Source: Massilia sp. R2A-15 (GTDB taxonomy: Bacteria; Pseudomonadota; Gammaproteobacteria; Burkholderiales; Burkholderiaceae_D). Taken from it: a stretch of 64,000 bases of DNA. The notes beneath the pieces were generated by a model that saw only the letters and a list, made by a program, of their open reading frames with translations, made no database searches and was not told the DNA's origin. Below are positions 1 through 64,000 of the stretch, piece after piece. Numbering within the stretch: position 1 is the first letter of the stretch; each line of letters starts with the position of its first letter. Position numbers and translations under genes: made by a program. The stretch spans positions 310,001 through 374,000 of the forward strand of contig NZ_CP131935.1 in assembly GCF_030704305.1 (NCBI RefSeq), in the 5' to 3' direction.

Positions 1-29
1 TAGGTACCTGCCTTCGCAGGTACGACACG
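1..29. repeat. REP-like hairpin, family B, copy 1
   Basis: An 8-bp perfect inverted repeat (GTACCTGC at 4-11, GCAGGTAC at 16-23) with a 4-base loop, followed by GAC. It matches the hairpins near 27.03, 31.83 and 55.04 kb. It lies just past the stop of the DUF2909 gene, as REP elements usually do. The window edge may cut a longer element. Confidence 0.6.
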
Positions 30-233
30 CTAGTAGCGCAGGCCGGTCGGTGCGATCCAGCCCATCTTGTAGGCGCCGAGCAGCAGCAGGAACAGGGTGA
101 TCGACAGGCCCACGCGCATCGCCAGCGCCTGCACCGTGCGGTTGCTCTTGCCCTTGTCGCGCATCAGGAAGAACAAGGCCACGCCCAGGCTGCTCAGGAT
201 CAGGACGAAGGCGATGGCGACGATGATTTTCAT
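30..233 (-). CDS. DUF2909 twin-transmembrane protein
   Basis: A 67-residue protein with two predicted membrane helices (about residues 3-23 and 43-62) joined by a short basic loop (RDKGKSN). This fits the DUF2909 family of small inner-membrane proteins, which in betaproteobacteria sits between the cytochrome c oxidase subunit genes and SURF1. Its function is not known; the location suggests a link to terminal oxidase assembly, which is inference. The ATG at 233 was chosen because it starts directly before the first helix; the same frame stays open far upstream, but that part only shadows SURF1. It is divergent from SURF1 across 33 bases, so the two promoters must be very close together. Confidence 0.75.
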   Translation of the reverse strand: MKIIVAIAFVLILSSLGVALFFLMRDKGKSNRTVQALAMRVGLSITLFLLLLGAYKMGWIAPTGLRY

Positions 234-266
234 GGGCGGAAGAAGTTTGGCAAAGGAATCATTGTA

Positions 267-983
267 ATGCGTAGTTTCCGGTTTCGGCCGATTCCGTTCG
301 CGGCAACGCTGGCGCTGGTCGTGCTCGGCGTGGCGCTGGGCAACTGGCAGGGGCGGCGCGCCGCCGAGAAGCTGGCCGTCGCACACAAGCTCGCCGCGAT
401 GAGCGCGATGGCGCCACTGGAACTCGCCCCGTCCGCGGATGGTGCGTCGCTGGCGTACCGGCGCGTCAAGCTGACCGGGCAGTTCGTCGCCGGCTGGCCG
501 GTCGCGCTGAACAACCGCCCGCTGGACGGCCGCGCCGGCGTCGTGCTGGTGATGCCGTTCAGGCTCGAAGGCTCGGCCCTGCACGTGCTGGTCGCGCGCG
601 GCTGGCTGCCGCGCAACCAGGCCGACGTCAACCAGCTGCCGCCGTTCGCCACGCCGCCAGGCACGCTGACGATCGAAGGCGTCGTCAAGCCCACGCTCGG
701 CCACCTGATGCAGCTGGGCGAGCCCGCGCCCCTCAAACCCGGTGCGATCGTGCAGAATATCGACGCCGGCGCATTCGCCGCGGCCAGCGGCCTGCAGGTT
801 GCGCCATATTTTGTCGAGCAGACCGGCGACAGCGGCGACGGCCTGGCGCGCAACTGGCCGGCGCCCGCGCTGGGCGTCGAGAAGCACCAGGGCTACCAGT
901 TTCAGTGGTATGCGCTGGCCGTGATGGCCGCGCTTTTTTTTATCGTGACAGGATTTCGACGTGGAACAGACCCAGACCAATAA
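267..983 (+). CDS. SURF1 family cytochrome oxidase biogenesis protein
   Basis: This 238-residue protein is an inner-membrane factor for maturation of the heme-copper cytochrome c oxidase, thought to act in heme a delivery to subunit I. It has the family architecture: one N-terminal helix (about 10-28), a large periplasmic domain, and a C-terminal helix (about 213-232). Visible family motifs are NNRPLDGRAG, VARGWLPRN and the GYQFQWYALA block before the last helix. Its 3' end overlaps the next gene by 23 bases, so translation is probably coupled. It starts the oxidase-assembly run that continues through ctaA, ctaB and SCO. Confidence 0.93.
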   Translation: MRSFRFRPIPFAATLALVVLGVALGNWQGRRAAEKLAVAHKLAAMSAMAPLELAPSADGASLAYRRVKLTGQFVAGWPVALNNRPLDGRAGVVLVMPFRLEGSALHVLVARGWLPRNQADVNQLPPFATPPGTLTIEGVVKPTLGHLMQLGEPAPLKPGAIVQNIDAGAFAAASGLQVAPYFVEQTGDSGDGLARNWPAPALGVEKHQGYQFQWYALAVMAALFFIVTGFRRGTDPDQ

Positions 984-1593
984 CTCGCAACAGAACCGCG
1001 GCCGCTGGAAGCTGCTGGCCGTGCTGGCCGTATGCGCCGCGCCGCTGATTTTTTCCTACCTCACCTACTTCGTCATCAAGCCGTCCGGCCGCACCAACTA
1101 CGGCGACCTGATCGACCCGCGCGCGCATCCGATTCCGGCCCTGGGCGCGACCACGCTGGACGGCAAACCGACCGAGCTCGATGCATACAAGGGCAAGTGG
1201 ATCATGCTGAAAGTCGGCCCGTCGGCCTGCGCGAAAGACTGCATGGACCAGATGTTCGCGATCCGCCAGGTGCGCTCAATGCAGGGCAAGGACATGGAGC
1301 GCATCGAGCGCGTGTGGCTGGTGACCGACGCCGAACCGATGGAGACGATGCTGATCCGCGAACTCGATGGCGTGCGCATGCTGCGCGCGCCGCGCGAAGC
1401 CGTGGCAAAGTGGCTGCCGCTGGAGAAGGGCGCCTCGCTGGACGATTCGATCTTCCTGATCGACCCGCTCGGCAACCTGATGATGCGCTTCCCGCCCGCG
1501 CCGGCCGGCAGCACCGAAGCGCAGAAGGTGCAGCACTACGCCAAGGTCAAGAAGGACATCGCCAGGCTGCTCAAAGCATCGGCGATCGGATAA
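961..1593 (+). CDS. SCO-like membrane protein lacking the copper-ligand histidine
   Basis: A 210-residue membrane-anchored protein with one helix at about 18-38 and a periplasmic thioredoxin-like domain. It keeps a Cys pair (C90 and C94, CAKDC) at the place of the SCO CxxxC motif. The usual D-H-S copper-binding triad appears here as D161-D162-S163, so the histidine is missing. It may be a thiol-disulfide or chaperone paralogue rather than a copper donor; that is inference. The start is a GTG at 961 inside SURF1, with ACAGGA about 8 bases upstream. It lies four bases before ctaA. A canonical SCO is present two genes further on. Confidence 0.8.
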   Translation: MEQTQTNNSQQNRGRWKLLAVLAVCAAPLIFSYLTYFVIKPSGRTNYGDLIDPRAHPIPALGATTLDGKPTELDAYKGKWIMLKVGPSACAKDCMDQMFAIRQVRSMQGKDMERIERVWLVTDAEPMETMLIRELDGVRMLRAPREAVAKWLPLEKGASLDDSIFLIDPLGNLMMRFPPAPAGSTEAQKVQHYAKVKKDIARLLKASAIG

Positions 1594-1596
1594 ACG

Positions 1597-2706
1597 ATGC
1601 AGCTGTCGACCCTCGCACAACTGGGCGTCACCGGACTGATGGCGGCAAGCCTGCCGCTGGCGATGGTCTGGATGTCCTCGGACGCCAACAAGTACCGCAA
1701 GCTGGTGTGGGCCGCGGTGTTCCTGACCTTCGACCTGATCGTGTTCGGCGGCTTCACGCGCCTGACCGACTCGGGCCTCGGCTGCCCCGACTGGCCGGGC
1801 TGCTACGGCCTGGCCAATCCTTTCCTCGCGCACGAGCAGATCAGCGCCGCCGAAGCCCTGCTGCCGACCGGCCCGGTCACCGTGGTGAAGGCCTGGATCG
1901 AGATGATCCACCGCTACCTGGCAATGGGCATTGGCGTGCTGATCATCGCGCTGATGGCGAAGGCCTGGCTGCAATGGCGCCGCAGCCGCAGCGACGCGTT
2001 CGCGCCAGCGCTGCCGACCGCGCTGTTCCTGTTCGTCTGCCTGCAAGGCGCGTTCGGCGCCTGGACCGTGACGATGAAGCTGCAGCCGGTGATCGTGACC
2101 ATCCACCTGCTGCTCGGCATGGGCCTGCTGGCGATGCTGACCTGGCTGGGCGGGCGCGAGGACTACCTGGTCAAGCCGCAGCGGCCGGACCCGCGGCCTT
2201 CATCGCTGCGCGGCGTGCGCGCGCTGGCGATCCTGTCGCTGGCCGTGCTGTTCGTGCAGCTTGCGCTGGGCGGCTGGGTCAGCACCAACTACGCCACGCT
2301 GGCCTGCACCGACTTCCCTGGCTGCGGCGGCCTGCCGATGGACTACCGGCACGGCTTCACGCTGTGGCGCGAGCTGGGCAAGACCGCGGCCGGCCACTAC
2401 CTGCCGTTCGCCGCGCTATCGGCGATCCACTGGGTGCACCGCAATTTCGCGCTGGTGGTCGTCGTGGTTCTGGGCTTCACCGCGTGGCGCGCATGGCCGC
2501 ACGCGACGCTGCGCGCCACCGCGCGCAACATGGCGATCGTGCTGGCGGCGCAGGCCGCAACCGGCGCCGCCACCGTGTTCCTGAGCTTCCCGCTGGCCAT
2601 CGCCGTGCTGCATAACGCCGGCGCTGCGCTGCTGGTGCTGCTGGTGACCATGTTAAACTACAAGGTCAAGTACCAACTCGACATCGCGCGCCGCATCCCC
2701 TCATGA
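1597..2706 (+). CDS. ctaA: heme A synthase (COX15/CtaA)
   Basis: The 369-residue inner-membrane enzyme oxidises the C8 methyl of heme O to a formyl group, giving heme A for cytochrome aa3 oxidase. The sequence shows eight hydrophobic helices in two repeated halves. The conserved heme-ligand histidines are visible as H105 and H170 in the first half and H278 and H339 in the second. Each half has a periplasmic Cys pair (C63/C69 and C237/C243), the regulatory or catalytic cysteines of type II CtaA proteins. The stop overlaps the start of ctaB, which makes its substrate heme O. The tight spacing argues for a single transcript with SURF1. Confidence 0.96.
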
Positions 2707-3605
2707 CAAGTCAAACCGCAACACAAAAACCGCGCAAGCCGGGCAACCGCATGGCCCAGTACTGGGCGCTGACCAAGCCGCGCGTGACCCAGCTGGCGGT
2801 GTTCTGCGCCGTGATCGGCATGTTCCTGTCGACCGAATCGCTGCCGCCGTGGCGCCTGGTGGTCGCCGCCACCATCGGCATCTGGCTGCTGGCCGGCGCC
2901 GCGTTCGCCGTCAACTGCCTGCTCGAAGCCGAGATCGACGCGCGCATGGCCCGCACCGCGCGCCGCGCCACCGCGATGGGCGAACTGACCAAGACCCAGA
3001 CCGTCGTGTTCTCCGCCGTGATCGGAGGCGCCGGCATGGCGGTGCTGTACTTCCTCGTCAATCCGCTGACGATGTGGCTGACCTTCGTCACCTTCGTCGG
3101 CTATGCGGTGATCTACACGATGATCCTCAAGCCGGCCACGCCTCAGAACATCGTCATCGGCGGCCTGTCGGGCGCGATGCCGCCGGCGCTGGGCTGGGCC
3201 GCAATCGCCAACGACGTGCCGATGCAGGCCTGGCTGCTGGTGCTGATCATCTTCGTCTGGACCCCGCCGCACTTCTGGGCGCTGGCGATGTACCGGCGCG
3301 ACGACTACGCCAGGTCCGGCCTGCCGATGCTGCCGGTCACCCACGGCATGCAGTTCACCGGCTTTAACGTCTGGCTGTATTCGATCGCGCTGGCCGCGAC
3401 CACCATGCTGCCGTTCGCGGTGCACATGAGCGGCGTGATCTACCTGGCTGCCGCTGCGATCCTCAACATCGTCTTCCTGTGGCATTCGTGGCGCGTGTAC
3501 CGCCACTACACGGACCAAATTGCGCGCAAGGCGTTCACCTGGTCGATCATCTACCTGTCGCTGCTGTTCGCCGCGCTGCTGGTCGACCACTACCTCAAGT
3601 TCTAA
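2703..3605 (+). CDS. ctaB: protoheme IX farnesyltransferase (heme O synthase)
   Basis: A 300-residue UbiA-type polytopic prenyltransferase that adds a farnesyl group to heme B to form heme O. The first Asp-rich prenyl-diphosphate site is N71-xxx-E75-xxx-D79-xx-M82. The second conserved loop is TPPHFWALA followed by [10 protein letters not shown] (about 187-206). About eight to nine membrane helices are predicted, as usual for CyoE/CtaB. It overlaps ctaA by four bases (ATGA) and is followed two bases later by the SCO gene, consistent with one oxidase-assembly operon. The alternative name cyoE is used when the gene sits with a bo oxidase, which is not seen here. Confidence 0.96.
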
Positions 3606-3607
3606 GA

Positions 3608-4192
3608 ATGAAGAAACTGCTCGCGGTATCCGCCCTTGCCGCCGCCATGGCGCTCGGGCTGTCGGCCTGCACCAAGCCGCCCAGCTTCCAGAACACCGAC
3701 GTCACGGGCCTGCAGTACGCGCAGGATTTCGCGCTGACCGACCATACCGGCAAGCCGCGCACGCTGGCCGATTTCAAGGGCAAGGTGGTGCTGGTCTTCT
3801 TCGGTTACACCCAGTGCCCCGACGTGTGCCCGACCACGATGGCCGAACTGGCCAACGTGATGAAGGAGCTGGGACCGCAGGCCGACCAGGTACAGGTATT
3901 GTTCATCACCGTCGATCCCGAGCGCGACACGCAGGAACTGCTGTCCCAGTACGTGCCGGCCTTCGACAAGCGCTTCCTGGGCCTGCGCGGCGACGCCGCG
4001 GCGACCGCGAAAGTGGCCAAGGAATTCAAGGTGTTCTACGCAAAGGTGCCGGGCAAGGAGCCGGGCAGCTATTCGATGGACCACACCGCCGGCAGCTACG
4101 TGTACGACAAGGAGGGCAAGGTGCGCCTGTTCCTGCGCCACGGGCAGGGCGCCGGGCCGATCGTGCATGACCTCAAACAGCTGCTGAACTGA
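3608..4192 (+). CDS. SCO1/SenC/PrrC copper chaperone lipoprotein
   Basis: A 194-residue lipoprotein that delivers copper to the CuA site of cytochrome c oxidase. A signal peptide ends in a lipobox with C21 (LSAC). The copper ligands are all visible: C70-PDV-C74 and H159 in SMDHTAG. The fold is thioredoxin-like. The ATG at 3608 was chosen because it begins the signal peptide; the frame is open upstream but that region is the end of ctaB. It contrasts with the degenerate SCO-like gene at 961, which lacks the histidine. Confidence 0.93.
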   Translation: MKKLLAVSALAAAMALGLSACTKPPSFQNTDVTGLQYAQDFALTDHTGKPRTLADFKGKVVLVFFGYTQCPDVCPTTMAELANVMKELGPQADQVQVLFITVDPERDTQELLSQYVPAFDKRFLGLRGDAAATAKVAKEFKVFYAKVPGKEPGSYSMDHTAGSYVYDKEGKVRLFLRHGQGAGPIVHDLKQLLN

Positions 4193-4197
4193 CGCGC

Positions 4198-5259
4198 ATG
4201 GAGGCGCGCTTCGGCAAGAACTACGCCCAGCTCGGGACCATCCTGCTGCTGACCCTCGGCTGCGTGGTCGTGCTGCGGCCGTTCCTGGCGGCGATCCTGT
4301 TTGCCGCCGCCGTCGTGATCTCCTCTTGGCCGATGTACCGGCGGCTTCTCGCGCGCATGCGCGGACGGCGCACGTTCGCCGCGCTCGCCATGACGCTGTC
4401 GCTCACGCTGCTCGTCATCATCCCCATCGCGCTGGTCGCCTACAACATGGCCGACGACGTCGCGCGCATCTTCGAGCAGGTCAAGGCCACCATCGACGGC
4501 GGCGACGTGCAGACGCCGGCCTGGCTGCAGAAGGTGCCGCTGGTGGGCCCGTGGCTGGACCAGTACATCAACGGCCTGGTCGCCAGCCGCGAGCAGATGA
4601 CTGAACTGGCCAAGCGCATGCTCGACCCGGCGCGCCACTTCCTCACCAGCGGCGGCTTGCTGCTGGGCGGCGGCGTGGTCCAGATGAGCATCGCCGCCTT
4701 CGTCAGCTTCTTCCTGTACCGCGATGGCGAGCAGCTGATGCGCGTGATCGGCGTGGCGGCCGCGCGCGTCTACGGCGAGCGCGCCGCCAAGGTATCGGTG
4801 ACCGTCAGCCAGACCGTGCGCGGCGTGATGTACGGCCTGCTCGGCACCGCGCTGGCGCAGGCGGTGGTGGCGGCGATCGGCTTTACCATCGCCGGCGTAC
4901 CGGCCGTGCCGCTGCTGGCGGTGCTGACCTTCGTGCTGTCGCTGGTGCCGGTCGGCCCGCCGCTGATCTGGGGCGGCGCCGCCGTGTGGCTGTTCGCGCA
5001 AGGGAGTTCGGGCTGGGGCGTGTTCATGCTGGTGTGGGGCGCCGTGCTCATTTCCGGCGTCGACAACGTGGTGCGGCCGATGCTGATCTCGCGCGGCAGC
5101 AGCCTGCCGTTCCTGCTGGTGTTCCTCGGCGTGCTTGGCGGCGTGATCGCGTTCGGCTTCGTCGGCATGTTCATCGGACCGACCCTGCTGGCGGTCGGCT
5201 ATTCGCTGGTGGACGACTGGACCGCCGACGCGGCCCAGGAAGAGGCGCCGCAGACATGA
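4198..5259 (+). CDS. AI-2E family (PerM-type) transporter
   Basis: A 353-residue polytopic membrane protein of the AI-2E transporter/PerM family. Members have about eight helices and are linked to autoinducer-2 export, ion transport or unknown substrates. Two N-terminal helix pairs (about 14-48 and 61-84) are followed by a soluble stretch with little hydrophobicity (85-145), then a hydrophobic C-terminal half containing the VGPPLIWGGAAVWL and FIGPTLLAVGYSLVDDW segments typical of the family. The gene follows SCO by five bases and overlaps the next gene by four, so it is probably co-transcribed. The substrate cannot be told. A second member of the family is at 58840-59904. Confidence 0.85.
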   Translation: MEARFGKNYAQLGTILLLTLGCVVVLRPFLAAILFAAAVVISSWPMYRRLLARMRGRRTFAALAMTLSLTLLVIIPIALVAYNMADDVARIFEQVKATIDGGDVQTPAWLQKVPLVGPWLDQYINGLVASREQMTELAKRMLDPARHFLTSGGLLLGGGVVQMSIAAFVSFFLYRDGEQLMRVIGVAAARVYGERAAKVSVTVSQTVRGVMYGLLGTALAQAVVAAIGFTIAGVPAVPLLAVLTFVLSLVPVGPPLIWGGAAVWLFAQGSSGWGVFMLVWGAVLISGVDNVVRPMLISRGSSLPFLLVFLGVLGGVIAFGFVGMFIGPTLLAVGYSLVDDWTADAAQEEAPQT

Positions 5260-5930
5260 TCCGATTTTCCCTCGCCGCCCTCGCATTCGTCTTTGCCGGC
5301 AACGCATCTGCGCAGGCTGCGGCCGATTTCGCCGCCGCGGAACTGCGATTCAAGTCCTGGAGCCCTCCAGTCGAGCAGATTCCGGCCGGCGCCAACGGCG
5401 TCCACGCGGTCACAAGAATCACGCAAGCCCAGCGCGTGGTTCCACTGCCCGAGTTCCTGGCCCAGCATGGTTTCCGCGACGCCCACGAGTGGGAATTTCA
5501 TGGTTCCATCTGTAGCGCTTTCGCCGTGGTCGTCGGCACTGCGCGCCAACAGTCTTCGGCGCTATCGTCCGACCATACGCAGATATTCACGCGCACGGAA
5601 TTCTCCCTCGTGAAGACTTTGCACGCGAAGCCGGGCGCCAGGATTCCCTATAGTCTCGTCGTCGTAAGCGATGTGGGACAGGTCCGGATCGCCGGACAAC
5701 ACTATTCGATTTCCGATCCTGCGAGGCCAACGTATCGTCCGGGAGCCCGATATCTGCTTTGGCTGGAAGCCGATCCATCCAGGCCGGCCCTGTTCTATTC
5801 AACCTGGAATACGATCGAGGTGCGACCGAACGACGGCCTGTATCCGGTGCTGGACTTCAGTCCGGTGCCGACCGTGGCACAGCTGAAAACGGAGATTGAG
5901 CGCATTCGCAACATCGCGCCGTGCCATTGA
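5256..5930 (+). CDS. exported protein of unknown function
   Basis: A 224-residue protein with a clear signal peptide (about 1-19, ending ASA-Q). I do not recognise its family. The middle part alternates strands around VVVGTARQQ, FTRTEFSLVKTL and YRPGARYLLWLEADP, a pattern reminiscent of small secreted beta-barrel (NTR/TIMP-like) domains, but this is only a resemblance. Two cysteines remain in the mature protein, one near residue 88 and one next to last, which could form a disulfide. The ATG overlaps the stop of the upstream permease gene. Base composition from about 5500 to 5900 looks less GC-rich than its neighbours, so it may be a later arrival. Confidence 0.6.
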   Translation: MIRFSLAALAFVFAGNASAQAAADFAAAELRFKSWSPPVEQIPAGANGVHAVTRITQAQRVVPLPEFLAQHGFRDAHEWEFHGSICSAFAVVVGTARQQSSALSSDHTQIFTRTEFSLVKTLHAKPGARIPYSLVVVSDVGQVRIAGQHYSISDPARPTYRPGARYLLWLEADPSRPALFYSTWNTIEVRPNDGLYPVLDFSPVPTVAQLKTEIERIRNIAPCH

Positions 5931-6009
5931 GCGCGTCTGCGCGATATCAATGAAAGCGATTCCGGGCGGCATATTCTGAATCCACGCTTTTTGGTTTTGG
6001 GAGCCTGCC

Positions 6010-6249
6010 GTGGACCTTCAGAAATTCGAAATCATCGTCAACGCAATGCTTGGCTGGAGCGACGAAGCCAAGGCGCCCAGGAAGACTCCCGGCCGAGCGC
6101 CGTCGCGTTTCGCGCTCGAAGACGAGGACGATGACGACGACATCATCGACGACGAGCTCGCGCCGGAAGAGGAGCTGCCCAGCTTCCCGAAAGCGAGCAC
6201 CGCATCGGCCGATGTCGATGAAGACGAAGACGAAGACGAAACGGTCTGA
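6010..6249 (+). CDS. small acidic hypothetical protein
   Basis: A 79-residue frame starting at GTG (6010) with TTTGGGAG about 8 bases upstream. The N-terminus is a short amphipathic stretch (MDLQKFEIIVNAMLGW), followed by a basic/proline linker and two runs of Asp and Glu (about residues 37-55 and 69-78). I do not recognise a family. It could be a histone-mimic or DNA-mimic type acidic protein or a calcium binder; there is no direct support for either. It stands alone between two longer genes, convergent to the CNNM gene. The acidic runs come from GAC/GAA/GAT repeats, so low-complexity artefact is possible. Confidence 0.45.
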   Translation: MDLQKFEIIVNAMLGWSDEAKAPRKTPGRAPSRFALEDEDDDDDIIDDELAPEEELPSFPKASTASADVDEDEDEDETV

Positions 6250-6284
6250 CGATCGCCGCGGCCAGGCGCGCCTGGCCCTGGTCT

Positions 6285-7625
6285 TCAATCGTGTTCGTCG
6301 GCGTCGAGTTCGCGCTGCAGCTGCGGGATCACCTTCACCAGCACGATGCGCGGGCCGTTCATCTTCTTGACCACGATGTCGAACTGCGGGAACTCGATGC
6401 GCTGGCCCTGTTTCGGGATGTCGCCCAGCTTCACCATCAGCAGTCCGCCGACCGACTCCACTTCGTCCATCCCCATCTCCTCGTTGGGGATGTCGATGCC
6501 CAGGGTGCGCTCGAGAGAGAAGATCGGCAGGCTGGCCTTGCCGACCAGCGTGCCGTCTTCCTGGCGCAGCCAGTCGTTTTCGTTGAGGCGGAATTCGTCG
6601 TGGATCTCGCCGACCATCGCGCCGAGCAGGTTGTCGAGCGTGATGAAGCCGACCGGCCGCTTGCCCTTTTCGCCGATCAGGGCAAAGTGCGGCGCCCCTT
6701 CGCGAAAGCGCCTGAACATCTCCTGCGCCTTGGTGCGCGCCGACATCGTCTCGACCGGCCGCAGGTACTGCGTCAGGTCGCCGATCGGGCGTCCTGTCTG
6801 CTGCGCGAAGAACAGGTCCTTCATGTGGATCACGCCCAGCACATCCTCGCCGTCGGTATCGAAAAACGGATAGCGGCTGAAACGGTTGCGCCGCATCGTC
6901 TCCAGGTTCTCCTCCAGCGATTTGCCGGCGTGCAGCGCGATGACTTCGCGGATCGGCCGCATCAGGTCGGACACCTGCAGCTGCGTGAAGTCGAGCGACT
7001 GGGCCAGGATGTGGCGCTCGTCGCGGGTGAATTTTTCGCCGGGCTGGCTGGTGCGCAGGATCAGCTTCAGTTCCTCGGTCGAGTAGTGGGCGTCGTGCCC
7101 GCCCTTGGCATCGAGGCCGGCCAGCCGCAGCACCATGTTCGCGCTGCTGTTCAACACCCAGATCGCCGGATACATCGCCCAGTAGAAGCCGTACAGCGGC
7201 ACGGAACTCCACAGGCCGATGATTTCGGGATTGCGGATCGCCAGCGACTTCGGCGCCAGCTCGCCCACCACGATGTGCAGGAAAGAGATCACGCCGAACG
7301 CGAACACGAAGGAGACGCCATGCACCACTTCGGGCGCGGTGACGCCGACGATGGAAAACAGCGGCTCGAGCAGGCGCGCGAAGGCCGGCTCGCCGACCCA
7401 GCCCAGGCCCAGCGAGGCGAGGGTGATGCCGAGCTGGCAGGCCGACAGGTAGGCGTCGAGCTGGCTGTGGACCTTGGACAGGATGCGCCCGCGCAGGCCC
7501 TGGGTCTTGGCGATCGCCCGCACGCGCGTCTTGCGCAAGGTGACGATGCCGAATTCGGCGGCCACGAAAAATCCGTTCAGTACCACGAGGATCAGGGCGA
7601 GCAGGACAAGCAGGACGTTTTGCAT
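6285..7625 (-). CDS. hemolysin C/CorC-type CNNM-CBS membrane protein
   Basis: A 446-residue inner-membrane protein of the UPF0053/CNNM family, whose members are linked to Mg/Co efflux or ion homeostasis. Domains in order: CNNM (DUF21) transmembrane domain at about 1-200 with three or four helices, starting NGFFVAAEFGIVTLRKTR; a CBS pair at about 215-340 (LMRPIREVIAL, HMKDLFF); and a C-terminal CorC_HlyC domain at about 360-440. The name hemolysin is historical and does not imply toxicity. The gene is on the minus strand, 72 bases downstream of the NhaR-like regulator's stop. A GGGGTC-type repeat lies in that gap. Confidence 0.88.
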   Translation of the reverse strand: MQNVLLVLLALILVVLNGFFVAAEFGIVTLRKTRVRAIAKTQGLRGRILSKVHSQLDAYLSACQLGITLASLGLGWVGEPAFARLLEPLFSIVGVTAPEVVHGVSFVFAFGVISFLHIVVGELAPKSLAIRNPEIIGLWSSVPLYGFYWAMYPAIWVLNSSANMVLRLAGLDAKGGHDAHYSTEELKLILRTSQPGEKFTRDERHILAQSLDFTQLQVSDLMRPIREVIALHAGKSLEENLETMRRNRFSRYPFFDTDGEDVLGVIHMKDLFFAQQTGRPIGDLTQYLRPVETMSARTKAQEMFRRFREGAPHFALIGEKGKRPVGFITLDNLLGAMVGEIHDEFRLNENDWLRQEDGTLVGKASLPIFSLERTLGIDIPNEEMGMDEVESVGGLLMVKLGDIPKQGQRIEFPQFDIVVKKMNGPRIVLVKVIPQLQRELDADEHD

Positions 7626-7650
7626 ATTCTATTGTTGGCGTTGGTGGGCC

Positions 7651-7681
7651 GGGGTCTGGTCCCGCGGACCTGACCCCATCT
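7651..7681 (+). repeat. GGGGTC palindrome, family A, copy 1
   Basis: GGGGTCTGGTCC, a 3-base centre, then GGACCTGACCCC followed by ATCTT. It is a near-perfect inverted repeat with one T-T mismatch in the stem. It sits between the stop of the NhaR-like gene and the start of the CNNM gene. The T-rich side is on the plus strand, so it is not an ordinary intrinsic terminator for these two minus-strand genes. Confidence 0.85.
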
Positions 7682-7697
7682 TGCAGCATTGTACCGG

Positions 7698-8591
7698 TCA
7701 GCCGCGATTCAACCCGCCCTGGTGCAGCGCCGACAGGATCGCCTCGACGGCCGGATGCTTGATCTTGCGTTCGTTCGAGATCGCGTAGAACTGCTCGCGC
7801 ACCTGCGGCACCGGCCCGACCAGCACCGCGCCGAACTGCTCGAAGATGTCGTTGGCCAGCGCCGCCGTCGCGAAAAACAGTCCCAGCCCGCGCCGCCCGA
7901 AGGTGTTGAGCAGCGCATTGTCCTCGAACTCGCCGACGATGTCGGGCCGCAGCGCATGCTGCTCGAACCATTCGTCGATCCGCCCGCGCAGGGCATTATT
8001 GCGCGTCGGTAGCAGGAACGGCGCGCCGTTCAAACTGGCCGGGAAGTCAGCGCTGTAGATCCCCGCCAGCGCCGGCGCGCCCGCAACGATGGTCGCGCTC
8101 TCGAACAGCTGGTGGCTGAACACCTTGAGCGTGGTCCCCGAACGCACCGCGCGGTCGGTCAGCACCACGTCGAGCTTGTGCAGCGCCAGGTCGCCGAGCA
8201 GCGCCTCGAACTGGCCCTCCTGGCACACCAGGCGTACCGGCCGCTCCAGGTGCATGGTCGCTTCCAGCAGGCGGAAGGCGGTCAGCTTCGGCAGCGAATC
8301 CGAGATGCCGACCGTCAGCCGGGTCTTGTGGCTGTCGGTCTCGCCCAGCGCCTCCTGCATCTGCTCGCCGAGCAGGAAGATCTGCTCGGCGTACGCCAGC
8401 GCGGTGCGGCCCGATTCGGTCAGCACCAGGCGCCGGCCCTGCTGCGTGAACAGCTGCTTGCCGACCGACTGCTCCAGCAGCGAGAGCTGGGTGCCGACCG
8501 TCTGCACGGCCAGTCCGAGGCGCTGCGCCGCGCGCGTCACGCCGCCTTCCTTGGCCACCACCCAGAAGTAGTACAGATGGCGGAAATTCAT
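7698..8591 (-). CDS. LysR-family transcriptional regulator, NhaR-like
   Basis: A 297-residue LysR-type regulator. It opens with MNFRHLYYFWVVAKEGGVTRAAQRLGLA, the start typical of NhaR (LYYFW with winged helix-turn-helix to about residue 60), and has a periplasmic-binding-like effector domain at about 90-290. NhaR in E. coli responds to sodium and controls nhaA; no antiporter gene is seen here. It is divergent from the DUF475 gene, so that operon is the likely target. The start at 8591 was chosen by alignment of the N-terminus with NhaR; in-frame ATGs at 8606 and further upstream are possible but add an unrelated extension. Confidence 0.82.
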   Translation of the reverse strand: MNFRHLYYFWVVAKEGGVTRAAQRLGLAVQTVGTQLSLLEQSVGKQLFTQQGRRLVLTESGRTALAYAEQIFLLGEQMQEALGETDSHKTRLTVGISDSLPKLTAFRLLEATMHLERPVRLVCQEGQFEALLGDLALHKLDVVLTDRAVRSGTTLKVFSHQLFESATIVAGAPALAGIYSADFPASLNGAPFLLPTRNNALRGRIDEWFEQHALRPDIVGEFEDNALLNTFGRRGLGLFFATAALANDIFEQFGAVLVGPVPQVREQFYAISNERKIKHPAVEAILSALHQGGLNRG

Positions 8592-8709
8592 GCCGGTGTT
8601 TTTCATATATCCGTTTTTCAGAAGTATTGGTTCGATTATCTTCGCTTTTTCAATTTGATGCACGCACCTACACTGTGCCCCATCAACTCACACAAGAAGG
8701 GGAATCATC

Positions 8710-9756
8710 ATGAAGCACTTTCGGGTCTCATTCATCGTCACGGCGCTCTGCCTCGCGGCAGCGGGCTGGTGGGGATACTCGCACACCGGCTGGGCCGGCG
8801 CGCTGACGGCCATCGGCGTGGCCGCCATCCTCGGCGTGATGGAAGTGTCGCTGTCGTTCGACAACGCGGTGGTCAACGCCTCGGTGCTCAAGACCTGGGA
8901 CGCGTTCTGGCAAAAGCTGTTCCTCGGCGTGGGCATCATCATCGCGGTGTTCGGCATGCGCCTGTTGTTCCCGCTGGTGATCGTGGCGATGGCGGCCGAC
9001 CTGGGCCTAATGGACGTGTGGCACCTGGCGCTGAACGATCCGAAGCAGTACTCGGCGCACCTGACGGCGCACCACGCGGAAGTGGCGGCGTTCGGCGGCA
9101 TGTTCCTGCTGCTGGTGTTCCTGAACTTCCTGCTTGATGAGACCAAGGAGATGCACTGGCTGGGCCACGTCGAAGAGAAGCTCGGATCGCTCGGCAAGGT
9201 GTCGTCGATCTCGGTGATGATCGCCATCGGCGCGCTGATGGGCAGCCTGTCGCTGGTGGGCGAAGCGCAGAAGATGGTGGTGCTGATCTCGGGCCTGTGG
9301 GGCATCCTGATCTACGTCGGCGTCGATGCCATCAGCAGCCTGCTGGAGAAGGAAGAGGGCGAGGGCAATGTGGGCGAGATGGTCAAGCGCGGCGGCATCG
9401 GCGCCTTCCTGTACCTGGAAGTGCTCGACGCATCGTTCAGCTTCGACGGCGTGATCGGCGCCTTTGCGATCACCACCGACGTCGTGATCATCATGCTGGG
9501 CCTGGCGATTGGCGCGATGTTCGTCCGCTCGCTGACGGTCTACCTGGTCAAGCAGGGCACGCTCGACGAATTCGTCTACCTGGAGCACGGCGCGCACTAC
9601 GCCATCGGCATCCTGGCCCTGATCATGTTGGGCAGCATGAAGTACCACATCCCGGAAGTGTTCACCGGCCTGGTGGGTGTCGCCTTCATCGTCGCCTCGC
9701 TGTGGTCCTCGGTGCGGCACAAGAAAGAGATGAAGCAGCTGGAAGTGGCTGCGTAA
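8710..9756 (+). CDS. DUF475 (TerC-like) membrane protein
   Basis: A 348-residue protein with about nine hydrophobic helices. Two internal motifs resemble the duplicated acidic site of TerC proteins: VSLSFDNAVVNASVL (about 47-61) and ASFSFDGVIGAFAITTD (about 241-257). TerC relatives are associated with tellurite resistance and metal export or metalation. GGGG about 9 bases before the ATG serves as ribosome site. The gene is followed after 91 bases by TerD, AIM24 and TerD genes on the same strand, giving a Ter-like stress module. The transported species is unknown. Confidence 0.88.
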   Translation: MKHFRVSFIVTALCLAAAGWWGYSHTGWAGALTAIGVAAILGVMEVSLSFDNAVVNASVLKTWDAFWQKLFLGVGIIIAVFGMRLLFPLVIVAMAADLGLMDVWHLALNDPKQYSAHLTAHHAEVAAFGGMFLLLVFLNFLLDETKEMHWLGHVEEKLGSLGKVSSISVMIAIGALMGSLSLVGEAQKMVVLISGLWGILIYVGVDAISSLLEKEEGEGNVGEMVKRGGIGAFLYLEVLDASFSFDGVIGAFAITTDVVIIMLGLAIGAMFVRSLTVYLVKQGTLDEFVYLEHGAHYAIGILALIMLGSMKYHIPEVFTGLVGVAFIVASLWSSVRHKKEMKQLEVAA

Positions 9757-9847
9757 GGATGCGCGGCGAACGGACGGACACCAGTTCGCTGCGTGTGTGG
9801 AAGTACCCCGGTGTTCACTTTGTTTTACCAACTAGGAGATTCACATC

Positions 9848-10423
9848 ATGGCTATCAGTCTGCAAAAAGGCGGCAACGTCAACCTGAGCAAGGAAGCTCC
9901 CGGCCTGAACAAGATGGTGGTCGGACTCGGATGGGACATCCGCGCCACCGACGGCGCCGCGTTCGACCTGGACGGCGCTGTGTTCATGCTCAATAGCGCA
10001 GGCAAGGTGCGCTCGGACGCCGACTTCGTCTTCTACAACAACCTGAAGTCGATCGACGGCTCGGTGGCCCACTCGGGCGACAACCGCACCGGCGCCGGCG
10101 ACGGCGACGACGAGACGCTGACCATCGACCTGGCCAGGGTGCCGGCCGACGTCGACAAGATCGCCGTCTGCGTCACCATCCACGACGCCGAAGCGCGGCG
10201 CCAGAACTTCGGCCAGGTGGCGAAGGCCTTCGTGCGCTGCGTGAACGCAACCGGCAACACCGAGATCGCCCGCTACGACCTGTCGGAAGACGGCTCGACC
10301 GAAGCGGCAATGATCTTCGGCGAGGTCTATCGCGCCGGCGCCGACTGGAAGTTCCGCGCCATCGGCCAAGGCTTCAAGGGCGGCCTCGGCCCCCTGGCCA
10401 AGAACTTCGGCGTGAACGTATAA
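9848..10423 (+). CDS. TerD family calcium-binding stress protein (first copy)
   Basis: A 191-residue cytosolic protein of the TerD/TerZ family, known from tellurite resistance, phage-inhibition and colicin-tolerance loci. It starts with the canonical [14 protein letters not shown] and carries the calcium-binding loop [12 protein letters not shown] at about 78-89. An AGGAG ribosome site lies 9 bases before the ATG. It is about 38-40 percent similar by eye to the second copy at 11240. It lies between DUF475 and AIM24 and probably belongs to the same transcript. Confidence 0.93.
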
Positions 10424-10476
10424 CGCCAAACCGGTTTGCGGCCCGCGCCCCCGCGCGTCGGGCTGCATGCGAACCC

Positions 10477-10508
10477 GGGGTCTGGTCCTGCGGACCTGAC
10501 CCCATTTT
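10477..10508 (+). repeat. GGGGTC palindrome, family A, copy 2
   Basis: Same sequence as the other copies (GGGGTCTGGTCC, TGC, GGACCTGACCCC, ATTTT). It lies in the 102-base gap between the first TerD and the AIM24 gene, so it is inside an apparent operon. The hairpin ends 17 bases before the AIM24 start and could lower expression of the downstream genes or protect the upstream message. Confidence 0.88.
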
Positions 10509-10525
10509 GAAAAGGAAGGCTCCAG

Positions 10526-11224
10526 ATGCCAGTGTTTACAGTGACGGGAGACGTCGATCCGTTCCTCCACGTGTCGCTCGCGCGCGGCGAGACGATCTAC
10601 TGCGAATCGGACGCGATGGTGATGATGGAAGCGACGCTCGACCTGAAGGGCAAGATGAAGGGCGGTTTGGGCAGCGCGCTGATGCGCACCTTCGCCAACG
10701 GCGAATCGTTCTTCCAGCAGCACATCGAAGCGGTGCGCGGCGACGGCGATTGCCTGCTGTCGCCGACGCTGCCCGGTGCGATGCAGATCGTGGACGTGGG
10801 GCCGAACAACTACATCATCAGCGACGGCGCGTTTGTCGCGGCCAGCTCGGGAGTGGACCTGAAAGTGCGTACCCAAAGCATCGGCAACGCGCTGTTTGCC
10901 CAGAGCGGCGGCTTCTTCGTCACCGAAACGGCCGGCAGCGGGCAGGTGGCGGTGTCGGGCTTCGGATCGATGTCGGTGCTCGACGTCGAACCGGGCAAGG
11001 ACGCCATCATCGACAACTCGCACGTGGTGTGCTGGGACAGCACGCTGCGCTACGAAATCTCGATCACGACCGGCAGCAGCGGCGGCTTTCTCGGCAACCT
11101 GGTGAATAGCCAGACCAGCGGAGAAGGCGTGGTGCTGCGGTTTTCCGGTCGCGGAAAAGTGTATGTCTGTTCGCGCAACCGGGCCGCATTCCGCGCCTGG
11201 ACCCAGCAGGGTGCGTCGCGCTAA
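10526..11224 (+). CDS. AIM24/TIGR00266 family protein
   Basis: A 232-residue protein of the AIM24 (TIGR00266) family, an all-beta tryptophan-RNA-binding-attenuator-like fold of unknown molecular role. Family features are the N-terminal LARGETIYCESDAMVMME and the glycine-rich runs GGLGSALMR and SQSGGFFV-like segments, ending with GRGKVYVCSRN. Such genes often sit beside terD genes. There is no signal peptide. It is followed 15 bases later by the second TerD gene. Confidence 0.88.
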   Translation: MPVFTVTGDVDPFLHVSLARGETIYCESDAMVMMEATLDLKGKMKGGLGSALMRTFANGESFFQQHIEAVRGDGDCLLSPTLPGAMQIVDVGPNNYIISDGAFVAASSGVDLKVRTQSIGNALFAQSGGFFVTETAGSGQVAVSGFGSMSVLDVEPGKDAIIDNSHVVCWDSTLRYEISITTGSSGGFLGNLVNSQTSGEGVVLRFSGRGKVYVCSRNRAAFRAWTQQGASR

Positions 11225-11239
11225 CTCTAGGAGAATCAC

Positions 11240-11821
11240 ATGTCAGTCAATTTGCAAAAAGGCCAGAAGATCTCGCTCGACAAGGAAGCCGGCGGCACGC
11301 TCTCGCGCGTCGTCATGGGGCTGGGCTGGGACGCCATCAAGAAGGGCGGCCTGTTCGGCTTCGGCGCCAGGACCGAAAGCGTGGATCTGGACGCCTCATG
11401 CCTGATGTTCGACGAAGGCGGGCGGCCGGTGGACGCGGTCTGGTTCCGCCAGCTGAAAAGCCAGGACGGCAGCATTGTCCACACGGGCGACAACCGCACC
11501 GGCGCGGGCGACGGCGACGACGAGCAGATCATCGTCGACCTGTCGCGTGTGCCGGGGCAGGTCAAGTCGCTGGTGTTCACGGTGAACAGCTTCACCGGGC
11601 AGAACTTCGCGCAGGTGCAGAACGCCTACTGCCGCATCGTCAACGCGGCCGACCAGAAGGAAGTGGCGCGCTACGACCTGTCGGTGCAGGGCGCGCACAC
11701 GGCGCAGATCATGGCCAAGCTGTATCGCCACAACGGCGAATGGAAGATGCACGCGATCGGCGAAAACGGCAGCGGCCGCACCTTCGACGACCTGATGCCG
11801 ATGATCACGCCGCACCTGTAA
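11240..11821 (+). CDS. TerD family protein (second copy)
   Basis: A 193-residue TerD/TerX-type protein. It has the N-terminal VNLQKGQKISLDKE, the family GLGWD block with an insertion (KKGGLFGFGAR, about 36-46) typical of the TerX/TerZ branch, and the calcium loop [12 protein letters not shown] at about 87-98. CTAGGAG lies 9 bases before the ATG. It is the last gene of the DUF475-TerD-AIM24-TerD run and is followed by a strong intrinsic terminator. Confidence 0.93.
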   Translation: MSVNLQKGQKISLDKEAGGTLSRVVMGLGWDAIKKGGLFGFGARTESVDLDASCLMFDEGGRPVDAVWFRQLKSQDGSIVHTGDNRTGAGDGDDEQIIVDLSRVPGQVKSLVFTVNSFTGQNFAQVQNAYCRIVNAADQKEVARYDLSVQGAHTAQIMAKLYRHNGEWKMHAIGENGSGRTFDDLMPMITPHL

Positions 11822-11855
11822 CCGCAGCAGTCTCCGTTTCCCCGTAGTGCCCTTT

Positions 11856-11889
11856 GCAGGTCCCGTCAAAAGGGCCTGCTTTTTTTTTG
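11856..11889 (+). terminator. intrinsic terminator after the TerD operon
   Basis: GCAGG and CCC pair with GGG and CCTGC around a short AAAA loop with one bulged T, followed by a run of nine T residues. It lies 35 bases after the stop of the second TerD gene and just before the promoter of the GntR gene. Confidence 0.85.
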
Positions 11890-11901
11890 TTCCGGCGCCG
11901 C

Positions 11902-11930
11902 TTGACATGGCCGAATAATGAGCATACTGT
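11902..11930 (+). promoter_or_regulatory. candidate promoter of the GntR-ABC operon
   Basis: A perfect TTGACA at 11902-11907 and a -10-like CATACT at 11923-11928 (15-base spacer) or TACTGT at 11925-11930 (17-base spacer). It lies directly upstream of the GntR operator and gives a leader of only about 20 bases. Confidence 0.55.
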
Positions 11931-11946
11931 ATTAGTTAATTAATAC
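11929..11946. promoter_or_regulatory. palindromic operator for the YtrA-type regulator
   Basis: Perfect 6-base arms GTATTA and TAATAC separated by GTTAAT. GntR-family operators have the GT...AC dyad form, and this one overlaps the likely -10/transcription start 12 bases before the regulator gene. Autorepression is the simplest reading. It has not been tested. Confidence 0.65.
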
Positions 11947-11957
11947 ACCAAACACAA

Positions 11958-12356
11958 ATGATCGCCCACACCGCCCAGGTTTTTTCGATTGCCACGGGAT
12001 CGTCCGAGCCGATCTACCGCCAGCTGGTCGACCAGGCGCGCCGGCTGGTCGCCGGCGGCCAGCTCGCGCCTGGCGACGCCATGCCTTCGGTGCGCGACAT
12101 CGCGCAGACGCTGGCGCTCAATCCCATGACCGTGTCGAAGGCCTACGGCATCCTCGAGATGGAAGGGGTGTTGAACCGCCGCCGCGGCATGGGCATGGTG
12201 GTGGCCGACGTGGCGCCGCGCGCCCACAGCGTCGCCAAACGCGCCGAACTGCTGCGCCCAACGCTGGAACGTGCAGCCCTCGAAGCGCGCCAGCTCGAAC
12301 TCGATCCGGAAACCGTCCTCGCCCTGTTCACAAAAATAATGAAAGACGCATCATGA
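11958..12356 (+). CDS. GntR family regulator, YtrA subfamily
   Basis: A 132-residue regulator with a winged-helix GntR domain at about 10-80 (EPIYRQLVDQARRLVAGGQLAPG, PSVRDIAQTLALNPMTVSKAYGILEMEGVL) and only a short helical C-terminal tail. That size and tail define the YtrA subfamily, whose members usually repress an adjacent ABC transporter operon. Here the ABC ATPase gene starts four bases before this stop, so the pairing holds. There is no strong ribosome site and the leader is short. The palindrome at 11929-11946 is the likely operator. The inducing signal is not visible; some relatives respond to cell-wall antibiotics. Confidence 0.92.
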   Translation: MIAHTAQVFSIATGSSEPIYRQLVDQARRLVAGGQLAPGDAMPSVRDIAQTLALNPMTVSKAYGILEMEGVLNRRRGMGMVVADVAPRAHSVAKRAELLRPTLERAALEARQLELDPETVLALFTKIMKDAS

Positions 12357-13075
12357 CAGCTCCCATCATCCAGGTTTCCTCGATCAGCAAGCGGTTCGGC
12401 GACCAGACCATTCTCGACCGCCTCGACTGGTCCATTCAGCCCGGCCAGGTAGTTGGCCTGCTGGGCCGCAACGGCGCCGGCAAATCGACACTGATCGAGT
12501 GCATGCTGGGCTTGCACGAAGTCGACGCAGGCTCTGTCACCATCTTCGGCGAAGACGTCGCCAACCTGTCGGCCGGCGCGCGCGCGAAAATCGGCTACGT
12601 GCCGCAGGCGCACGGCCTGTTCCACTGGCAGACGCCGGACCAGATGCTGGCGTACTTCAAGGCCTTGTACCCACACTGGAATACCCCCAAGGTCGAGGCG
12701 CTGCTGGCGCGCTGGGGCTTCACTACCGAGATGCGAGGCCGACCGATTCTCCGGCTTTCCGGCGGCGAGAGGCAGCGCCTGTCGATCATCCGCGCGCTGG
12801 CGCACGATCCGCAATTGCTCATCCTCGACGAACCGGTCTCGGCGCTCGATCCGGTCGGTCGCCGCGACTTCCTGCGCGAGCTGGTCGAACGCGTGATCGA
12901 GCGCGATACGACGGTGGTGTTCTCCACGCATATCCTGACCGACCTGGAACGGGTGGCGCTCGACGCGGCCTTCCTCAAGCACGGCAGGATCGTGCTGCAA
13001 GGACCGCTCGACGACCTGCTGGAGCGCGCCAACGGCCTGTCGCTGGAAGACCTGTTCGTCGAGGTGACGCAATGA
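12353..13075 (+). CDS. ABC transporter ATP-binding protein
   Basis: A 240-residue ABC ATPase. Walker A is GRNGAGKS (about 39-46), the signature is LSGGERQRLS (about 136-145), Walker B is LLILDEPVSALDP (about 156-168), and the switch His is in VVFSTH. It resembles the CcmA/YtrB-type ATPases used by exporters of drugs or lipids. It overlaps the GntR gene by four bases and the permease gene by four bases (ATGA), so the three form one translationally coupled operon. Confidence 0.92.
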   Translation: MTAPIIQVSSISKRFGDQTILDRLDWSIQPGQVVGLLGRNGAGKSTLIECMLGLHEVDAGSVTIFGEDVANLSAGARAKIGYVPQAHGLFHWQTPDQMLAYFKALYPHWNTPKVEALLARWGFTTEMRGRPILRLSGGERQRLSIIRALAHDPQLLILDEPVSALDPVGRRDFLRELVERVIERDTTVVFSTHILTDLERVALDAAFLKHGRIVLQGPLDDLLERANGLSLEDLFVEVTQ

Positions 13076-14448
13076 TGACGGCAGAATTCAAAGCCTGGGC
13101 TCAGATACTCAGGCAACCGATCCAGAACCGGCGCAGCATGGGGGGGCTGGGCAGCCTTGGCATGACCTCGTTCTTGCTCCTGGTGGCACTGGCGGCGGTG
13201 GTCGGCGGCGCGGCGATGCATCCGTCGCGCGAACGCGCGTTCGTCGTTGCGTGGGGCGCTGGCATTCCCCTGTCGATGCTGTGCCTGATGTGGTGGATCT
13301 ACCTGCTCCGATCCATCGCCGAGCAGTGCCGGCCGGTGACGGGCAGGCTGGTTCCGCGCCTGCGCGAGCGTGCACGCAACGTTACCGTGGCGGTGTGGTG
13401 CGCGATTGTCGTCGTGATGCTGCTTGTTTTCGCGCTGCCTTTGGGGCATCCCTGGCACGTTGCCGCGGTCGCCGGCCTGGCCCTGCTGCATTTGAACGGA
13501 GCGTTCGTCATTTATTGGTTCCTCGGGGTCTTCGGCTCGACACTCGGGCTTCCGATCGCAACATGGATGGAGATGATCTGGAACAGCGACGCGGCGGCGG
13601 CGGCCGGCCTGGTCCTGGTCGCATTCGAACTGCGCCGCTTCGTGCGCCGCATGTTCGGCGTATCGCCTCATCTGGCGCAGACAACCCAAACGCCGCCGCT
13701 TGAAGCGATGATCAGGCGGGGGTTCGCATGGGTGGACCGTACCGCTGGTTTGTTTGTTTCGAAATCGGGCATGCGCGCCGATGACCGGCCCTTGTTCGTG
13801 CGCGTACTCGGCGGCCAGGGCGACAGCGTGCCTCGTTTCGAGCTCGCGGTGCTGACGGTGGTGTGCGCCGCGCTGGCAGGATGGAACGCGTATCAGGGCA
13901 AGGACGCGCATGCGGAACTGCACTTTGTGCGTGCGGCGATCGTGATCGTTCTTCTGGGCGTTCAGCTGTTGGTCGCTTCCAGCATGCTGACCAGCTTCGC
14001 CTCGCGCATCCAGGAACAGGGCCTGGTGCGGCTTGCGGCCGGAGCGCCGAACGCCGCCGAGATGAACCGTATCCTGGCGCGGCACTTCCTGGCGCGTCAG
14101 GCGAAGATGTGGGGCGCTTATGCGGCGCTGAGCATGGCGGCGCTGCTCGTTCTGGGCGCGACGCTGGACGAGGCATTGCGTGCGTTGGCCGTATGCGCCT
14201 TCGCGCTACCGTTGTTGGGTATTCCGCTGGCCGATCATGCGCGCGCCGTCAAACCGCTGTCCCCGGTTGTGGGCGTCGCGGCGGTGGGGGTTGGGATTTG
14301 TGCGTTTCTTGCCGTCTGGGGCAAGGGCAGCATGACTACGTGGAGCGTCGTCGCGCTGGCGACGGTCTGCGCGGCTGCGGCGTTCGTGGGAATTCGCTGG
14401 ACGCGGATGGTGCGTGCGGCGCCGGCATTTCCGGCGCGGCGCGCCTGA
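13072..14448 (+). CDS. ABC transporter permease-like membrane protein
   Basis: A 458-residue protein with about ten hydrophobic helices in two halves, roughly residues 25-180 and 265-450. They are separated by a polar cytosolic stretch (about 185-260). Its place after an ABC ATPase makes it the probable membrane partner, likely as a homodimer or internal duplication. I do not recognise a named family and no substrate motif is seen. The start at 13072 (ATGATGACG) overlaps the ATPase stop; the same frame is open upstream but that is the shadow of the ATPase gene. It is convergent to a small lipoprotein gene. Confidence 0.75.
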   Translation: MMTAEFKAWAQILRQPIQNRRSMGGLGSLGMTSFLLLVALAAVVGGAAMHPSRERAFVVAWGAGIPLSMLCLMWWIYLLRSIAEQCRPVTGRLVPRLRERARNVTVAVWCAIVVVMLLVFALPLGHPWHVAAVAGLALLHLNGAFVIYWFLGVFGSTLGLPIATWMEMIWNSDAAAAAGLVLVAFELRRFVRRMFGVSPHLAQTTQTPPLEAMIRRGFAWVDRTAGLFVSKSGMRADDRPLFVRVLGGQGDSVPRFELAVLTVVCAALAGWNAYQGKDAHAELHFVRAAIVIVLLGVQLLVASSMLTSFASRIQEQGLVRLAAGAPNAAEMNRILARHFLARQAKMWGAYAALSMAALLVLGATLDEALRALAVCAFALPLLGIPLADHARAVKPLSPVVGVAAVGVGICAFLAVWGKGSMTTWSVVALATVCAAAAFVGIRWTRMVRAAPAFPARRA

Positions 14449-14455
14449 TGGCACG

Positions 14456-14857
14456 CTAAGGCGCGGTCACTTCGAGCACTACGGCATGCTGCTCGATCGG
14501 CCGCTCCTTCACGCCGGCGAACGAGATGCCGAAATGGACTCCGGGCAGGAGCTTCGAGTCGAAGCGGTCGCCTTCGTAGTCGAGCGCGAAGTGCTCGCTG
14601 CCGGCGCGCGTGGAGAGGGTGAATTCGTAGCTGACCTTGCCGGCCCAGATGCACATCGCGCCCTTCGGGCAGCGGCTGTCGGTAAAGCGGTCGTAGCGCA
14701 CCGAAACGCTCGGCGTCAGGGCGACGACCTGGTTCTGTTCCATCGGATAGCTGCCGCTGCGCAGCGGTTGTTCCGGCGCGATGCCTGCGCAACCGGCGAG
14801 GTTGAGCAGGGTGGCGGTGCACCACAGGCGCGCCCACTGGGATGTTCTTTTCATCAT
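14456..14857 (-). CDS. hypothetical lipoprotein with DxRCP-C-WAG motif
   Basis: A 133-residue protein with a signal peptide and lipobox (LAGC, C23). The mature part carries D60-SRC63-P...C69-IWAG, a motif seen in a widespread group of small exported proteins of unknown function; C63 and C69 probably form a disulfide. The rest is predicted beta-rich. The ATG at 14857 was preferred over one 15 codons upstream because it starts the signal peptide directly. It lies between the convergent permease gene and the rpoH terminator. Confidence 0.65.
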   Translation of the reverse strand: MMKRTSQWARLWCTATLLNLAGCAGIAPEQPLRSGSYPMEQNQVVALTPSVSVRYDRFTDSRCPKGAMCIWAGKVSYEFTLSTRAGSEHFALDYEGDRFDSKLLPGVHFGISFAGVKERPIEQHAVVLEVTAP

Positions 14858-14900
14858 GGGGGCATGGTAGCAAAGTTTTCGCGGCCACCGCGCCAACAAC

Positions 14901-14925
14901 AAAAAAGGCGCCCGCGGGCGCCTTT
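14901..14925 (-). terminator. intrinsic terminator of rpoH
   Basis: AGGCGCCCGCGGGCGCCT forms a GC-only hairpin flanked by A6 on the left and TTT on the right. Read on the minus strand it ends in TTTTTTG, just after the rpoH stop. It may also work weakly in the other direction. Confidence 0.85.
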
Positions 14926-14945
14926 CTAGCTGAACTGCGGCCGGC

Positions 14946-15845
<900 letters not shown>

Positions 15846-16154
15846 GTGTGCCTCGTAAAAAGGGTGCAGCAAGGTTTTACTTCCGGGTGCTGGCGGTGGG
15901 TCGTCTATTTTCCCCGCCTTGCGCGCATAGTTTAGCACTCTCTCGGGGAGAGTGCCAATCGCCCTAAACTATGGCCGTGATAGGCTAAATATTGCCGCAA
16001 GGAACTTATTTCGATGACAGGCTCCACTGTAGTGGACTGCCTCGATGCGTTGTTGATTACGCACAGGATAGCGCGGAGGGAGGGACGGTTCTGTTCGTTC
16101 CCGCACGTGCGCGGGGGAATGTCGGGGTCTGGTCCTGCGGACCTGACCCCATTT
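15846..16154. other. intergenic region upstream of rpoH
   Basis: This 309-base gap holds the rpoH leader, promoter and CIRCE element (15932-15958), an outer 10-bp inverted repeat (CATAGTTTAG at 15926-15935, CTAAACTATG at 15964-15973) and a GGGGTC-type repeat at its far end. I see no convincing gene in it. Confidence 0.7.
15932..15958. promoter_or_regulatory. CIRCE element (HrcA operator) over the rpoH promoter
   Basis: TTAGCACTC at 15932-15940, nine bases, then GAGTGCCAA at 15950-15958. This equals the CIRCE consensus TTAGCACTC-N9-GAGTGCTAA with one mismatch. On the minus strand the element overlaps a candidate promoter, TTGGCA at 15958-15953 and TAAACT 18 bases later. HrcA repression of rpoH is therefore likely. 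Confidence 0.85.
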
Positions 16155-16155
16155 T
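16124..16155 (+). repeat. GGGGTC palindrome, family A, copy 3
   Basis: Same core as the other copies, ending CCCCATTTT. It abuts the ftsX stop codon (16157-16155, minus strand). The T-run is on the plus strand, opposite to ftsX transcription. Confidence 0.88.
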
Positions 16156-17075
16156 CAGTTCAGCCGCGCCAGGTGGCGCTGCACCGACAGCACTGCGCCC
16201 ACCAGGCCGAGCCCGGCGCTGACGGCCAGCAGGGCGGCGATGCCGAGCGGCGCCAGCGGCGTCAGCTGGAATTCGCTGGCGTACAGCCGCGCGAATTCCG
16301 CAATCGCGACGTTCAGCGGGCGCAGCGCCAGCGCGACCGCGCCAAGCGCCACGGCCCCTGCGCACATGCCCAGCAGGGCGCCGGTGTAGTAGAAGGGCCG
16401 GTGAATGAACACGTCGGTCGCGCCGATCAGCTTGGACACCGCGATCTCGTCGCGCTGGGTCAGCACCTGCAGCCGGATCGTGTTGAACACGACGGCGATG
16501 ACGACCATGCCCAGCGTTACGGCCAGCAGCAGCAGCGCCAGGCGCAGCACGCTGAGCAGGGCGGCCAGGCGCTTGACCCACGCCGAATCGACCTGCACCG
16601 TGTCCACGCCGGGCAGCGCGCGCAGGCGGTCGGCCAGCGCATCGACCTGGGCGGCGTCGGCCGCGCTCCGGAAGCCGTCGAGCTTCATCACGTAACCGTC
16701 CGGCAGCGGATTTTCGCCCAGCGTGCCCAGCACGTCGGTCAGGCCGCTCTTGGCCTTGAGCGACTCGAGCGCCTGCTCGCGCGGCACGAAGGTGATCTTC
16801 GCCTTGTTCGCCTTGAGCAGTTCGCGCAGCGGCGGCGCGAGCGCCAGCGCCTGCTCGCGCGTGGCCTCCGGCTTGACGAACAGGCTGATCTCGGGATCGA
16901 CCGACAGCTGCTCCGACATCGGCCGCACGTTGTCGAGCAGGGTCAGGCCGGCGAACGGCAGCGCCAGCGCGATCGCCACGACGACGACGTTGAACAGGAA
17001 GCTGCCGGGCGCCTTGCGCACGTTGCCGAGCGCCGCGCGCAGCGCGAAACGGTGTTGACGCAGCCAGCCCTTCAT
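16155..17075 (-). CDS. ftsX: cell division protein FtsX
   Basis: A 306-residue inner-membrane protein with an N-terminal helix (about 23-47), a large periplasmic domain (about 50-165), and three more helices (about 170-200, 225-250, 270-295), the FtsX four-helix layout. With FtsE it forms a transporter-like complex that activates septal peptidoglycan hydrolases. It overlaps ftsE by four bases. The order ftsY-ftsE-ftsX on one strand upstream of rpoH is the classical proteobacterial arrangement. Confidence 0.95.
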   Translation of the reverse strand: MKGWLRQHRFALRAALGNVRKAPGSFLFNVVVVAIALALPFAGLTLLDNVRPMSEQLSVDPEISLFVKPEATREQALALAPPLRELLKANKAKITFVPREQALESLKAKSGLTDVLGTLGENPLPDGYVMKLDGFRSAADAAQVDALADRLRALPGVDTVQVDSAWVKRLAALLSVLRLALLLLAVTLGMVVIAVVFNTIRLQVLTQRDEIAVSKLIGATDVFIHRPFYYTGALLGMCAGAVALGAVALALRPLNVAIAEFARLYASEFQLTPLAPLGIAALLAVSAGLGLVGAVLSVQRHLARLN

Positions 17076-17734
17076 GCCGCACCTCCGGATACCAACTGGC
17101 CATGATCGAGGTGGATCACGCGGGCGGCCGCGTCGAGCACCTGCTCGTCATGGGTGGAAATCATGCAGGTCACGCCGACCGAATGGAAGGCGCGCAGCGC
17201 GTCGAGCACCTTGTCGGCGGCCGCGCGGTCGAGGTTCGCGGTCGGCTCGTCGGCCAGGATGATCTGGGGGCGGTTGACGATGGCGCGCGCGATCGCCACG
17301 CGCTGCTGCTCGCCGCCGGACAGTTCGAGCGGCAGCGCCTTGGCGCGGTCCAGCAGGCCAACCTTGTCGAGCGCGGCGCGGGCGCGCAGCTCGGCCTCGG
17401 ACTTCGAGGCGCCCATCACTAATAAAGGCAGCATGGCGTTGGCCAGGATGTGGCGGTCGTTGAGCAGTTTCTGCTGCTGGAAGATCAGGCCCAGGTTACG
17501 GCGCAGGAAAGGCACGCCTTCGCGGCGCAGCTTGCCGATGTCCTGGCCATTGACCAGGATCGCGCCGGCGCTGGGCCGCTCGATCGCCGCAATCATCTTC
17601 AGCAAGGTGGACTTGCCGGCGCCGGACGGGCCGGCCAGGTAAACCAGTTCGCCTTTGGCGATATTGAGGGACACGTCGCGCAGTGCGACGGCATGGGCGG
17701 AATACTGTTTTGAGACAGACTGGAATTCGATCAT
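17072..17734 (-). CDS. ftsE: cell division ATP-binding protein FtsE
   Basis: A 220-residue ABC ATPase that partners FtsX at the divisome. Walker A is GPSGAGKST (about 35-43), the signature LSGGEQQRVAIARA (about 138-151) and Walker B IILADEPTANLD (about 158-169). The length is usual for FtsE. It starts nine bases after ftsY stops, so the three genes are probably one operon. Confidence 0.96.
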   Translation of the reverse strand: MIEFQSVSKQYSAHAVALRDVSLNIAKGELVYLAGPSGAGKSTLLKMIAAIERPSAGAILVNGQDIGKLRREGVPFLRRNLGLIFQQQKLLNDRHILANAMLPLLVMGASKSEAELRARAALDKVGLLDRAKALPLELSGGEQQRVAIARAIVNRPQIILADEPTANLDRAAADKVLDALRAFHSVGVTCMISTHDEQVLDAAARVIHLDHGQLVSGGAA

Positions 17735-17743
17735 GTGAGCTTT

Positions 17744-18865
17744 TTATCCGAGCAGCGCTTCGACGAATTCGTCCGCCTTGAACGGCTGCAGGTCTTCGAT
17801 TTTCTCGCCGATGCCGATGAAGTACACCGGCACCGGGCGGGTGCGCGCGATCGCGGCCAGCACGCCGCCCTTGGCGGTGCCGTCGAGCTTCGTGATCACC
17901 AGGCCGGTGAGGTCCAGCGCGTCGTCGAAGGCCTTGACCTGCGCCAGCGCGTTCTGGCCGGTGTTGCCGTCGATGACCAGCAGGACTTCGTGCGGCGCGC
18001 CGTCCATGCCCTTGCCGATCACGCGCTTGATTTTCTTCAGTTCTTCCATCAGGTGCAGCTGGGTCGGCAGGCGGCCGGCGGTATCGACCATCACCACGTC
18101 CATGCCGCGCGCCTTGCCCGACTGGACCGCGTCGAACGCCACGGCGGCCGGGTCGCCCGAGGCCTGCGAGATGACGGTGACGTTATTGCGCTGGCCCCAG
18201 ACCATCAGCTGCTCGCGCGCGGCGGCGCGGAAGGTGTCGCCGGCGGCCAGCAGCACCGACTGCTCGTACTTCTGCATGTGCTTGGCGAGCTTGCCGATGG
18301 TGGTGGTCTTGCCGGCGCCGTTCACGCCCGAGATCATCATCACCAGCGGCTCGTGGCGGCCCAGTTCGAGCGGCTTCTCCAGCGGGCGCAGCATGTCGGT
18401 CATCAGCACCTTCAGCGCGGCCTTGACGGCGGCCGCGTCGAGCAGCTTGTCTTCCTTGACCTTGCGGCGCAGGCCGTCGAGCAGGAACTGGGTGGCGTCC
18501 ATGCCGGCGTCGGCCATCAGCAGCGCCGACTCGAGTTCCTCGTACAGGTCTTCGTCGATGCGCGCGCCGACGAACAGCAGCGACAGGTTGGTCGAGGTCT
18601 TGGACAGGCCGGCCTTCAGGCGCTCCATCCACGATGACCTGGACTCGGACGCCGCGACCGGGCGCTCGGCCGTTTCGGCGATCACTTCCTGGACCGGCGC
18701 CGCGGGGGCGACGAAGGTGGAGGTGGAGCCGTAGCGGCGCGCCGGCGCCGGCGTCGCGGCCGGAATCACGTCGATCGGAGCGGGCGCCGGGGGCGTGGCC
18801 GCGGGTGCGGGCGGTGGCGGTGCTGTCTCGGGGACAGGCTGCTTCTTCTTAAAAAAACTGAACAT
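17744..18865 (-). CDS. ftsY: signal recognition particle receptor FtsY
   Basis: A 373-residue SRP GTPase that docks ribosome-SRP complexes at the membrane. The N-terminus is an Ala/Pro-rich linker (about 8-75) in place of the acidic A domain of E. coli. The NG domain shows the G motifs GVNGAGKTTTIGKLA (about 175-189), DTAGRLPTQ and TKLDGTAKGG. It begins the ftsY-ftsE-ftsX operon. The 109-base gap before it, after the B12 regulator's stop, probably contains its promoter. Confidence 0.96.
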   Translation of the reverse strand: MFSFFKKKQPVPETAPPPPAPAATPPAPAPIDVIPAATPAPARRYGSTSTFVAPAAPVQEVIAETAERPVAASESRSSWMERLKAGLSKTSTNLSLLFVGARIDEDLYEELESALLMADAGMDATQFLLDGLRRKVKEDKLLDAAAVKAALKVLMTDMLRPLEKPLELGRHEPLVMMISGVNGAGKTTTIGKLAKHMQKYEQSVLLAAGDTFRAAAREQLMVWGQRNNVTVISQASGDPAAVAFDAVQSGKARGMDVVMVDTAGRLPTQLHLMEELKKIKRVIGKGMDGAPHEVLLVIDGNTGQNALAQVKAFDDALDLTGLVITKLDGTAKGGVLAAIARTRPVPVYFIGIGEKIEDLQPFKADEFVEALLG

Positions 18866-18974
18866 TGGTATGTGGGGGCGGGCGCTGCATGCACATGGCC
18901 GGCGCTGCCGGCCACGACGAATCGATTGGCCGATATTCTACCAGAGCAGGGCGGCGGGTCCGCGCGAGTCTTGT

Positions 18975-19919
18975 TTAAGCGGCAAGCGCGCGATGCTGCG
19001 ACCGCCAGCGCGCGAGGGCGCCGGGAATGGCGGCGAGGTCGAGCACTGTGCCGGGCGCGAGGTGGCGGCGCGCCATCTCGACGCCGGCGCCGCCGCTCCA
19101 CACTTCGGCGTCGTCGCCCAGCCGGCTGCGCAGCTCGTTGACGTTGTCGACCGCGGCGCGCGGCGAGGTGACGCCGGAAAACGACAGCGCAACGATGTCG
19201 GCGCGCTGCGTGCGTGCCGCTTCGACGATGTCGCCCAGCGGGGTCTGCACGCCGAGCGATACGCAGTGGGCGCCTTCGAGCGCGAGCAGCGCTTCGGCCA
19301 TCAGCAGGCCAAGCCCGTGGCGCTCCTGCGGCACGGTGGTCAGGAGCACGCGCGGGGACGCCGATTCATGCGCCGACTGCGGCGTGGCGGCGACGATCGC
19401 CGCCCGCATCACGCTTTGCAGGATCTCGGAATACAGGTGCTCTTCGAACACCGCCAGGTCGCCGCGCGCCCATGCTTCGCCGACGGCGGATGTCAGCGGC
19501 GCGATCAGTTCGAGCACGCAGCGCTGCAATCCCATCAACAGCATCGATTGCGACAGGCGCTGGCGCAGCTCGGCGAGCTTGTGCGCGTTCAGCAGGTCGA
19601 GACAAGCGCGGATTTCCGGATCGTCCAGTCCGCGCACCGGCGCCGCGCTGGTGGGCCTGGCGCCCAGTTCCACCAGTTCGTCGGCGCCGAGCGCCATGAT
19701 CTTGCCGGGCCGGTAGCCCTGGTCGAGCAGGCGCTTGACCAGCGACAGGCGGTGCACCTGGTCGGGAGGATAGATGCGCTCGCCGTTGGCGTCGCGCTGC
19801 GGCCGGGGAAACCCGTAACGGCGTTCCCACACGCGCAGGGTCTCCTTCGCCACGCCGATGTCGCGCTCGACATCGCTGATGCTTAAGGATACGGCAGGAG
19901 AGGTGGCGTTGGTCATCAC
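18975..19919 (-). CDS. MerR-type regulator with B12-binding domain (CarH/LitR-like photoreceptor)
   Basis: A 314-residue regulator. A MerR winged helix (about 12-80, including TLRVWERRYGFPRPQR) is followed by a B12-binding helical bundle and a Rossmann B12 domain. The adenosylcobalamin contacts of CarH are present: W150-x9-E160-H161, and the cobalt-ligand motif E199-x-H201-xx-G204. In known members AdoCbl keeps a repressor tetramer on DNA in the dark and light breaks the Co-C bond and releases it. Here it faces, across 310 bases, a lipid-modification operon. It is upstream of ftsY on the same strand but 109 bases apart. The start could also be the ATG at 19916. Confidence 0.9.
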   Translation of the reverse strand: MMTNATSPAVSLSISDVERDIGVAKETLRVWERRYGFPRPQRDANGERIYPPDQVHRLSLVKRLLDQGYRPGKIMALGADELVELGARPTSAAPVRGLDDPEIRACLDLLNAHKLAELRQRLSQSMLLMGLQRCVLELIAPLTSAVGEAWARGDLAVFEEHLYSEILQSVMRAAIVAATPQSAHESASPRVLLTTVPQERHGLGLLMAEALLALEGAHCVSLGVQTPLGDIVEAARTQRADIVALSFSGVTSPRAAVDNVNELRSRLGDDAEVWSGGAGVEMARRHLAPGTVLDLAAIPGALARWRSQHRALAA

Positions 19920-19983
19920 GGGCTCGTAATCGGTAAAGGGCGGTTCTTGTGCAGGACATCGCCGCGCAATAGCGGCATTTCAC

Positions 19984-20022
19984 ATTCTACTTTAACAAGC
20001 AAACGATTCGACAGATTTGTCG
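19984..20022 (-). promoter_or_regulatory. candidate promoter and operator of the B12 regulator gene
   Basis: A -10-like TAGAAT (minus strand, 19989-19984), with the inverted repeat CGACA-GATT-TGTCG (20009-20022) lying where the -35 should be. No good -35 hexamer is seen. The position suits autoregulation. The TGTC/GACA half-sites match those in front of the divergent operon, in opposite arrangement. Confidence 0.45.
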
Positions 20023-20118
20023 GATGTTGTAAAAAAGAATTTATTCGGGGGCTTGGCCGCCGCGAAAATTTTTTCTCGATCTCCAGTCTCGTTTCACGCT
20101 GCAGGCGTAAAACGCCGG

Positions 20119-20147
20119 TCAACAAACCTGTCCAGGACAAATAGAAT
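20119..20147 (+). promoter_or_regulatory. candidate promoter of the lipid-modification operon with palindrome in the spacer
   Basis: TCAACA (20119-20124), a 17-base spacer and TAGAAT (20142-20147). The 11-base palindrome TGTCC-A-GGACA (20129-20139) is centred in the spacer, the place where MerR-type regulators bind. The hexamers are imperfect (4 and 5 matches of 6). Confidence 0.5.
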
Positions 20148-20189
20148 ATAGTGACGATTATTTCACGCTATTCGCGGCCTGAACAGGCT

Positions 20190-20202
20190 TTGTCCAAGAC
20201 AA
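20190..20202. promoter_or_regulatory. second TGTCC-type dyad in the operon leader
   Basis: TTGTC-CAA-GACAA, an inverted repeat whose centre is 62 bases (about six helical turns) from the centre of the first dyad at 20129-20139. It lies between the candidate start site and the first gene. Helical phasing would suit a tetrameric regulator. Confidence 0.5.
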
Positions 20203-20229
20203 TTTGGAAAACTACCAGACGGAGAATAT

Positions 20230-21516
20230 ATGAAGATCGCAGTAGTGGGCGCCGGGATCGCCGGTTTGTCGTGTGCGTATCGGCTGGCGCAGGCCTCGGC
20301 CGACGTCACATTGTTCGAAGCAGGCAATTATTTCGGCGGCCACAGCAACACGGTCGACGTAACGCTCGACGGCCGCAGCTTCGGCGTCGATACGGGCTTC
20401 CTGGTGTTTAACGATCGCACCTATCCGAACCTGGTCGCGCTATTTGCAGAGCTCGGGGTCGAGACCGCGCCGAGCGACATGTCGTTTTCGGTCCGGCTGC
20501 CGCGGGCGAACGGCCGCGCGCTCGAATGGGCCGGCGCCAGCCTCGACACCGTGTTCGCGCAGCGCGCCAACCTGCTCGATCCGCGTTTCCTGCGCATGGT
20601 GCGCGACATCCTGCGTTTCAATCGCGAAGCGACGGCGCTGGCGCAAGGAGGCGCGGCGCCCGACGTCGCGCTCGGCGCCTGGCTCGACCAGCATGGCTAC
20701 AGCGCCACCTTCCGCAACTGGTACCTGCTGCCGATGGCCGCCTGCATCTGGTCCTGTCCCTCCGACCAGATGCTGGCGTTTCCGTTGTCGACCTTCGTGC
20801 GCTTCTGCCACAACCACGGCCTGCTGCAGGTGAGCGACCGGCCGCAGTGGCGCACGGTGAAGGGCGGCTCGCGCAATTACGTCGACAAGATGCTGGCGGC
20901 TATTCCGTCGCGCCGCCTGCTCTCGCCGGTGCGTTCGGTGCGACGCGGCGCCGGCGGCGCGCATTCGGTGCGGATCGCCACGGCGGCGGGCGTCGAACAC
21001 TTCGACCAGGTCGTCATGGCCTGCCACAGCGACCAGTCGCTCGCGCTGCTTTCGGACGCGCGCGCCGAAGAGCGCGCGGTGTTGTCTGCGATCCGCTATC
21101 AGCAAAACCGCGCGGTGCTGCACACCGACGCGCGCTGCTTGCCGGCGCGGCGCAAGACGTGGTCGGCCTGGAATTACCAGAGCAGCGCGTCCGCGACGCC
21201 GGAGGTGTGCGTGCATTACCTGCTCAACATGCTGCAGCCGCTGCCATGCAGCGCGCCGGTGATCGTCTCGCTCAACCCGATCGAAGCGCCCGATCCGGCC
21301 AGTGTGCTGGGCGAATTCGATTATGCCCATCCGGTGTTCGACCGCGGGGCGGTGGCGGCGCAGCGCGGCATCGGCGCGATTCAGGGCGTGCAGGGCACCT
21401 GGTTCGCCGGCGCGTGGACCGGCTACGGCTTTCATGAAGACGGCCTTACATCCGGGCTGGGCGTTGCCGCTTCGCTGGCCGAGCTGATGGAGACGCGACA
21501 TCATGCAGCCGCCTGA
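20230..21516 (+). CDS. FAD-dependent oxidoreductase (amine-oxidase/desaturase-like)
   Basis: A 428-residue flavoprotein with the N-terminal dinucleotide-binding motif G7-AG-IA-G12 (VVGAGIAGLSCAYRLAQ) and an acidic residue ending the second strand (FEAGNYFGGH), as in protoporphyrinogen oxidase, amine oxidase and phytoene desaturase relatives. The C-terminal FAD block is FAGAWTGYGFHEDGL. AGACGGAG lies about 8 bases before the ATG. It is the first gene of an eight-gene operon and overlaps the DUF1365 gene by 14 bases. Relatives beside CFA-type methyltransferases take part in furan fatty acid synthesis in alphaproteobacteria; a lipid desaturase or oxidase role here is inference. Confidence 0.88.
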   Translation: MKIAVVGAGIAGLSCAYRLAQASADVTLFEAGNYFGGHSNTVDVTLDGRSFGVDTGFLVFNDRTYPNLVALFAELGVETAPSDMSFSVRLPRANGRALEWAGASLDTVFAQRANLLDPRFLRMVRDILRFNREATALAQGGAAPDVALGAWLDQHGYSATFRNWYLLPMAACIWSCPSDQMLAFPLSTFVRFCHNHGLLQVSDRPQWRTVKGGSRNYVDKMLAAIPSRRLLSPVRSVRRGAGGAHSVRIATAAGVEHFDQVVMACHSDQSLALLSDARAEERAVLSAIRYQQNRAVLHTDARCLPARRKTWSAWNYQSSASATPEVCVHYLLNMLQPLPCSAPVIVSLNPIEAPDPASVLGEFDYAHPVFDRGAVAAQRGIGAIQGVQGTWFAGAWTGYGFHEDGLTSGLGVAASLAELMETRHHAAA

Positions 21517-22309
21517 CTTCGGCATTCGCGCCGAACCGCAGTTGTGCTTCGGGCATGTGCGGCACCGGCGCCTGCGCCCGGTCGTCAACGCGTTCGAATA
21601 CCGCGCCTATTATGTGCGCCTGCCGCTGCGCAGCATGGACGCTGACGCCCCGCGCTGCGCGTTGTTTTCGCGCAACCGCTTCAACCTGCTGTCGTTCCAC
21701 GATGCCGATCACGGCGACGGCACGACCGGCCTGGTCGAATGGATCGACGCGCTGCTCGAAAAGGAGGGCGTGACCGACGCCGACGGCGAAATCTGGCTGC
21801 AGGCCATGCCGCGCGTGCTGGGCTTCGTGTTCAATCCGGTTTCGTTCTGGTTCTGCCATCGCGCCAGCGGCGAGCTGCGCGCCGTGCTGTGCGACGTGCG
21901 CAATACCTTCGGCGAACGCCACTTCTATTTGCTCGACGACGGCTTCGAGATCCCCAACGGCGGCGAAATCACCGCGCGCAAGCTGTTTCACGTCTCGCCG
22001 TTCTTCGCTGTCGAAGGCGCTTACCGTTTCCGCTTCATGCGCGTAGTGCGCGGCAGGAAAGGTTCGCTGGCCGAGACCACTGTCGCCACCATCGACTACG
22101 AGGATGCCGAGGGCCCCGCGCTGCAGACCAGCGTGTCCGGCGTCGGCGCACCGATCCGCACCGCCACCGCGGCCGCCGCTTTCTTCAAGTATCCGCTGAT
22201 GACGTTTGGCGTCATCGCCCGCATCCACATCCAGGCGCTGCGCCTCTGGCTCAAGCGCGTGCCGTTCCACTCGAAGCCCGCACCACCCAAACAGAAGGTG
22301 ACCCGATGA
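21503..22309 (+). CDS. DUF1365 protein
   Basis: A 268-residue protein of the DUF1365 family, with the typical opening CFGHVRHRRLRPVVNAFEY and the core VLGFVFNPVSFWFCH (about 111-125). Its biochemical role is unknown. Genes of this family sit almost always between a flavin amine oxidase-like gene and a cyclopropane synthase-like gene, as here, so it probably works on the same acyl chains. It is coupled to both neighbours by overlaps of 14 and 4 bases. Confidence 0.92.
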   Translation: MQPPDFGIRAEPQLCFGHVRHRRLRPVVNAFEYRAYYVRLPLRSMDADAPRCALFSRNRFNLLSFHDADHGDGTTGLVEWIDALLEKEGVTDADGEIWLQAMPRVLGFVFNPVSFWFCHRASGELRAVLCDVRNTFGERHFYLLDDGFEIPNGGEITARKLFHVSPFFAVEGAYRFRFMRVVRGRKGSLAETTVATIDYEDAEGPALQTSVSGVGAPIRTATAAAAFFKYPLMTFGVIARIHIQALRLWLKRVPFHSKPAPPKQKVTR

Positions 22310-23529
22310 CATCGATGCAAAAATTCGCCCCCCCCGGCACTTCCGTCCGAGCCGAATCGCCGCCGGCCGCCGCCCGCATCATCCTCAAGCTGCTGTCGTC
22401 GCTGAGGCATGGCGCGCTGGCGCTGCGTACGCCCGACGGCGCCAGCCGCCATTACGGCGACGATTCCGCGCCGGTGGCGCTGGAGCTGAAGAACTGGAAC
22501 CTGTTCAACGCGTCGATGCGATCCGGCGACATCGGCTTCGCGCAGACCTACATCGACGGCGACTGGAGCACCAGCAACCTGGCCGGCCTGGTCGAACTGC
22601 TGGCGCGTAACCGCGCGGCGATCGAGTCGCTGGTGTACGGCAGCTGGTGGGGCGGCCTGGCCTACCGTATCCGCCATCTGCTGAACCGAAACAGCAAGGC
22701 CGGCAGCCGCAAGAACATCCACGCGCACTACGACATCGGCAACCGGTTCTACGAACTCTGGCTGGACCCTTCCATGACCTATTCGAGCGCGCTGTTTGCG
22801 GGCGGGGCGGGGACCAGCCTGGAACTGGCGCAAGCGGCCAAATACGGGCGCATCCTCGACCAACTTGCGCTGGCGCCGGGCGCGCGGGTGCTGGAAATCG
22901 GCTGCGGCTGGGGCGGATTTGCCGAAATGGCCGCGCGCGCCGGCGCGCACGTGACCGGGCTGACGCTGTCGACCGAGCAGCTCGCGTATGCGCGCCAACG
23001 CATGATCAACGCCGGCCTGGCGGACCAGGCCGACCTGCGCCTGTGCGACTACCGCGACAGCGTCGGGCAATACGATGCGATCGCTTCGATCGAGATGTTC
23101 GAGGCGGTGGGCGAGAGCTACTGGCCGGGCTATTTCGAGTGCATCGCGCGCAGCCTGAAACCGGGCGGGCGGGCCTGCGTCCAGACCATCGTCATCGCCG
23201 ACGACCTGTTCGCGCGCTATCGCAAGGGCACCGATTTCATCCAGCAGTTCATTTTCCCGGGCGGGATGCTACCGTCGCCGTCGGTGTTCGAGCGGCTGGC
23301 GCGCGAGCATGGCCTGCAGGTGGTGGACAGATTCGGCTTCGGCATCGACTACGCCGACACGCTGGTGGCTTGGCGCCGCGCCTTCCATGCCCGGCTCGAT
23401 GCTGTCCGCGCTCAGGGCTTCGATGAAGTCTTCATCCGCACCTGGGAGTTCTACCTTTGCTACTGCGAGGCAGCGTTCAGGGCGCGCAATACTGACGTGA
23501 TGCACTTCACGCTGGTGAAGGCGTCATGA
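22306..23529 (+). CDS. CFA synthase-family SAM methyltransferase
   Basis: A 407-residue enzyme of the cyclopropane fatty acid synthase family, which methylates double bonds in phospholipid acyl chains using S-adenosylmethionine. Visible motifs are HYDIGNRFYELWLD (about 143-156), the SAM site EIGCGWGGFAEMAA (about 202-215) and IEMFEAVGE. The N-terminal acyl/phospholipid-binding domain (1-120) is present. The product could be a true cyclopropane synthase or a UfaM-type methylase that makes methylated unsaturated chains; the flavin oxidoreductase and DUF1365 neighbours favour the second. The start at 22306 overlaps the DUF1365 stop; the open frame upstream is shadow. Confidence 0.92.
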   Translation: MTSMQKFAPPGTSVRAESPPAAARIILKLLSSLRHGALALRTPDGASRHYGDDSAPVALELKNWNLFNASMRSGDIGFAQTYIDGDWSTSNLAGLVELLARNRAAIESLVYGSWWGGLAYRIRHLLNRNSKAGSRKNIHAHYDIGNRFYELWLDPSMTYSSALFAGGAGTSLELAQAAKYGRILDQLALAPGARVLEIGCGWGGFAEMAARAGAHVTGLTLSTEQLAYARQRMINAGLADQADLRLCDYRDSVGQYDAIASIEMFEAVGESYWPGYFECIARSLKPGGRACVQTIVIADDLFARYRKGTDFIQQFIFPGGMLPSPSVFERLAREHGLQVVDRFGFGIDYADTLVAWRRAFHARLDAVRAQGFDEVFIRTWEFYLCYCEAAFRARNTDVMHFTLVKAS

Positions 23530-24053
23530 TGCGCCGCCTGATCGCGGCGCTGGCGCTGGCGTGCGCCGCGGCGCTGGCGCAAGCTGCGCCGGCCCACATC
23601 GAAGCATCGGTCCCGCACGCGCGCCTGGCCGGTTCGGGCGTCTATACCTGGTTTACCTTGAAGATCTACACGGCGCAGCTGTGGGTGGGCGACCAGGGCT
23701 ACCGCGCCGATGCGCCGTTCGCGCTCGACCTGCGCTACGCGCGCAAGCTGCATGGGCGGAAGATCGCCGAGGCGAGCGCGGAGCAAATGGAAAAGATCGG
23801 CGCCGGCAGTGCGTCCGAACGCAAGGCGTGGCTGCAGAAGATGCTGGCGATTTTCCCCGACGTGGGCGAGGGAACCCACATCACCGGCGTGTTCGTTCCC
23901 GGCGCCGGCGCGCTGTTCTACCTCGATGGCAGGCCGATTGGCCGCATCGACGATCCCGATTTCGCGCGGGCGTTTGCCCGCATCTGGCTCGACCCAGCGA
24001 CCACCGCGCCGGAATTGCGCGCGGCGCTGCTGAAACAGGCGGCGCCGCGATGA
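23526..24053 (+). CDS. exported chalcone isomerase-like protein
   Basis: A 175-residue protein with a signal peptide (about 1-21, AQA-A). It belongs to the bacterial chalcone isomerase-like family: GSGVYTWFTLKIYTAQLWVG, then FALDLRYARKLHG, and a helical C-terminal part with FVPGAGALFYLDGRPIG. The plant fold binds hydrophobic ligands, and fatty-acid-binding relatives are known, so a periplasmic fatty-acid-binding role in this operon is plausible. It overlaps both neighbours by four bases. Confidence 0.85.
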   Translation: MMRRLIAALALACAAALAQAAPAHIEASVPHARLAGSGVYTWFTLKIYTAQLWVGDQGYRADAPFALDLRYARKLHGRKIAEASAEQMEKIGAGSASERKAWLQKMLAIFPDVGEGTHITGVFVPGAGALFYLDGRPIGRIDDPDFARAFARIWLDPATTAPELRAALLKQAAPR

Positions 24054-25282
24054 AGCCGCTCGGCTGGCCAAACCTGCTGTGCTACGGCGCGTTCGGCCTG
24101 CCGCTTGCCATGGTCGCACTGCCGATCTACGTGTACCTGCCCCAGTTCTACGCCGAGCGCGCCGGGCTGCCGCTGGCGCTGATCGGCGCCTTGCTGCTGG
24201 CCGCGCGCATTGCGGCCGCTTTTATCGACCCGCTGCTGGGCTGGTGGATCGCGCGCGGACACAGCGCCTACCCGCGCTTCGTCGCGTTGGCGCTGACCCC
24301 ACTGCTGGCAGGCTTCCTTGGCCTCTTCAATCCGCCGGCGATGGGCGGCGGGGCCACGATGGGGTGGTTCGGCGCGACGCTGATGCTGGTCTACTTCGGC
24401 TTCAGCCTCGCCACCATCGCGCACCAGAGCTGGGGCGCCGCATTGACCGCCGCGCCCGCGCTGCGCGCGCGCGTGACGGGCGTGCGCGAAGGCTTCGGCC
24501 TGGCCGGCGTGGTGCTGGCCGCCGCCGTCACTGCGATGGCCGGCTATGGCGGCCTTTCCGCCGTCTTCGCCGCGGCGCTGGCGGCTGGGGCGGCGCTGCT
24601 GCTGGCCAGGGCCGTGCGCCCCAGCGGCGCGGCGTCCGTTGCGCCGCCGCACTGGCGCGAGCTGGTCCTGCCGTTTCGCCAGCCGCGCTTCCGTGCGCTG
24701 TTTGCCGTGCTGCTCGTGAACGGCGTAGCCTCGGCGATTCCCGCCACGCTGTTCCTGTTTTTCGCCGCCGACCGGCTGCGTCTGTCGTCGCTGTCCGGCG
24801 GGTTCCTGATCCTGTATTTCTGCGCCGCCGCGCTGTCGATACCGGTCTGGGTTGCGCTGGCCCGGCGCGTCGGCGAGGCGCGCGCGTGGACCGCTGCGAT
24901 GCTGGCGTCGGCGCTGGTGTTCGTCTGGGCCTTCGGCCTCGCGCCAGGCGCCGCATGGGCATTCGGCGCGATCTGCTTTCTGTCCGGCCTTGCGCTGGGG
25001 GCAGAGCTGGCGCTGCCGCCCGCCTTGCTGGCCGGCGTCATCGGCAAGGCCGGCCACGGCGCCGGGCGCGAAGCGGCGTATTTCGGCGTCTGGAACTGGG
25101 GCGTGCAAATCACGCTGGCGCTGGCGGCAGGCATCGCCTTGCCCCTACTGGGATGGTTCGGCTACGAGCCGGGGCGGCCCGGCGCGGCCACCGAACTGGC
25201 GGCGGCATACGCGCTGCTGCCGTGCGTGTTGAAACTGGCGGCCGCCACGATGCTGTGGCGCGCGCCGCTGAGAGACTTTTAA
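24050..25282 (+). CDS. MFS transporter (glycoside-cation symporter-like)
   Basis: A 410-residue membrane protein with twelve predicted helices and the MFS_2/MelB-like beginning LCYGAFGLPLAMVALPIYVYLPQFYAERAGLPLALIG. An Asp in helix 2 (AAFIDPLLGWW) matches the conserved family position. Homologues occur in the same flavin-oxidase/CFA operons of other proteobacteria, where the cargo is unknown; a lipid or lipid-precursor role is inference. The start is fixed by the ATGA overlap with the chalcone isomerase-like gene. Confidence 0.85.
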   Translation: MKPLGWPNLLCYGAFGLPLAMVALPIYVYLPQFYAERAGLPLALIGALLLAARIAAAFIDPLLGWWIARGHSAYPRFVALALTPLLAGFLGLFNPPAMGGGATMGWFGATLMLVYFGFSLATIAHQSWGAALTAAPALRARVTGVREGFGLAGVVLAAAVTAMAGYGGLSAVFAAALAAGAALLLARAVRPSGAASVAPPHWRELVLPFRQPRFRALFAVLLVNGVASAIPATLFLFFAADRLRLSSLSGGFLILYFCAAALSIPVWVALARRVGEARAWTAAMLASALVFVWAFGLAPGAAWAFGAICFLSGLALGAELALPPALLAGVIGKAGHGAGREAAYFGVWNWGVQITLALAAGIALPLLGWFGYEPGRPGAATELAAAYALLPCVLKLAAATMLWRAPLRDF

Positions 25283-25294
25283 TAAGGGGACACC

Positions 25295-25816
25295 ATGAAA
25301 ATCTTCGCCTTGCTTGGTATGGCGGCGCTGTGCGCGGGATGCAGCGCGCCGGCGCCGGATCAATATGCGAGCCAGCAGCCGCGGCTCGACGTCCAGCGCT
25401 ATTTCAACGGCACGCTCGACGCCCACGGCATGTTCCAGGACCGCTCCGGCGCTGTCGTCAAGCGCTTCGTCGTGGTCATGCACTGCCAGTGGCAGGGCGA
25501 CACCGGCACGCTGGACGAGGACTTCACGTACTCGGACGGCACCCGGCAGAAGCGCGTCTGGACGCTGCACAAGGCCGGGGATGGCAGCTTCACCGCGACC
25601 GCGCCCGACGTGGTGGGAACCGCGCACGGCGTCGCCGCCGGAAACGCGCTGCGCTGGAAGTACGTGCTGGCGCAGCCTGTCGGCGACAAGGTGTACAACG
25701 TCGACATGGAGGACTGGATGTTCCTGATCGACGACAAGGTCATGCTGAACCGCACCGCAATGAGCAAGTTCGGCGTGAGCCTGGGCAGCGTGACGTTGTC
25801 GTTCTCGAAGCGATGA
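25295..25816 (+). CDS. DUF3833 lipoprotein
   Basis: A 173-residue lipoprotein (lipobox LCAGC, C16) of the DUF3833 family. The mature protein starts with YFNGTLDAHGMFQDRSG and continues with a lipocalin-like set of strands (FTYSDGTRQKRVW, DWMFLIDDKVMLNRTAMSKFG). Its partners here are the usual ones for the family. It probably resides at the inner face of the outer membrane or in the inner membrane and may bind the modified lipid. AAGGGG precedes the ATG. Confidence 0.9.
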   Translation: MKIFALLGMAALCAGCSAPAPDQYASQQPRLDVQRYFNGTLDAHGMFQDRSGAVVKRFVVVMHCQWQGDTGTLDEDFTYSDGTRQKRVWTLHKAGDGSFTATAPDVVGTAHGVAAGNALRWKYVLAQPVGDKVYNVDMEDWMFLIDDKVMLNRTAMSKFGVSLGSVTLSFSKR

Positions 25817-26580
25817 ACCCGCGCATTCACGACTGGAGCGGCAGGCGCGTATGGGTGATCGGCGCCTCGAGCGGCATCGGCGCGGCCTGCGCCCGGCAGC
25901 TGCTGCGGCTGGGCGCCCGGGTTGCGCTGTCGGCGCGCGACGCCGCGGCGCTGGAACGCGAAGCGTCGGCGTCGACGCACGCGCTCGCAGCGCCGCTGGA
26001 CGTGACGGACCACGCCAGCGTGCTGCGCGCGCGCGACGCCATCGTTGCGGCATGGGGCGGCATCGACCTGGTGCTGGTGGTCGCCGGCGGCTATAACGAG
26101 ATGCGCGCCGACAGCTTCGACCTCGCCGCCGCCAACCGCCTGATCGACCTGAACCTGCGCGGCGTATTCAACTGCCTCGACGCGGCGTTGCCGGTGTTGC
26201 TCGGGCAGGGCGCCGGCGGAGTGGGCATCGTGGCCTCCGTTGCCGGCTACGGCGGCCTGCCGAAGGCGCTGGTGTACGGACCCACCAAGGCGGCGCTGAT
26301 CAACCTGACCGAGTCGCTGTTCCTCGACCTGCGCGCGCGCGGCATTGCCGTGTACCAGATCAATCCCGGATTCGTCGATACGCCGCTGACGGCCAATAAC
26401 GATTTCCGCATGCCGGCGCTGATGAGCGCCGAGGACGCCGCCGCCGAGATGATCGCCGGGATCGAGCGCGGGCAGTTTCAGATTCACTTCCCCAAACGCT
26501 TCACTAACAGCATGCGGCTGGCGCGGCTGCTGCCATACCGCTTGTATTTCTGGCTAATCCACAAAGTGACTGGCCTATGA
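25813..26580 (+). CDS. short-chain dehydrogenase/reductase
   Basis: A 255-residue classical SDR. The cofactor motif is G17-ASSGI-G23, the catalytic residues are S142, Y155 and K159 (YGPTK). The usual NAG motif is replaced by VAGGYN. The C-terminus (after about 225) is basic and hydrophobic and may touch the membrane. The substrate is unknown; the operon suggests an oxidised fatty acyl or small aldehyde/ketone. It overlaps both neighbours. Confidence 0.9.
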   Translation: MNPRIHDWSGRRVWVIGASSGIGAACARQLLRLGARVALSARDAAALEREASASTHALAAPLDVTDHASVLRARDAIVAAWGGIDLVLVVAGGYNEMRADSFDLAAANRLIDLNLRGVFNCLDAALPVLLGQGAGGVGIVASVAGYGGLPKALVYGPTKAALINLTESLFLDLRARGIAVYQINPGFVDTPLTANNDFRMPALMSAEDAAAEMIAGIERGQFQIHFPKRFTNSMRLARLLPYRLYFWLIHKVTGL

Positions 26581-27008
26581 ATTACGAGACCGAACTCGAA
26601 CGATTGGTGCAGTTTTACGAGAACCTGAGCGAAGCGTCGCTGGCGCACCTTCCGGAGATCTACGCGGGCGATGCCCGGTTCAAGGATCCCTTCAACGAAG
26701 TGCGCGGCATCGAGCCGATCGCGGCGATTTTCCGCCACATGTATCAGCAGGTCGATGAGCCGCGCTTCATCGTCAACACCCGCGTGCTGCAGGGCGCCGA
26801 TGCCTTCCTGGTTTGGGATTTCACTTTCCGGATGAAGCGGTTTTCGCGTGCGCGCCAGTGCATCCGCGGCGCCACGCATATCCGCTTCGATGCGGACGGC
26901 CTGGTGGCGCTGCACCGTGATTATTGGGATGCGGCCGAGGAGCTGTACGAGAAGCTGCCCGTGCTGGGAGGGCTGATGCGCTGGCTGAAAAGCGCGGCCA
27001 ATCGCTGA
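26577..27008 (+). CDS. NTF2/SnoaL-like protein
   Basis: A 143-residue protein with the cone-shaped SnoaL/NTF2 pattern: an opening helix (LVQFYENLSEASLAHLPEIYAGDARFKDPFNEVRG) and the central VLQGADAFLVWDFTFRM strands, ending HRDYWDAAEELYEKLP. Asp28-Asp and His residues in the pocket suggest an isomerase or hydrolase, or simple ligand binding. It closes the eight-gene operon, and a perfect long hairpin follows 24 bases later. Confidence 0.85.
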   Translation: MNYETELERLVQFYENLSEASLAHLPEIYAGDARFKDPFNEVRGIEPIAAIFRHMYQQVDEPRFIVNTRVLQGADAFLVWDFTFRMKRFSRARQCIRGATHIRFDADGLVALHRDYWDAAEELYEKLPVLGGLMRWLKSAANR

Positions 27009-27031
27009 CGACAGTGGCCAGATAGCTCAGT

Positions 27032-27097
27032 ATGGGTTCCAGCCTTCGCTGGAACGACGGTCTCGAGGCTGTCGTTCCAGCGAAGGCTGGAACCCAT
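27032..27097. repeat. BIME-like inverted REP pair, family B, copy 2
   Basis: Two perfect 27-base inverted arms (27032-27058 and 27071-27097) separated by a 12-base loop. Each arm itself holds a GTTCCAGC/GCTGGAAC hairpin. The element lies between two convergent genes, where it could end transcription in both directions. Confidence 0.85.
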
Positions 27098-27108
27098 GCT
27101 GAATCCGG

Positions 27109-28806
27109 TCAGCCCTTGGCCTTCAGCGCATTCGCCTTGATCGTCTCCAGCGTCGCGCCCGGCGTGATCAGGTTGCCGTCGTAGCGCAGCTCGATCACCG
27201 CCGGCAGCGACTGCGTGCGCGTGTGCTCCAGCGCGCGCGCGAACGCGGGGGCGAATTCTTCGGTCGTCGCGACCACTTCGCCGTGCGCGCCATACGCCTT
27301 CGCCAGCGCGGCGAAATCGGGATTGTGCAGCGTCGTGCCCGACACGCGGCCCGGGTAATCGCGCTCCTGGTGCATGCGGATCGTGCCGAACATGCTGTTG
27401 TTGAAGATGATGACGATCACGCCGGCCTTGTACTGCACCGCCGTCGCCAGCTCCTGCCCGTTCATCATGTACTCGCCGTCGCCGGCGAAGGTGACGACGG
27501 TGCGCTGCGGGTCGATGATCTTGGCGGCGACGCCGGCCGGCACGCCGTAACCCATCGCTCCGCTGGTCGGCGCCAGCTGCGTGCGCATGCCGCCGTAGCG
27601 GAAGAAGCGGTGCGCCCAGGTCGCGTAGTTGCCGGCGCCGTTGGTGATGATGGTGTCCTTCGGCGCGGCGGCCTGCAGCTGCTGCACCAGCTGCCACAGG
27701 TCGAGGGGAGCGCTGCCGTCCTTGAAGATCGGCGGCTGCTGCTGCCACGCCGCGTAGTCCGCCTTCGCCTCGGCCACGGTGCCGCGCCATGCATCGGCGT
27801 TCACCGGCGCCATTGCCGCCAGCATCGCCGCCGCCTGCGCGGCGCCGCTGTTGATCATCAGGTCGGCCTGGTACACGCTGCCCAGCTCCTCGGCGTCCGC
27901 GTGGATGTGCACCAGCTTCTGTTGCGGCACCGGCGAAGCGATCAGCGAATAGCCGCTCGTGGTCATCTCGCCCAGGCGCGGACCGAAGGCGATCAGCAGG
28001 TCGGCGTTCTTCACGCGCGCCGCCAGCTTGGGGTTGATGCCGATGCCGACGTCGCCCACGTAATTCGGATGCTCGTTGTCGAGCAGGTCCTGGAAGCGGA
28101 ATGCGCACGCGACCGGCAGCGCGTTCGCTTCGGCGAAGCGCTGCACGTCGGCGCAGGCCTGGGCGTTCCAGGTGCCGCCGCCAAGCAGCAGCAGGGGATT
28201 CTTCGCCGCGGCCAGCATCTCGCGCAGGGTGCCGATCTGCGCGGCGGACGGCGACGCCTGCACCGGCTGGTAGCGGCGCGCGTCGGCCGTTTCGGCCATC
28301 GACACCAGCATGTCCTCGGGAAGCGCCAGCACCACCGGGCCGGGCCGGCCGCTGGTGGCGACCTGGAAGGCGCGCGCGATGTATTCCGGGATGCGGTCGG
28401 CGCGGTCGATCTGCGCGACCCACTTGGCCATCTGGCCGAACATGCGGCGGTAGTCGATTTCCTGGAACGCCTCGCGGTCCATGAAGTCGAGGCCGACCTG
28501 GCCGATGAACAGGATCATCGGCGTCGAGTCCTGGTAGGCGGTATGCACGCCGATCGACGCGTTGGTGGCGCCCGGCCCGCGGGTGACGAAGCAGATGCCC
28601 GGGCGGCCGGTCATTTTGCCGTAGGCCTCGGCCATGAACGCGGCGCCGCCTTCCTGGCGGTTGATGATGAAGCGGATGCTCGAATCGTGCAGCGCGTCGA
28701 GCACGTCGAGGTAGCTCTCGCCCGGCACACCGAAGGCGGTGTCGACGCCGTGGATCTTGAGTGCGTCGACCAGGATCTGGCCGCCGGTGCGGGAAGGGTG
28801 GGTCAT
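27109..28806 (-). CDS. thiamine diphosphate-dependent enzyme (acetolactate synthase-like)
   Basis: A 565-residue ThDP enzyme with the three-domain POX/AHAS layout: N-terminal pyrimidine domain (FGVPGESYLDVLDAL, catalytic Glu in PGE near residue 30), a middle domain (about 190-330), and the C-terminal pyrophosphate domain with the GDG-x23-NN magnesium/ThDP motif (GDGEYMMNGQEL...FNNSMFG). It is not clearly IlvB: there is no IlvN gene next to it and the gene stands alone. An acetolactate synthase, oxalyl-CoA decarboxylase-like or other 2-ketoacid decarboxylating role is possible. The ATG has GAGGCACCC upstream. Confidence 0.8.
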   Translation of the reverse strand: MTHPSRTGGQILVDALKIHGVDTAFGVPGESYLDVLDALHDSSIRFIINRQEGGAAFMAEAYGKMTGRPGICFVTRGPGATNASIGVHTAYQDSTPMILFIGQVGLDFMDREAFQEIDYRRMFGQMAKWVAQIDRADRIPEYIARAFQVATSGRPGPVVLALPEDMLVSMAETADARRYQPVQASPSAAQIGTLREMLAAAKNPLLLLGGGTWNAQACADVQRFAEANALPVACAFRFQDLLDNEHPNYVGDVGIGINPKLAARVKNADLLIAFGPRLGEMTTSGYSLIASPVPQQKLVHIHADAEELGSVYQADLMINSGAAQAAAMLAAMAPVNADAWRGTVAEAKADYAAWQQQPPIFKDGSAPLDLWQLVQQLQAAAPKDTIITNGAGNYATWAHRFFRYGGMRTQLAPTSGAMGYGVPAGVAAKIIDPQRTVVTFAGDGEYMMNGQELATAVQYKAGVIVIIFNNSMFGTIRMHQERDYPGRVSGTTLHNPDFAALAKAYGAHGEVVATTEEFAPAFARALEHTRTQSLPAVIELRYDGNLITPGATLETIKANALKAKG

Positions 28807-28924
28807 GTGGGTGCCTCGCTCGAAAAATCACGTCCGGCCATTCTAAGCGAGGCGTTCCAGCGGGGCTTTTGAAATGGCGACACCAATTATCAAAATCGAC
28901 TGCCCCTCCCTGACAACACGAACT

Positions 28925-28962
28925 GTAAATATTTACCAGAAATCAATTACAGTATTTATAAT
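28925..28962 (+). promoter_or_regulatory. candidate promoter with GTAAATATTTAC palindrome
   Basis: A perfect TATAAT at 28957-28962 and TTACCA at 28933-28938 (18-base spacer). The perfect 12-base palindrome GTAAATATTTAC (28925-28936) overlaps the -35. It serves the lipoprotein gene at 29021. The region is markedly AT-rich compared with its surroundings. Confidence 0.6.
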
Positions 28963-29020
28963 GATTCCGTAATACAACAATAACTGCCGGGGAACTCCGG
29001 ATCACCTTGAGAGAGACAAC

Positions 29021-29497
29021 ATGCAAATCCATTCCATTTTTCGGGCCGCCTGCATCATCGCTGCCGCCACCGCCACCACGACCCTGACCGGTTGCGCATC
29101 CATTGTCAGCGGGACAAATCAAGTGATGTCTGTAGAAACGCTGTCGAAAACCGGCAAGGTGGACGGCGCCACTTGCAAACTTCAGAACGACAAGGGCGTC
29201 TACTACGTCACCACGCCGGGCACGGTCAATGTTCATCGCGCTTACGGCGACCTGAGCGTCACGTGCGAGAAAGCCGGCATGCCCGCTGGTTTGGCAGTCA
29301 TTAAGTCGACGACCAAAGGCATGATGGCTGGCAATATCTTGTTCGGCGGGTTCATTGGCGCGGGCGTCGATGCCGCTTCCGGCGCCGCCTACGACTATCC
29401 CGTCCTGCTTCAGATCATGATGGGTGAGAGCGTCGGGAATCCATTGCTGCCGGCGCCAGTTGCGGGCGCCCCGGCCGTCAGCGGCGGCATGAACTGA
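29021..29497 (+). CDS. small lipoprotein of unknown function
   Basis: A 158-residue protein with a signal peptide and lipobox (LTGC, C25) followed by ASIVSGTNQ, a start common among glycine-rich envelope lipoproteins. A glycine-rich hydrophobic segment at about 103-122 (MMAGNILFGGFIGAGVDAASG) looks like a glycine-zipper that could insert in a membrane. GAGAGAG precedes the ATG. It is a single-gene unit with its own promoter and terminator. Confidence 0.75.
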   Translation: MQIHSIFRAACIIAAATATTTLTGCASIVSGTNQVMSVETLSKTGKVDGATCKLQNDKGVYYVTTPGTVNVHRAYGDLSVTCEKAGMPAGLAVIKSTTKGMMAGNILFGGFIGAGVDAASGAAYDYPVLLQIMMGESVGNPLLPAPVAGAPAVSGGMN

Positions 29498-29518
29498 CAG
29501 GCTGCATGTTCGGTCCCA

Positions 29519-29545
29519 CGCCAACCCGCGCCGGTTGGCGTTTTT
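29519..29545 (+). terminator. intrinsic terminator of the lipoprotein gene
   Basis: CGCCAACC, loop CGCGCC, GGTTGGCG, then TTTTT. It lies 22 bases after the lipoprotein stop. Confidence 0.9.
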
Positions 29546-29608
29546 GTTTCGGCGGCGCGCCTTAGTAATCGTCCGGTCCGGTTTTACCTTTAAACCCCGC
29601 GCAGCGGG

Positions 29609-29614
29609 TACAAT
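29609..29614 (+). promoter_or_regulatory. -10 element of rnpB
   Basis: TACAAT at 29609-29614, seven bases before the predicted 5' end of the RNase P RNA. No clear -35 hexamer is present at 16-18 bases; TTTACC at 29583 is 20 bases away. Confidence 0.5.
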
Positions 29615-29620
29615 GGCGCC

Positions 29621-29948
29621 GTGATGCAGGCCAGGACAGCCGCTGGCTGGCGCGTAATGCGCCGGCGGGAGGAAGGTCCGGACTCCATAGAGCAGGGTGA
29701 CGGTTAACGGCCGTCCGCCGAAAGCCGCAAGGTATAAGGCGAGGAATAGGGCCACAGAGACGAGCGTATTAAGTTACGGTGAAACGCGGTAACCTCCACC
29801 TGGAGCAATCCCAAATAGGCACGCGTTGAGGCGGCTCGCGGAGCGTGCGGGTAGGGAGCTTGAGCGCCTGAGCAATCAGGCGCCTAGAGGAATGGCTGTC
29901 ATAGCGGGCAACCGCCGTAACAAAATCCGGCCTACCGGCCTGCTTCAC
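29621..29948 (+). ncRNA. rnpB: RNase P RNA, bacterial class A
   Basis: This is the catalytic RNA that trims the 5' leader of tRNA precursors. The signature blocks are all present: GAGGAAGGTCCGGACTCC near 29669, AGAGCAGGGTGACGG, GGCGAGGAATAGGGCCACAGAGACGA-type J sequence, ACGGTGAAACGCGGTAACCTCCACC, and GGGTAGGGAGCTTGAGC followed by GAGGAATGGCTGTC. The ends pair in helix P1: GTGA-TGCAGGCC at 29621-29632 with GGCCTGC-TTCAC at 29937-29948. The precise ends are estimates. Confidence 0.95.
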
Positions 29949-29958
29949 ACTATATACA

Positions 29959-29988
29959 GGGGCCAGGTCTGCCGGACCTGGCCCCACT
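29959..29988 (+). repeat. GGGGTC-type palindrome, family A, copy 4 (variant)
   Basis: GGGGCCAGGTC, loop TGCCG, GACCTGGCCCC. The arms are perfect here, unlike the other copies, because both sides changed together. It lies ten bases after the rnpB 3' end and 18 bases before glpK, where it may stop rnpB transcripts or insulate glpK. Confidence 0.8.
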
Positions 29989-30006
29989 TCAGAGTCGAGG
30001 TTTACG

Positions 30007-31509
30007 TTGAAAAAATACGTCCTCGCCCTCGACCAGGGCACCACCAGCTCGCGCGCCATCCTGTTCGACCATGCCGGCCGCCTGTGCGGCTGCGCCCAGC
30101 AAGAATATCCCCAGCATTTTCCCCAGCCCGGATGGGTGGAGCACGACCCGGCCGATATCTGGGAAAGCCAGCTCGCCTGTGCGCGCCAGGTGCTGCGCGA
30201 GTCCGGCGTGACGGCCGCGCAGGTGGCCGCAATCGGCATCGCCAACCAGCGCGAAACCACGGTGCTGTGGGACCGCAAGACCGGCGTGGCGGTGGCGCCG
30301 GCCATCGTCTGGCAGGACCGGCGCACCGCCGACGCCTGCGAGCGTCTGCGCGAGGAGGGCAAGGCATCCATGATCCAGCAGGCGACCGGGCTGGAACTGG
30401 ACGCCTACTTCTCCGCCACCAAGCTGGCCTGGCTGCTCGATCATGTTCCCGGCGCCCGCGCGCGCGCGCTGCGCGGGGACCTTGCATTTGGCACGGTCGA
30501 CAGCTGGCTGGCGTTCAAGCTGACGGGCCGCCACGTCACCGACGCGAGCAATGCGTCGCGCACGATGCTATTCAATATCCACGATCAGCGCTGGGACGAG
30601 CGCCTGCTCGACCTGTTCGGCATTCCCGCCGCGGTGCTGCCGGAGGTCGCGGCCAGTTCCGAAGTGGTCGGGCACTCCGATGCCGCGTGGTTCGGCGCGC
30701 CGATTCCCGTCGCCGGGATCGCGGGCGACCAGCAGGCAGCGACGTTCGGCCAGGCCTGCTGGAAGCCGGGCATGGTCAAGAACACCTACGGCACCGGATG
30801 CTTCATGCTGATGCACGCCGGTCCGCGGCCGCCGGTGTCGCAGAACCGCCTGCTCGCGACGGTGGGCTGGCGCATCGGCGGCGCCACCGATTTTCTGCTG
30901 GAAGGCAGCGTGTTCATGGGCGGGGCCACGGTGCAGTGGCTGCGCGACGGCCTGGGCATCATCGACAAATCGAGCGACGTCGAGGAACTGGCGCTCACGG
31001 TGCCGGACAACGGCGGCGTGTACCTGGTGCCGGCGTTTGCGGGACTCGGGGCGCCGCACTGGGATCCGTATGCGCGCGGCACGCTGGTCGGCATGACGCG
31101 CGGCAGCGGCCGTGGGCACATCGCGCGCGCCGCGCTCGAGGCGATCGCCTACCAGAGCGCGGAGCTGCTGGAGGCGATGCAAAAGGACGCGGCGGTGCCG
31201 GTGGCCGAGGTCAGGGCCGACGGCGGCGCCGCGCGCAACGATTTGCTGATGCAGTTCCAGGCCGACCTGCTGGGCGTGCCGGTGGTGCGTCCGCAGGTGA
31301 CCGAGACGACCGCGCTGGGTGCGGCCTGGCTGGCCGGGCTGGCGGTGGGATTCTGGGCGTCGCGGGAGGAAGCGGCGGCGCAGTGGAGGGCGGAGCGGCG
31401 CTTCGAGCCGGCGATGGCGGCGGACCGCCGGGAGGAACTGATGGCGACGTGGGCGAGGGCGGTGGAGCGCTCGCGCGGGTGGGCAGCGCCGGCCCGCGCG
31501 GATGCTTGA
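30007..31509 (+). CDS. glpK: glycerol kinase
   Basis: A 500-residue FGGY-family kinase that phosphorylates glycerol to sn-glycerol 3-phosphate. Motifs: [18 protein letters not shown] at the N-terminus, [26 protein letters not shown], the FGGY signature region [17 protein letters not shown], and GARGD-type [15 protein letters not shown] near the C-terminus. The length equals E. coli GlpK. The start is TTG at 30007 with GAGG eight bases upstream. No glpF, glpD or glpR gene lies nearby, so it seems regulated on its own. It abuts the convergent DUF3606 gene. Confidence 0.95.
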
Positions 31510-31686
31510 TTAGTGAATGCCCAGCGCGCGCTTGACCGCCGTCGCGCCGTTGCCCACTTCCTGCACTGTCTTCATCAGCTGCGCCTTGTCGACGCCGAGT
31601 TCTTTCATCCAGTAGCCGACTTCGAATTCTTCGTGCAGGTAGATGCAGCGGTCGACGGAGGTCTGGGTATCGATGGTCTGGTTCAT
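31510..31686 (-). CDS. DUF3606 small protein
   Basis: A 58-residue protein of the DUF3606 family: VDRCIYLHEEFEVGYWMKELGVDKAQLMKTVQEVGNG, with a helical helix-turn-helix-like pattern around the YWxKxLGV block. The function is unknown; the families' small size and helix pattern suggest nucleic-acid or protein binding. GAGG lies about 7 bases before the ATG at 31686; a longer in-frame start at 31767 is less likely. Its stop touches the stop of glpK with no gap. Confidence 0.8.
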   Translation of the reverse strand: MNQTIDTQTSVDRCIYLHEEFEVGYWMKELGVDKAQLMKTVQEVGNGATAVKRALGIH

Positions 31687-31824
31687 GATGTGGCCTCGTA
31701 AAGTGCAGCGGTTGGTGATGACTGCAGAATCGCATGCACATTCAAGCTCTACCGTTAGCTGACGCACTCTCGCTGCATTTAGTTATCATTTTCGCCAGCC
31801 CGAAGGCGCCTCCGCCAACAGACC

Positions 31825-31912
31825 GTCGTACCCGCGCAGGCGGGTATCCAAACTGAGCACGCCAGGGAGGTGAAGCATGTTCAGTATGGGGACCTGCCTG
31901 CGCAGGTACGAC
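31825..31912. repeat. BIME-like inverted REP pair, family B, copy 3
   Basis: Two imperfect inverted copies (31825-31857 and 31880-31912) with cores GTCGTACCCGCG-CAGGCGGGTA and GACCTGCCTGCGCAGGTACGAC, flanked by ACTGAGC and GTTCAGTA. The layout is the same as the pairs near 27.03 and 55.04 kb. It lies between the DUF3606 and AAA genes. Confidence 0.75.
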
Positions 31913-31952
31913 ACCTTGATTTAATGGCCTTTGCGGAAGCAGGACGAGCCCC

Positions 31953-32903
31953 CTAAAACCCGATCCGCGACTTGCCCGGTCCCGGCTTGACCCGCACGTC
32001 GTCGGCCAGCACTTCCTGCCGGCCCGCGGCCACCGCGTAGCCCAGCGCGTCGAGCAGCGTCTTGCGCATGTCGCGCGGCGACACGCCCGCCAGCCGGTCC
32101 ACCACGGCGCCGTCGAGCCGTCCCGCAAACTTCACCAGCTTCAGTTCGCGCAGCAGCGCCGCGTAGATTCCCTGCGCGATGGCGGCCGCCTGTTCCGCGG
32201 TCGGCGCCGGCACTTCGTACACCGCCATACGGTTCAATAGCGGCGCCGGAATGCCCTCGGTGCGGTTGGCTGTCAGGATCCAGAAAATCTGGCTGGCGTC
32301 GATCTCGACGTCGATGTACTCGTCGCGAAAGACGCGCGCCGTCTCCGGCTCGAGCAATTGGTACAATGCCGCCAGCGGATCGGACTGCGACGAGCCGCTT
32401 GCCTTTTCGACTTCATCGAGCACCACCACCGGGTTGGCGTACTGCCCCCGCACCAGGCGCTCAGCCACCTTGCCGCATTTCGCGCCTTTCCAGCTGGCCG
32501 AACTGCCGGTGATGACGAAGCCGGCCGACAGCGCGTTCATGCTGATCAGCTCGCACTCGGTCTGCATGACCTTGGCCAGGCGCCGCGCGAAATGGGTCTT
32601 GCCGACGCCGGGATCGCCCAGCAGCAGGATCGGCATCACGTTGAAGCCGCCGTCGCCCGCGTGGGCGAGCCCCAGGTAGCGGGTCAGGTCGCCCACCACT
32701 TCGTCGAAATTCGGACATTCCTCGGCCAGCGGCGCGAGCGCCCCGGGGGAGGACGGCGTGGTGACGAAGCGTTCGGCGCCGGTGTCGAGCATGCGCTCGT
32801 AGAACGCCTCGAGTTCGGGCGAGCGGCCCTTGCTGCGCTCGAGCGCGCCCTGGACGTCGGCGAGGTCGTACAGCGATCGGGTGCGGGCCAGGGTGATGCT
32901 CAC
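31953..32903 (-). CDS. stand-alone Lon-like AAA+ ATPase
   Basis: A 316-residue AAA+ protein. Walker A is GDPGVGKT (96-103), Walker B is VVVLDEVEK (D163-E164), sensor 1 is ILTANRTEGIP with the Asn, and the small helical lid follows (about 250-310). The core resembles the ATPase of Lon protease, yet it has neither the Lon N-domain nor the Ser-Lys protease domain. The first 80 residues are a helical extension (LYDLADVQGALERSKG) with no known family visible to me. The start is GTG at 32903 with GAGGAG six bases upstream. A remodelling or chaperone role is inference. Confidence 0.85.
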   Translation of the reverse strand: MSITLARTRSLYDLADVQGALERSKGRSPELEAFYERMLDTGAERFVTTPSSPGALAPLAEECPNFDEVVGDLTRYLGLAHAGDGGFNVMPILLLGDPGVGKTHFARRLAKVMQTECELISMNALSAGFVITGSSASWKGAKCGKVAERLVRGQYANPVVVLDEVEKASGSSQSDPLAALYQLLEPETARVFRDEYIDVEIDASQIFWILTANRTEGIPAPLLNRMAVYEVPAPTAEQAAAIAQGIYAALLRELKLVKFAGRLDGAVVDRLAGVSPRDMRKTLLDALGYAVAAGRQEVLADDVRVKPGPGKSRIGF

Positions 32904-33173
32904 GGCAATCTCCTCGTGCGGCCGGCGTGGGAAAACACCGTCGAAAAACGGCCGGCCTTCGCTTGAATCGTACGCCGGAGCGCGACATCGCGCAATTTGG
33001 CCGCGTGCGCGGCTTTTGTTGCATTTATTGAACTGCCGAAATTTATTTTTAGCTATGTGTTAGGGGAAATAAGCGTGCATACAGATGAGGTGACACATTA
33101 AGGCTCTTTTATAAGTGCCTAATTTATCGACATATTTTTACCTGAGCCGACTTCAGAGAAGTGCGCTAAGTCC

Positions 33174-33201
33174 TTGACTTCATTGGCAAATTTCCTATTT
33201 T
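33174..33201 (+). promoter_or_regulatory. candidate dcw cluster promoter (Pmra-like)
   Basis: TTGACT at 33174-33179 and TATTTT at 33196-33201, with a 16-base spacer, about 140 bases before mraZ and upstream of the MraZ boxes, the same relative place as the mra promoter in E. coli. Confidence 0.5.
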
Positions 33202-33243
33202 CCTTCTGGAAATCGCTTGACCATGAAGAAGGCATCCTCTAAA

Positions 33244-33279
33244 GTGGGCAACTGTGTGGAAAAGTGTAGTTTTGTGGGA
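33244..33279 (+). promoter_or_regulatory. MraZ operator: four GTG(G/T)G-type boxes at exact 10-base spacing
   Basis: GTGGGC (33244), GTGTGG (33254), GTGTAG (33264) and GTGGGA (33274) repeat with a 10-base period. MraZ is known to bind GTGG(G/A)-type direct repeats with this spacing upstream of its own gene. Autorepression of the dcw cluster is expected. Confidence 0.75.
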
Positions 33280-33342
33280 GAAAAAATGAGCTCCCGACGC
33301 GCAAACTAAACCGATTCATCAAACTCTAAATCAGGTAAAACC

Positions 33343-33771
33343 GTGTTCCAAGGCGCGTCCGCAATCAACCTCGATGCCAAAGGCAGGATGTCAATCCCGG
33401 CCAAGCATCGTGACGCACTCGCAGTTCAGTGCGAAGGACGCCTCACGCTCACCAAACACCCGGATGGCTGCCTGTTGTTCTTCCCGCGCCCGGTGTGGGA
33501 ATCGCACCGCGAACAAATCGCCGCCTGGCCGATGTCGGCCAAGGCCTGGCAACGCATTTTCCTCGGTAACGCTTGCGACGTCGAGATGGATTCGGCCGGC
33601 CGCGTGCTGATTTCGCCGGAACTGCGCGCCGCAGTCGGCCTGTCCAAGGACGTCATGCTGCTTGGCATGGGCACCCATTTCGAAATCTGGGACGCCGCCA
33701 AGCTCAACAGCAGCGAAGAAGCCGCCGTCGCCGGCGGCATGCCCGATGTCCTTTCCAATTTTTCCTTCTGA
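33343..33771 (+). CDS. mraZ: transcriptional regulator MraZ
   Basis: A 142-residue DNA-binding protein of the AbrB/SpoVT fold with two MraZ repeats: [21 protein letters not shown] (about 4-24) and [22 protein letters not shown] (about 73-94). It represses the dcw promoter in E. coli. The start is GTG at 33343 with AGG upstream. It starts the long division and cell-wall cluster. Confidence 0.95.
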
Positions 33772-33780
33772 GGCGCCGCG

Positions 33781-34743
33781 ATGACTGAAGTGGCGACGCC
33801 CGAGTTCCAGCACCTGACGGTGCTGCTCGATGAAGCGGTCGATGCGCTCGACCTGGCCGGCGCGCGCGCCGACGGTACTTATATAGACGGCACCTTCGGC
33901 CGCGGCGGCCACAGCCGCCTGATCCTGTCGAAACTGGGCGCCGGCGGGCGCCTGTTCGGCTTCGACAAGGACCTCCAGGCGATCGCCACGGCCGAGCAGA
34001 TCACCGACCCCCGCTTCACCATCGTGCACGACAGCTTCGCGACCATGAAGTCTGCGCTGGCCGAGCGCGGCGTAGACCAGGTCGACGGCATCCTGCTCGA
34101 CCTGGGCATCTCGTCGCCGCAGGTGGACGACGCGGCGCGCGGTTTCAGCTTCCGCAACGACGGCCCGCTCGACATGCGCATGGATACCACGCGCGGCATG
34201 TCGGCGGCGCAATGGCTCGCCATTGAAACCGAACAACAACTGGAAAAGGTGATACGCGATTATGGGGAAGAACGGTTTGCTTTTCAGATTGCAAAGGCGA
34301 TTGTTGCTCGCCGGGCAATCGAACCAATTTCAAGCACACGACAGCTTGCCGGTATCGTGGCAGGCGCGGTCAAGACTCGGGAAAAGGGCAAGGATCCGGC
34401 CACCCGCACCTTTCAGGCTATCCGGATTTTCATCAATCAGGAGCTTGAAGACCTCGCGGCAGGCCTGAACGCGGCCTACGACATGCTGGCGCCCGGCGCG
34501 CGCATGGCCGTGATCAGCTTTCACTCGCTGGAAGACCGCATCGTCAAGCAGTTCTTCGCCAGCAAGGTCAAGGTCGAGCAGCCGGACCGCCGCCTGCCGA
34601 TCAAGGCCGTGGACCTGCCGCAGCCGCTGATGAAGCTCATCGCCAAGATCAAGCCGTCCGACGCCGAAGTGGCCGCCAATCCGCGCGCGCGCTCGGCCGT
34701 GATGCGCGTGGCCGAACGCCTGCCCGCGAAAGGCGCACAATGA
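33781..34743 (+). CDS. rsmH: 16S rRNA (cytosine1402-N4)-methyltransferase
   Basis: A 320-residue SAM-dependent methyltransferase (also called MraW) that modifies C1402 of 16S rRNA. Motifs: [13 protein letters not shown], the SAM loop [14 protein letters not shown] (about 36-49), [21 protein letters not shown] and [15 protein letters not shown] near the C-terminus. Ten bases separate it from mraZ and it overlaps ftsL by four. Confidence 0.96.
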
Positions 34744-35012
34744 ACGGCAAGATCAACCTGGTCCTGGCCGGCGCCCTGGTGCTGTGCGGCCTGTCCGTCG
34801 TGAAGGCGCAGTACATCGCGCGCCACCTGTTCATCGACCTCGAGACGATGCAGCAGCAGGCGCGCCAGCTCGACATCGACTGGGCCCAGCTCCAGCTCGA
34901 CCAGTCCACCCTGGGCAAGAACGCGCGCATCGAGCAGATCGCGCGCACCGATTTGAACATGGCGCCGCTGACCCCGGCGCGCACGCAGTACCTGACGGAA
35001 GGCGCCAAATGA
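34740..35012 (+). CDS. ftsL: cell division protein FtsL
   Basis: A 90-residue bitopic protein with one N-terminal helix (about 4-20) and a coiled-coil periplasmic part (about 28-70). It forms the FtsQBL complex that links early and late divisome proteins and activates FtsWI. Identification rests on position between rsmH and ftsI, size and topology, since the family is poorly conserved. Confidence 0.9.
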
Positions 35013-36772
35013 AGAACGGCGTGAACGGATCGCGCGTGGCCGCCTCGAAGGGCGTGGCCTTCTCGAAAAGCCCGGTGCTGGCGGTGCGCCTGCCGACCTG
35101 GCGTTCGCGCGTGGTGCTGTTCGTGATGTTCGCCGCCTTCGCGGCGCTGGCCGGCCGCGCCCTGTGGCTGCAGGCCGTGTCCACCCAGTTCCTGCAAAAG
35201 CAGGGCAAGAGCCGCTACGAATTCACCATGGCGCTGCCGGCCACGCGCGGCAAGATCATGGACCGCAACGGCCAGGTGCTGGCCTCGTCGATCCCGGTCA
35301 AGGCGGTGTGGGCCAATCCGGACGACGTGCTGCGCGAGCCGCCGGAAAAACTGCGCGCGCTGGCCAAACTGCTCGAGATGACCGAGCCAGAGCTGCGCAA
35401 GAAGCTCGATTCGGACCGCACCTTCGTGTACCTCAAGCGCCAGGTCGAGATGGACGTCATCGAGCAGATCAAGAAGCTCGACATCGAAGGCCTCGACACC
35501 CGCAAGGAATACAAGCGCTTCTACCCGCAGGGCGAAGTGATGACCCACATGGTCGGCTTCACCAACGTCGAGGACGTGGGCCAGGAAAGCATGGAGCTGG
35601 CGCAGCAGAAGACGCTGGTCGGCGCGCCCGGCAGCCGCCGCGTGATCAAGGACCGCCTCGGTCACATCGTCGAAGACGTCGGCCTGTCCAAGGACCCGCA
35701 CGACGGCCAGGACCTGACCCTGTCGGTGGACAGCAAGCTGCAGTACATCGCCTTCAACAGCATCAAGGATGCGGTCGAGAAGTTTCACGCCAAGGCCGGC
35801 GCGGCGGTGGTGCTCGACGTGCACACCGGCGAAGTGCTGGCGCTGGCCAACTGGCCGACCTACAACCCGAACGACCGCTCCAAGCTGACCGGTGAGCAGC
35901 TGCGCAACCGCGTCATCACCGATACCTTCGAGCCGGGTTCGACCTTGAAGCCGTTCACCGTGGCGCTGGCGCTCGACACCAACCGCGTCAAGCCGACCAC
36001 CATGTTCGATACCGGCAACGGTCGCATGATCATCGGCGACCGCACCGTGCGCGACACCCACCCGCACGGCGTGATCGACGTATCCACCATCATCCAGAAG
36101 TCGTCCAACATCGGCGTGTCGAAGATGGCGCTGGCGATGCCGTCGCAGGAAATGTGGGAGATGTTCACCAAGTCCGGCTTCGGCCAGGCGCCGCGCTTCG
36201 GCTTCCCCGGCGCCGTCGCCGGCCGAGTGCGTCCGTACAAGGCATGGCGCCCGATCGAGCAGGCCAACATGTCGTTCGGCCAGGGCATCTCGGTGTCGCT
36301 ACTGCAGCTGGCGCGTTCCTACATGATCTTCGCGCGCGACGGCGACATCATTCCGCTGTCGTTCCAGAAGCTGAACGAAAAGCCGGTCGGCCAGCAGGTC
36401 ATCTCGCCGAAGACCGCCGCCGAAATGCGCACCATGCTCGAAACCGTGGTCGGCCCCGGCGGCACCGCGGCGCTGGCCCAGGTGCCAGGCTACCGGGTCG
36501 GCGGCAAGACCGGCACGGCCCAGAAGTTCATCAACGGCCACTACTCGCAGACCCATTACATCGGTTCCTTCGCCGGCATCGCGCCGATGTCGAACCCGCG
36601 CTTCATCATCGCCGTGATGGTGGACGACCCGGTCGGCGCCATCCACACCGGCGGCGGCGTGGCCGCGCCGACCTTCGCCGCGCTGGCCGCCAACGCCCTG
36701 CGCGCGGCCAACGTGCCGCCCGATTCGTCGGTCACCGAGATCATCATTCCCGAGCATCCACTCGAGGACTAG
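35009..36772 (+). CDS. ftsI: septal peptidoglycan transpeptidase FtsI (PBP3)
   Basis: A 587-residue class B penicillin-binding protein that cross-links peptidoglycan at the septum. A cytosolic tail and helix (about 34-55) anchor a periplasmic pedestal domain (60-240) and the transpeptidase domain. The active-site motifs are S311-TL-K314 (nucleophile S311), S365-S-N367 and K500-T-G502. The start at 35009 overlaps ftsL by four bases. Confidence 0.96.
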   Translation: MKNGVNGSRVAASKGVAFSKSPVLAVRLPTWRSRVVLFVMFAAFAALAGRALWLQAVSTQFLQKQGKSRYEFTMALPATRGKIMDRNGQVLASSIPVKAVWANPDDVLREPPEKLRALAKLLEMTEPELRKKLDSDRTFVYLKRQVEMDVIEQIKKLDIEGLDTRKEYKRFYPQGEVMTHMVGFTNVEDVGQESMELAQQKTLVGAPGSRRVIKDRLGHIVEDVGLSKDPHDGQDLTLSVDSKLQYIAFNSIKDAVEKFHAKAGAAVVLDVHTGEVLALANWPTYNPNDRSKLTGEQLRNRVITDTFEPGSTLKPFTVALALDTNRVKPTTMFDTGNGRMIIGDRTVRDTHPHGVIDVSTIIQKSSNIGVSKMALAMPSQEMWEMFTKSGFGQAPRFGFPGAVAGRVRPYKAWRPIEQANMSFGQGISVSLLQLARSYMIFARDGDIIPLSFQKLNEKPVGQQVISPKTAAEMRTMLETVVGPGGTAALAQVPGYRVGGKTGTAQKFINGHYSQTHYIGSFAGIAPMSNPRFIIAVMVDDPVGAIHTGGGVAAPTFAALAANALRAANVPPDSSVTEIIIPEHPLED

Positions 36773-36778
36773 GACGCC

Positions 36779-38305
36779 ATGACCCATACCGACACCTGCC
36801 AGTGGATCCGCAACGCCGCGCCGAACGGCCGGCTCGCGTCCGACTCGCGCCGCATCAAGCCTGGCGACGTGTTCTTCGCCTATCCGGGCGATGCGGGCGA
36901 CGGCCGTGACTTCATCGGCGCCGCGATCGAGAAGGGCGCCGCCGCCGTGGTGTACGAGTACCGCGGCTTTGACTGGAATCCGGAGTGGAACGTGCCGCGC
37001 CTGGCGGTGGCGGATCTGAAAAAGAACGCCGGCCCGATCGCCCACGCCTGCCACAACATGCCCGACAGCGGCATGTTCACCGTCGGCGTCACCGGCACCA
37101 ACGGCAAGACCTCGTGCGCCGTCTGGCTGGGCCAGGCGATGGCGCGCCTGGGCGACCCGACCGCCGTCATCGGTACCCTCGGCGTGGGCCTCTTCAAGGG
37201 GCGCGCCGAGCCGGAATTCGACGTCACCGGCTACACCACGCCGGACGCCGTCCTGCTGGCCGAGAAGCTGGCTGAAGTGCGCGACGCGGGCGCCGTCTCG
37301 CTGGCGATCGAAGTGTCGTCGATCGGCCTGGAGCAGGGCCGCGCGCTCGGCATGCATTTCGACGTGGCGGTGTTCACCAACCTGACCCGAGACCACCTCG
37401 ACTATCACGGCGACATGGAAGCCTACGAGGCGGCCAAGCTCAAGCTGTTCGAATGGCCCGGGCTGAAGGCGGCCGTGATCAACCTGGACGACCCGGCTGG
37501 CCTGCGCATGGTCGCGCTCCTGAAACAGAAGGGCGCGCCGGCGCTGATCGGCTACACGCTGCAGGAAGCGGCGGCGCAGCCGGACATCGACGGCGTCGCC
37601 ATGCTGCGCGCCTCGCAGGTGCGCAGCCGCCACGCCGGCACCGATTTCCATCTCGATTCGCCGTATGGCGGCGCCACCGTCAAGACCCACCTGGTCGGTC
37701 ACTTCAACATCAGCAACACGCTGGCCGTGTTCGGCGCCCTGATGGCCAAGGGCGCAACGCTGCGCGCCGCGGTCGAAGCGCTCGATGCGCTGACGCCGGC
37801 GCCGGGCCGCATGCAGCAGGTCGGCGGCCAGGAAGCGCCGATGGTGGTGATCGACTACGCGCACACGCCCGACGCGCTGGAAAAGACCTTGCTGGCGCTG
37901 CGCCAGGTCGCCCACGAGCGCGGCGGCCAGCTGTGGTGCGTGTTCGGCTGCGGCGGCGACCGCGATCCGGGCAAGCGCCCGCAGATGGGCGCCATCTCGC
38001 AGATCGCCGAGCACGTGCTGGTCACGTCCGACAATCCGCGCAGCGAAGAGCCGGCAGCGATCATCGCCGAAATCGTCGCGGGCATGGACCTGGCCCATCC
38101 GACATCGCAGCATCAGGCGATCGAAGACCGCGCGGCGGCGATCCTGTCGGCCGTCAAGCACGCCGCCAAGGCCGACGTGATCCTGCTGGCCGGGAAGGGC
38201 CACGAGCCGTACCAGGAAATCAAGGGCCGCAAGATGACGTTTTCCGACGCCGACCACGCCGCGCTGGCGCTGGCCGCGCGCGTTACCATGATGAGGACAC
38301 ACTAA
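36779..38305 (+). CDS. murE: UDP-MurNAc-L-Ala-D-Glu:meso-diaminopimelate ligase
   Basis: A 508-residue Mur ligase that adds the third peptide residue. The ATP loop is G106-TNGKTS112. The D-N-P-R motif (TSDNPRSEE, near residue 420) is the signature of specificity for meso-diaminopimelate, as expected of a Gram-negative. Its stop and the murF start share bases (TAATG). Confidence 0.96.
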   Translation: MTHTDTCQWIRNAAPNGRLASDSRRIKPGDVFFAYPGDAGDGRDFIGAAIEKGAAAVVYEYRGFDWNPEWNVPRLAVADLKKNAGPIAHACHNMPDSGMFTVGVTGTNGKTSCAVWLGQAMARLGDPTAVIGTLGVGLFKGRAEPEFDVTGYTTPDAVLLAEKLAEVRDAGAVSLAIEVSSIGLEQGRALGMHFDVAVFTNLTRDHLDYHGDMEAYEAAKLKLFEWPGLKAAVINLDDPAGLRMVALLKQKGAPALIGYTLQEAAAQPDIDGVAMLRASQVRSRHAGTDFHLDSPYGGATVKTHLVGHFNISNTLAVFGALMAKGATLRAAVEALDALTPAPGRMQQVGGQEAPMVVIDYAHTPDALEKTLLALRQVAHERGGQLWCVFGCGGDRDPGKRPQMGAISQIAEHVLVTSDNPRSEEPAAIIAEIVAGMDLAHPTSQHQAIEDRAAAILSAVKHAAKADVILLAGKGHEPYQEIKGRKMTFSDADHAALALAARVTMMRTH

Positions 38306-39690
38306 TGCGCGCATCGCTGGCACAACTGGTCGCCTCGCTCACGGGCGCGCGCATGACGAAGAACGCCGCCTTCGACGGCGTCTCGACCGACAGCCGCACG
38401 CTGAAGGCAGGCGAACTGTTCGTCGCGCTGCGCGGCGAGAACTTCGATGGCCACGACTTCCTGCCGACGATCGCAGAGCAGGGCGTCGGCGCCGTGATCG
38501 CCGAGCAGCTGCCGGCCGGCTGGAACCTCCCGGCCATCGTTGTGCCGAACACCCTGACCGCGCTGGGTCAGGTCGGTCATTTCTGGCGCGAGAAGTTCGC
38601 CATTCCCGTCATCGGCGTCACCGGCAGCAACGGCAAGACCACGGTCAAGGAGATGATCGCGTCCATCCTCGCGCAGGCTTACGGCGAAGACGGCCGCCTG
38701 GCCACGCGCGGCAACCTGAATAACGAAATCGGCGTGCCGCTGACGCTCATGCGCCTGCTGCCCGAGCACAAGGCCGCGGTGATCGAGCTGGGCATGAACC
38801 ATCCGGGCGAGATCGCGCGCCTGGCCGCGATTGCCGCGCCGACCGTCGCGCTGGTCAACAACGCCCAGCGCGAACACCAGGAATTCATGCACACGGTCGA
38901 AGCGGTGGCGCTGGAAAACGGCGCCGCGCTGGCCGCGCTGCCCAGGAGCGGCACCGCGGTCTACCCGGCCGACGACACCTACACCCCGCTGTGGGAAAAA
39001 CTGGCCGACGGCCGCCGCACCATTACCTTCGGCCTGGACGGCTCGGCCGACGTCAGCTGCAATCACCGCGCCAACGCCTTCGGCAGCGACCTGCTGGTGT
39101 CGGCGCGGGTGGACGGCCACGATGCGCAGCAGTTCGCGGTGAAGCTGGCCGCGGCCGGGCTGCACAACGTGCGCAATGCGCTCGCCGCGATCGCCTGCGC
39201 GCTCGGCGCCGGCATCAAGCAGGATGCCATCGTGCGCGGACTCGAAGCATTCGCGCCGGTGAACGGCCGCCTGCAGCACAAGCGCGCACGGAACGGTGCA
39301 GCCGTTATCGATGACAGCTACAATGCGAACCCCGATTCGGTTCGCGCCGCCATCGACGTGCTGGCCCAGGCCGCGCAGCCGCGCATCCTGGTGCTGGGCG
39401 ACATGGGCGAAGTCGGCACGCAGGGACAGCAGTTTCACGAAGAAATCGGCGCCTACGCCGCCAGCCGCGGGATCGACGCGGTGCTGGTGACGGGTGAACT
39501 GACGCGCCACATGGTGGGCGCGGGCGCCAAGCATTTTGAACAGTTTGACGAGTTATTGGCAGCACTGGATACAGCACTGGGCAGTAAATCTGATGCGACT
39601 GTGTTGGTGAAGGGCTCGCGTTTCATGAAGATGGAACGCGTGGTCCAGCACCTGATTGGAACACACAACACTGGCAAGGAAGCCCACTAA
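38305..39690 (+). CDS. murF: UDP-MurNAc-tripeptide:D-Ala-D-Ala ligase
   Basis: A 461-residue Mur ligase that completes the pentapeptide. Motifs: [27 protein letters not shown] near the N-terminus, ATP loop [14 protein letters not shown] (about 109-122), [11 protein letters not shown], and [16 protein letters not shown] in the C-terminal domain. The start is set by the overlap with murE; the longer frame upstream is shadow of murE. Confidence 0.96.
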
Positions 39691-39692
39691 AT

Positions 39693-40862
39693 ATGCTGCT
39701 CTGGCTCGCACAATTCTTCCAGCAGGACCTGGGTCCTCTGCGAATCTTCAACTTCATCACCTTCCGCGCGGTGTTCGCCACCATTACGGCGGTGGTGATC
39801 GGCCTGGGCGCCGGCCCCGCGGTCATCCGCTGGCTGACCCGCATGAAGGTCGGCCAGGCGGTGCGCACCTACGGTCCCGAGAGCCACCTGGCCAAGCACG
39901 GCACCCCGACCATGGGCGGCGTGCTGATCCTGATCTCGATCGGCGTGTCCACTTTGCTGTGGTGCGATTTCTCGAACCGCCTGATCTGGCCGGTGCTGGT
40001 GGTCACGCTGGGCTTCGGCGCCGTCGGCTGGGCCGACGACTACCGCAAGGTGGTCTACAAGGACCCGGAAGGCATGCGCTCGGGCGAGAAGTACTTCTGG
40101 ATGTCGCTGATCGGCGTGGCCGCCGCGTTCTACCTGGCGTTCTCGGTGTCGGCGCCAACCCCGATCAAGGTGTGGGAACTGTTTTACGCGTGGGTGCGTT
40201 CGGGATTCTCGATGTCGCTGCCGCCGAAGGCCGACCTGATCGTGCCGTTCGTGAAAACCATCAGCTATCCGCTGGGCGTATGGGGCTTCATCGCGCTGAC
40301 CTACTGCGTCATCGTCGGCACGTCGAACGCGGTCAACTTCACCGACGGCCTCGATGGCCTGGCCATCATGCCGACCGTGATGGTCGGCTCGGCGCTCGGC
40401 CTGTTCGCCTACCTGACCGGTTCGGCGACCTACTCGCGCTACCTGTTCATCCCGCACATCCCGGGCGCCGGCGAACTGCTGATCTTCTGCGGCGCGATGG
40501 CGGGCGCGGGCCTGGCCTTCCTTTGGTATAACGCGCACCCGGCGCAGATGTTCATGGGCGACGTCGGCGCGCTGGCGCTGGGCGGCGCGCTCGGCACCAT
40601 CGCCGTCATCGTGCGCCAGGAGATCGTCCTGTTCATCATGGGCGGCGTGTTCGTCGCCGAGACCCTGTCGGTGATCATCCAGGTGTCGTGGTTCAAGTTC
40701 ACCAAGAAGCGCTACGGCGCCGGGCGGCGCGTGTTCCGCATGGCGCCGCTGCACCACCATTTCGAACAACTGGGCATGAAGGAGACCAAGGTTGTCGTGC
40801 GATTCTGGATCGTCACGATGATGCTGGTCCTGGTCGGCCTGTCCACCTTGAAGTTGCGCTGA
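39693..40862 (+). CDS. mraY: phospho-N-acetylmuramoyl-pentapeptide transferase
   Basis: A 389-residue integral membrane enzyme with about ten helices that makes lipid I from UDP-MurNAc-pentapeptide and undecaprenyl phosphate. Catalytic and magnesium-binding motifs: [19 protein letters not shown] and [15 protein letters not shown]; the C-terminal HHHFE motif is in [11 protein letters not shown]. It follows murF by two bases and precedes murD by one. Confidence 0.97.
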
Positions 40863-40863
40863 C

Positions 40864-42360
40864 ATGAGCTACGCGGGCAAACAGGCACTGGTGCTGGGAC
40901 TCGGCGAGTCCGGGCTGGCAATGGCGCAATGGCTGGCCCGTTGCGGCGCGGCCGTGCGCGTGGCGGACACCCGCACCGAGCCGCAACGCCTGCACGCGCT
41001 GCGCATGGCCGTGCCGGGCGTGGAATTCATCTGCGGCGAGTTCACCGGCGCGCTGCTCGACGGCGTCGACTTCGTCACCCTGAGCCCTGGCCTGGCGCCG
41101 CAGCGCGAACTGCGCACCATCGTGCCGACCGCGCACGCGCTGGGCATTCCGGTGTGGGGCGAGATCGAACTGTTCGCCCAGGCGCTGGCGCAGCTGAAGG
41201 AAGAACGCGGCTACGCGCCGAAAGTCATCGCCATCACCGGCACCAACGGCAAGACCACCGTCACCAGCCTGACCGGCCTGCTCTGCCAGCGCGCCGGCCT
41301 GACCACCCGCGTGGCGGGGAACATCAGCCCGGCCGCGCTCGACGTGCTGCGCGAAGCGCTCGACGGCGACGCGCTGCCGCAGGCATGGATACTTGAGTTG
41401 TCAAGTTTCCAGCTGCACTCGACCTTCAGCCTGGAGGCCGATGCGGCCACCGTGTTGAACATCACCCAGGACCACCTGGACTGGCACGGCGACATGGCGT
41501 CGTACGCCGCCGACAAGGCGCGCATCTTCGGCAAGCGCACCGTGCGCGTGCTCAATCGCGACGACGACGTCGTGATGCGCATGGCCGCGCCGGGCACGCC
41601 GGATGTGAGCTTCGGCGCCACCGCGCCGACCGTGCCGGGCGACTTCGGCCTGATCGCCGAGCGCGGCGTGCTGTGGCTGACCGTCGCCGCCGCCGGCGAA
41701 GAGAGCGAACAGAAACGCAAGAAGGGCGCCTTGCCCGAGCCGGTGGAAGTGATCGTCAATCGCCTGATGCCGTCGGACGCGCTGCACATCCGCGGCATGC
41801 ACAACGCCACCAACGCGCTGGCCGCGCTGGCGCTGTGCCGCGCGATCGGCCTGCCGATGGCGCAGCTGCTGCACGGCCTGCGCGAGTACAAGGGCGAGCC
41901 GCACCGGGTCGAGCTGGTGGCGAACATCGACGGCGTCGATTATTACGACGACAGCAAGGGCACCAACGTCGGCGCCACCGTCGCAGCGTTGAATGGCCTG
42001 GGCAAGGCCTTCGGCGGCGAATCGCAGAAAATCGTGCTGGTCGCCGGCGGCGACGGCAAGGGACAGGACTTCGCGCCGCTGGCCGAGCCGTGCGCGCGCT
42101 TCGTGCGCACCGTGGTGCTGATCGGCCGCGACGCGCCGCAGCTGCGCCTGGCGCTCGAGCCGTCCGGCGTCGAACTGGTCGACTGCCGCACCTTGCCGGA
42201 AGCGGTGCAGCGCGCCGCCGCGGCTGCGCAAGCGGGCGACGCCGTGCTGCTGTCGCCGGCCTGCGCAAGCCTCGACATGTTCACCAACTACGCGCACCGC
42301 GCCCAGGTGTTCGTCGACGCCGTGCGCGAACTGGCGCTGGAAAAAGGACAGGAAATCTGA
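40864..42360 (+). CDS. murD: UDP-MurNAc-L-alanine:D-glutamate ligase
   Basis: A 498-residue Mur ligase. It begins with a Rossmann-like domain ([19 protein letters not shown], about 11-29), then the ATP loop [12 protein letters not shown] (about 122-133), the [11 protein letters not shown] block (about 200-210), and the C-terminal [15 protein letters not shown]. It is somewhat longer than E. coli MurD (438) because of an insertion around 270-295 ([14 protein letters not shown]), which is lysine-rich. Confidence 0.95.
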
Positions 42361-43571
42361 TGGCCTTCCAGATTCCATTCAAATTCTCCGGCTCCGCGTC
42401 CGACGCGCTGGTGAGCAGCCGCGCGCGCGCGTCGAAGATGATGGAATACGACCAGCCGCTGGTGTGGGTGACCCTGCTGCTGATGCTGTTCGGGATGGTG
42501 ATGGTGTACTCGGCGTCGATCTCGCTGCCCGATTCGCCGAAATTCGCCGCCTACAAGAACACCTACTTCCTGCAGCGCCAGGCGGCCTTCATCGCCGTCT
42601 CGATGATCGCCGGCCTGTTCGTCTTCCGCGTCAAGGTCGCCACCTGGCAGCGCCTCGCGCCGTGGCTGTTCGGTATCACCCTGGTCCTGCTGGCGCTGGT
42701 GTTCGTGCCTGGCCTTGGCGTGAGCGTCAACGGCGGCCGGCGCTGGGTCAACCTGATCGTCTTCAAGCCGCAGCCGTCCGAAATCATGAAGGTGGTGGCG
42801 GTGCTGTACGCGGCCGACTACACGGTGCGCAAGCAGCAGTACATGCACAAGCTGACCAAGGGCTTCCTGCCGATGGCCGGCGCGATCGGCCTGGTGGGCC
42901 TCTTGTTGCTGCTCGAACCCGACCTGGGCGCGTTCGGCGTGATCGTCTGCATCGCCATGGGCATCCTGTTCCTCGGCGGGATCAACGCCATCTGGTTCGG
43001 CGGCATCGGCGCCGTGCTGGTGGTGATCTTCAGTACCATCATTGCGCTTTCGCCGTTCCGCCGCGCGCGCATGTTCGCCTACCTCGATCCGTGGCAGGAA
43101 GACAATGCGCTGAACAAGGCTTACCAGCTGACCCATTCGCTGATCGCCTTCGGCCGCGGCGAACTGTTTGGCGTGGGCCTGGGCGGCAGCGTCGAAAAGC
43201 TGCACTACCTGCCCGAAGCCCATACCGACTTCCTGCTCGCCGTGATCGGCGAGGAGCTGGGCCTGGCCGGCGTGCTGATCACCATCGCCATGTTCTACTG
43301 GCTGGTCAAGCGCGCCTTCGATATCGGCCGCCAGGCCATTGCCATCGACCAGACCTTCGCCGGCCTGACCGCGAAGGGTGTCGGCATCTGGATCGGCGTG
43401 CAGACCTTCATCAACATGGGCGTGAACCTGGGCCTGCTGCCGACCAAGGGCCTGACCCTGCCTTTGATGAGCTATGGTGGTACCGGCGTCTTCATCAACT
43501 GCGTCGGCCTGGCGATCCTGCTGCGCATCGACTACGAAAACCGCGTGATGATGCGTGGAGGCCGCCCATGA
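42360..43571 (+). CDS. ftsW: septal peptidoglycan glycosyltransferase FtsW
   Basis: A 403-residue SEDS-family membrane protein with ten helices that polymerises lipid II with FtsI. Motifs: [49 protein letters not shown] loop and [19 protein letters not shown] (about 360-378). The ATG at 42360 overlaps the murD stop by one base (TGATG). Confidence 0.96.
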
Positions 43572-44647
43572 AGCGCCTGATGATCATGGCGGCCGGCACC
43601 GGCGGGCATATCTTCCCTGGCATCGCGATCGCGCAGACGATGCGCGCGCGCGGCTGGGAAGTGAGCTGGCTCGGCACGGCGCACGGCATGGAGCAGGATC
43701 TGGTGCCGAAGCACGGCATCGAGATGGATGCGATCGACTTTTCCGGCATGCGCGGCAAGGGCCTGCAGCACACGCTCGCCGGCGCGTTCAAGCTGACCGC
43801 CAGTTTCGCTGCCTGCCTGCGCATCATCGCGCGCAGGAAGCCCAGCGTGGTGCTGGGCATGGGCGGCTACGTCACCGTGCCGGGCGGCCTGATGGCGCGC
43901 CTGCGCCGCGTGCCGCTGGCCCTGGTCAACGCCGACGCCGCGCTGCTGTTGTCCAACAAGACCCTGACGCCGCTGGCGCAGCGCGTGCTGTTCGGCTTCC
44001 CGGCCGACTTCGGCCGCGCCGCCGGCAAGGCCAGCGTCACCGGCAACCCGGTGCGCAAGGAGATTCTCGATATCGAGCCGCCGCAGACCCGCTTCGATAA
44101 GCGCGAAGGCGCTTTGCGGATCCTGGTGGTCGGCGGCAGCCTGGGCTCGCAGGTGCTCAACGCCGCCGTGACGGCCGCGCTGGCGCTGATCCCGGACGCC
44201 ACGCGTCCAGTGGTCACCCACCAGTCGGGCAAGAAGAACATCGAAGCACTGGAAAAGTCGTACAAGGACGCCGGCGTCAGCGCCAACGTGGTCGCCTTCA
44301 TCGACGACATGGCCGCGGCCTACGCAGAAGCGGACCTGGTGATCTGCCGCGCCGGCGCGATCACCATTTCGGAACTGACGGCGGCCGGCGTGGCCAGCGT
44401 GCTGGTGCCGTTCGTCGCCAGCACCACCAGCCACCAGCGCGACAACGCGCAGTGGATGCAAACCCAGGGCGCGGCGATCCACCTGCCGCAGGGCGAACTG
44501 AACCCGGCCCGGCTGGCCGAGCTGCTGGGCAGCCTGTCGCGCGGCGAATGCCGCGACATGGCGCTGGCGGCGCAGGCGGTCGGCAAGCGCGACGCCAACG
44601 AGGCGATCGCGAACATTCTGGAACAACTGGCGGGATCGAATTCATGA
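43568..44647 (+). CDS. murG: UDP-GlcNAc:lipid I N-acetylglucosaminyltransferase
   Basis: A 359-residue GT28 glycosyltransferase that turns lipid I into lipid II on the cytosolic face. The N-terminal G loops are [15 protein letters not shown] (about 8-22) and [15 protein letters not shown]; the UDP-GlcNAc site is [28 protein letters not shown] sequence (about 259-282). It overlaps ftsW and murC by four bases each. Confidence 0.96.
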
Positions 44648-46035
44648 AGCACAAGATCAAGAACATCCATTTCGTCGGCATCGGCGGCAGCGGCATGAGC
44701 GGCATCGCCGAAGTGCTGCTCAACCTCGGCTACAAGGTGTCCGGCTCGGACCTGGGCAGCAACGCGGCCACCGTGCGCCTCGAGAGCCTGGGCGCGAAGG
44801 TCATGCTGGGCCACGACGCGGCCAATGTGGCCGGCGCCGACGCCGTCGTCACCTCGACCGCCGTCAACGAAGCCAACCCCGAAGTGGTGGCCGCGCGCGC
44901 CGCCATGATCCCGATCGTGCCGCGCGCGATCATGCTCGGCGAGTTGATGCGCCTGAAGCGCGGCATCGCGATCGCCGGCACCCACGGCAAGACCACCACC
45001 ACCAGCCTGGTCGCATCGGTGCTGGCCGAAGGCGGGCTCGATCCGACTTTCGTCATCGGCGGAAAGCTGAACAGCGCCGGCGCCAACGCCAAGCTGGGCA
45101 CCGGCGAGTACATCGTGGTTGAAGCCGATGAATCGGACGCGTCCTTCCTGAACCTGGCGCCGATGATCGAAGTGATCACCAACATCGACGCCGATCACAT
45201 GGACACCTACGAGCACGACTTCGAAAAGCTCAAGATGGCGTTCGTGCACTTCACGCACCGCCTGCCGTTCTACGGCCGCGCCATGCTGTGCATCGACGAT
45301 CCGCACGTGGCGGCAATCATCCCGCACGTGACCAAGCCGGTGACGACCTACGGCTTCTCGGCGCTGGCCCAGGTGCGCGCGGTGAACGCCCGCGCCGACG
45401 GCCTGCAGATGCGCTTTACCGTCGTCCAGCAGGGCTATCCGGACACCGACTTCGTGCTGAACCAGCCAGGCATGCACAATGTGCTCAACGCCTGCTCGGC
45501 GATTGCGATCGCGCGCGAAATCGGCGTCGAGGACAGCGCCACCCAGCGCGGCCTCGAAGGCTTCAACGGCGTGGGCCGCCGCTTCACCCGCTACGGCGAC
45601 GTCGCCATTCCGGGCGGCGGCAGCTTCACCCTGGTGGACGATTTCGGCCACCATCCGATCGAAACCGAAGTCACGCTGGCGGCCGCGCGGGGCGCGTATC
45701 CTGGCCGCCGCCTGGTGCTGGCGTTCCAGCCACACCGTTTCAGCCGCACGCGCGACCTGTTCGAAGACTTCGTCAAGGTGCTGTCCACGCCCGACGTGCT
45801 GGTGCTGGCCGACGTGTACGCCGCCGGCGAGGCGCCGATTGCCGCCGCCGACGGCCGCGCCCTGGCGCGCGCGCTGCGCGTGGGCGGCAAGGTCGAGCCG
45901 ATCTTCGTCGAATCGATCGCCGACATGCCCGCCACCATCATGAATGTGGTGCGCGACGGCGACGTCGTGATCACCATGGGCGCCGGCTCGATCAGCGGCA
46001 TCCCGAACAAACTGACTTCTTATTCAAAGGCCTGA
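44644..46035 (+). CDS. murC: UDP-MurNAc:L-alanine ligase
   Basis: A 463-residue Mur ligase that adds the first residue of the stem peptide. Motifs: [17 protein letters not shown] (about 9-25), ATP loop [14 protein letters not shown] (about 113-126), [10 protein letters not shown] and DDFGHHPIE in the C-terminal half. It precedes ddl by two bases. Confidence 0.96.
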
Positions 46036-46037
46036 TT

Positions 46038-47000
46038 GTGAGCGCTCCTACCAACATTGACGTCAAGGCACTCGGCAAGGTCGGCGTGCTGTTCGGCGGC
46101 CGCTCCGCCGAGCGCGACGTCTCCATCATGTCCGGCACCGGCGTGCTGGCCGCGCTGCAAAGCCGCGGCGTGGACGCCCACGCCTTCGACCCCGGTGTGC
46201 GCAGCATCGCCGAACTGGCCGCCGAAAAATTCGACCGCGTGTTCATCGCGCTGCACGGGCGCTTCGGCGAAGACGGCAGCCTGCAGGGCGCCCTCGAGCA
46301 GCTCGGCATTCCTTACACCGGCAGCGGCGTGATGACTTCCGCCGTCGCCATGGACAAGATCACCACCAAGTTGATCTGGCTGATGCACGGTCTGCCGACG
46401 CCGAAGTACGCGACGCTCGAAGCGGGCGCCGACCTGCCGAAAGTGGCGGCCGACCTGGGCCTGCCGCTGATCGTCAAGCCGCCGCTCGAAGGTTCGACCA
46501 TCGGCATCACCAAGGTCAGCGATGCCGCCGACTTCCAGGCCGCCTACGAGCTCGCCGCGAAATACGATGAAGTAGTGCTGGCCGAGGAGTTCGTCACCGG
46601 CCGCGAGTTCACCGTCACCGTGCTTGGGCGCGGCAAGGACGCACGCGCGCTGCCGATCGTCGAGATCGTCGCGCCGCAAGGCAATTACGACTATCAGAAC
46701 AAATACTTCACCGACGACGTGAAGTACCACTGCCCGGCGCCGCTCGATGCGGCAACGGCGGCCGAGATGGCGCGTATCGCGCTCGCGGCCTACCGCGCGC
46801 TCGGCTGCGAGGGCTGGGGCCGCGTCGACGTGCTGCTGCGCGCATCCGACAATCGCCCGTTCCTGCTCGAAGCGAATACCTCGCCAGGCATGACGACGCA
46901 TTCGCTGGTGCCGATGGCGGCGCGCGCGGACGGTATGAGCTACGAAGACCTGTGCCTGGAGATCCTGGCGTCGGCACGTTTAAAAATGGTAAAGGCTTAA
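46038..47000 (+). CDS. ddl: D-alanine:D-alanine ligase
   Basis: A 320-residue ATP-grasp enzyme that supplies the dipeptide to MurF. Motifs: [19 protein letters not shown] (about 14-32), [25 protein letters not shown] and the metal site [15 protein letters not shown] near 275. The start is GTG at 46038; the open frame upstream is a shadow of murC. Size and place in the dcw cluster match DdlB. Confidence 0.95.
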
Positions 47001-47004
47001 CACG

Positions 47005-47823
47005 ATGTGGCAAGACGCCCGTGCCCTGAACGCAACCGCCAACGGCCTGATCGCCGCGGTGGTGCTCGCGTGCATAGCCTCCGGCGTGTGGTGGGTGTCG
47101 CAGCGTCCGATGTTCACCCTGAAGACGGTGCGCGTCGAAAGCATGTACGACATGGAACTGAAGCGCGTGAGCGAACTGACGGTGCGCGCCGGCGTGGTGG
47201 GCAAGATCAAGGGGAATTTTTTCACCACCAACCTGGAGCAGGTGCGCACGGCGTTCGAATCGGTGCCCTGGGTGCGGCGCGCGACGGTGCGGCGCGAGTG
47301 GCCGGACCAGCTGATCGTGTCGGTCGAGGAGCACGAGCCGCTCGGCACATGGGGCGAAGACGGCCGTCTGCTGTCGGTCAAGGGCGACGTGTTCACCGCC
47401 AACCTGGCCGAAGCGGACGAGGATCATCCGCTGCCGCAGTTCGAGGGCCCGGACGGCAGCGAAAAGGAAGTGCTGGCGCGGTTTTCCGAGCTGCGCTCCT
47501 GGTTCGCGCCGGCCAAGCTGGTGCCGGAAGCATTGAGCCTGTCCTCTCGCTACGCGTGGACGGTGCGGCTCGATAACGGCATGCAGGTGGCGCTGGGACG
47601 CGAGAAGGATCACACCACCTTGCGCAACCGGGTGCAGCGGCTGGTCGGGATTTACCCGCAGCTGGCCGCCCGCGTGCAGGGAATCGAATCGATCGACATG
47701 CGCTACCCGAACGGGCTGGCGCTGGCGGCGGCGGGATTGAAGTTCCCGAAAGATGGAAGCAAGCCTGTGAAGGCCGGCGCGAAATTGATAACCACAACAA
47801 CCAAGAAAACCAGCAAGCACTAG
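47005..47823 (+). CDS. ftsQ: cell division protein FtsQ
   Basis: A 272-residue bitopic protein: cytosolic start, one helix (about 13-32), then a POTRA domain (about 38-108; FTLKTVRVESMYDMELKRV) and the FtsQ beta domain. It forms the FtsQBL complex. The C-terminal tail is lysine-rich (about 250-272). It is followed by ftsA after 11 bases. Confidence 0.94.
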   Translation: MWQDARALNATANGLIAAVVLACIASGVWWVSQRPMFTLKTVRVESMYDMELKRVSELTVRAGVVGKIKGNFFTTNLEQVRTAFESVPWVRRATVRREWPDQLIVSVEEHEPLGTWGEDGRLLSVKGDVFTANLAEADEDHPLPQFEGPDGSEKEVLARFSELRSWFAPAKLVPEALSLSSRYAWTVRLDNGMQVALGREKDHTTLRNRVQRLVGIYPQLAARVQGIESIDMRYPNGLALAAAGLKFPKDGSKPVKAGAKLITTTTKKTSKH

Positions 47824-47834
47824 GCCCCTGCAAA

Positions 47835-49067
47835 ATGACAAAAGACGCTAAAAACCTGATCGTCGGACTCGATATCGGCACCTCGAAAGTGGTCGCCGTG
47901 GTGGCCGAGGTGATGTCCGACGGACGACACGAAGTCATCGGACTGGGCCAGCACGAGTCGCGCGGCCTGAAAAAGGGCGTGGTGGTCAACATCGAGGCGA
48001 CGGTCGAGTCGATCCAGCGCGCGCTCGAAGAGGCCGAGCTGATGGCCGACTGCAAGATCCGCAATGTCTACGCCGGCATCGCGGGCAGCCATATCCGCTC
48101 GTTCAATTCGAGCGGCATGGTGGCGATCAAGGACAAGGAAGTGACCTCGACCGACGTGGCGCGCGTGATCGAGACGGCCAAGGCGGTCAACATCCCGACC
48201 GACCAGCAGCTGCTGCATACGGTGCCGCAGGAATTCATCGTCGACAGCCAGGAAGACGTGCGCGAGCCGATCGGCATGAGCGGCATCCGCCTCGAAGTGC
48301 GCGTGCACATCGTCACCGGCGCGGTGTCGGCGGTGCAGAACATCGTCAAGTGCGTGCGCCGCTGCGGGCTGGAAGTGTCGGACCTGATTTTGCAGCCAAT
48401 GGCCTCGGCCGACGCGGTGCTCACGGCCGACGAGAAAGAGCTGGGCGTGGTGCTGATCGACATCGGCGGCGGCACCACCGACATCGCGGTGTTCTCGGAC
48501 GGCGCGATCCGCCACACGGCGGTCATTCCGATCGCCGGCGACCAGATCACCAACGACGTGGCGATGGCGCTGCGCACGCCGACATCGGAAGCGGAAGAAA
48601 TCAAGATCCGCTACGGCGTGGCCAAGCAGGTGCTGGCCGATCCGGGCGAGTCGCTCGAAGTGCCGGGCCTGGGCGACCGCGGTCCGCGCAACCTGTCGCG
48701 CCAGGCGCTGGCGGCGGTGATCGAGCCGCGCGTCGAAGAACTGTTCGCGATGGTGCACCAGGTGGTGCGCGAGTCCGGCTACGAGGGCGTGCTCTCGTCG
48801 GGCATCGTGCTCACCGGCGGCACCTCGATCATGCCGGGCATGGTCGAAATGGCCGAAGACATTTTCCTCAAGCCGGCGCGCCTTGGCACGCCGGACTACC
48901 GCGGCCAGCTGGCTGACGTGGTGCGCAGTCCGCGCTACGCGACCGTGCTCGGGCTGCTGCTGGAAGCGAAGAAGCAGTACCTGCGCGGTCACATCGTGAC
49001 GCGCCAGGACGGGTCGGTGAAGGCGGTGTGGCAGCGGATGAAGGAATGGTTTTTAGGGAATTTCTAA
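47835..49067 (+). CDS. ftsA: cell division protein FtsA
   Basis: A 410-residue actin-like ATPase that tethers FtsZ to the membrane. It has VGLDIGTSKVVAVVAE (phosphate 1), VLIDIGGGTTDIAVF (phosphate 2), VLTGGTSIMPGM (adenosine) and the C-terminal amphipathic helix VWQRMKEWFLGNF for membrane binding. Confidence 0.97.
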   Translation: MTKDAKNLIVGLDIGTSKVVAVVAEVMSDGRHEVIGLGQHESRGLKKGVVVNIEATVESIQRALEEAELMADCKIRNVYAGIAGSHIRSFNSSGMVAIKDKEVTSTDVARVIETAKAVNIPTDQQLLHTVPQEFIVDSQEDVREPIGMSGIRLEVRVHIVTGAVSAVQNIVKCVRRCGLEVSDLILQPMASADAVLTADEKELGVVLIDIGGGTTDIAVFSDGAIRHTAVIPIAGDQITNDVAMALRTPTSEAEEIKIRYGVAKQVLADPGESLEVPGLGDRGPRNLSRQALAAVIEPRVEELFAMVHQVVRESGYEGVLSSGIVLTGGTSIMPGMVEMAEDIFLKPARLGTPDYRGQLADVVRSPRYATVLGLLLEAKKQYLRGHIVTRQDGSVKAVWQRMKEWFLGNF

Positions 49068-49229
49068 GCGGGGCGGGGCGGTAAAGGCGGCAGGCGGTTC
49101 GGGGTTGGGCAGCAAACAAACACACACAATTTTATTTTTAACTTAAGACGCGGTTTTCAATCTCCAGGTTTCATGCCAATGCTATGAGTCCTGGCGCTTG
49201 GAAACGGCAATTTGATTAGGAGTTTCATC

Positions 49230-50444
49230 ATGGAGTTCGATATGGTCGACAACGCAGCACTGGGCACTATCATCAAGGTCGTCGGCGTCGGCGGCGCGGG
49301 CGGCAATGCGGTTCAGCACATGATCAACAAGGGCGTGTCGGGCGTCGAGTTCATCGCCGCCAACACCGATGCGCAGGCACTTGCCGCATCGAGCGCTCAC
49401 AACGTGATCCAGATCGGCGACTCGGGCCTGGGCGCCGGTATGAAGCCTGCGGTCGGCCGCCAGCTGGCGGAAGAGTCGCGCGCGCGCATCGAAGACTCGC
49501 TGCGCGGCGCGCACATGGTGTTCATCGCTGCCGGCATGGGCGGCGGCACCGGCACCGGCGCTGCGCCGATCGTCGCCGAAATCGCCAAGCAGATGGGCGC
49601 GCTGACGGTGGCCGTGGTGTCGAAGCCGTTCTCGTACGAAGGCCAGAAGTGCATGGACATCGCCGAAGAAGGCCTGGACGAGCTGACCAAGCACGTCGAC
49701 TCCCTGATCATCATCCTCAACGAAAAGCTGGAAGACATCTACGAAGACGAGTCGATGCTCGACTGGATGAAGCACGCCGACGATGTTCTGAACAACGCGG
49801 TCGCCGGTATCGCCGAGATCATCAACGTGCCTGGCCACATCAACGTCGACTTCAACGACGTCAAGACCATCATGGGCGAGCAGGGCAAGGCGATGATGGG
49901 CACCGCCACCGCGTCGGGCGTGGACCGTGCGCGCATCGCCGCCGAGCAGGCGGTCGCATCGCCGCTGCTGGACGGAATCGACCTGTCGGGCGCCCGCGGC
50001 GTGCTGGTCAACGTGACCGCCAGCCGTGGCCTCAAAGGTAAAGAGATCAAGGAAGTCATGGCCGCCGTGCGCGCGTTTGCCGCGCCGGATGCGTCGATCG
50101 CGCAAGGCATCGCGTATGACGACAACATGGGCGACGACATCCGCGTGACCGTGGTGGCGACGGGCCTGGGCAAGACCAAGAAGGCCATGCAGCTGGTGCA
50201 GCAGCCGATGAAGATGACCGGCACCCACAACACCCCGCTGATGGCGTCCGCAGCTGGCCTGCACGTTTCGGCCGGCATGACGATGGGTTCGACCTCGATC
50301 GGCGGCCATGCCGCGATGGACGGCGCGATGAAGCAGCCGGCTGTGTGGCGCCGCGAGCAGGCATCCGAGCAGGTGCAGGCGATGCAGCGCAACGGCGTCG
50401 AAACGTACGACATTCCGGCGTTCCTGCGCAAGCAAGCCGACTAA
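49230..50444 (+). CDS. ftsZ: cell division protein FtsZ
   Basis: A 404-residue tubulin-like GTPase that forms the division ring. The tubulin signature GGGTGTGAAP lies near 107-116, the T7 loop contains NVDFNDVKTIM, and the C-terminal conserved peptide is YDIPAFLRKQAD, which binds FtsA. ATTAGGAG is nine bases before the ATG at 49230; an in-frame ATG at 49212 is less well placed. The AT-rich gap of 162 bases before it may hold a separate promoter, but no hexamers are convincing. Confidence 0.98.
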   Translation: MEFDMVDNAALGTIIKVVGVGGAGGNAVQHMINKGVSGVEFIAANTDAQALAASSAHNVIQIGDSGLGAGMKPAVGRQLAEESRARIEDSLRGAHMVFIAAGMGGGTGTGAAPIVAEIAKQMGALTVAVVSKPFSYEGQKCMDIAEEGLDELTKHVDSLIIILNEKLEDIYEDESMLDWMKHADDVLNNAVAGIAEIINVPGHINVDFNDVKTIMGEQGKAMMGTATASGVDRARIAAEQAVASPLLDGIDLSGARGVLVNVTASRGLKGKEIKEVMAAVRAFAAPDASIAQGIAYDDNMGDDIRVTVVATGLGKTKKAMQLVQQPMKMTGTHNTPLMASAAGLHVSAGMTMGSTSIGGHAAMDGAMKQPAVWRREQASEQVQAMQRNGVETYDIPAFLRKQAD

Positions 50445-50457
50445 GCAAATCGAAGTC

Positions 50458-50488
50458 GGGGTCTGGTCCTGCGGACCTGACCCCATTT
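50458..50488 (+). repeat. GGGGTC palindrome, family A, copy 5
   Basis: GGGGTCTGGTCC, TGC, GGACCTGACCCC, then ATTTC. It begins 14 bases after the ftsZ stop, in the sense orientation. Confidence 0.9.
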
Positions 50489-50502
50489 CGCTGTCAGTTC
50501 AA

Positions 50503-50538
50503 GATGGGGACAGGTCCGCGGGACCAGTCCCCGTTTTT
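50503..50538 (-). repeat. GGGGTC palindrome, family A, copy 6 (inverted), probable ftsZ terminator
   Basis: GGGGACAGGTCC, GC, GGGACCAGTCCCC, followed by GTTTTT. It is inverted relative to copy 5, 14 bases away. On the plus strand the stem plus T-run looks like a good intrinsic terminator for ftsZ. Confidence 0.85.
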
Positions 50539-50632
50539 ATTTGGGCGCCGGCGTGGCGGGCGATGCAAAACCGGTTATGCTATATCTTGCATAATTGCAA
50601 TGATGTCCGAAAGCTCACCAAAAGAGAGGCCC

Positions 50633-51157
50633 ATGACTCCATCCCGGTTTTCGCCCCTTCGCGTCCTCGCGGCGTCCCTTCTGCTGGCCATCTCGTTCAC
50701 GGCTGCGGCGGCAGCGCCGGCCAAGGGAGATATTCCGCCCGACCGCGTCGGCACCACATTCGACGGCGATCCCGTGCTGCTCTCCAAATACAAGGACACC
50801 GCGGTGGTGATCTCGTTCTGGGCGACGTGGTGCACATACTGCCTGAAGGAGCTTCCCATCCTCGAGGGCATCCAGCGCACGGCCAAGGGGCGCGTGCACG
50901 TAATCGCGGTCAATACCGAGGAGCGCGATGTGTTCCGCAAGGTCAGGCGCAAGCTGGGCGAGGTCCTCTCCCTGGAGCTGGCGTACGATCCGGACAGCGG
51001 CGCGCGGAAGGCGTTTGGCGTCAACGGCATTCCGCACATGGTCATCATCGGCCGCGACGGCAGGATCGTCTCGGTGTACCGCGGCTATGCGGAATCGAGC
51101 CTGGACGACATCACCGCCGACATCAACCGCGCGATCGGCGCCACGCCGGGGCAATGA
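50633..51157 (+). CDS. TlpA-like thioredoxin-family protein
   Basis: A 174-residue exported protein (signal peptide about 1-28) with a thioredoxin fold and the C67-TY-C70 active site in FWATWCTYCLKELPIL. The cis-proline region is GIPHMVIIGRDG. Such TlpA/ResA-type proteins reduce periplasmic disulfides, for example in cytochrome c maturation. GAGAGG precedes the ATG at 50633. It is convergent to the methyltransferase gene. Confidence 0.87.
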   Translation: MTPSRFSPLRVLAASLLLAISFTAAAAAPAKGDIPPDRVGTTFDGDPVLLSKYKDTAVVISFWATWCTYCLKELPILEGIQRTAKGRVHVIAVNTEERDVFRKVRRKLGEVLSLELAYDPDSGARKAFGVNGIPHMVIIGRDGRIVSVYRGYAESSLDDITADINRAIGATPGQ

Positions 51158-51176
51158 CGGAGGCGATGACGCAGTT

Positions 51177-52463
51177 TTACCGGCAGCTAACGTGCCGCAG
51201 CAGGATGCGATCGATCGAGCGCAGCGCGTCGTAGGGCTGGCGGAAGTCGGCGAACAGGCGCGCATTGTCGGGCGGCGCGGCGCGGCACGCCGGCTCCGCG
51301 CGCACCAGGTCGAACACCTCGCCGAAGGTGCGCTCGCCATCGATGTGGGTGAAGATCATGCCCGAATACCGGCCCGCGTCGGCCACCAGCGTCGCGCCCA
51401 GCGCCTGGTGGTGCAGCACCGTCGGTCCGTCCTTCGCCGCGAACAAGTCCCCCAAGGCCGGCCCGCTGAACGGGTCGTGCGCAAAAAACGGAATGTAGTC
51501 CGCGTCGCCGTATGGCGCTTCCGCGTCCGCGCCGCGCGTCAGGAACATGATGTGGCGCGTCAGGTCCCCGATCAGCAGCTCCGACATGGCATAGCGATCG
51601 CGTGCGCTCATGTCCTTCAGGTGGCGGCGCAGCTTGTGTGCGTCCGGCCCTAGCGTCATCTCCGGCAGGTAGGGGAATCGGCCGCGATTGACGTCGGTCA
51701 GGGCGATCTGCAGGCCATGGCCGTCGGCCAGCCACTCATACAGCTGCGGCACGGTATAGGCCCGGTCCTGCGAGTGCAGCAGCGAGTCGTAGATGGCCGC
51801 GTCGGTGCGGTCGTCGCCGTAATCGTCGCCCGCGAGCTTGTACCAGTTCAGCGCCGGCAGCATCGCCAGCACTTCCTTGGCATGGGGGAGCTTGTCCTCT
51901 TCGGGACAGCCCTGGTTCGCCAGCCGCAGCAGGCTTTGCATCTGGTAGATGCCGGTGCGCCCGATCTGGCCGTACACCATCAGGCCCATGGCGCCGCGCG
52001 GTGCGAGCACCGACAGCAGTGCGCGCATGCCCGCGTCCGGATCGGCCAGGTGATGCAGCACGCCGGAACAATTGATGTAGTCGAACTGGCCCAGGTCCAG
52101 CTGCGGGATATCGAGGATCGACTGCTGGACCCAGCGGATGTTGGTGAGCTTGCGGATCGCAGCGCGCTGCCGCGCGATCGCGATACTGGCGCCGCTCAGG
52201 TCCAGGTGGACGATTTCGGCGTTGGTGCCTTTCAGCTGCTCGGCGAGGTAGATGGTGGTGTCGCCGGTGCCGGCGCCGGCCACCAGCACGCGAAAACGGT
52301 TGCGAAACGTCTCCTTCCCCTGGTAGCAGTAATGGTTCATCATCGCCAGGCTGTCCAGCCAGGTGCGCATGAGTCGCTTGTGTTCGTCCTGCGGGTCGCA
52401 CGGAGGGTAGGGCAGGCGTTCGTATTGCGCCTTTACGTCGGGAAGATAATTCGGCGTGGTCAT
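51177..52463 (-). CDS. class I SAM-dependent methyltransferase with C-terminal extension
   Basis: A 428-residue protein. The methyltransferase domain (about 40-200) has motif I VLVAGAGTGDTT (about 59-70), acidic LDLSGASIAIARQRA and motif IV-like FDYINCSGVLHHLADP. The N-terminal start YERLPYPPCDPQDEHKR is characteristic of a group of bacterial methyltransferases with a long extra C-terminal region (about 220-428) of unknown fold. The substrate is not known. It is divergent from the peroxiredoxin gene. Confidence 0.82.
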   Translation of the reverse strand: MTTPNYLPDVKAQYERLPYPPCDPQDEHKRLMRTWLDSLAMMNHYCYQGKETFRNRFRVLVAGAGTGDTTIYLAEQLKGTNAEIVHLDLSGASIAIARQRAAIRKLTNIRWVQQSILDIPQLDLGQFDYINCSGVLHHLADPDAGMRALLSVLAPRGAMGLMVYGQIGRTGIYQMQSLLRLANQGCPEEDKLPHAKEVLAMLPALNWYKLAGDDYGDDRTDAAIYDSLLHSQDRAYTVPQLYEWLADGHGLQIALTDVNRGRFPYLPEMTLGPDAHKLRRHLKDMSARDRYAMSELLIGDLTRHIMFLTRGADAEAPYGDADYIPFFAHDPFSGPALGDLFAAKDGPTVLHHQALGATLVADAGRYSGMIFTHIDGERTFGEVFDLVRAEPACRAAPPDNARLFADFRQPYDALRSIDRILLRHVSCR

Positions 52464-52619
52464 GAATGTCGGGCGGTTTAGTCGTGTGCTGCATCATCCG
52501 GTCTTTCGGAATTATTTGCAACATCGGAACCAGGCCGCTGCCAGCAGGAATCCGGGCGTTCGGGCATACTGTTGGCAAAGCACCATCCGGTTCACTTATT
52601 TCACAAGAGGAGTCTCCCC

Positions 52620-53123
52620 ATGACCATCAAGATCGGCGACAAACTGCCAGAAGGCACCCTGGCCGAATTCATCGAAACCGAAACCGAAGGCTGCACGCTC
52701 GGCCCGAACAAATTCTCCGTCACCGAACTGGCCAAGGGCAAGAAGATCGCGATCTTCGGCCTGCCAGGCGCCTACACCCCGACCTGCTCGGCGCAGCACG
52801 TGCCAGGCTACGTCGCCAACGCCGATGCGTTGAAGGCGAAGGGCGTGGACGAAATCTGGTGCATCTCGGTCAATGACGCTTTCGTCATGGGCGCCTGGGG
52901 CCGCGACCAGAAGGCCACCGGCATCGTGCGCATGATGGCCGACGGGAATGGCGACTACAGCAAGGCGCTGGGCCTGGACGCCGATTTCTCGAAGTACGGC
53001 ATGGGCACTCGTTCGCAGCGCTACTCGATGCTGGTCGATGACGGCGTGGTCAAGCAGCTCAACGTCGAGACCAATGGCTTCGAAGTGTCGAACGCCGAGA
53101 CCATGCTGGCGCAGCTGGCTTAA
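52620..53123 (+). CDS. peroxiredoxin, Prx5 subfamily
   Basis: A 167-residue peroxidase that reduces hydrogen peroxide and organic peroxides. The Prx5 motif is PGAYTPTCS with the peroxidatic cysteine C56 and the Thr and Arg (in RSQRYSMLV) that complete the site. The start at 52620 has AGAGGAG about 9 bases upstream; a start 16 codons upstream is unlikely. A strong terminator follows. Confidence 0.93.
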   Translation: MTIKIGDKLPEGTLAEFIETETEGCTLGPNKFSVTELAKGKKIAIFGLPGAYTPTCSAQHVPGYVANADALKAKGVDEIWCISVNDAFVMGAWGRDQKATGIVRMMADGNGDYSKALGLDADFSKYGMGTRSQRYSMLVDDGVVKQLNVETNGFEVSNAETMLAQLA

Positions 53124-53142
53124 GCACTCGCAGTTCCGGAAG

Positions 53143-53164
53143 ACGGCGCCTCGGCGCCGTTTTT
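53143..53164 (+). terminator. intrinsic terminator of the peroxiredoxin gene
   Basis: ACGGCGCC, two bases, GGCGCCGT, then TTTT. It lies 19 bases after the stop codon. Confidence 0.9.
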
Positions 53165-53185
53165 CGTTTTCACCGGTACGATTTC

Positions 53186-54082
53186 ATGGAACAGACATTG
53201 ACCTCCGCGCGCAGCGGCAACCTGCGCAGCATCTACGCGATGCTCATCGCCGTCGTGATGTTTTCGCTGATGGACGTGGCAATGAAGCTGCTGTCGGCGC
53301 ATTTTCCGGCCATTCAGGTGGCGGCGCTGCGCGCGCTCGTTTCGCTGCCACTGGTGTTCGCCTACGTCGGCTGGCGCGGCGCGTTCGGCACGATGCTGCG
53401 CGTACGTTGGGGCATGCACGCGATGCGCGCGCTGCTCGGGATCGCGATGCTGGCGATGTTCGCGTTCGGCCTCCAGTCGCTGTCGCTGGCGGAGGCGTAT
53501 TCGATCTTCTTCATCGCGCCGGCGCTGATCACCGCCTTGTCGGTATTGTTCCTGAAAGAGCACGTCAGCTTCGCGCGCTGGATCGCGATCGCGGTCGGCA
53601 TGGCCGGCGTGCTGGTCGTGTTGCGCCCCAGCGGCGCGGGCCTGTTTACCCTCGGCGGCCTGGCGGTGCTGGGCGCCGCCGCGATGTATGCGGTGTCGGC
53701 GATCGCCTCCCGCATCCTGGCGCGCACCGACAGCAGCGAACAGCGGGTGCTGTGGCTGATGGTGATGATGGCGCTAGGGGCCACCGCGCTGGCGGCGCCC
53801 GGGTGGGTCCCGGTGCGCGCCAGCGACACGCTGGTGCTGTGCGGCCTGGCCGTGAGCGGCTTCCTCGGCCAGCTTGCCATCAACGAGGCGTTCGGCTCGG
53901 GCGAGGCGTCGAAAGTCGCGCCGTTCGAGTACTCGGCGCTGGCCTGGGGCGTGGGGTTCGACTGGCTGCTGTGGCATGCGCTGCCCGACCGTTACACCAT
54001 GATCGGCGCGGCCATCATCATCGCCAGCGGCCTGTACCTGATCCGCCACGAAGGCGGCCACGCCGAAGCCGAGCACCCCTAG
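53186..54082 (+). CDS. EamA/DMT family transporter
   Basis: A 298-residue membrane protein with ten predicted helices in two EamA repeats (about 13-145 and 155-285), as in drug/metabolite exporters such as RhtA or RarD. Substrate unknown. It precedes lpxC by 18 bases and may share a transcript with it. Confidence 0.87.
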   Translation: MEQTLTSARSGNLRSIYAMLIAVVMFSLMDVAMKLLSAHFPAIQVAALRALVSLPLVFAYVGWRGAFGTMLRVRWGMHAMRALLGIAMLAMFAFGLQSLSLAEAYSIFFIAPALITALSVLFLKEHVSFARWIAIAVGMAGVLVVLRPSGAGLFTLGGLAVLGAAAMYAVSAIASRILARTDSSEQRVLWLMVMMALGATALAAPGWVPVRASDTLVLCGLAVSGFLGQLAINEAFGSGEASKVAPFEYSALAWGVGFDWLLWHALPDRYTMIGAAIIIASGLYLIRHEGGHAEAEHP

Positions 54083-54100
54083 AGCGGATATAATCGCCGG

Positions 54101-55036
54101 ATGCTCAAACAAAGAACCATCAAACAGCTGGTGCGCACGATCGGCGTGGGATTGCACTCCGGGACCAAGGTCGAACTGACGCTGCGCCCGGCCGCGCCCG
54201 ACACCGGCATCGTGTTTCGCCGCGTCGACCTCGACCCGGTGGTCGAATTTCCCGCCAGCGCCGGCGTGGTGGGCGACACCCGCATGGCCTCGGTGCTGAT
54301 CAAGGGCGGGGTGCGCGTGTCCACCGTCGAACACCTGATGTCGGCCTGCGCCGGCCTCGGGATCGACAACCTGTACGTCGACGTGTCGGCCGAAGAGATT
54401 CCGATCATGGACGGTTCGGCATCGTCGTTCGTGTTCCTGCTGCAGCAGGCCGGCGTGCAGGAGCAGGGCGCGGCCAAGAAATTCATCCGCGTGCTGAAGG
54501 ATGTCGAGGTGCGCCATGGCACGGGCGACAATGAAAAATGGGCGCGCCTGTCGCCCCACGACGGCTTCAAGCTCGACTTCTACATCGAATTCAACCACCC
54601 GGCGGTGGACGGCACGACACAGCGCGCGCTGGTCGATTTCGGCGACGTGTCATATGTGCACGATGTGGCGCGCGCGCGCACCTTCGGCTTCATGCAGGAC
54701 GTGGAGAGCCTGCGCGGCATGGGCCTGGCGCGCGGCGGATCGCTGGAAAACGCCATCGTGATGGATGAATACCGCATCCTCAATTCGGACGGGCTGCGCT
54801 ACGAAGACGAATTCGTGCGCCACAAGATCTTGGACGCGATCGGCGACCTGTACCTGGTCGGGCATCCGCTGCTGGCCAGCTATCATGCCCACAAGTCGGG
54901 GCACGCGCTGAACAACCAGCTGCTGCTGGCATTGCTGGAGCGGCCAGATGCCTATGAAATCGTCTCGTTCGACGCGCTGGGCACGGCGCCGGCGTCGTAT
55001 GTGCGCCAGATGGCGCGCGAGTGGGCGCTTACCTAG
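54101..55036 (+). CDS. lpxC: UDP-3-O-acyl-N-acetylglucosamine deacetylase
   Basis: A 311-residue zinc enzyme for the first committed step of lipid A synthesis. The zinc ligands are in [15 protein letters not shown] (His near 78) and [17 protein letters not shown] (His and Asp near 240). The catalytic His is in [13 protein letters not shown] near 265. This is the usual position downstream of the dcw cluster, here separated from ftsZ by four genes. Confidence 0.96.
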
Positions 55037-55039
55037 GTT

Positions 55040-55141
55040 GTCGTTCCTGCGAAGGCAGGAACCTATACTGAGTATGCCTAAAAGGTGACTCTCGTTCAGC
55101 ATGGGTTCCTGACAAGGGGGGCGCCGAGCCCAGGAACGACA
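55040..55141. repeat. BIME-like inverted REP pair, family B, copy 4
   Basis: A left hairpin TTCCTGCGAAGGCAGGAA (55043-55060) and a degraded right one (GGGTTCCTG and CAGGAACGAC). The flanks CTATACTGAG and GTTCAGCATG are inverted copies. It lies between lpxC and the DciA-like gene, which are convergent. Confidence 0.75.
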
Positions 55142-55143
55142 GG

Positions 55144-55650
55144 CTAGCGGCGGCGCGCCGCCATCGCCTTGATCGCCGCGATCAGCCGGGCGTTGGCCGG
55201 CGTATCGGGCAGCGACTCGCCCAGTTCCGCAAACGCGTCCACCGCCGTCTTGGGAAAGTCCAGCTGGCGCGTGTGCACCACAGGCGCGATGCTGCGCGTG
55301 ACCTGCACTTTCAGTCTGATGTTGTTAATCTGCCACCCGCGCTGCGTCAGCGCCCCCTGCAGCTTGGGCAGCTGCTGCTTGAGCTTGGCCGCCACCGCCG
55401 AGGTCGGCGTGGCCAGCACCAGCTGGGCGTCCTCGAAGGACAGCACGTCGCAATCGGAGAACATCGGCGGCAGCGCGTCGGCGCAGTCTTTCTGCAGCCG
55501 GCCCATGCGCATCGCCGTCGGCAGCAGGCTTGCCATCCGCGCATTGGCGCCGAGAAAGTCCGTCGCGCCGATCGAAGTCTGGCGCGATTTGGTGCCGTAG
55601 ATGTGGCCAGAAAATTGATTGGATGAAGTAAACCGCATGAGGCGCAACAT
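55144..55650 (-). CDS. DciA-like (DUF721) protein
   Basis: A 168-residue protein with the DUF721 core: ALPPMFSDCDVLSFEDAQLVLATPTSAVAAKLKQQLPKLQ. DUF721 proteins include DciA, a loader of the replicative helicase DnaB in most bacteria that lack DnaC. The core is at about 45-115 and the helical C-terminus is predicted to be flexible. The start is uncertain between 55650 and 55638. Confidence 0.75.
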   Translation of the reverse strand: MLRLMRFTSSNQFSGHIYGTKSRQTSIGATDFLGANARMASLLPTAMRMGRLQKDCADALPPMFSDCDVLSFEDAQLVLATPTSAVAAKLKQQLPKLQGALTQRGWQINNIRLKVQVTRSIAPVVHTRQLDFPKTAVDAFAELGESLPDTPANARLIAAIKAMAARRR

Positions 55651-55864
55651 ATCATAGCTGGCCTCGCCTTGCGGCGGAATGTTGGGAAAGGGTCAGAATG
55701 ATAACTTTCTTTTCCTGATGCACTTGTTATCCAACCGTATATCCCCAAGTGTGGCCGGATCGCATGATAAAATCACCCTCTTTTTGCCATAGGCGGGCTT
55801 CGGAAGATAACTTTTTGATATCAATCCAGCTCTTTTTCGCGGCGCATTTTTAAGAATTCAAAGC
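55651..55864. other. upstream region of secA
   Basis: A 214-base region that holds the divergent starts of the DciA-like gene and secA. It is AT-rich, with TTTTTGATATC and similar runs, and probably contains the secA promoter, but no pair of hexamers is convincing. No secM-like leader was found. Confidence 0.45.
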
Positions 55865-58636
55865 ATGTCCTTACTGACCCAGATTTTCGGTAGCCGCAAC
55901 CAGCGACTGCTTAAGCAATATAAAAAGACAGTTGCCCAGATCAATGCGCTCGAACCGCAGATGGAAGCGCTGTCCGATGCCGAGCTCCAGGCCAAGACGC
56001 CGGAATTCAAGCAGCGCGTCGCCGCCGGCGCCGCGCTCGACGACCTGCTGCCTGAAGCGTTCGCGGTGTGCCGCGAGGCGGCCAAGCGCGTGCTGAAGAT
56101 GCGCCACTTCGACGTCCAGATGATCGGCGGCATGGTCCTGCACTACGGCAAGATCGCCGAGATGGGCACGGGCGAGGGCAAGACGCTGATGGCGACCCTG
56201 CCGACCTACCTGAACGCGCTGTCCGACAAGGGCGTGCACGTCATCACCGTCAACGATTACCTGGCGCAGCGCGACGCCGAGTGGATGGGCCGCCTGTACG
56301 GCTGGCTGGGCCTGACGACCGGCGTGAACCTGTCGCAGATGGACCACGACACCAAGCAGGCCGCCTACGCCTCGGACATCACCTACGGCACCAACAACGA
56401 ATTCGGTTTCGACTACCTGCGCGACAACATGGTCTACGAAGCGCGCGAGCGCGTGCAGCGCAGCCTGAACTTCGCCGTGGTCGACGAAGTGGACTCGATC
56501 CTGATCGACGAAGCGCGCACCCCGCTGATCATCTCCGGCCAGGCCGAGAACCACACGGACCTGTACCACAAGATCAACGCGGTGCCCGGCATGCTGACCC
56601 TGCAGATCGGCGAAGAGACGCCGGACGGCAAGGGCGTGGTCGAAGTCCCGGGCGACTACACCAAGGACGAAAAGGCGCACACCGTGCTGCTGACCGAAGC
56701 GGGCCACGAGCACGCCGAGGCGATCCTGACCGAGATGGGCCTGCTGCCGCCGGGCGCCTCGCTGTATGACGCCGCCAACATCACCCTGATCCACCACCTG
56801 TACGCGGCGCTGCGCGCGCACGCGCTGTACCACAAGGACCAGCACTACGTGGTGCAGAACGACGAAGTGGTGATCGTCGACGAATTCACCGGCCGCCTGA
56901 TGACCGGGCGCCGCTGGTCCGACGGCCTGCACCAGGCAGTCGAGGCGAAAGAGGGCGTGCGCATCCAGAACGAGAACCAGACCCTGGCCTCGATCACGTT
57001 CCAGAACTACTTCCGCATGTACAGCAAGCTGTCGGGCATGACCGGCACCGCCGACACCGAAGCGTACGAGTTCCAGGAAATCTACGGCCTCGAGACCGTG
57101 GTGATCCCGCCGAACCGTCCGTCGCAGCGCGTGGACCGCCAGGACCAGGTGTACAAGTCGGCCGAGGAAAAGTACGGCGCCATGCTGACCGATATCCGCG
57201 ACTGCTACGAGCGCGGCCAGCCGGTCCTGGTCGGCACCACCTCGATCGAGAACTCCGAACTGCTGTCGGGCATCCTGACCAAGGCCAAGCTCGAACACAA
57301 CGTCCTGAACGCGAAGCAGCACGCGCGCGAAGCGGAAATCATCGCGCAGGCGGGCCGTCCGAAGATGATCACCATCGCTACTAACATGGCGGGCCGCGGC
57401 ACCGACATCGTCCTGGGCGGCAACGTCGAGAAGCAGATCCAGATCATCGAAGCGAACATCGATTTGCCGGAGTCGCAGAAGGCGGAGCAAGCGGCCAAGC
57501 TGCGCGACGAATGGCAGTCGCTGCACGACCACGTGGTCGGCGCCGGCGGCCTGCACATCATCGGCACCGAGCGCCACGAGTCGCGCCGCGTCGACAACCA
57601 GCTGCGCGGACGTTCCGGCCGCCAGGGCGACCCGGGCTCGTCGCGCTTCTACCTGTCGCTCGATGACGCGCTGCTGCGCATCTTCGCCGGCGACCGCGTG
57701 CGCGCCATCATGGACCGCCTGAAGATGCCGGAAGGCGAGCCGATCGAAGCGGGCATCGTGTCGCGCTCGATCGAATCGGCGCAGCGCAAGGTCGAAGCGC
57801 GCAACTTCGACATCCGCAAGCAGCTGCTCGAATACGACGACGTCGCCAACGACCAGCGCAAGGTGATCTACACCCAGCGTAACGAGCTGCTCGAGACGAC
57901 CGACATTTCGGAGCTGATCGCATCGCTGCGCGTGGGCGTGTTCACCGACGTGGTGCGCGCCTTCGTGCCGGCCGAATCGGTCGAAGAGCAGTGGGACATC
58001 CCGTCGCTCGAGAAGGTGCTGGCCAGCGACTGGAACCTGGACGTGCCTTTGAGCGCGATGCTGGCGGCCGACCAGAACATCACCGACGACGACATCCTGG
58101 AGAAGGTGATCGAGGCGGCCGACGCATCGTACGATGCCAAGATCGCCATCGTCGGCAAGGAGTCCTTCGGCAGCTTCGAGCGCAACGTGATGCTGCAGAG
58201 CGTCGATTCGCACTGGCGCGAGCACCTGGCGGCGCTGGATCACCTGCGCCAGGGTATCCACCTGCGCGGCTATGCGCAGAAGAACCCGAAGCAGGAGTAC
58301 AAGCGCGAAGCGTTCGAACTGTTCGGCAGCATGCTCGACATGATCAAGAACGAAGTGATCCGCATGGTCATGACGGTGCGCATCCAGTCGCGCGAAGAGG
58401 TGGAAGCGGCGGAAGCGGCGATGGCCGCGCAGCAGGCGCACCTGGAGAACGTCAGCTACCAGCACGCCGACTTCAACCCGGATGCGGCGCCGGAAGAACT
58501 GCTGGCGCCGACCTCGGCCCCGGCCGCGCCCGCGGACGACGGCACCACCTACATGGGCATGAAGGTCGGCCGCAACGATCCGTGCCCTTGCGGCAGCGGC
58601 AAGAAGTTCAAGCAGTGCCACGGCAAGCTGGCCTGA
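55865..58636 (+). CDS. secA: preprotein translocase ATPase SecA
   Basis: A 923-residue motor of the Sec translocon. The Walker A is G101-TGEGK-T107, the DEAD-type motif is [13 protein letters not shown] (about 209-221), the second nucleotide fold has [14 protein letters not shown] (about 502-515) and the C-terminal zinc-binding SEC-C motif is [15 protein letters not shown]. The length is a little above E. coli SecA (901). A terminator follows. Confidence 0.98.
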
Positions 58637-58656
58637 TTCAGGCGACACAATAGAAA

Positions 58657-58685
58657 ACGGCGAGGTGCAAACCTCGCCGTTTTTT
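58657..58685 (+). terminator. intrinsic terminator of secA
   Basis: ACGGCGAGGT, loop GCAA, ACCTCGCCGT, then TTTTT. It begins 21 bases after the secA stop. Confidence 0.95.
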
Positions 58686-58709
58686 ATTCCCATGCCGCCG
58701 AATGAAGTC

Positions 58710-58741
58710 GGGGTCTGGTCCTGCGGACCTGACCCCATTTT
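58710..58741 (+). repeat. GGGGTC palindrome, family A, copy 7
   Basis: GGGGTCTGGTCC, TGC, GGACCTGACCCC, ATTTT. It lies 24 bases after the secA terminator. Confidence 0.9.
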
Positions 58742-58806
58742 GGCTTCGCCACCCATCGAAACAAAATAAAAGCTGGGGCAATTTAGGTGTCGTCGGGATT
58801 CTCAAC

Positions 58807-58835
58807 ATGGGGTCAGGTCCGCAGGACCAGACCCC
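58807..58835 (-). repeat. GGGGTC palindrome, family A, copy 8 (inverted)
   Basis: GGGGTCAGGTCC, GCA, GGACCAGACCCC on the plus strand. It is the inverted partner of copy 7 and lies directly after the stop (58840) of the minus-strand permease gene. Confidence 0.9.
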
Positions 58836-58839
58836 GAGG

Positions 58840-59904
58840 CTAATTCTGGCGCACGCCCGGCCCGAACACTTTTTCTTCGTGCCAGAGCGTGACGAACAAG
58901 GTCATCACGACCGGGCCGACGAACAGCCCGATTAGGCCGAGCGTTTCGACGCCGCCGAGAATCCCGAACAGCACCGCCAGGAACGGCAGCTTGGTGGCAT
59001 TGCCGATGATGGTCGGCCGGACGAAGTGGTCCGCGACGAACAGCACGGCGACGCCGGCGCCGGCGACAACCAGCGCCGCCACGGTATGGCCGCCCGCCAG
59101 CAGCAGCCCGGCCACGATCAGGAACGCGATCGGCGCGCCGAACGGGATGATCGCCAGGATGCCGGTGGCCGCGCCCCACAGTACCGCCGACGGCACGCCG
59201 GCGAACGCGTACACGATCCCCAGCAGCAGGCCCTCGGCCAGGCCGACCAGCACCAGGCCGTTGACGGTGGCGCGGATCGCCGTCGGCACCTTGGTTGCAT
59301 ACAGCTCCCAGCGCGTGCGCCCGACGCAGTGGCTGCCGATGGCGTCCATCTGGCGCACCAGCGCCGGCCCGTCCTTGTAGAAGAAAAACAGCGCCAGGAA
59401 GGCGAAGCCGATGTCGATCAGCCGGTGCAGCAGGTGCGCGCCGAAATTGCGCAGCAGTTCGCTGGCGGTGTGCAGTCGGCCCACTGAGCCGTCCTGCAGC
59501 AAATGCGCCATGCCGTGCGGCTGGCTCAGCGTGTTGGTCCACCATTCGAAGATCGCCGGCCCCGCCATCGGAATGCGCGCCACCCACGCCGGCGCCGCCA
59601 GTCCGTTGGTATTGGCCTCCGCGACGAACGCGGCCAGCGCCGGCGCCTGGTGCGCAGCTTCCGTCAGGCCGACGGCCAGCGGCACCAGGAACAGCAGCGC
59701 GCTGGCCGCGGTCGCGATCAGCGCCGCCGGAATCGTGCGGCCGCGGCAGGCGCGCAAGGCGCGCTCGAACAACGGCCAGGTAGCGATGCACAGGATCGCC
59801 GCCCACACCAGCGGCAGGAAGAAGCGCTGCGTGACGAAGGCCGCGAACAGGATGATCGCCAGCGAAAAACAGGTGCTGAGTATGTCGCGTTGGGTTTCGC
59901 TCAT
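58840..59904 (-). CDS. AI-2E family (PerM-type) transporter, second copy
   Basis: A 354-residue membrane protein of the same family and layout as 4198-5259: helix pairs near 10-45 and 60-85, a polar stretch 90-145, then a hydrophobic C-terminal half including AGVPSAVLWGAATGILAIIPFGAP and GLIGLFVGPVVMTLFVTLW. Substrate unknown. It is 15 bases downstream of the DUF945-TonB gene on the same strand, so the two may be co-transcribed. Confidence 0.85.
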   Translation of the reverse strand: MSETQRDILSTCFSLAIILFAAFVTQRFFLPLVWAAILCIATWPLFERALRACRGRTIPAALIATAASALLFLVPLAVGLTEAAHQAPALAAFVAEANTNGLAAPAWVARIPMAGPAIFEWWTNTLSQPHGMAHLLQDGSVGRLHTASELLRNFGAHLLHRLIDIGFAFLALFFFYKDGPALVRQMDAIGSHCVGRTRWELYATKVPTAIRATVNGLVLVGLAEGLLLGIVYAFAGVPSAVLWGAATGILAIIPFGAPIAFLIVAGLLLAGGHTVAALVVAGAGVAVLFVADHFVRPTIIGNATKLPFLAVLFGILGGVETLGLIGLFVGPVVMTLFVTLWHEEKVFGPGVRQN

Positions 59905-59919
59905 CGCATCACTCTATCA

Positions 59920-61491
59920 TCAAGGGCGGGCCTGGCCAGGTTCGCTCACGATGTGCCAGGTGGTCGGCATTTGAACCGGCTTGCCGTCGATCAGTGCCGG
60001 CATGTAGGCGCAATGCTCCATTGCCGCCAGCAGCGCCTGGTCGTAGGCCGGGATCTGGCTCGGTTTCACGATCCCCACGTCGGCCACCGTGCCATCGGCC
60101 TTGACGACGAAACTGATCGACAGTTCGAACGGCTGCTCGCCGCGCACGACGCTCTCCGGATAATCGGGCAGCACGCAACGGCTCTCGATGCGGCGCGCCT
60201 GCAATGGAGGGGTCCTCGGCGCATTGAAGGCCGGCAGCGCAATCTCCTTGCCGTTGATGCGCAGGACGCCGCCGCGGAATTCGATGTCGGACACCAGCAC
60301 ATCCTTCTCGATGCGCGCGTAGCCGCCGCCGACCATCTTGCCGATGATGATGTCGTGCATGCTCTGCGCAATCTGCGCCACGGTCTGCGGGTTCGCCGGG
60401 CCGCCCTTGGCCTGCGCGCTGACCTGCCTGGTTGCGACGTTGGTGGTGATGTCGCGCACCAGTGCGACCGGCACGCGGATATTGAAACGGGCGACGATCT
60501 TCTTGACCAGCGCCGGCATGTTGGCAAGGTCCGCGTCGCTTGCGCCTTCGACCGTCACGCGGCCCTTCAGGCTTGCCGTGTTGCCTTTGTAGCCGGCGCT
60601 GATTTCATCGATCTCCCAGGCGGCGCCGCGCTGGATCACGGCCTTGCCCAGGCTTTTGAAGACGGGCTGCATGGCCGCGAGCTGCTGCTCGGGCGTGGAC
60701 CCGGGGGCGTTGGAATTGGCCTTCTCGCCAAGCACCTTCAGTTCGGCCATCGTCGCCTTGTCGATGTTCGTCATGCGCATGGCGAACTTGACATTGTCGA
60801 CCTTTTCTCCCAGCGCGGTAATGGACTTGATGCTGAAGCCGTAGGCGAGGTCCGCCGCCTTCGGCCGCTCGACCAGGTTGCCGTGGAACCGTATATCCTC
60901 GAGCGCTACCTTGGTGCCGTCTTTCTTGACGTCGAACTGCACGCTGGCGATACTCGCCTGGCTGGCGCCGAACCAGAGATCGCCGAAACCGCGCTTCTGC
61001 TTCGCGCTCAGGCTGATGTCGCGCACGGCGACGTGCACGTTCTTGTCGTCAAACACCAGCGACGGCCACGAACCGTTGGTCGTCATGTTGCGGCTGGCCT
61101 TGTCGAGCGAGACCTTCAGCGTGAGCGGCGCCCATTCATAGTTCTCGCCCGCTTCGCTGGTGTAATGCAGCGGCGCCAGCGTGCCCACGTAGTCGTAGCG
61201 GCCGTTGGAGACCGGCAGCCGCGCCAGCGTCCACGGACGCTCGCTGCCGAATACCGTTTTGAGCTTCTGCGCCGTTTCGGGCGTGTGATGGAACTCGGCC
61301 AGCGCATCGAGGCGCTCGCGCATCGGCAGCTTTGACTTGTCGGCCGCCTGCAATTCGCGCATCGTCGACAGCATCGCATCCATCACGGCCGACGGTTTGG
61401 CGACGGGCCGCGGCGCCGGCGCGTCGGCAGCGTGGACGGGCATGCCGGCGAGCGCGGCGGCAAGGGTGCTGCTCAGGACCAGAGTTTTCAT
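59920..61491 (-). CDS. exported DUF945 (YdgA-like) and TonB C-terminal domain fusion
   Basis: A 523-residue protein with a signal peptide (about 1-21). Residues about 35-425 form a YdgA/DUF945 region, with the typical WEIDEISAGYKG and GKMVGGGYARIE segments. The last 85 residues resemble a TonB C-terminal domain: FELSISFVVKADGTVADVGIVKPS, then AYDQALLAAMEHCAYMPALIDGKP. There is no N-terminal anchor of the TonB type and no Pro-rich spacer, so it is unlikely to be an energy transducer; a soluble periplasmic protein that touches outer-membrane or envelope partners is more likely. It stands before a PerM-like gene. Confidence 0.78.
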   Translation of the reverse strand: MKTLVLSSTLAAALAGMPVHAADAPAPRPVAKPSAVMDAMLSTMRELQAADKSKLPMRERLDALAEFHHTPETAQKLKTVFGSERPWTLARLPVSNGRYDYVGTLAPLHYTSEAGENYEWAPLTLKVSLDKASRNMTTNGSWPSLVFDDKNVHVAVRDISLSAKQKRGFGDLWFGASQASIASVQFDVKKDGTKVALEDIRFHGNLVERPKAADLAYGFSIKSITALGEKVDNVKFAMRMTNIDKATMAELKVLGEKANSNAPGSTPEQQLAAMQPVFKSLGKAVIQRGAAWEIDEISAGYKGNTASLKGRVTVEGASDADLANMPALVKKIVARFNIRVPVALVRDITTNVATRQVSAQAKGGPANPQTVAQIAQSMHDIIIGKMVGGGYARIEKDVLVSDIEFRGGVLRINGKEIALPAFNAPRTPPLQARRIESRCVLPDYPESVVRGEQPFELSISFVVKADGTVADVGIVKPSQIPAYDQALLAAMEHCAYMPALIDGKPVQMPTTWHIVSEPGQARP

Positions 61492-61672
61492 CGGAAATTA
61501 TATGTTTGAAAAGATTTTCTATTATTAACTAGGTGTTTCTAAAAGTCATCAACGTATTCGCTTTGGTTAATTGCCACCATACAAAAGTGTTGGTCTGCGG
61601 GATCAGCATGGCGCTTCTCGGGTGGCTCTGGCGGTACAATACCGGATTCGAATTTTTACCCTAGGGAATCCA

Positions 61673-62911
61673 ATGGCCGTCAACTCCCCGCTCCCCGTCG
61701 CCGCCAGCCTGAAACCGGTCGCCGGCATTGAAATCGGCTATGCCGAAGCCGGCATCAAGAAGCCGAACCGCAAGGATGTGCTGGTGATGCGCCTGGCGCC
61801 GGGAGCCACGGTGGCCGGCGTGTTCACCACCAACCGTTTCTGCGCCGCGCCGGTCCAGGTCAGCAAGGCCAACCTGGCGGCCGTCAGCGCCGGCGGCGCG
61901 CCGATCCGCGCGCTGGTCGTCAATACCGGCAACGCCAACGCCGGCACCGGCGAGACCGGCCTCGCCAACGCGCAGGCCACCTGCGCCGCGCTGGCCAGGC
62001 TGCTCGGCTGCGAAGCGCAGCAGGTTCTGCCGTTTTCCACCGGCGTGATCCTCGAGCCGCTGCCGGTCGAGAAGATCGTCGCCGGCCTGCCCGCCGCGAT
62101 CGCCAACCTGAAGGCCGACAACTGGTTCAACGCGGCCGAAGCCATCATGACCACCGACACCCAGCCGAAGGCGGCGTCCACCACGGTCACCATCGGCGGC
62201 CATGCGGTCACCATGACCGGCATCAGCAAGGGCGCCGGCATGATCAAGCCGAACATGGCGACCATGCTGGGCTACCTGGCGTTCGACGCCAAGGTCGCGC
62301 AGCCGGTGCTCGACCAATTGGTGCGCCACGCGGCCGACCAGTCGTTCAACTGCATCACCATCGACGGCGACACCTCGACCAACGACTCCTTCATGCTGAT
62401 CGCCACCGGCGCCGGCTCGCTGCAGATCGACAGCGTTGAGAGCGCCGACTACGCCGCGCTGCGCGACGCCGTCACCGATATCTCGCGCAACCTGGCGCAG
62501 CAGATCATCCGCGATGGCGAAGGCGCCACCAAGTTCATGACCATCACGGTGGAAGAGGGCGCGTCGGTCGAGGAGTGCCGCAAGATCGCCTACTCGATCG
62601 CCCACTCGCCGCTGGTCAAGACCGCGTTCTTCGCGTCCGACCCGAACCTGGGCCGCATCCTGGCCGCGATCGGTTACGCCGGCGTGGACGACCTCGATGT
62701 CGGCAAGCTCAATCTCTACTTGGACGACGTGTGGGTGGCCAAGAACGGCGGCCGCAATCCGGACTACCAGGAAGCGGACGGCCAGCGCGTGATGAAGCAA
62801 AGCGAAATCACCACCCGCGTCACGCTCGGCCGCGGCAGCGCGGCGGCCACCGTGTGGACCTGCGACCTGTCGCACGAATACGTGACCATCAACGCGGACT
62901 ACCGCTCGTAA
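61673..62911 (+). CDS. argJ: bifunctional glutamate N-acetyltransferase/ornithine acetyltransferase
   Basis: A 412-residue enzyme of the arginine pathway that transfers acetyl from N-acetylornithine to glutamate and may also use acetyl-CoA. It is made as a precursor that cuts itself between A196 and T197 in the motif [16 protein letters not shown]197 is the nucleophile of the beta chain. The start at 61673 is preceded by AGGGAA; a longer frame from 61571 is not supported. A -10-like TACAAT lies at 61635-61640. Confidence 0.95.
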
Positions 62912-62918
62912 GAATCGC

Positions 62919-63797
62919 ATGACGCCGCTCGAACAATTCCTTCAGCGCGCCGAAGCATTGCTTCTGCGCGTGGAGGGCGTGCTGCCGCCAGCCGTCCCGC
63001 GCGAGCCGGACTGGAAGCGCAGCTTCGCCTTCCGCTGGAGGAAACGGGGCGGCGCCGGCTACCTGCAGCCGGTCGCGCACGTGGCGGCAATCACGCTGTC
63101 GGACCTGCACAACATCGGCGCGCAGAAGCAGCAGATCGAGCAGAACACGCGCCAGTTCGTGCAGAAGCGCCCGGCCAACAACGTGCTGCTGACCGGCGCG
63201 CGCGGCACCGGCAAGTCGTCGCTGATCAAGGCATGCCTGAACCAGTTCGCCGGCGACGGGCTGCGCCTGATCGAAGTCGACAAGGCCGACCTGGCCGAGC
63301 TGACCGACATCGTCGACCTGGTGGCCGGCCGGCCCGAGCGCTTCATCATCTTCTGCGACGACCTGTCGTTCGAGGAAGGCGAGAGCGGCTACAAGGCGCT
63401 GAAGGTGGCGCTGGACGGCTCGATCTCGGCGCAGTCGGACAACGTGCTCATTTACGCGACCTCGAACCGGCGCCACCTGATGCCGGAGCGGATGTCGGAC
63501 AACGCCGGCTACACCAGCGACGACAACGGCGACCTGCATCCGGGCGAGACGGTCGAGGAAAAGATCTCGCTGTCGGAGCGCTTCGGCCTGTGGCTGTCGT
63601 TCTACCCGTTCAAACAGGACGACTACCTCGACATCGTCGCGCACTGGCTGGGCAGCTTCGGCTGCGACGCTGCGCAAATCGAATCGGCGCGCGCGGAAGC
63701 GCTGCGCTGGGCGCTGCAGCGCGGCTCGCGTTCGGGCCGCGTGGCGTGGCAGTTCGCCAAGGACTATGCGGGCAAATTGCAAGGGCAGGGCGCATGA
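62919..63797 (+). CDS. DUF815 ATP-binding protein
   Basis: A 292-residue AAA-like P-loop protein of the DUF815 family. Walker A is GARGTGKSS (about 88-96), Walker B-like is FIIFCDDLSFEEGE (about 142-155), followed by a helical lid. Function unknown. The order argJ, DUF815, mutT is typical of betaproteobacteria. The start follows argJ by seven bases; it overlaps the next gene by four. Confidence 0.9.
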   Translation: MTPLEQFLQRAEALLLRVEGVLPPAVPREPDWKRSFAFRWRKRGGAGYLQPVAHVAAITLSDLHNIGAQKQQIEQNTRQFVQKRPANNVLLTGARGTGKSSLIKACLNQFAGDGLRLIEVDKADLAELTDIVDLVAGRPERFIIFCDDLSFEEGESGYKALKVALDGSISAQSDNVLIYATSNRRHLMPERMSDNAGYTSDDNGDLHPGETVEEKISLSERFGLWLSFYPFKQDDYLDIVAHWLGSFGCDAAQIESARAEALRWALQRGSRSGRVAWQFAKDYAGKLQGQGA

Positions 63798-64000
63798 GTG
63801 AAGTGAAGGCGGGACCGATCGATGTCGTGGTCGGGATCCTGATGAAGCCGAACGGCGACGTGCTGCTCGGCCAGCGCCCCGAAGGCAAGCCGTACGCCGG
63901 CTACTGGGAATTCCCGGGCGGGAAAGTCGAACCGGGCGAGGCGCTGTTCGCGGCGCTGCAGCGCGAATTCGTCGAAGAACTGGGACTGCACGTGGACGCC
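63794..64000 (+). CDS. mutT: MutT-type NUDIX hydrolase, 3' end beyond the window
   Basis: The first 69 residues of a NUDIX protein: VVVGILMKPNGDVLLGQRPEGKP and the Nudix box beginning GGKVEPGEALFAALQREFVEELG (Gly, Glu and the REFVEELG core are all present). This matches MutT, which hydrolyses 8-oxo-dGTP. The gene is cut by the end of the window, so nothing can be said of its C-terminus. Confidence 0.88.
   Translation, partial: MSEVKAGPIDVVVGILMKPNGDVLLGQRPEGKPYAGYWEFPGGKVEPGEALFAALQREFVEELGLHVDA

Follow-up and report, generated by a model that had tools for sequence, protein, structure and literature searches.

A B12-domain LitR/CarH-type regulator and its candidate palindromic operators beside a predicted furan-lipid operon

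What might a regulator with cobalamin-binding domains sense when it faces an operon of lipid genes? This arrangement is found in the window, a stretch of 64,000 nucleotides from the genome of Massilia sp. R2A-15, where a minus-strand regulator gene diverges from eight genes that span 20230-27008 (Table 1). All nine ORFs are present with open reading frames. Comparison of these sequences with those of relatives suggests that the regulator is probably a light-released repressor of the operon.

Table 1. Features of the divergent locus, in window positions
Feature	Position	Strand	Basis
B12-domain MerR-type regulator (LitR/CarH-like)	18975..19919	-	Pfam domains; alignment; A151 at the CarH His132 place
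Candidate operator 1, CTGTCCAGGACAA	20128..20140		Palindrome, core TGTCnnnGACA
Candidate operator 2, TTGTCCAAGACAA	20190..20202		Palindrome, 62 bp from operator 1
UfaD-type NAD/FAD oxidoreductase	20230..21516	+	Pfam Amino_oxidase/NAD_binding_8; family role from PMC7380195 (available portion)
UfaO-type DUF1365 protein	21503..22309	+	Pfam DUF1365; PMC7380195 (available portion)
UfaM-type CMAS/CFA-like methyltransferase	22306..23529	+	Pfam CMAS; PDB match
Chalcone-isomerase-like protein	23526..24053	+	Pfam Chalcone_3
MFS transporter	24050..25282	+	Pfam MFS_2
DUF3833 protein	25295..25816	+	Pfam DUF3833
SDR oxidoreductase	25813..26580	+	Pfam adh_short
NTF2/SnoaL-like protein	26577..27008	+	Pfam SnoaL_2

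The regulator, its cobalamin pocket and the genes it faces

An earlier note, made from the DNA letters alone, had called the regulator a B12 protein of the CarH/LitR type, and its domains bear this out. MerR_1 (PF13411; 53.9 bits against a cut-off of 21.6), B12-binding_2 (32.2 against 23) and B12-binding (40.5 against 32.1) all score above their Pfam cut-offs. An N-terminal MerR helix-turn-helix with both B12 domains is the composition of class I LitR/CarH proteins, a label that is assigned here by domains, and the recognisable C-terminal B12-binding domain sets the protein apart from the class II LitR proteins of Pseudomonas. It aligns over nearly its full length with the CarH structures 5c8d and 3whp. 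At 127.6 bits against the cut-off of 400 for the NCBIfam equivalog profile NF052513, it scores well below CarH proper. The genome encodes a PduO-type adenosyltransferase, and a CobO-type enzyme is absent from it.

The motifs G147xxW150, E160H161 and G223xxxP227 and the lower-ligand residue H201 are present, and the AdoCbl signature residues that the earlier note had read (W150, E160-H161, E199, H201 and G204) are all in place. Among the named loci, which are the best 80 of 573 relatives found by HTH-region patterns, W150, E160 and H161 are kept in all 80 and H201 in 78. The earlier note did not mention A151, which aligns with His132 of Thermus CarH. Histidine occupies this place in none of the named loci (best 80 of 573) and in none of 50 family loci, one of which is a gap row (L080, a 7-residue fragment from a gene with a stop). 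An otherwise kept AdoCbl pocket with alanine in place of CarH His132 is a new observation. Because the regulator has no histidine there, the bis-His lit state of classic CarH is impossible for it. It also departs from the GxxH light motif, reading Q198-E-R-H201; glycine is found at the Gln198 position in eight of the best 80 of 573 relatives.

The eight proteins that the earlier note listed for the operon all match the expected Pfam families. Genes for a CMAS methylase, an FAD/NAD oxidoreductase and a DUF1365 protein stand side by side, as expected of a furan operon, the identities UfaM, UfaD and UfaO being by Pfam family only. These three proteins are reported to be enough to make a furan fatty acid (PMC7380195, available portion), and a furan-type product, which the note had thought possible, stands as the best guess for an operon whose first three genes belong to the UfaD, UfaO and UfaM families. 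It is rather unlikely that the operon instead makes a non-furan fatty acid, methylated or modified in some other way. Such a product would fit the Pfam-only assignment, the five extra genes, whose role in lipid change is unknown, and the fact that CMAS proteins also make cyclopropane chains (the closest PDB structure for the UfaM-type protein is E. coli CFA synthase), but genes for the same three enzymes of the furan pathway, a methylase, an FAD oxidoreductase and a DUF1365 protein, are grouped here (PMC7380195, same portion).

Such pairings are widespread. In 48 of the 69 named betaproteobacterial loci that have more than 5 kb upstream, the ufaD, ufaO and ufaM genes all diverge from the regulator; neighbouring ORFs were chosen by a GC-position score, and some start codons may be wrong. 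The earlier note had proposed a search for the same pairing in other genomes; what it took for a feature of one lineage proves to be spread through betaproteobacteria. Among the best 80 of 573 relatives, folE2 is upstream in 16, a glutathione peroxidase gene is beside the regulator in 24, and a photolyase or photolyase-related gene is close by in 14. In 14 Duganella-type loci the regulator and operator are retained with no ufa operon adjoining, and no conserved small gene was seen under the operators in the 11 such loci examined.

Candidate operators and their distribution

Two copies of a 13-bp palindrome, TTGTCnnnGACAA, lie 62 bp apart between the divergent genes. Within the window the count of its core, TGTCnnnGACA, is weak evidence (three matches against 0.8 expected, with 3 of 100 shuffles reaching three); the third match, at 25678, is inside the DUF3833 gene and was taken as chance. 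Across relatives the signal is far stronger. The core is found in 71 of the 80 upstream regions of the best 80 of 573 relatives, against a mean of 0.385 and a highest count of 3 in 200 shuffles of those regions. The tandem form is found in 20 of 145 family genomes, against one genome in the control, and in 15 of the 20 it is next to the regulator. The named loci and the 145-genome set share some contigs and thus are not independent. In one genome, G091, the tandem operators precede ufa at the start of a contig.

The palindrome tracks the regulator across genomes, which is also new. When ufaD has an adjacent regulator, an operator is within 400 bp in 25 of 29 loci (a set that excludes the window itself, and L126 for its short upstream DNA). 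When it does not, an operator is this near in only 2 of 31 loci, G039 and G088, and both of these genomes encode a regulator elsewhere. Of 23 ufaD genes in regulator-free genomes, none has an operator this near. Conserved synteny and a shared operator thus support the functional pairing of regulator and operon that the earlier note had assumed.

Further targets are harder to define. When the window's genome was searched with TTGTCnnnGACAA, one mismatch being allowed, 125 places matched; the reversed control matched 121, so that there is no clear excess. A 15-base form of the operator was searched for in 24 other genomes: the 14 that encode the regulator have 162 places (controls, 89) and the 10 without it have 126 (controls, 93), a weak contrast that we do not take as support for a regulon. 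One more site, TTGTCCATGACAG, appears genuine; a PNPOX-like gene (L154:4857-5360) begins about 65 bp after it. This gene is present in 17 of 24 genomes searched (the L160 copy has no upstream DNA), and the palindrome, at up to one mismatch, precedes it in 7 of 12 genomes that have the regulator (G091 being included for its ufa genes and operators), whereas none of 4 regulator-free genomes has it there. The only photolyase gene found by PF03441 in the window's genome, at 3.69 Mb, has no operator upstream.

Proposed light release and its rivals

The reading that we prefer, at a probability of roughly 0.58, is that a B12-domain repressor of the LitR/CarH type holds the ufa operon off until light releases it, with a furan lipid as the output. 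It builds directly on the domains, pocket residues, synteny, operator and co-occurrence of operator and regulator described above. In the dark, His201 would bind AdoCbl, with Trp150 and Glu160 as the cap, and the resulting oligomeric regulator would sit on both TGTCnnnGACA operators and keep the operon, and probably the regulator gene, silent. Light would break the Co-C bond and loosen the oligomer, and the operon would be transcribed. UfaM would then methylate vaccenoyl chains, UfaD would desaturate them and UfaO would close the furan ring with O2, yielding a membrane furan fatty acid that may protect against photo-oxidants. Because residue 151 is alanine, the lit state must do without the bis-His ligation of CarH; it may resemble that of CtMerR, which has arginine there, and perhaps the conserved Glu160 moves.

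We infer repression rather than activation from promoter layout. Operators in the promoter spacer are a habit of MerR-type regulators, and the window's best consensus promoter has operator 1 in just this place, within a TCAACA-TAGAAT spacer. An activator working on such a weak or long-spaced promoter nonetheless seems very unlikely, since the TCAACA/TAGAAT match is at chance level (one found against a shuffle mean of 1.1). Moreover, 12 of the 13 tandem relatives have a promoter, made up of a TTGACA-like element, a 17-bp spacer and a -10 element, that begins 16 bp past the start of operator 1 and lies between the operators, a layout that suits repression; the window's own ufaD promoter fits the consensus poorly.

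Instead of light, the regulator could sense redox state or how much AdoCbl is present, such that loss or oxidation of the cofactor frees the operon from a B12-bound repressor. The missing His132 equivalent would fit this idea, as would the mostly tetrameric state of H132A CarH after light (PMC10442372, available portion), the GxxH motif broken by Gln198, and the 24 glutathione peroxidase neighbours among the best 80 of 573 relatives, which suit oxidative stress equally well. We consider it unlikely, given that CtMerR becomes monomeric in light without that histidine (PMC11796333, available portion), that folE2 and photolyase-type genes are among the neighbours, and that the Pseudomonas counterpart is light-induced (PMC9758184, available portion). 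It is as improbable as activation that the B12 domains are blind to light and that a separate LOV or BLUF photoreceptor acts on the regulator in the style of PmSB-LOV/PmlR2. The Pseudomonas LitR that controls such an operon does work so (PMC9758184), but the pocket residues lost by class II LitR are nearly always kept here (best 80 of 573), and the neighbour genes scanned include none recognisable as LOV.

A bolder version of the light-release reading, to which we give slightly less than even odds, is that the regulator belongs to a branch of B12 photoreceptors, spread through betaproteobacteria, in which the bis-His lit state has been given up and furan-lipid genes are repressed until light frees them, along with neighbouring folate, peroxidase and photolyase genes in relatives. 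The promoter would be held between two palindromes 62-63 bp apart, about six helical turns, which a single dark oligomer may bridge. Such a branch would be the counterpart, reading B12, of the Pseudomonas system in which LOV drives the same kind of operon. Reports conflict on whether CarH is released without His132 (PMC10442372, available portion), and a natural branch that lacks this histidine in an intact pocket permits a direct test for which the operator offers a ready-made reporter. If the model is true, one membrane-protection operon has been wired to a B12 regulator, a LOV/LitR pair, ECF systems and TetR regulators in different bacteria, and betaproteobacteria are a place to seek furan fatty acids.

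Relation to known systems

The ufa genes of Rhodobacter are under sigma/anti-sigma control by RpoE-ChrR, whereas the window's genome lacks ChrR by TIGR02451. A ChrR gene, by which an ECF/ChrR-controlled ufa locus would be recognised, was not found in this genome: TIGR02451 gave no match, and both of two Cupin_7 matches were under the cut-off. What the systems share is the enzyme trio UfaM, UfaD and UfaO (PMC7380195, available portion). The earlier note had seen no ECF, ChrR or photolyase gene nearby, and there is none among the nine genes. Its view that the regulator replaces an ECF factor gains support from ufa loci that have no adjacent regulator, where an ECF gene is upstream of the same operon in two of seven scanned. 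A TetR gene is upstream in two of the seven, and the finding of ECF or TetR genes before some regulator-less ufa operons is new.

CarH of Thermus thermophilus, a class I LitR, shares the MerR helix-turn-helix, four-helix and Rossmann B12 domains of the regulator. Equivalents of CarH W131, E141, H142 and H177 are all kept, whereas H132 is replaced by Ala151 and D201 by Gln225. Unlike CarH, the regulator faces lipid genes, and its candidate operator is a 13-bp palindrome, paired at a distance of 62 bp in the window. The H132A variant of CarH mostly remains a tetramer after light, although the same paper notes an earlier report of disassembly (PMC10442372, available portion). CtMerR is closer in this respect: it is a B12 photoreceptor that, like the regulator, lacks the upper histidine, has arginine at the His132 place, and is reported to go from tetramer to monomer in light. 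The motif given in that study is GxxH, in contrast to QxxH here (PMC11796333, available portion).

In Vibrio cholerae, a CFA-type synthase gene is induced by blue light, and the response is explained by a MerR-type regulator (VCA0056) and ChrR (PMC5241685, available portion). The MerR gene stands with a photolyase gene in that case, and the word 'cobalamin' is absent from the text of PMC5241685.

A precedent in gene content is the class II LitR PmlR/PplR of Pseudomonas, whose light-induced cluster combines LitR, UfaM, an FAD oxidoreductase, an SDR and phrB. Light induction of ufaM next to LitR genes is already published: ufaM and phrB of the P. mendocina pmlR1 cluster rise 25-33-fold in light, and folE, located elsewhere, is likewise induced. 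These regulators have lost the second B12 domain and depend on a LOV protein as light sensor, whereas the regulator described here has both domains, and their operator reads TGTACA-N12-TGTACA in contrast to TGTCnnnGACA (PMC9758184, available portion).

Gene company and the paired palindromes

The window covers positions 310001-374000 of a 5.03-Mb single-contig genome, in which the LitR/CarH-like regulator gene matches only itself (E <= 1e-5). Judging by the nearest named relatives, this is probably a betaproteobacterium of Oxalobacteraceae type. Six of the seven junctions of the divergent eight-gene operon are overlaps, and the remaining one is a 12-base gap at 25282/25295. The inverted repeat beyond the operon's end may be a terminator, or else a dispersed palindromic repeat.

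Features of the regulator-operon region (window positions)
Feature	Position	Remarks
Regulator gene	18975-19919	minus strand
Palindrome 1, CTGTCCAGGACAA	20128	between start codons
Palindrome 2, TTGTCCAAGACAA	20190	between start codons, 62 bp from palindrome 1
Eight-gene operon	20230-27008	divergent from regulator
Near-perfect 33-pair inverted repeat	27029-27100	between operon end and convergent TPP-enzyme gene; DNA fold z-score -12.4
RNase P RNA gene, class A	29623-29950	211.8 bits

The earlier note read this arrangement as a light- and B12-dependent switch replacing ECF/ChrR, and the same pairing recurs in other genomes. Among the best 80 of 573 relatives, which include Massilia, Duganella, Rugamonas, Janthinobacterium and others, more than 5 kb of upstream sequence is available at 69 loci, and 48 of these carry the whole ufaD-ufaO-ufaM trio upstream of the regulator. 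Within the same best 80, folE2 (16/80) and glutathione peroxidase (24/80) also occur upstream, and a photolyase or photolyase-related gene lies nearby in 14. At L224, whose contig is titled MAG: Bordetella parapertussis, the photolyase gene is directly divergent from the regulator and the ufa genes are on the opposite side.

Both palindromes share the core TGTCnnnGACA. In the window this core has three matches versus 0.8 expected, which is weak by itself; the case for an operator draws its strength from comparison. The core is present in 71 of 80 upstream regions of about 400 bases (best 80 of 573) versus a shuffle mean of 0.385, and the same half-sites with spacers of 0-2 or 4-8 occur in just 0 or 1 of these 80. 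Of the eighteen spacings between neighbouring copies obtained from the same best 80 of 573, ten measure 62 and two 63. The tandem form is matched in 20 of 145 family genomes, versus 1 for the control: beside the regulator in 15 (one of which, G015, has an additional site elsewhere), ahead of ufa where the contig starts in one (G091), and elsewhere, apparently in coding sequence, in four. Between the operators of 12 of 13 tandem relatives (the exception is L041) lies a TTGACA-like box, 16 bp past the start of operator 1, with a 17-bp spacer and GATTAT or TATATT. No clear promoter was found in the window's own operator region.

Operators with and without the regulator

Where the regulator is adjacent, 25 of 29 loci have a palindrome no more than 400 bp from ufaD, and in the four misses ufaD is 2.0-2.1 kb away from the regulator. 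Loci without an adjacent regulator have it near ufaD in 2 of 31 cases, both from genomes (G039, G088) that carry the regulator elsewhere. Eight of these 31 belong to regulator-bearing genomes (palindrome in 2/8); the 23 loci from regulator-free genomes have none.

Of the 145 family genomes, 86 have UfaO-type genes and 48 have the regulator; the operon therefore often exists without the regulator. Upstream genes were listed for 13 loci without an adjacent regulator, and genes from seven of them were scanned. These proved to be an ECF sigma factor with an RskA-type anti-sigma factor (L122), an ECF sigma factor (L128), TetR (L135 and L144) and a photolyase-related protein (L138); the gene scanned at L132 and L141 is no regulator. 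L141 and L144 belong to regulator-bearing genomes.

Conversely, 14 loci (L176, L178-L190) from Duganella, Rugamonas, Pseudoduganella, Massilia sp. Root418 and MAGs have no ufa gene within reach and yet retain the regulator together with one or more palindromes. L177, of the same group, does have ufa. At L064, which shares a contig with L186, the next gene encodes a porin.

An operator-like palindrome also precedes a Pyrid_ox_like (PNPOX-type) gene of the window genome (L154:4790-5360; C1 about 1975789). With at most one mismatch, it stands upstream of this gene in 7 of 12 other genomes that carry the regulator or its operators; among 4 regulator-free genomes, none has it there. By this distribution of sites, the PNPOX-like gene is likely a second target.

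The B12 pocket, the predicted product and known systems

Pfam assigns the regulator MerR helix-turn-helix, B12-binding_2 and B12-binding domains, and its residues 10-301 align with Thermus CarH. With CarH numbered as in PMC10442372 and PMC11796333, W150 corresponds to W131, E160/H161 to E141/H142, H201 to H177, Q225 to D201 and A151 to H132. All of the best 80 of 573 relatives have W150, E160 and H161, and 78 have H201. At position 151 they carry Ala (47), Met (17) or one of Ser, Val, Ile, Thr and Leu (16), and none carries His. Of the four motifs set out in PMC11796333, GxxW, EH and GxxxP are present in the regulator and GxxH is not, Q198 occupying the Gly place.

His132 is the upper ligand in the CarH lit state. 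In PMC10442372, H132A stays mostly tetrameric after light, and an earlier study with disassembly is mentioned. The absence of His at 151 thus excludes the CarH lit state but not a light response: CtMerR, with Arg at that place, still becomes monomeric upon light (PMC11796333).

Operon genes 1-3 fall, at the family level, with UfaD (NAD/FAD oxidoreductase), UfaO (DUF1365) and UfaM (SAM-dependent methylase). The top PDB match of the methylase is the E. coli CFA synthase 6bqc. We infer light as the signal, a role for AdoCbl and the lipid product at the window locus. In R. sphaeroides, the UfaD, UfaO and UfaM genes sufficed for the furan fatty acid 9M5-FuFA (PMC7380195).

Light-induced ufaM beside LitR, B12 sensors without an upper His and the Ufa pathway are already known. 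In the literature searched, largely open-access papers, there was no report of betaproteobacterial ufa genes under the control of a B12-complete LitR, which does not prove that none exists. The gene set around the betaproteobacterial regulators is similar to the one that light induces in P. mendocina, which includes ufaM (25-33-fold up in light), phrB, an FAD oxidoreductase, an SDR and folE (PMC9758184). However, the P. mendocina LitR proteins described there have no second B12 domain, and it is a LOV protein that releases PmlR2.
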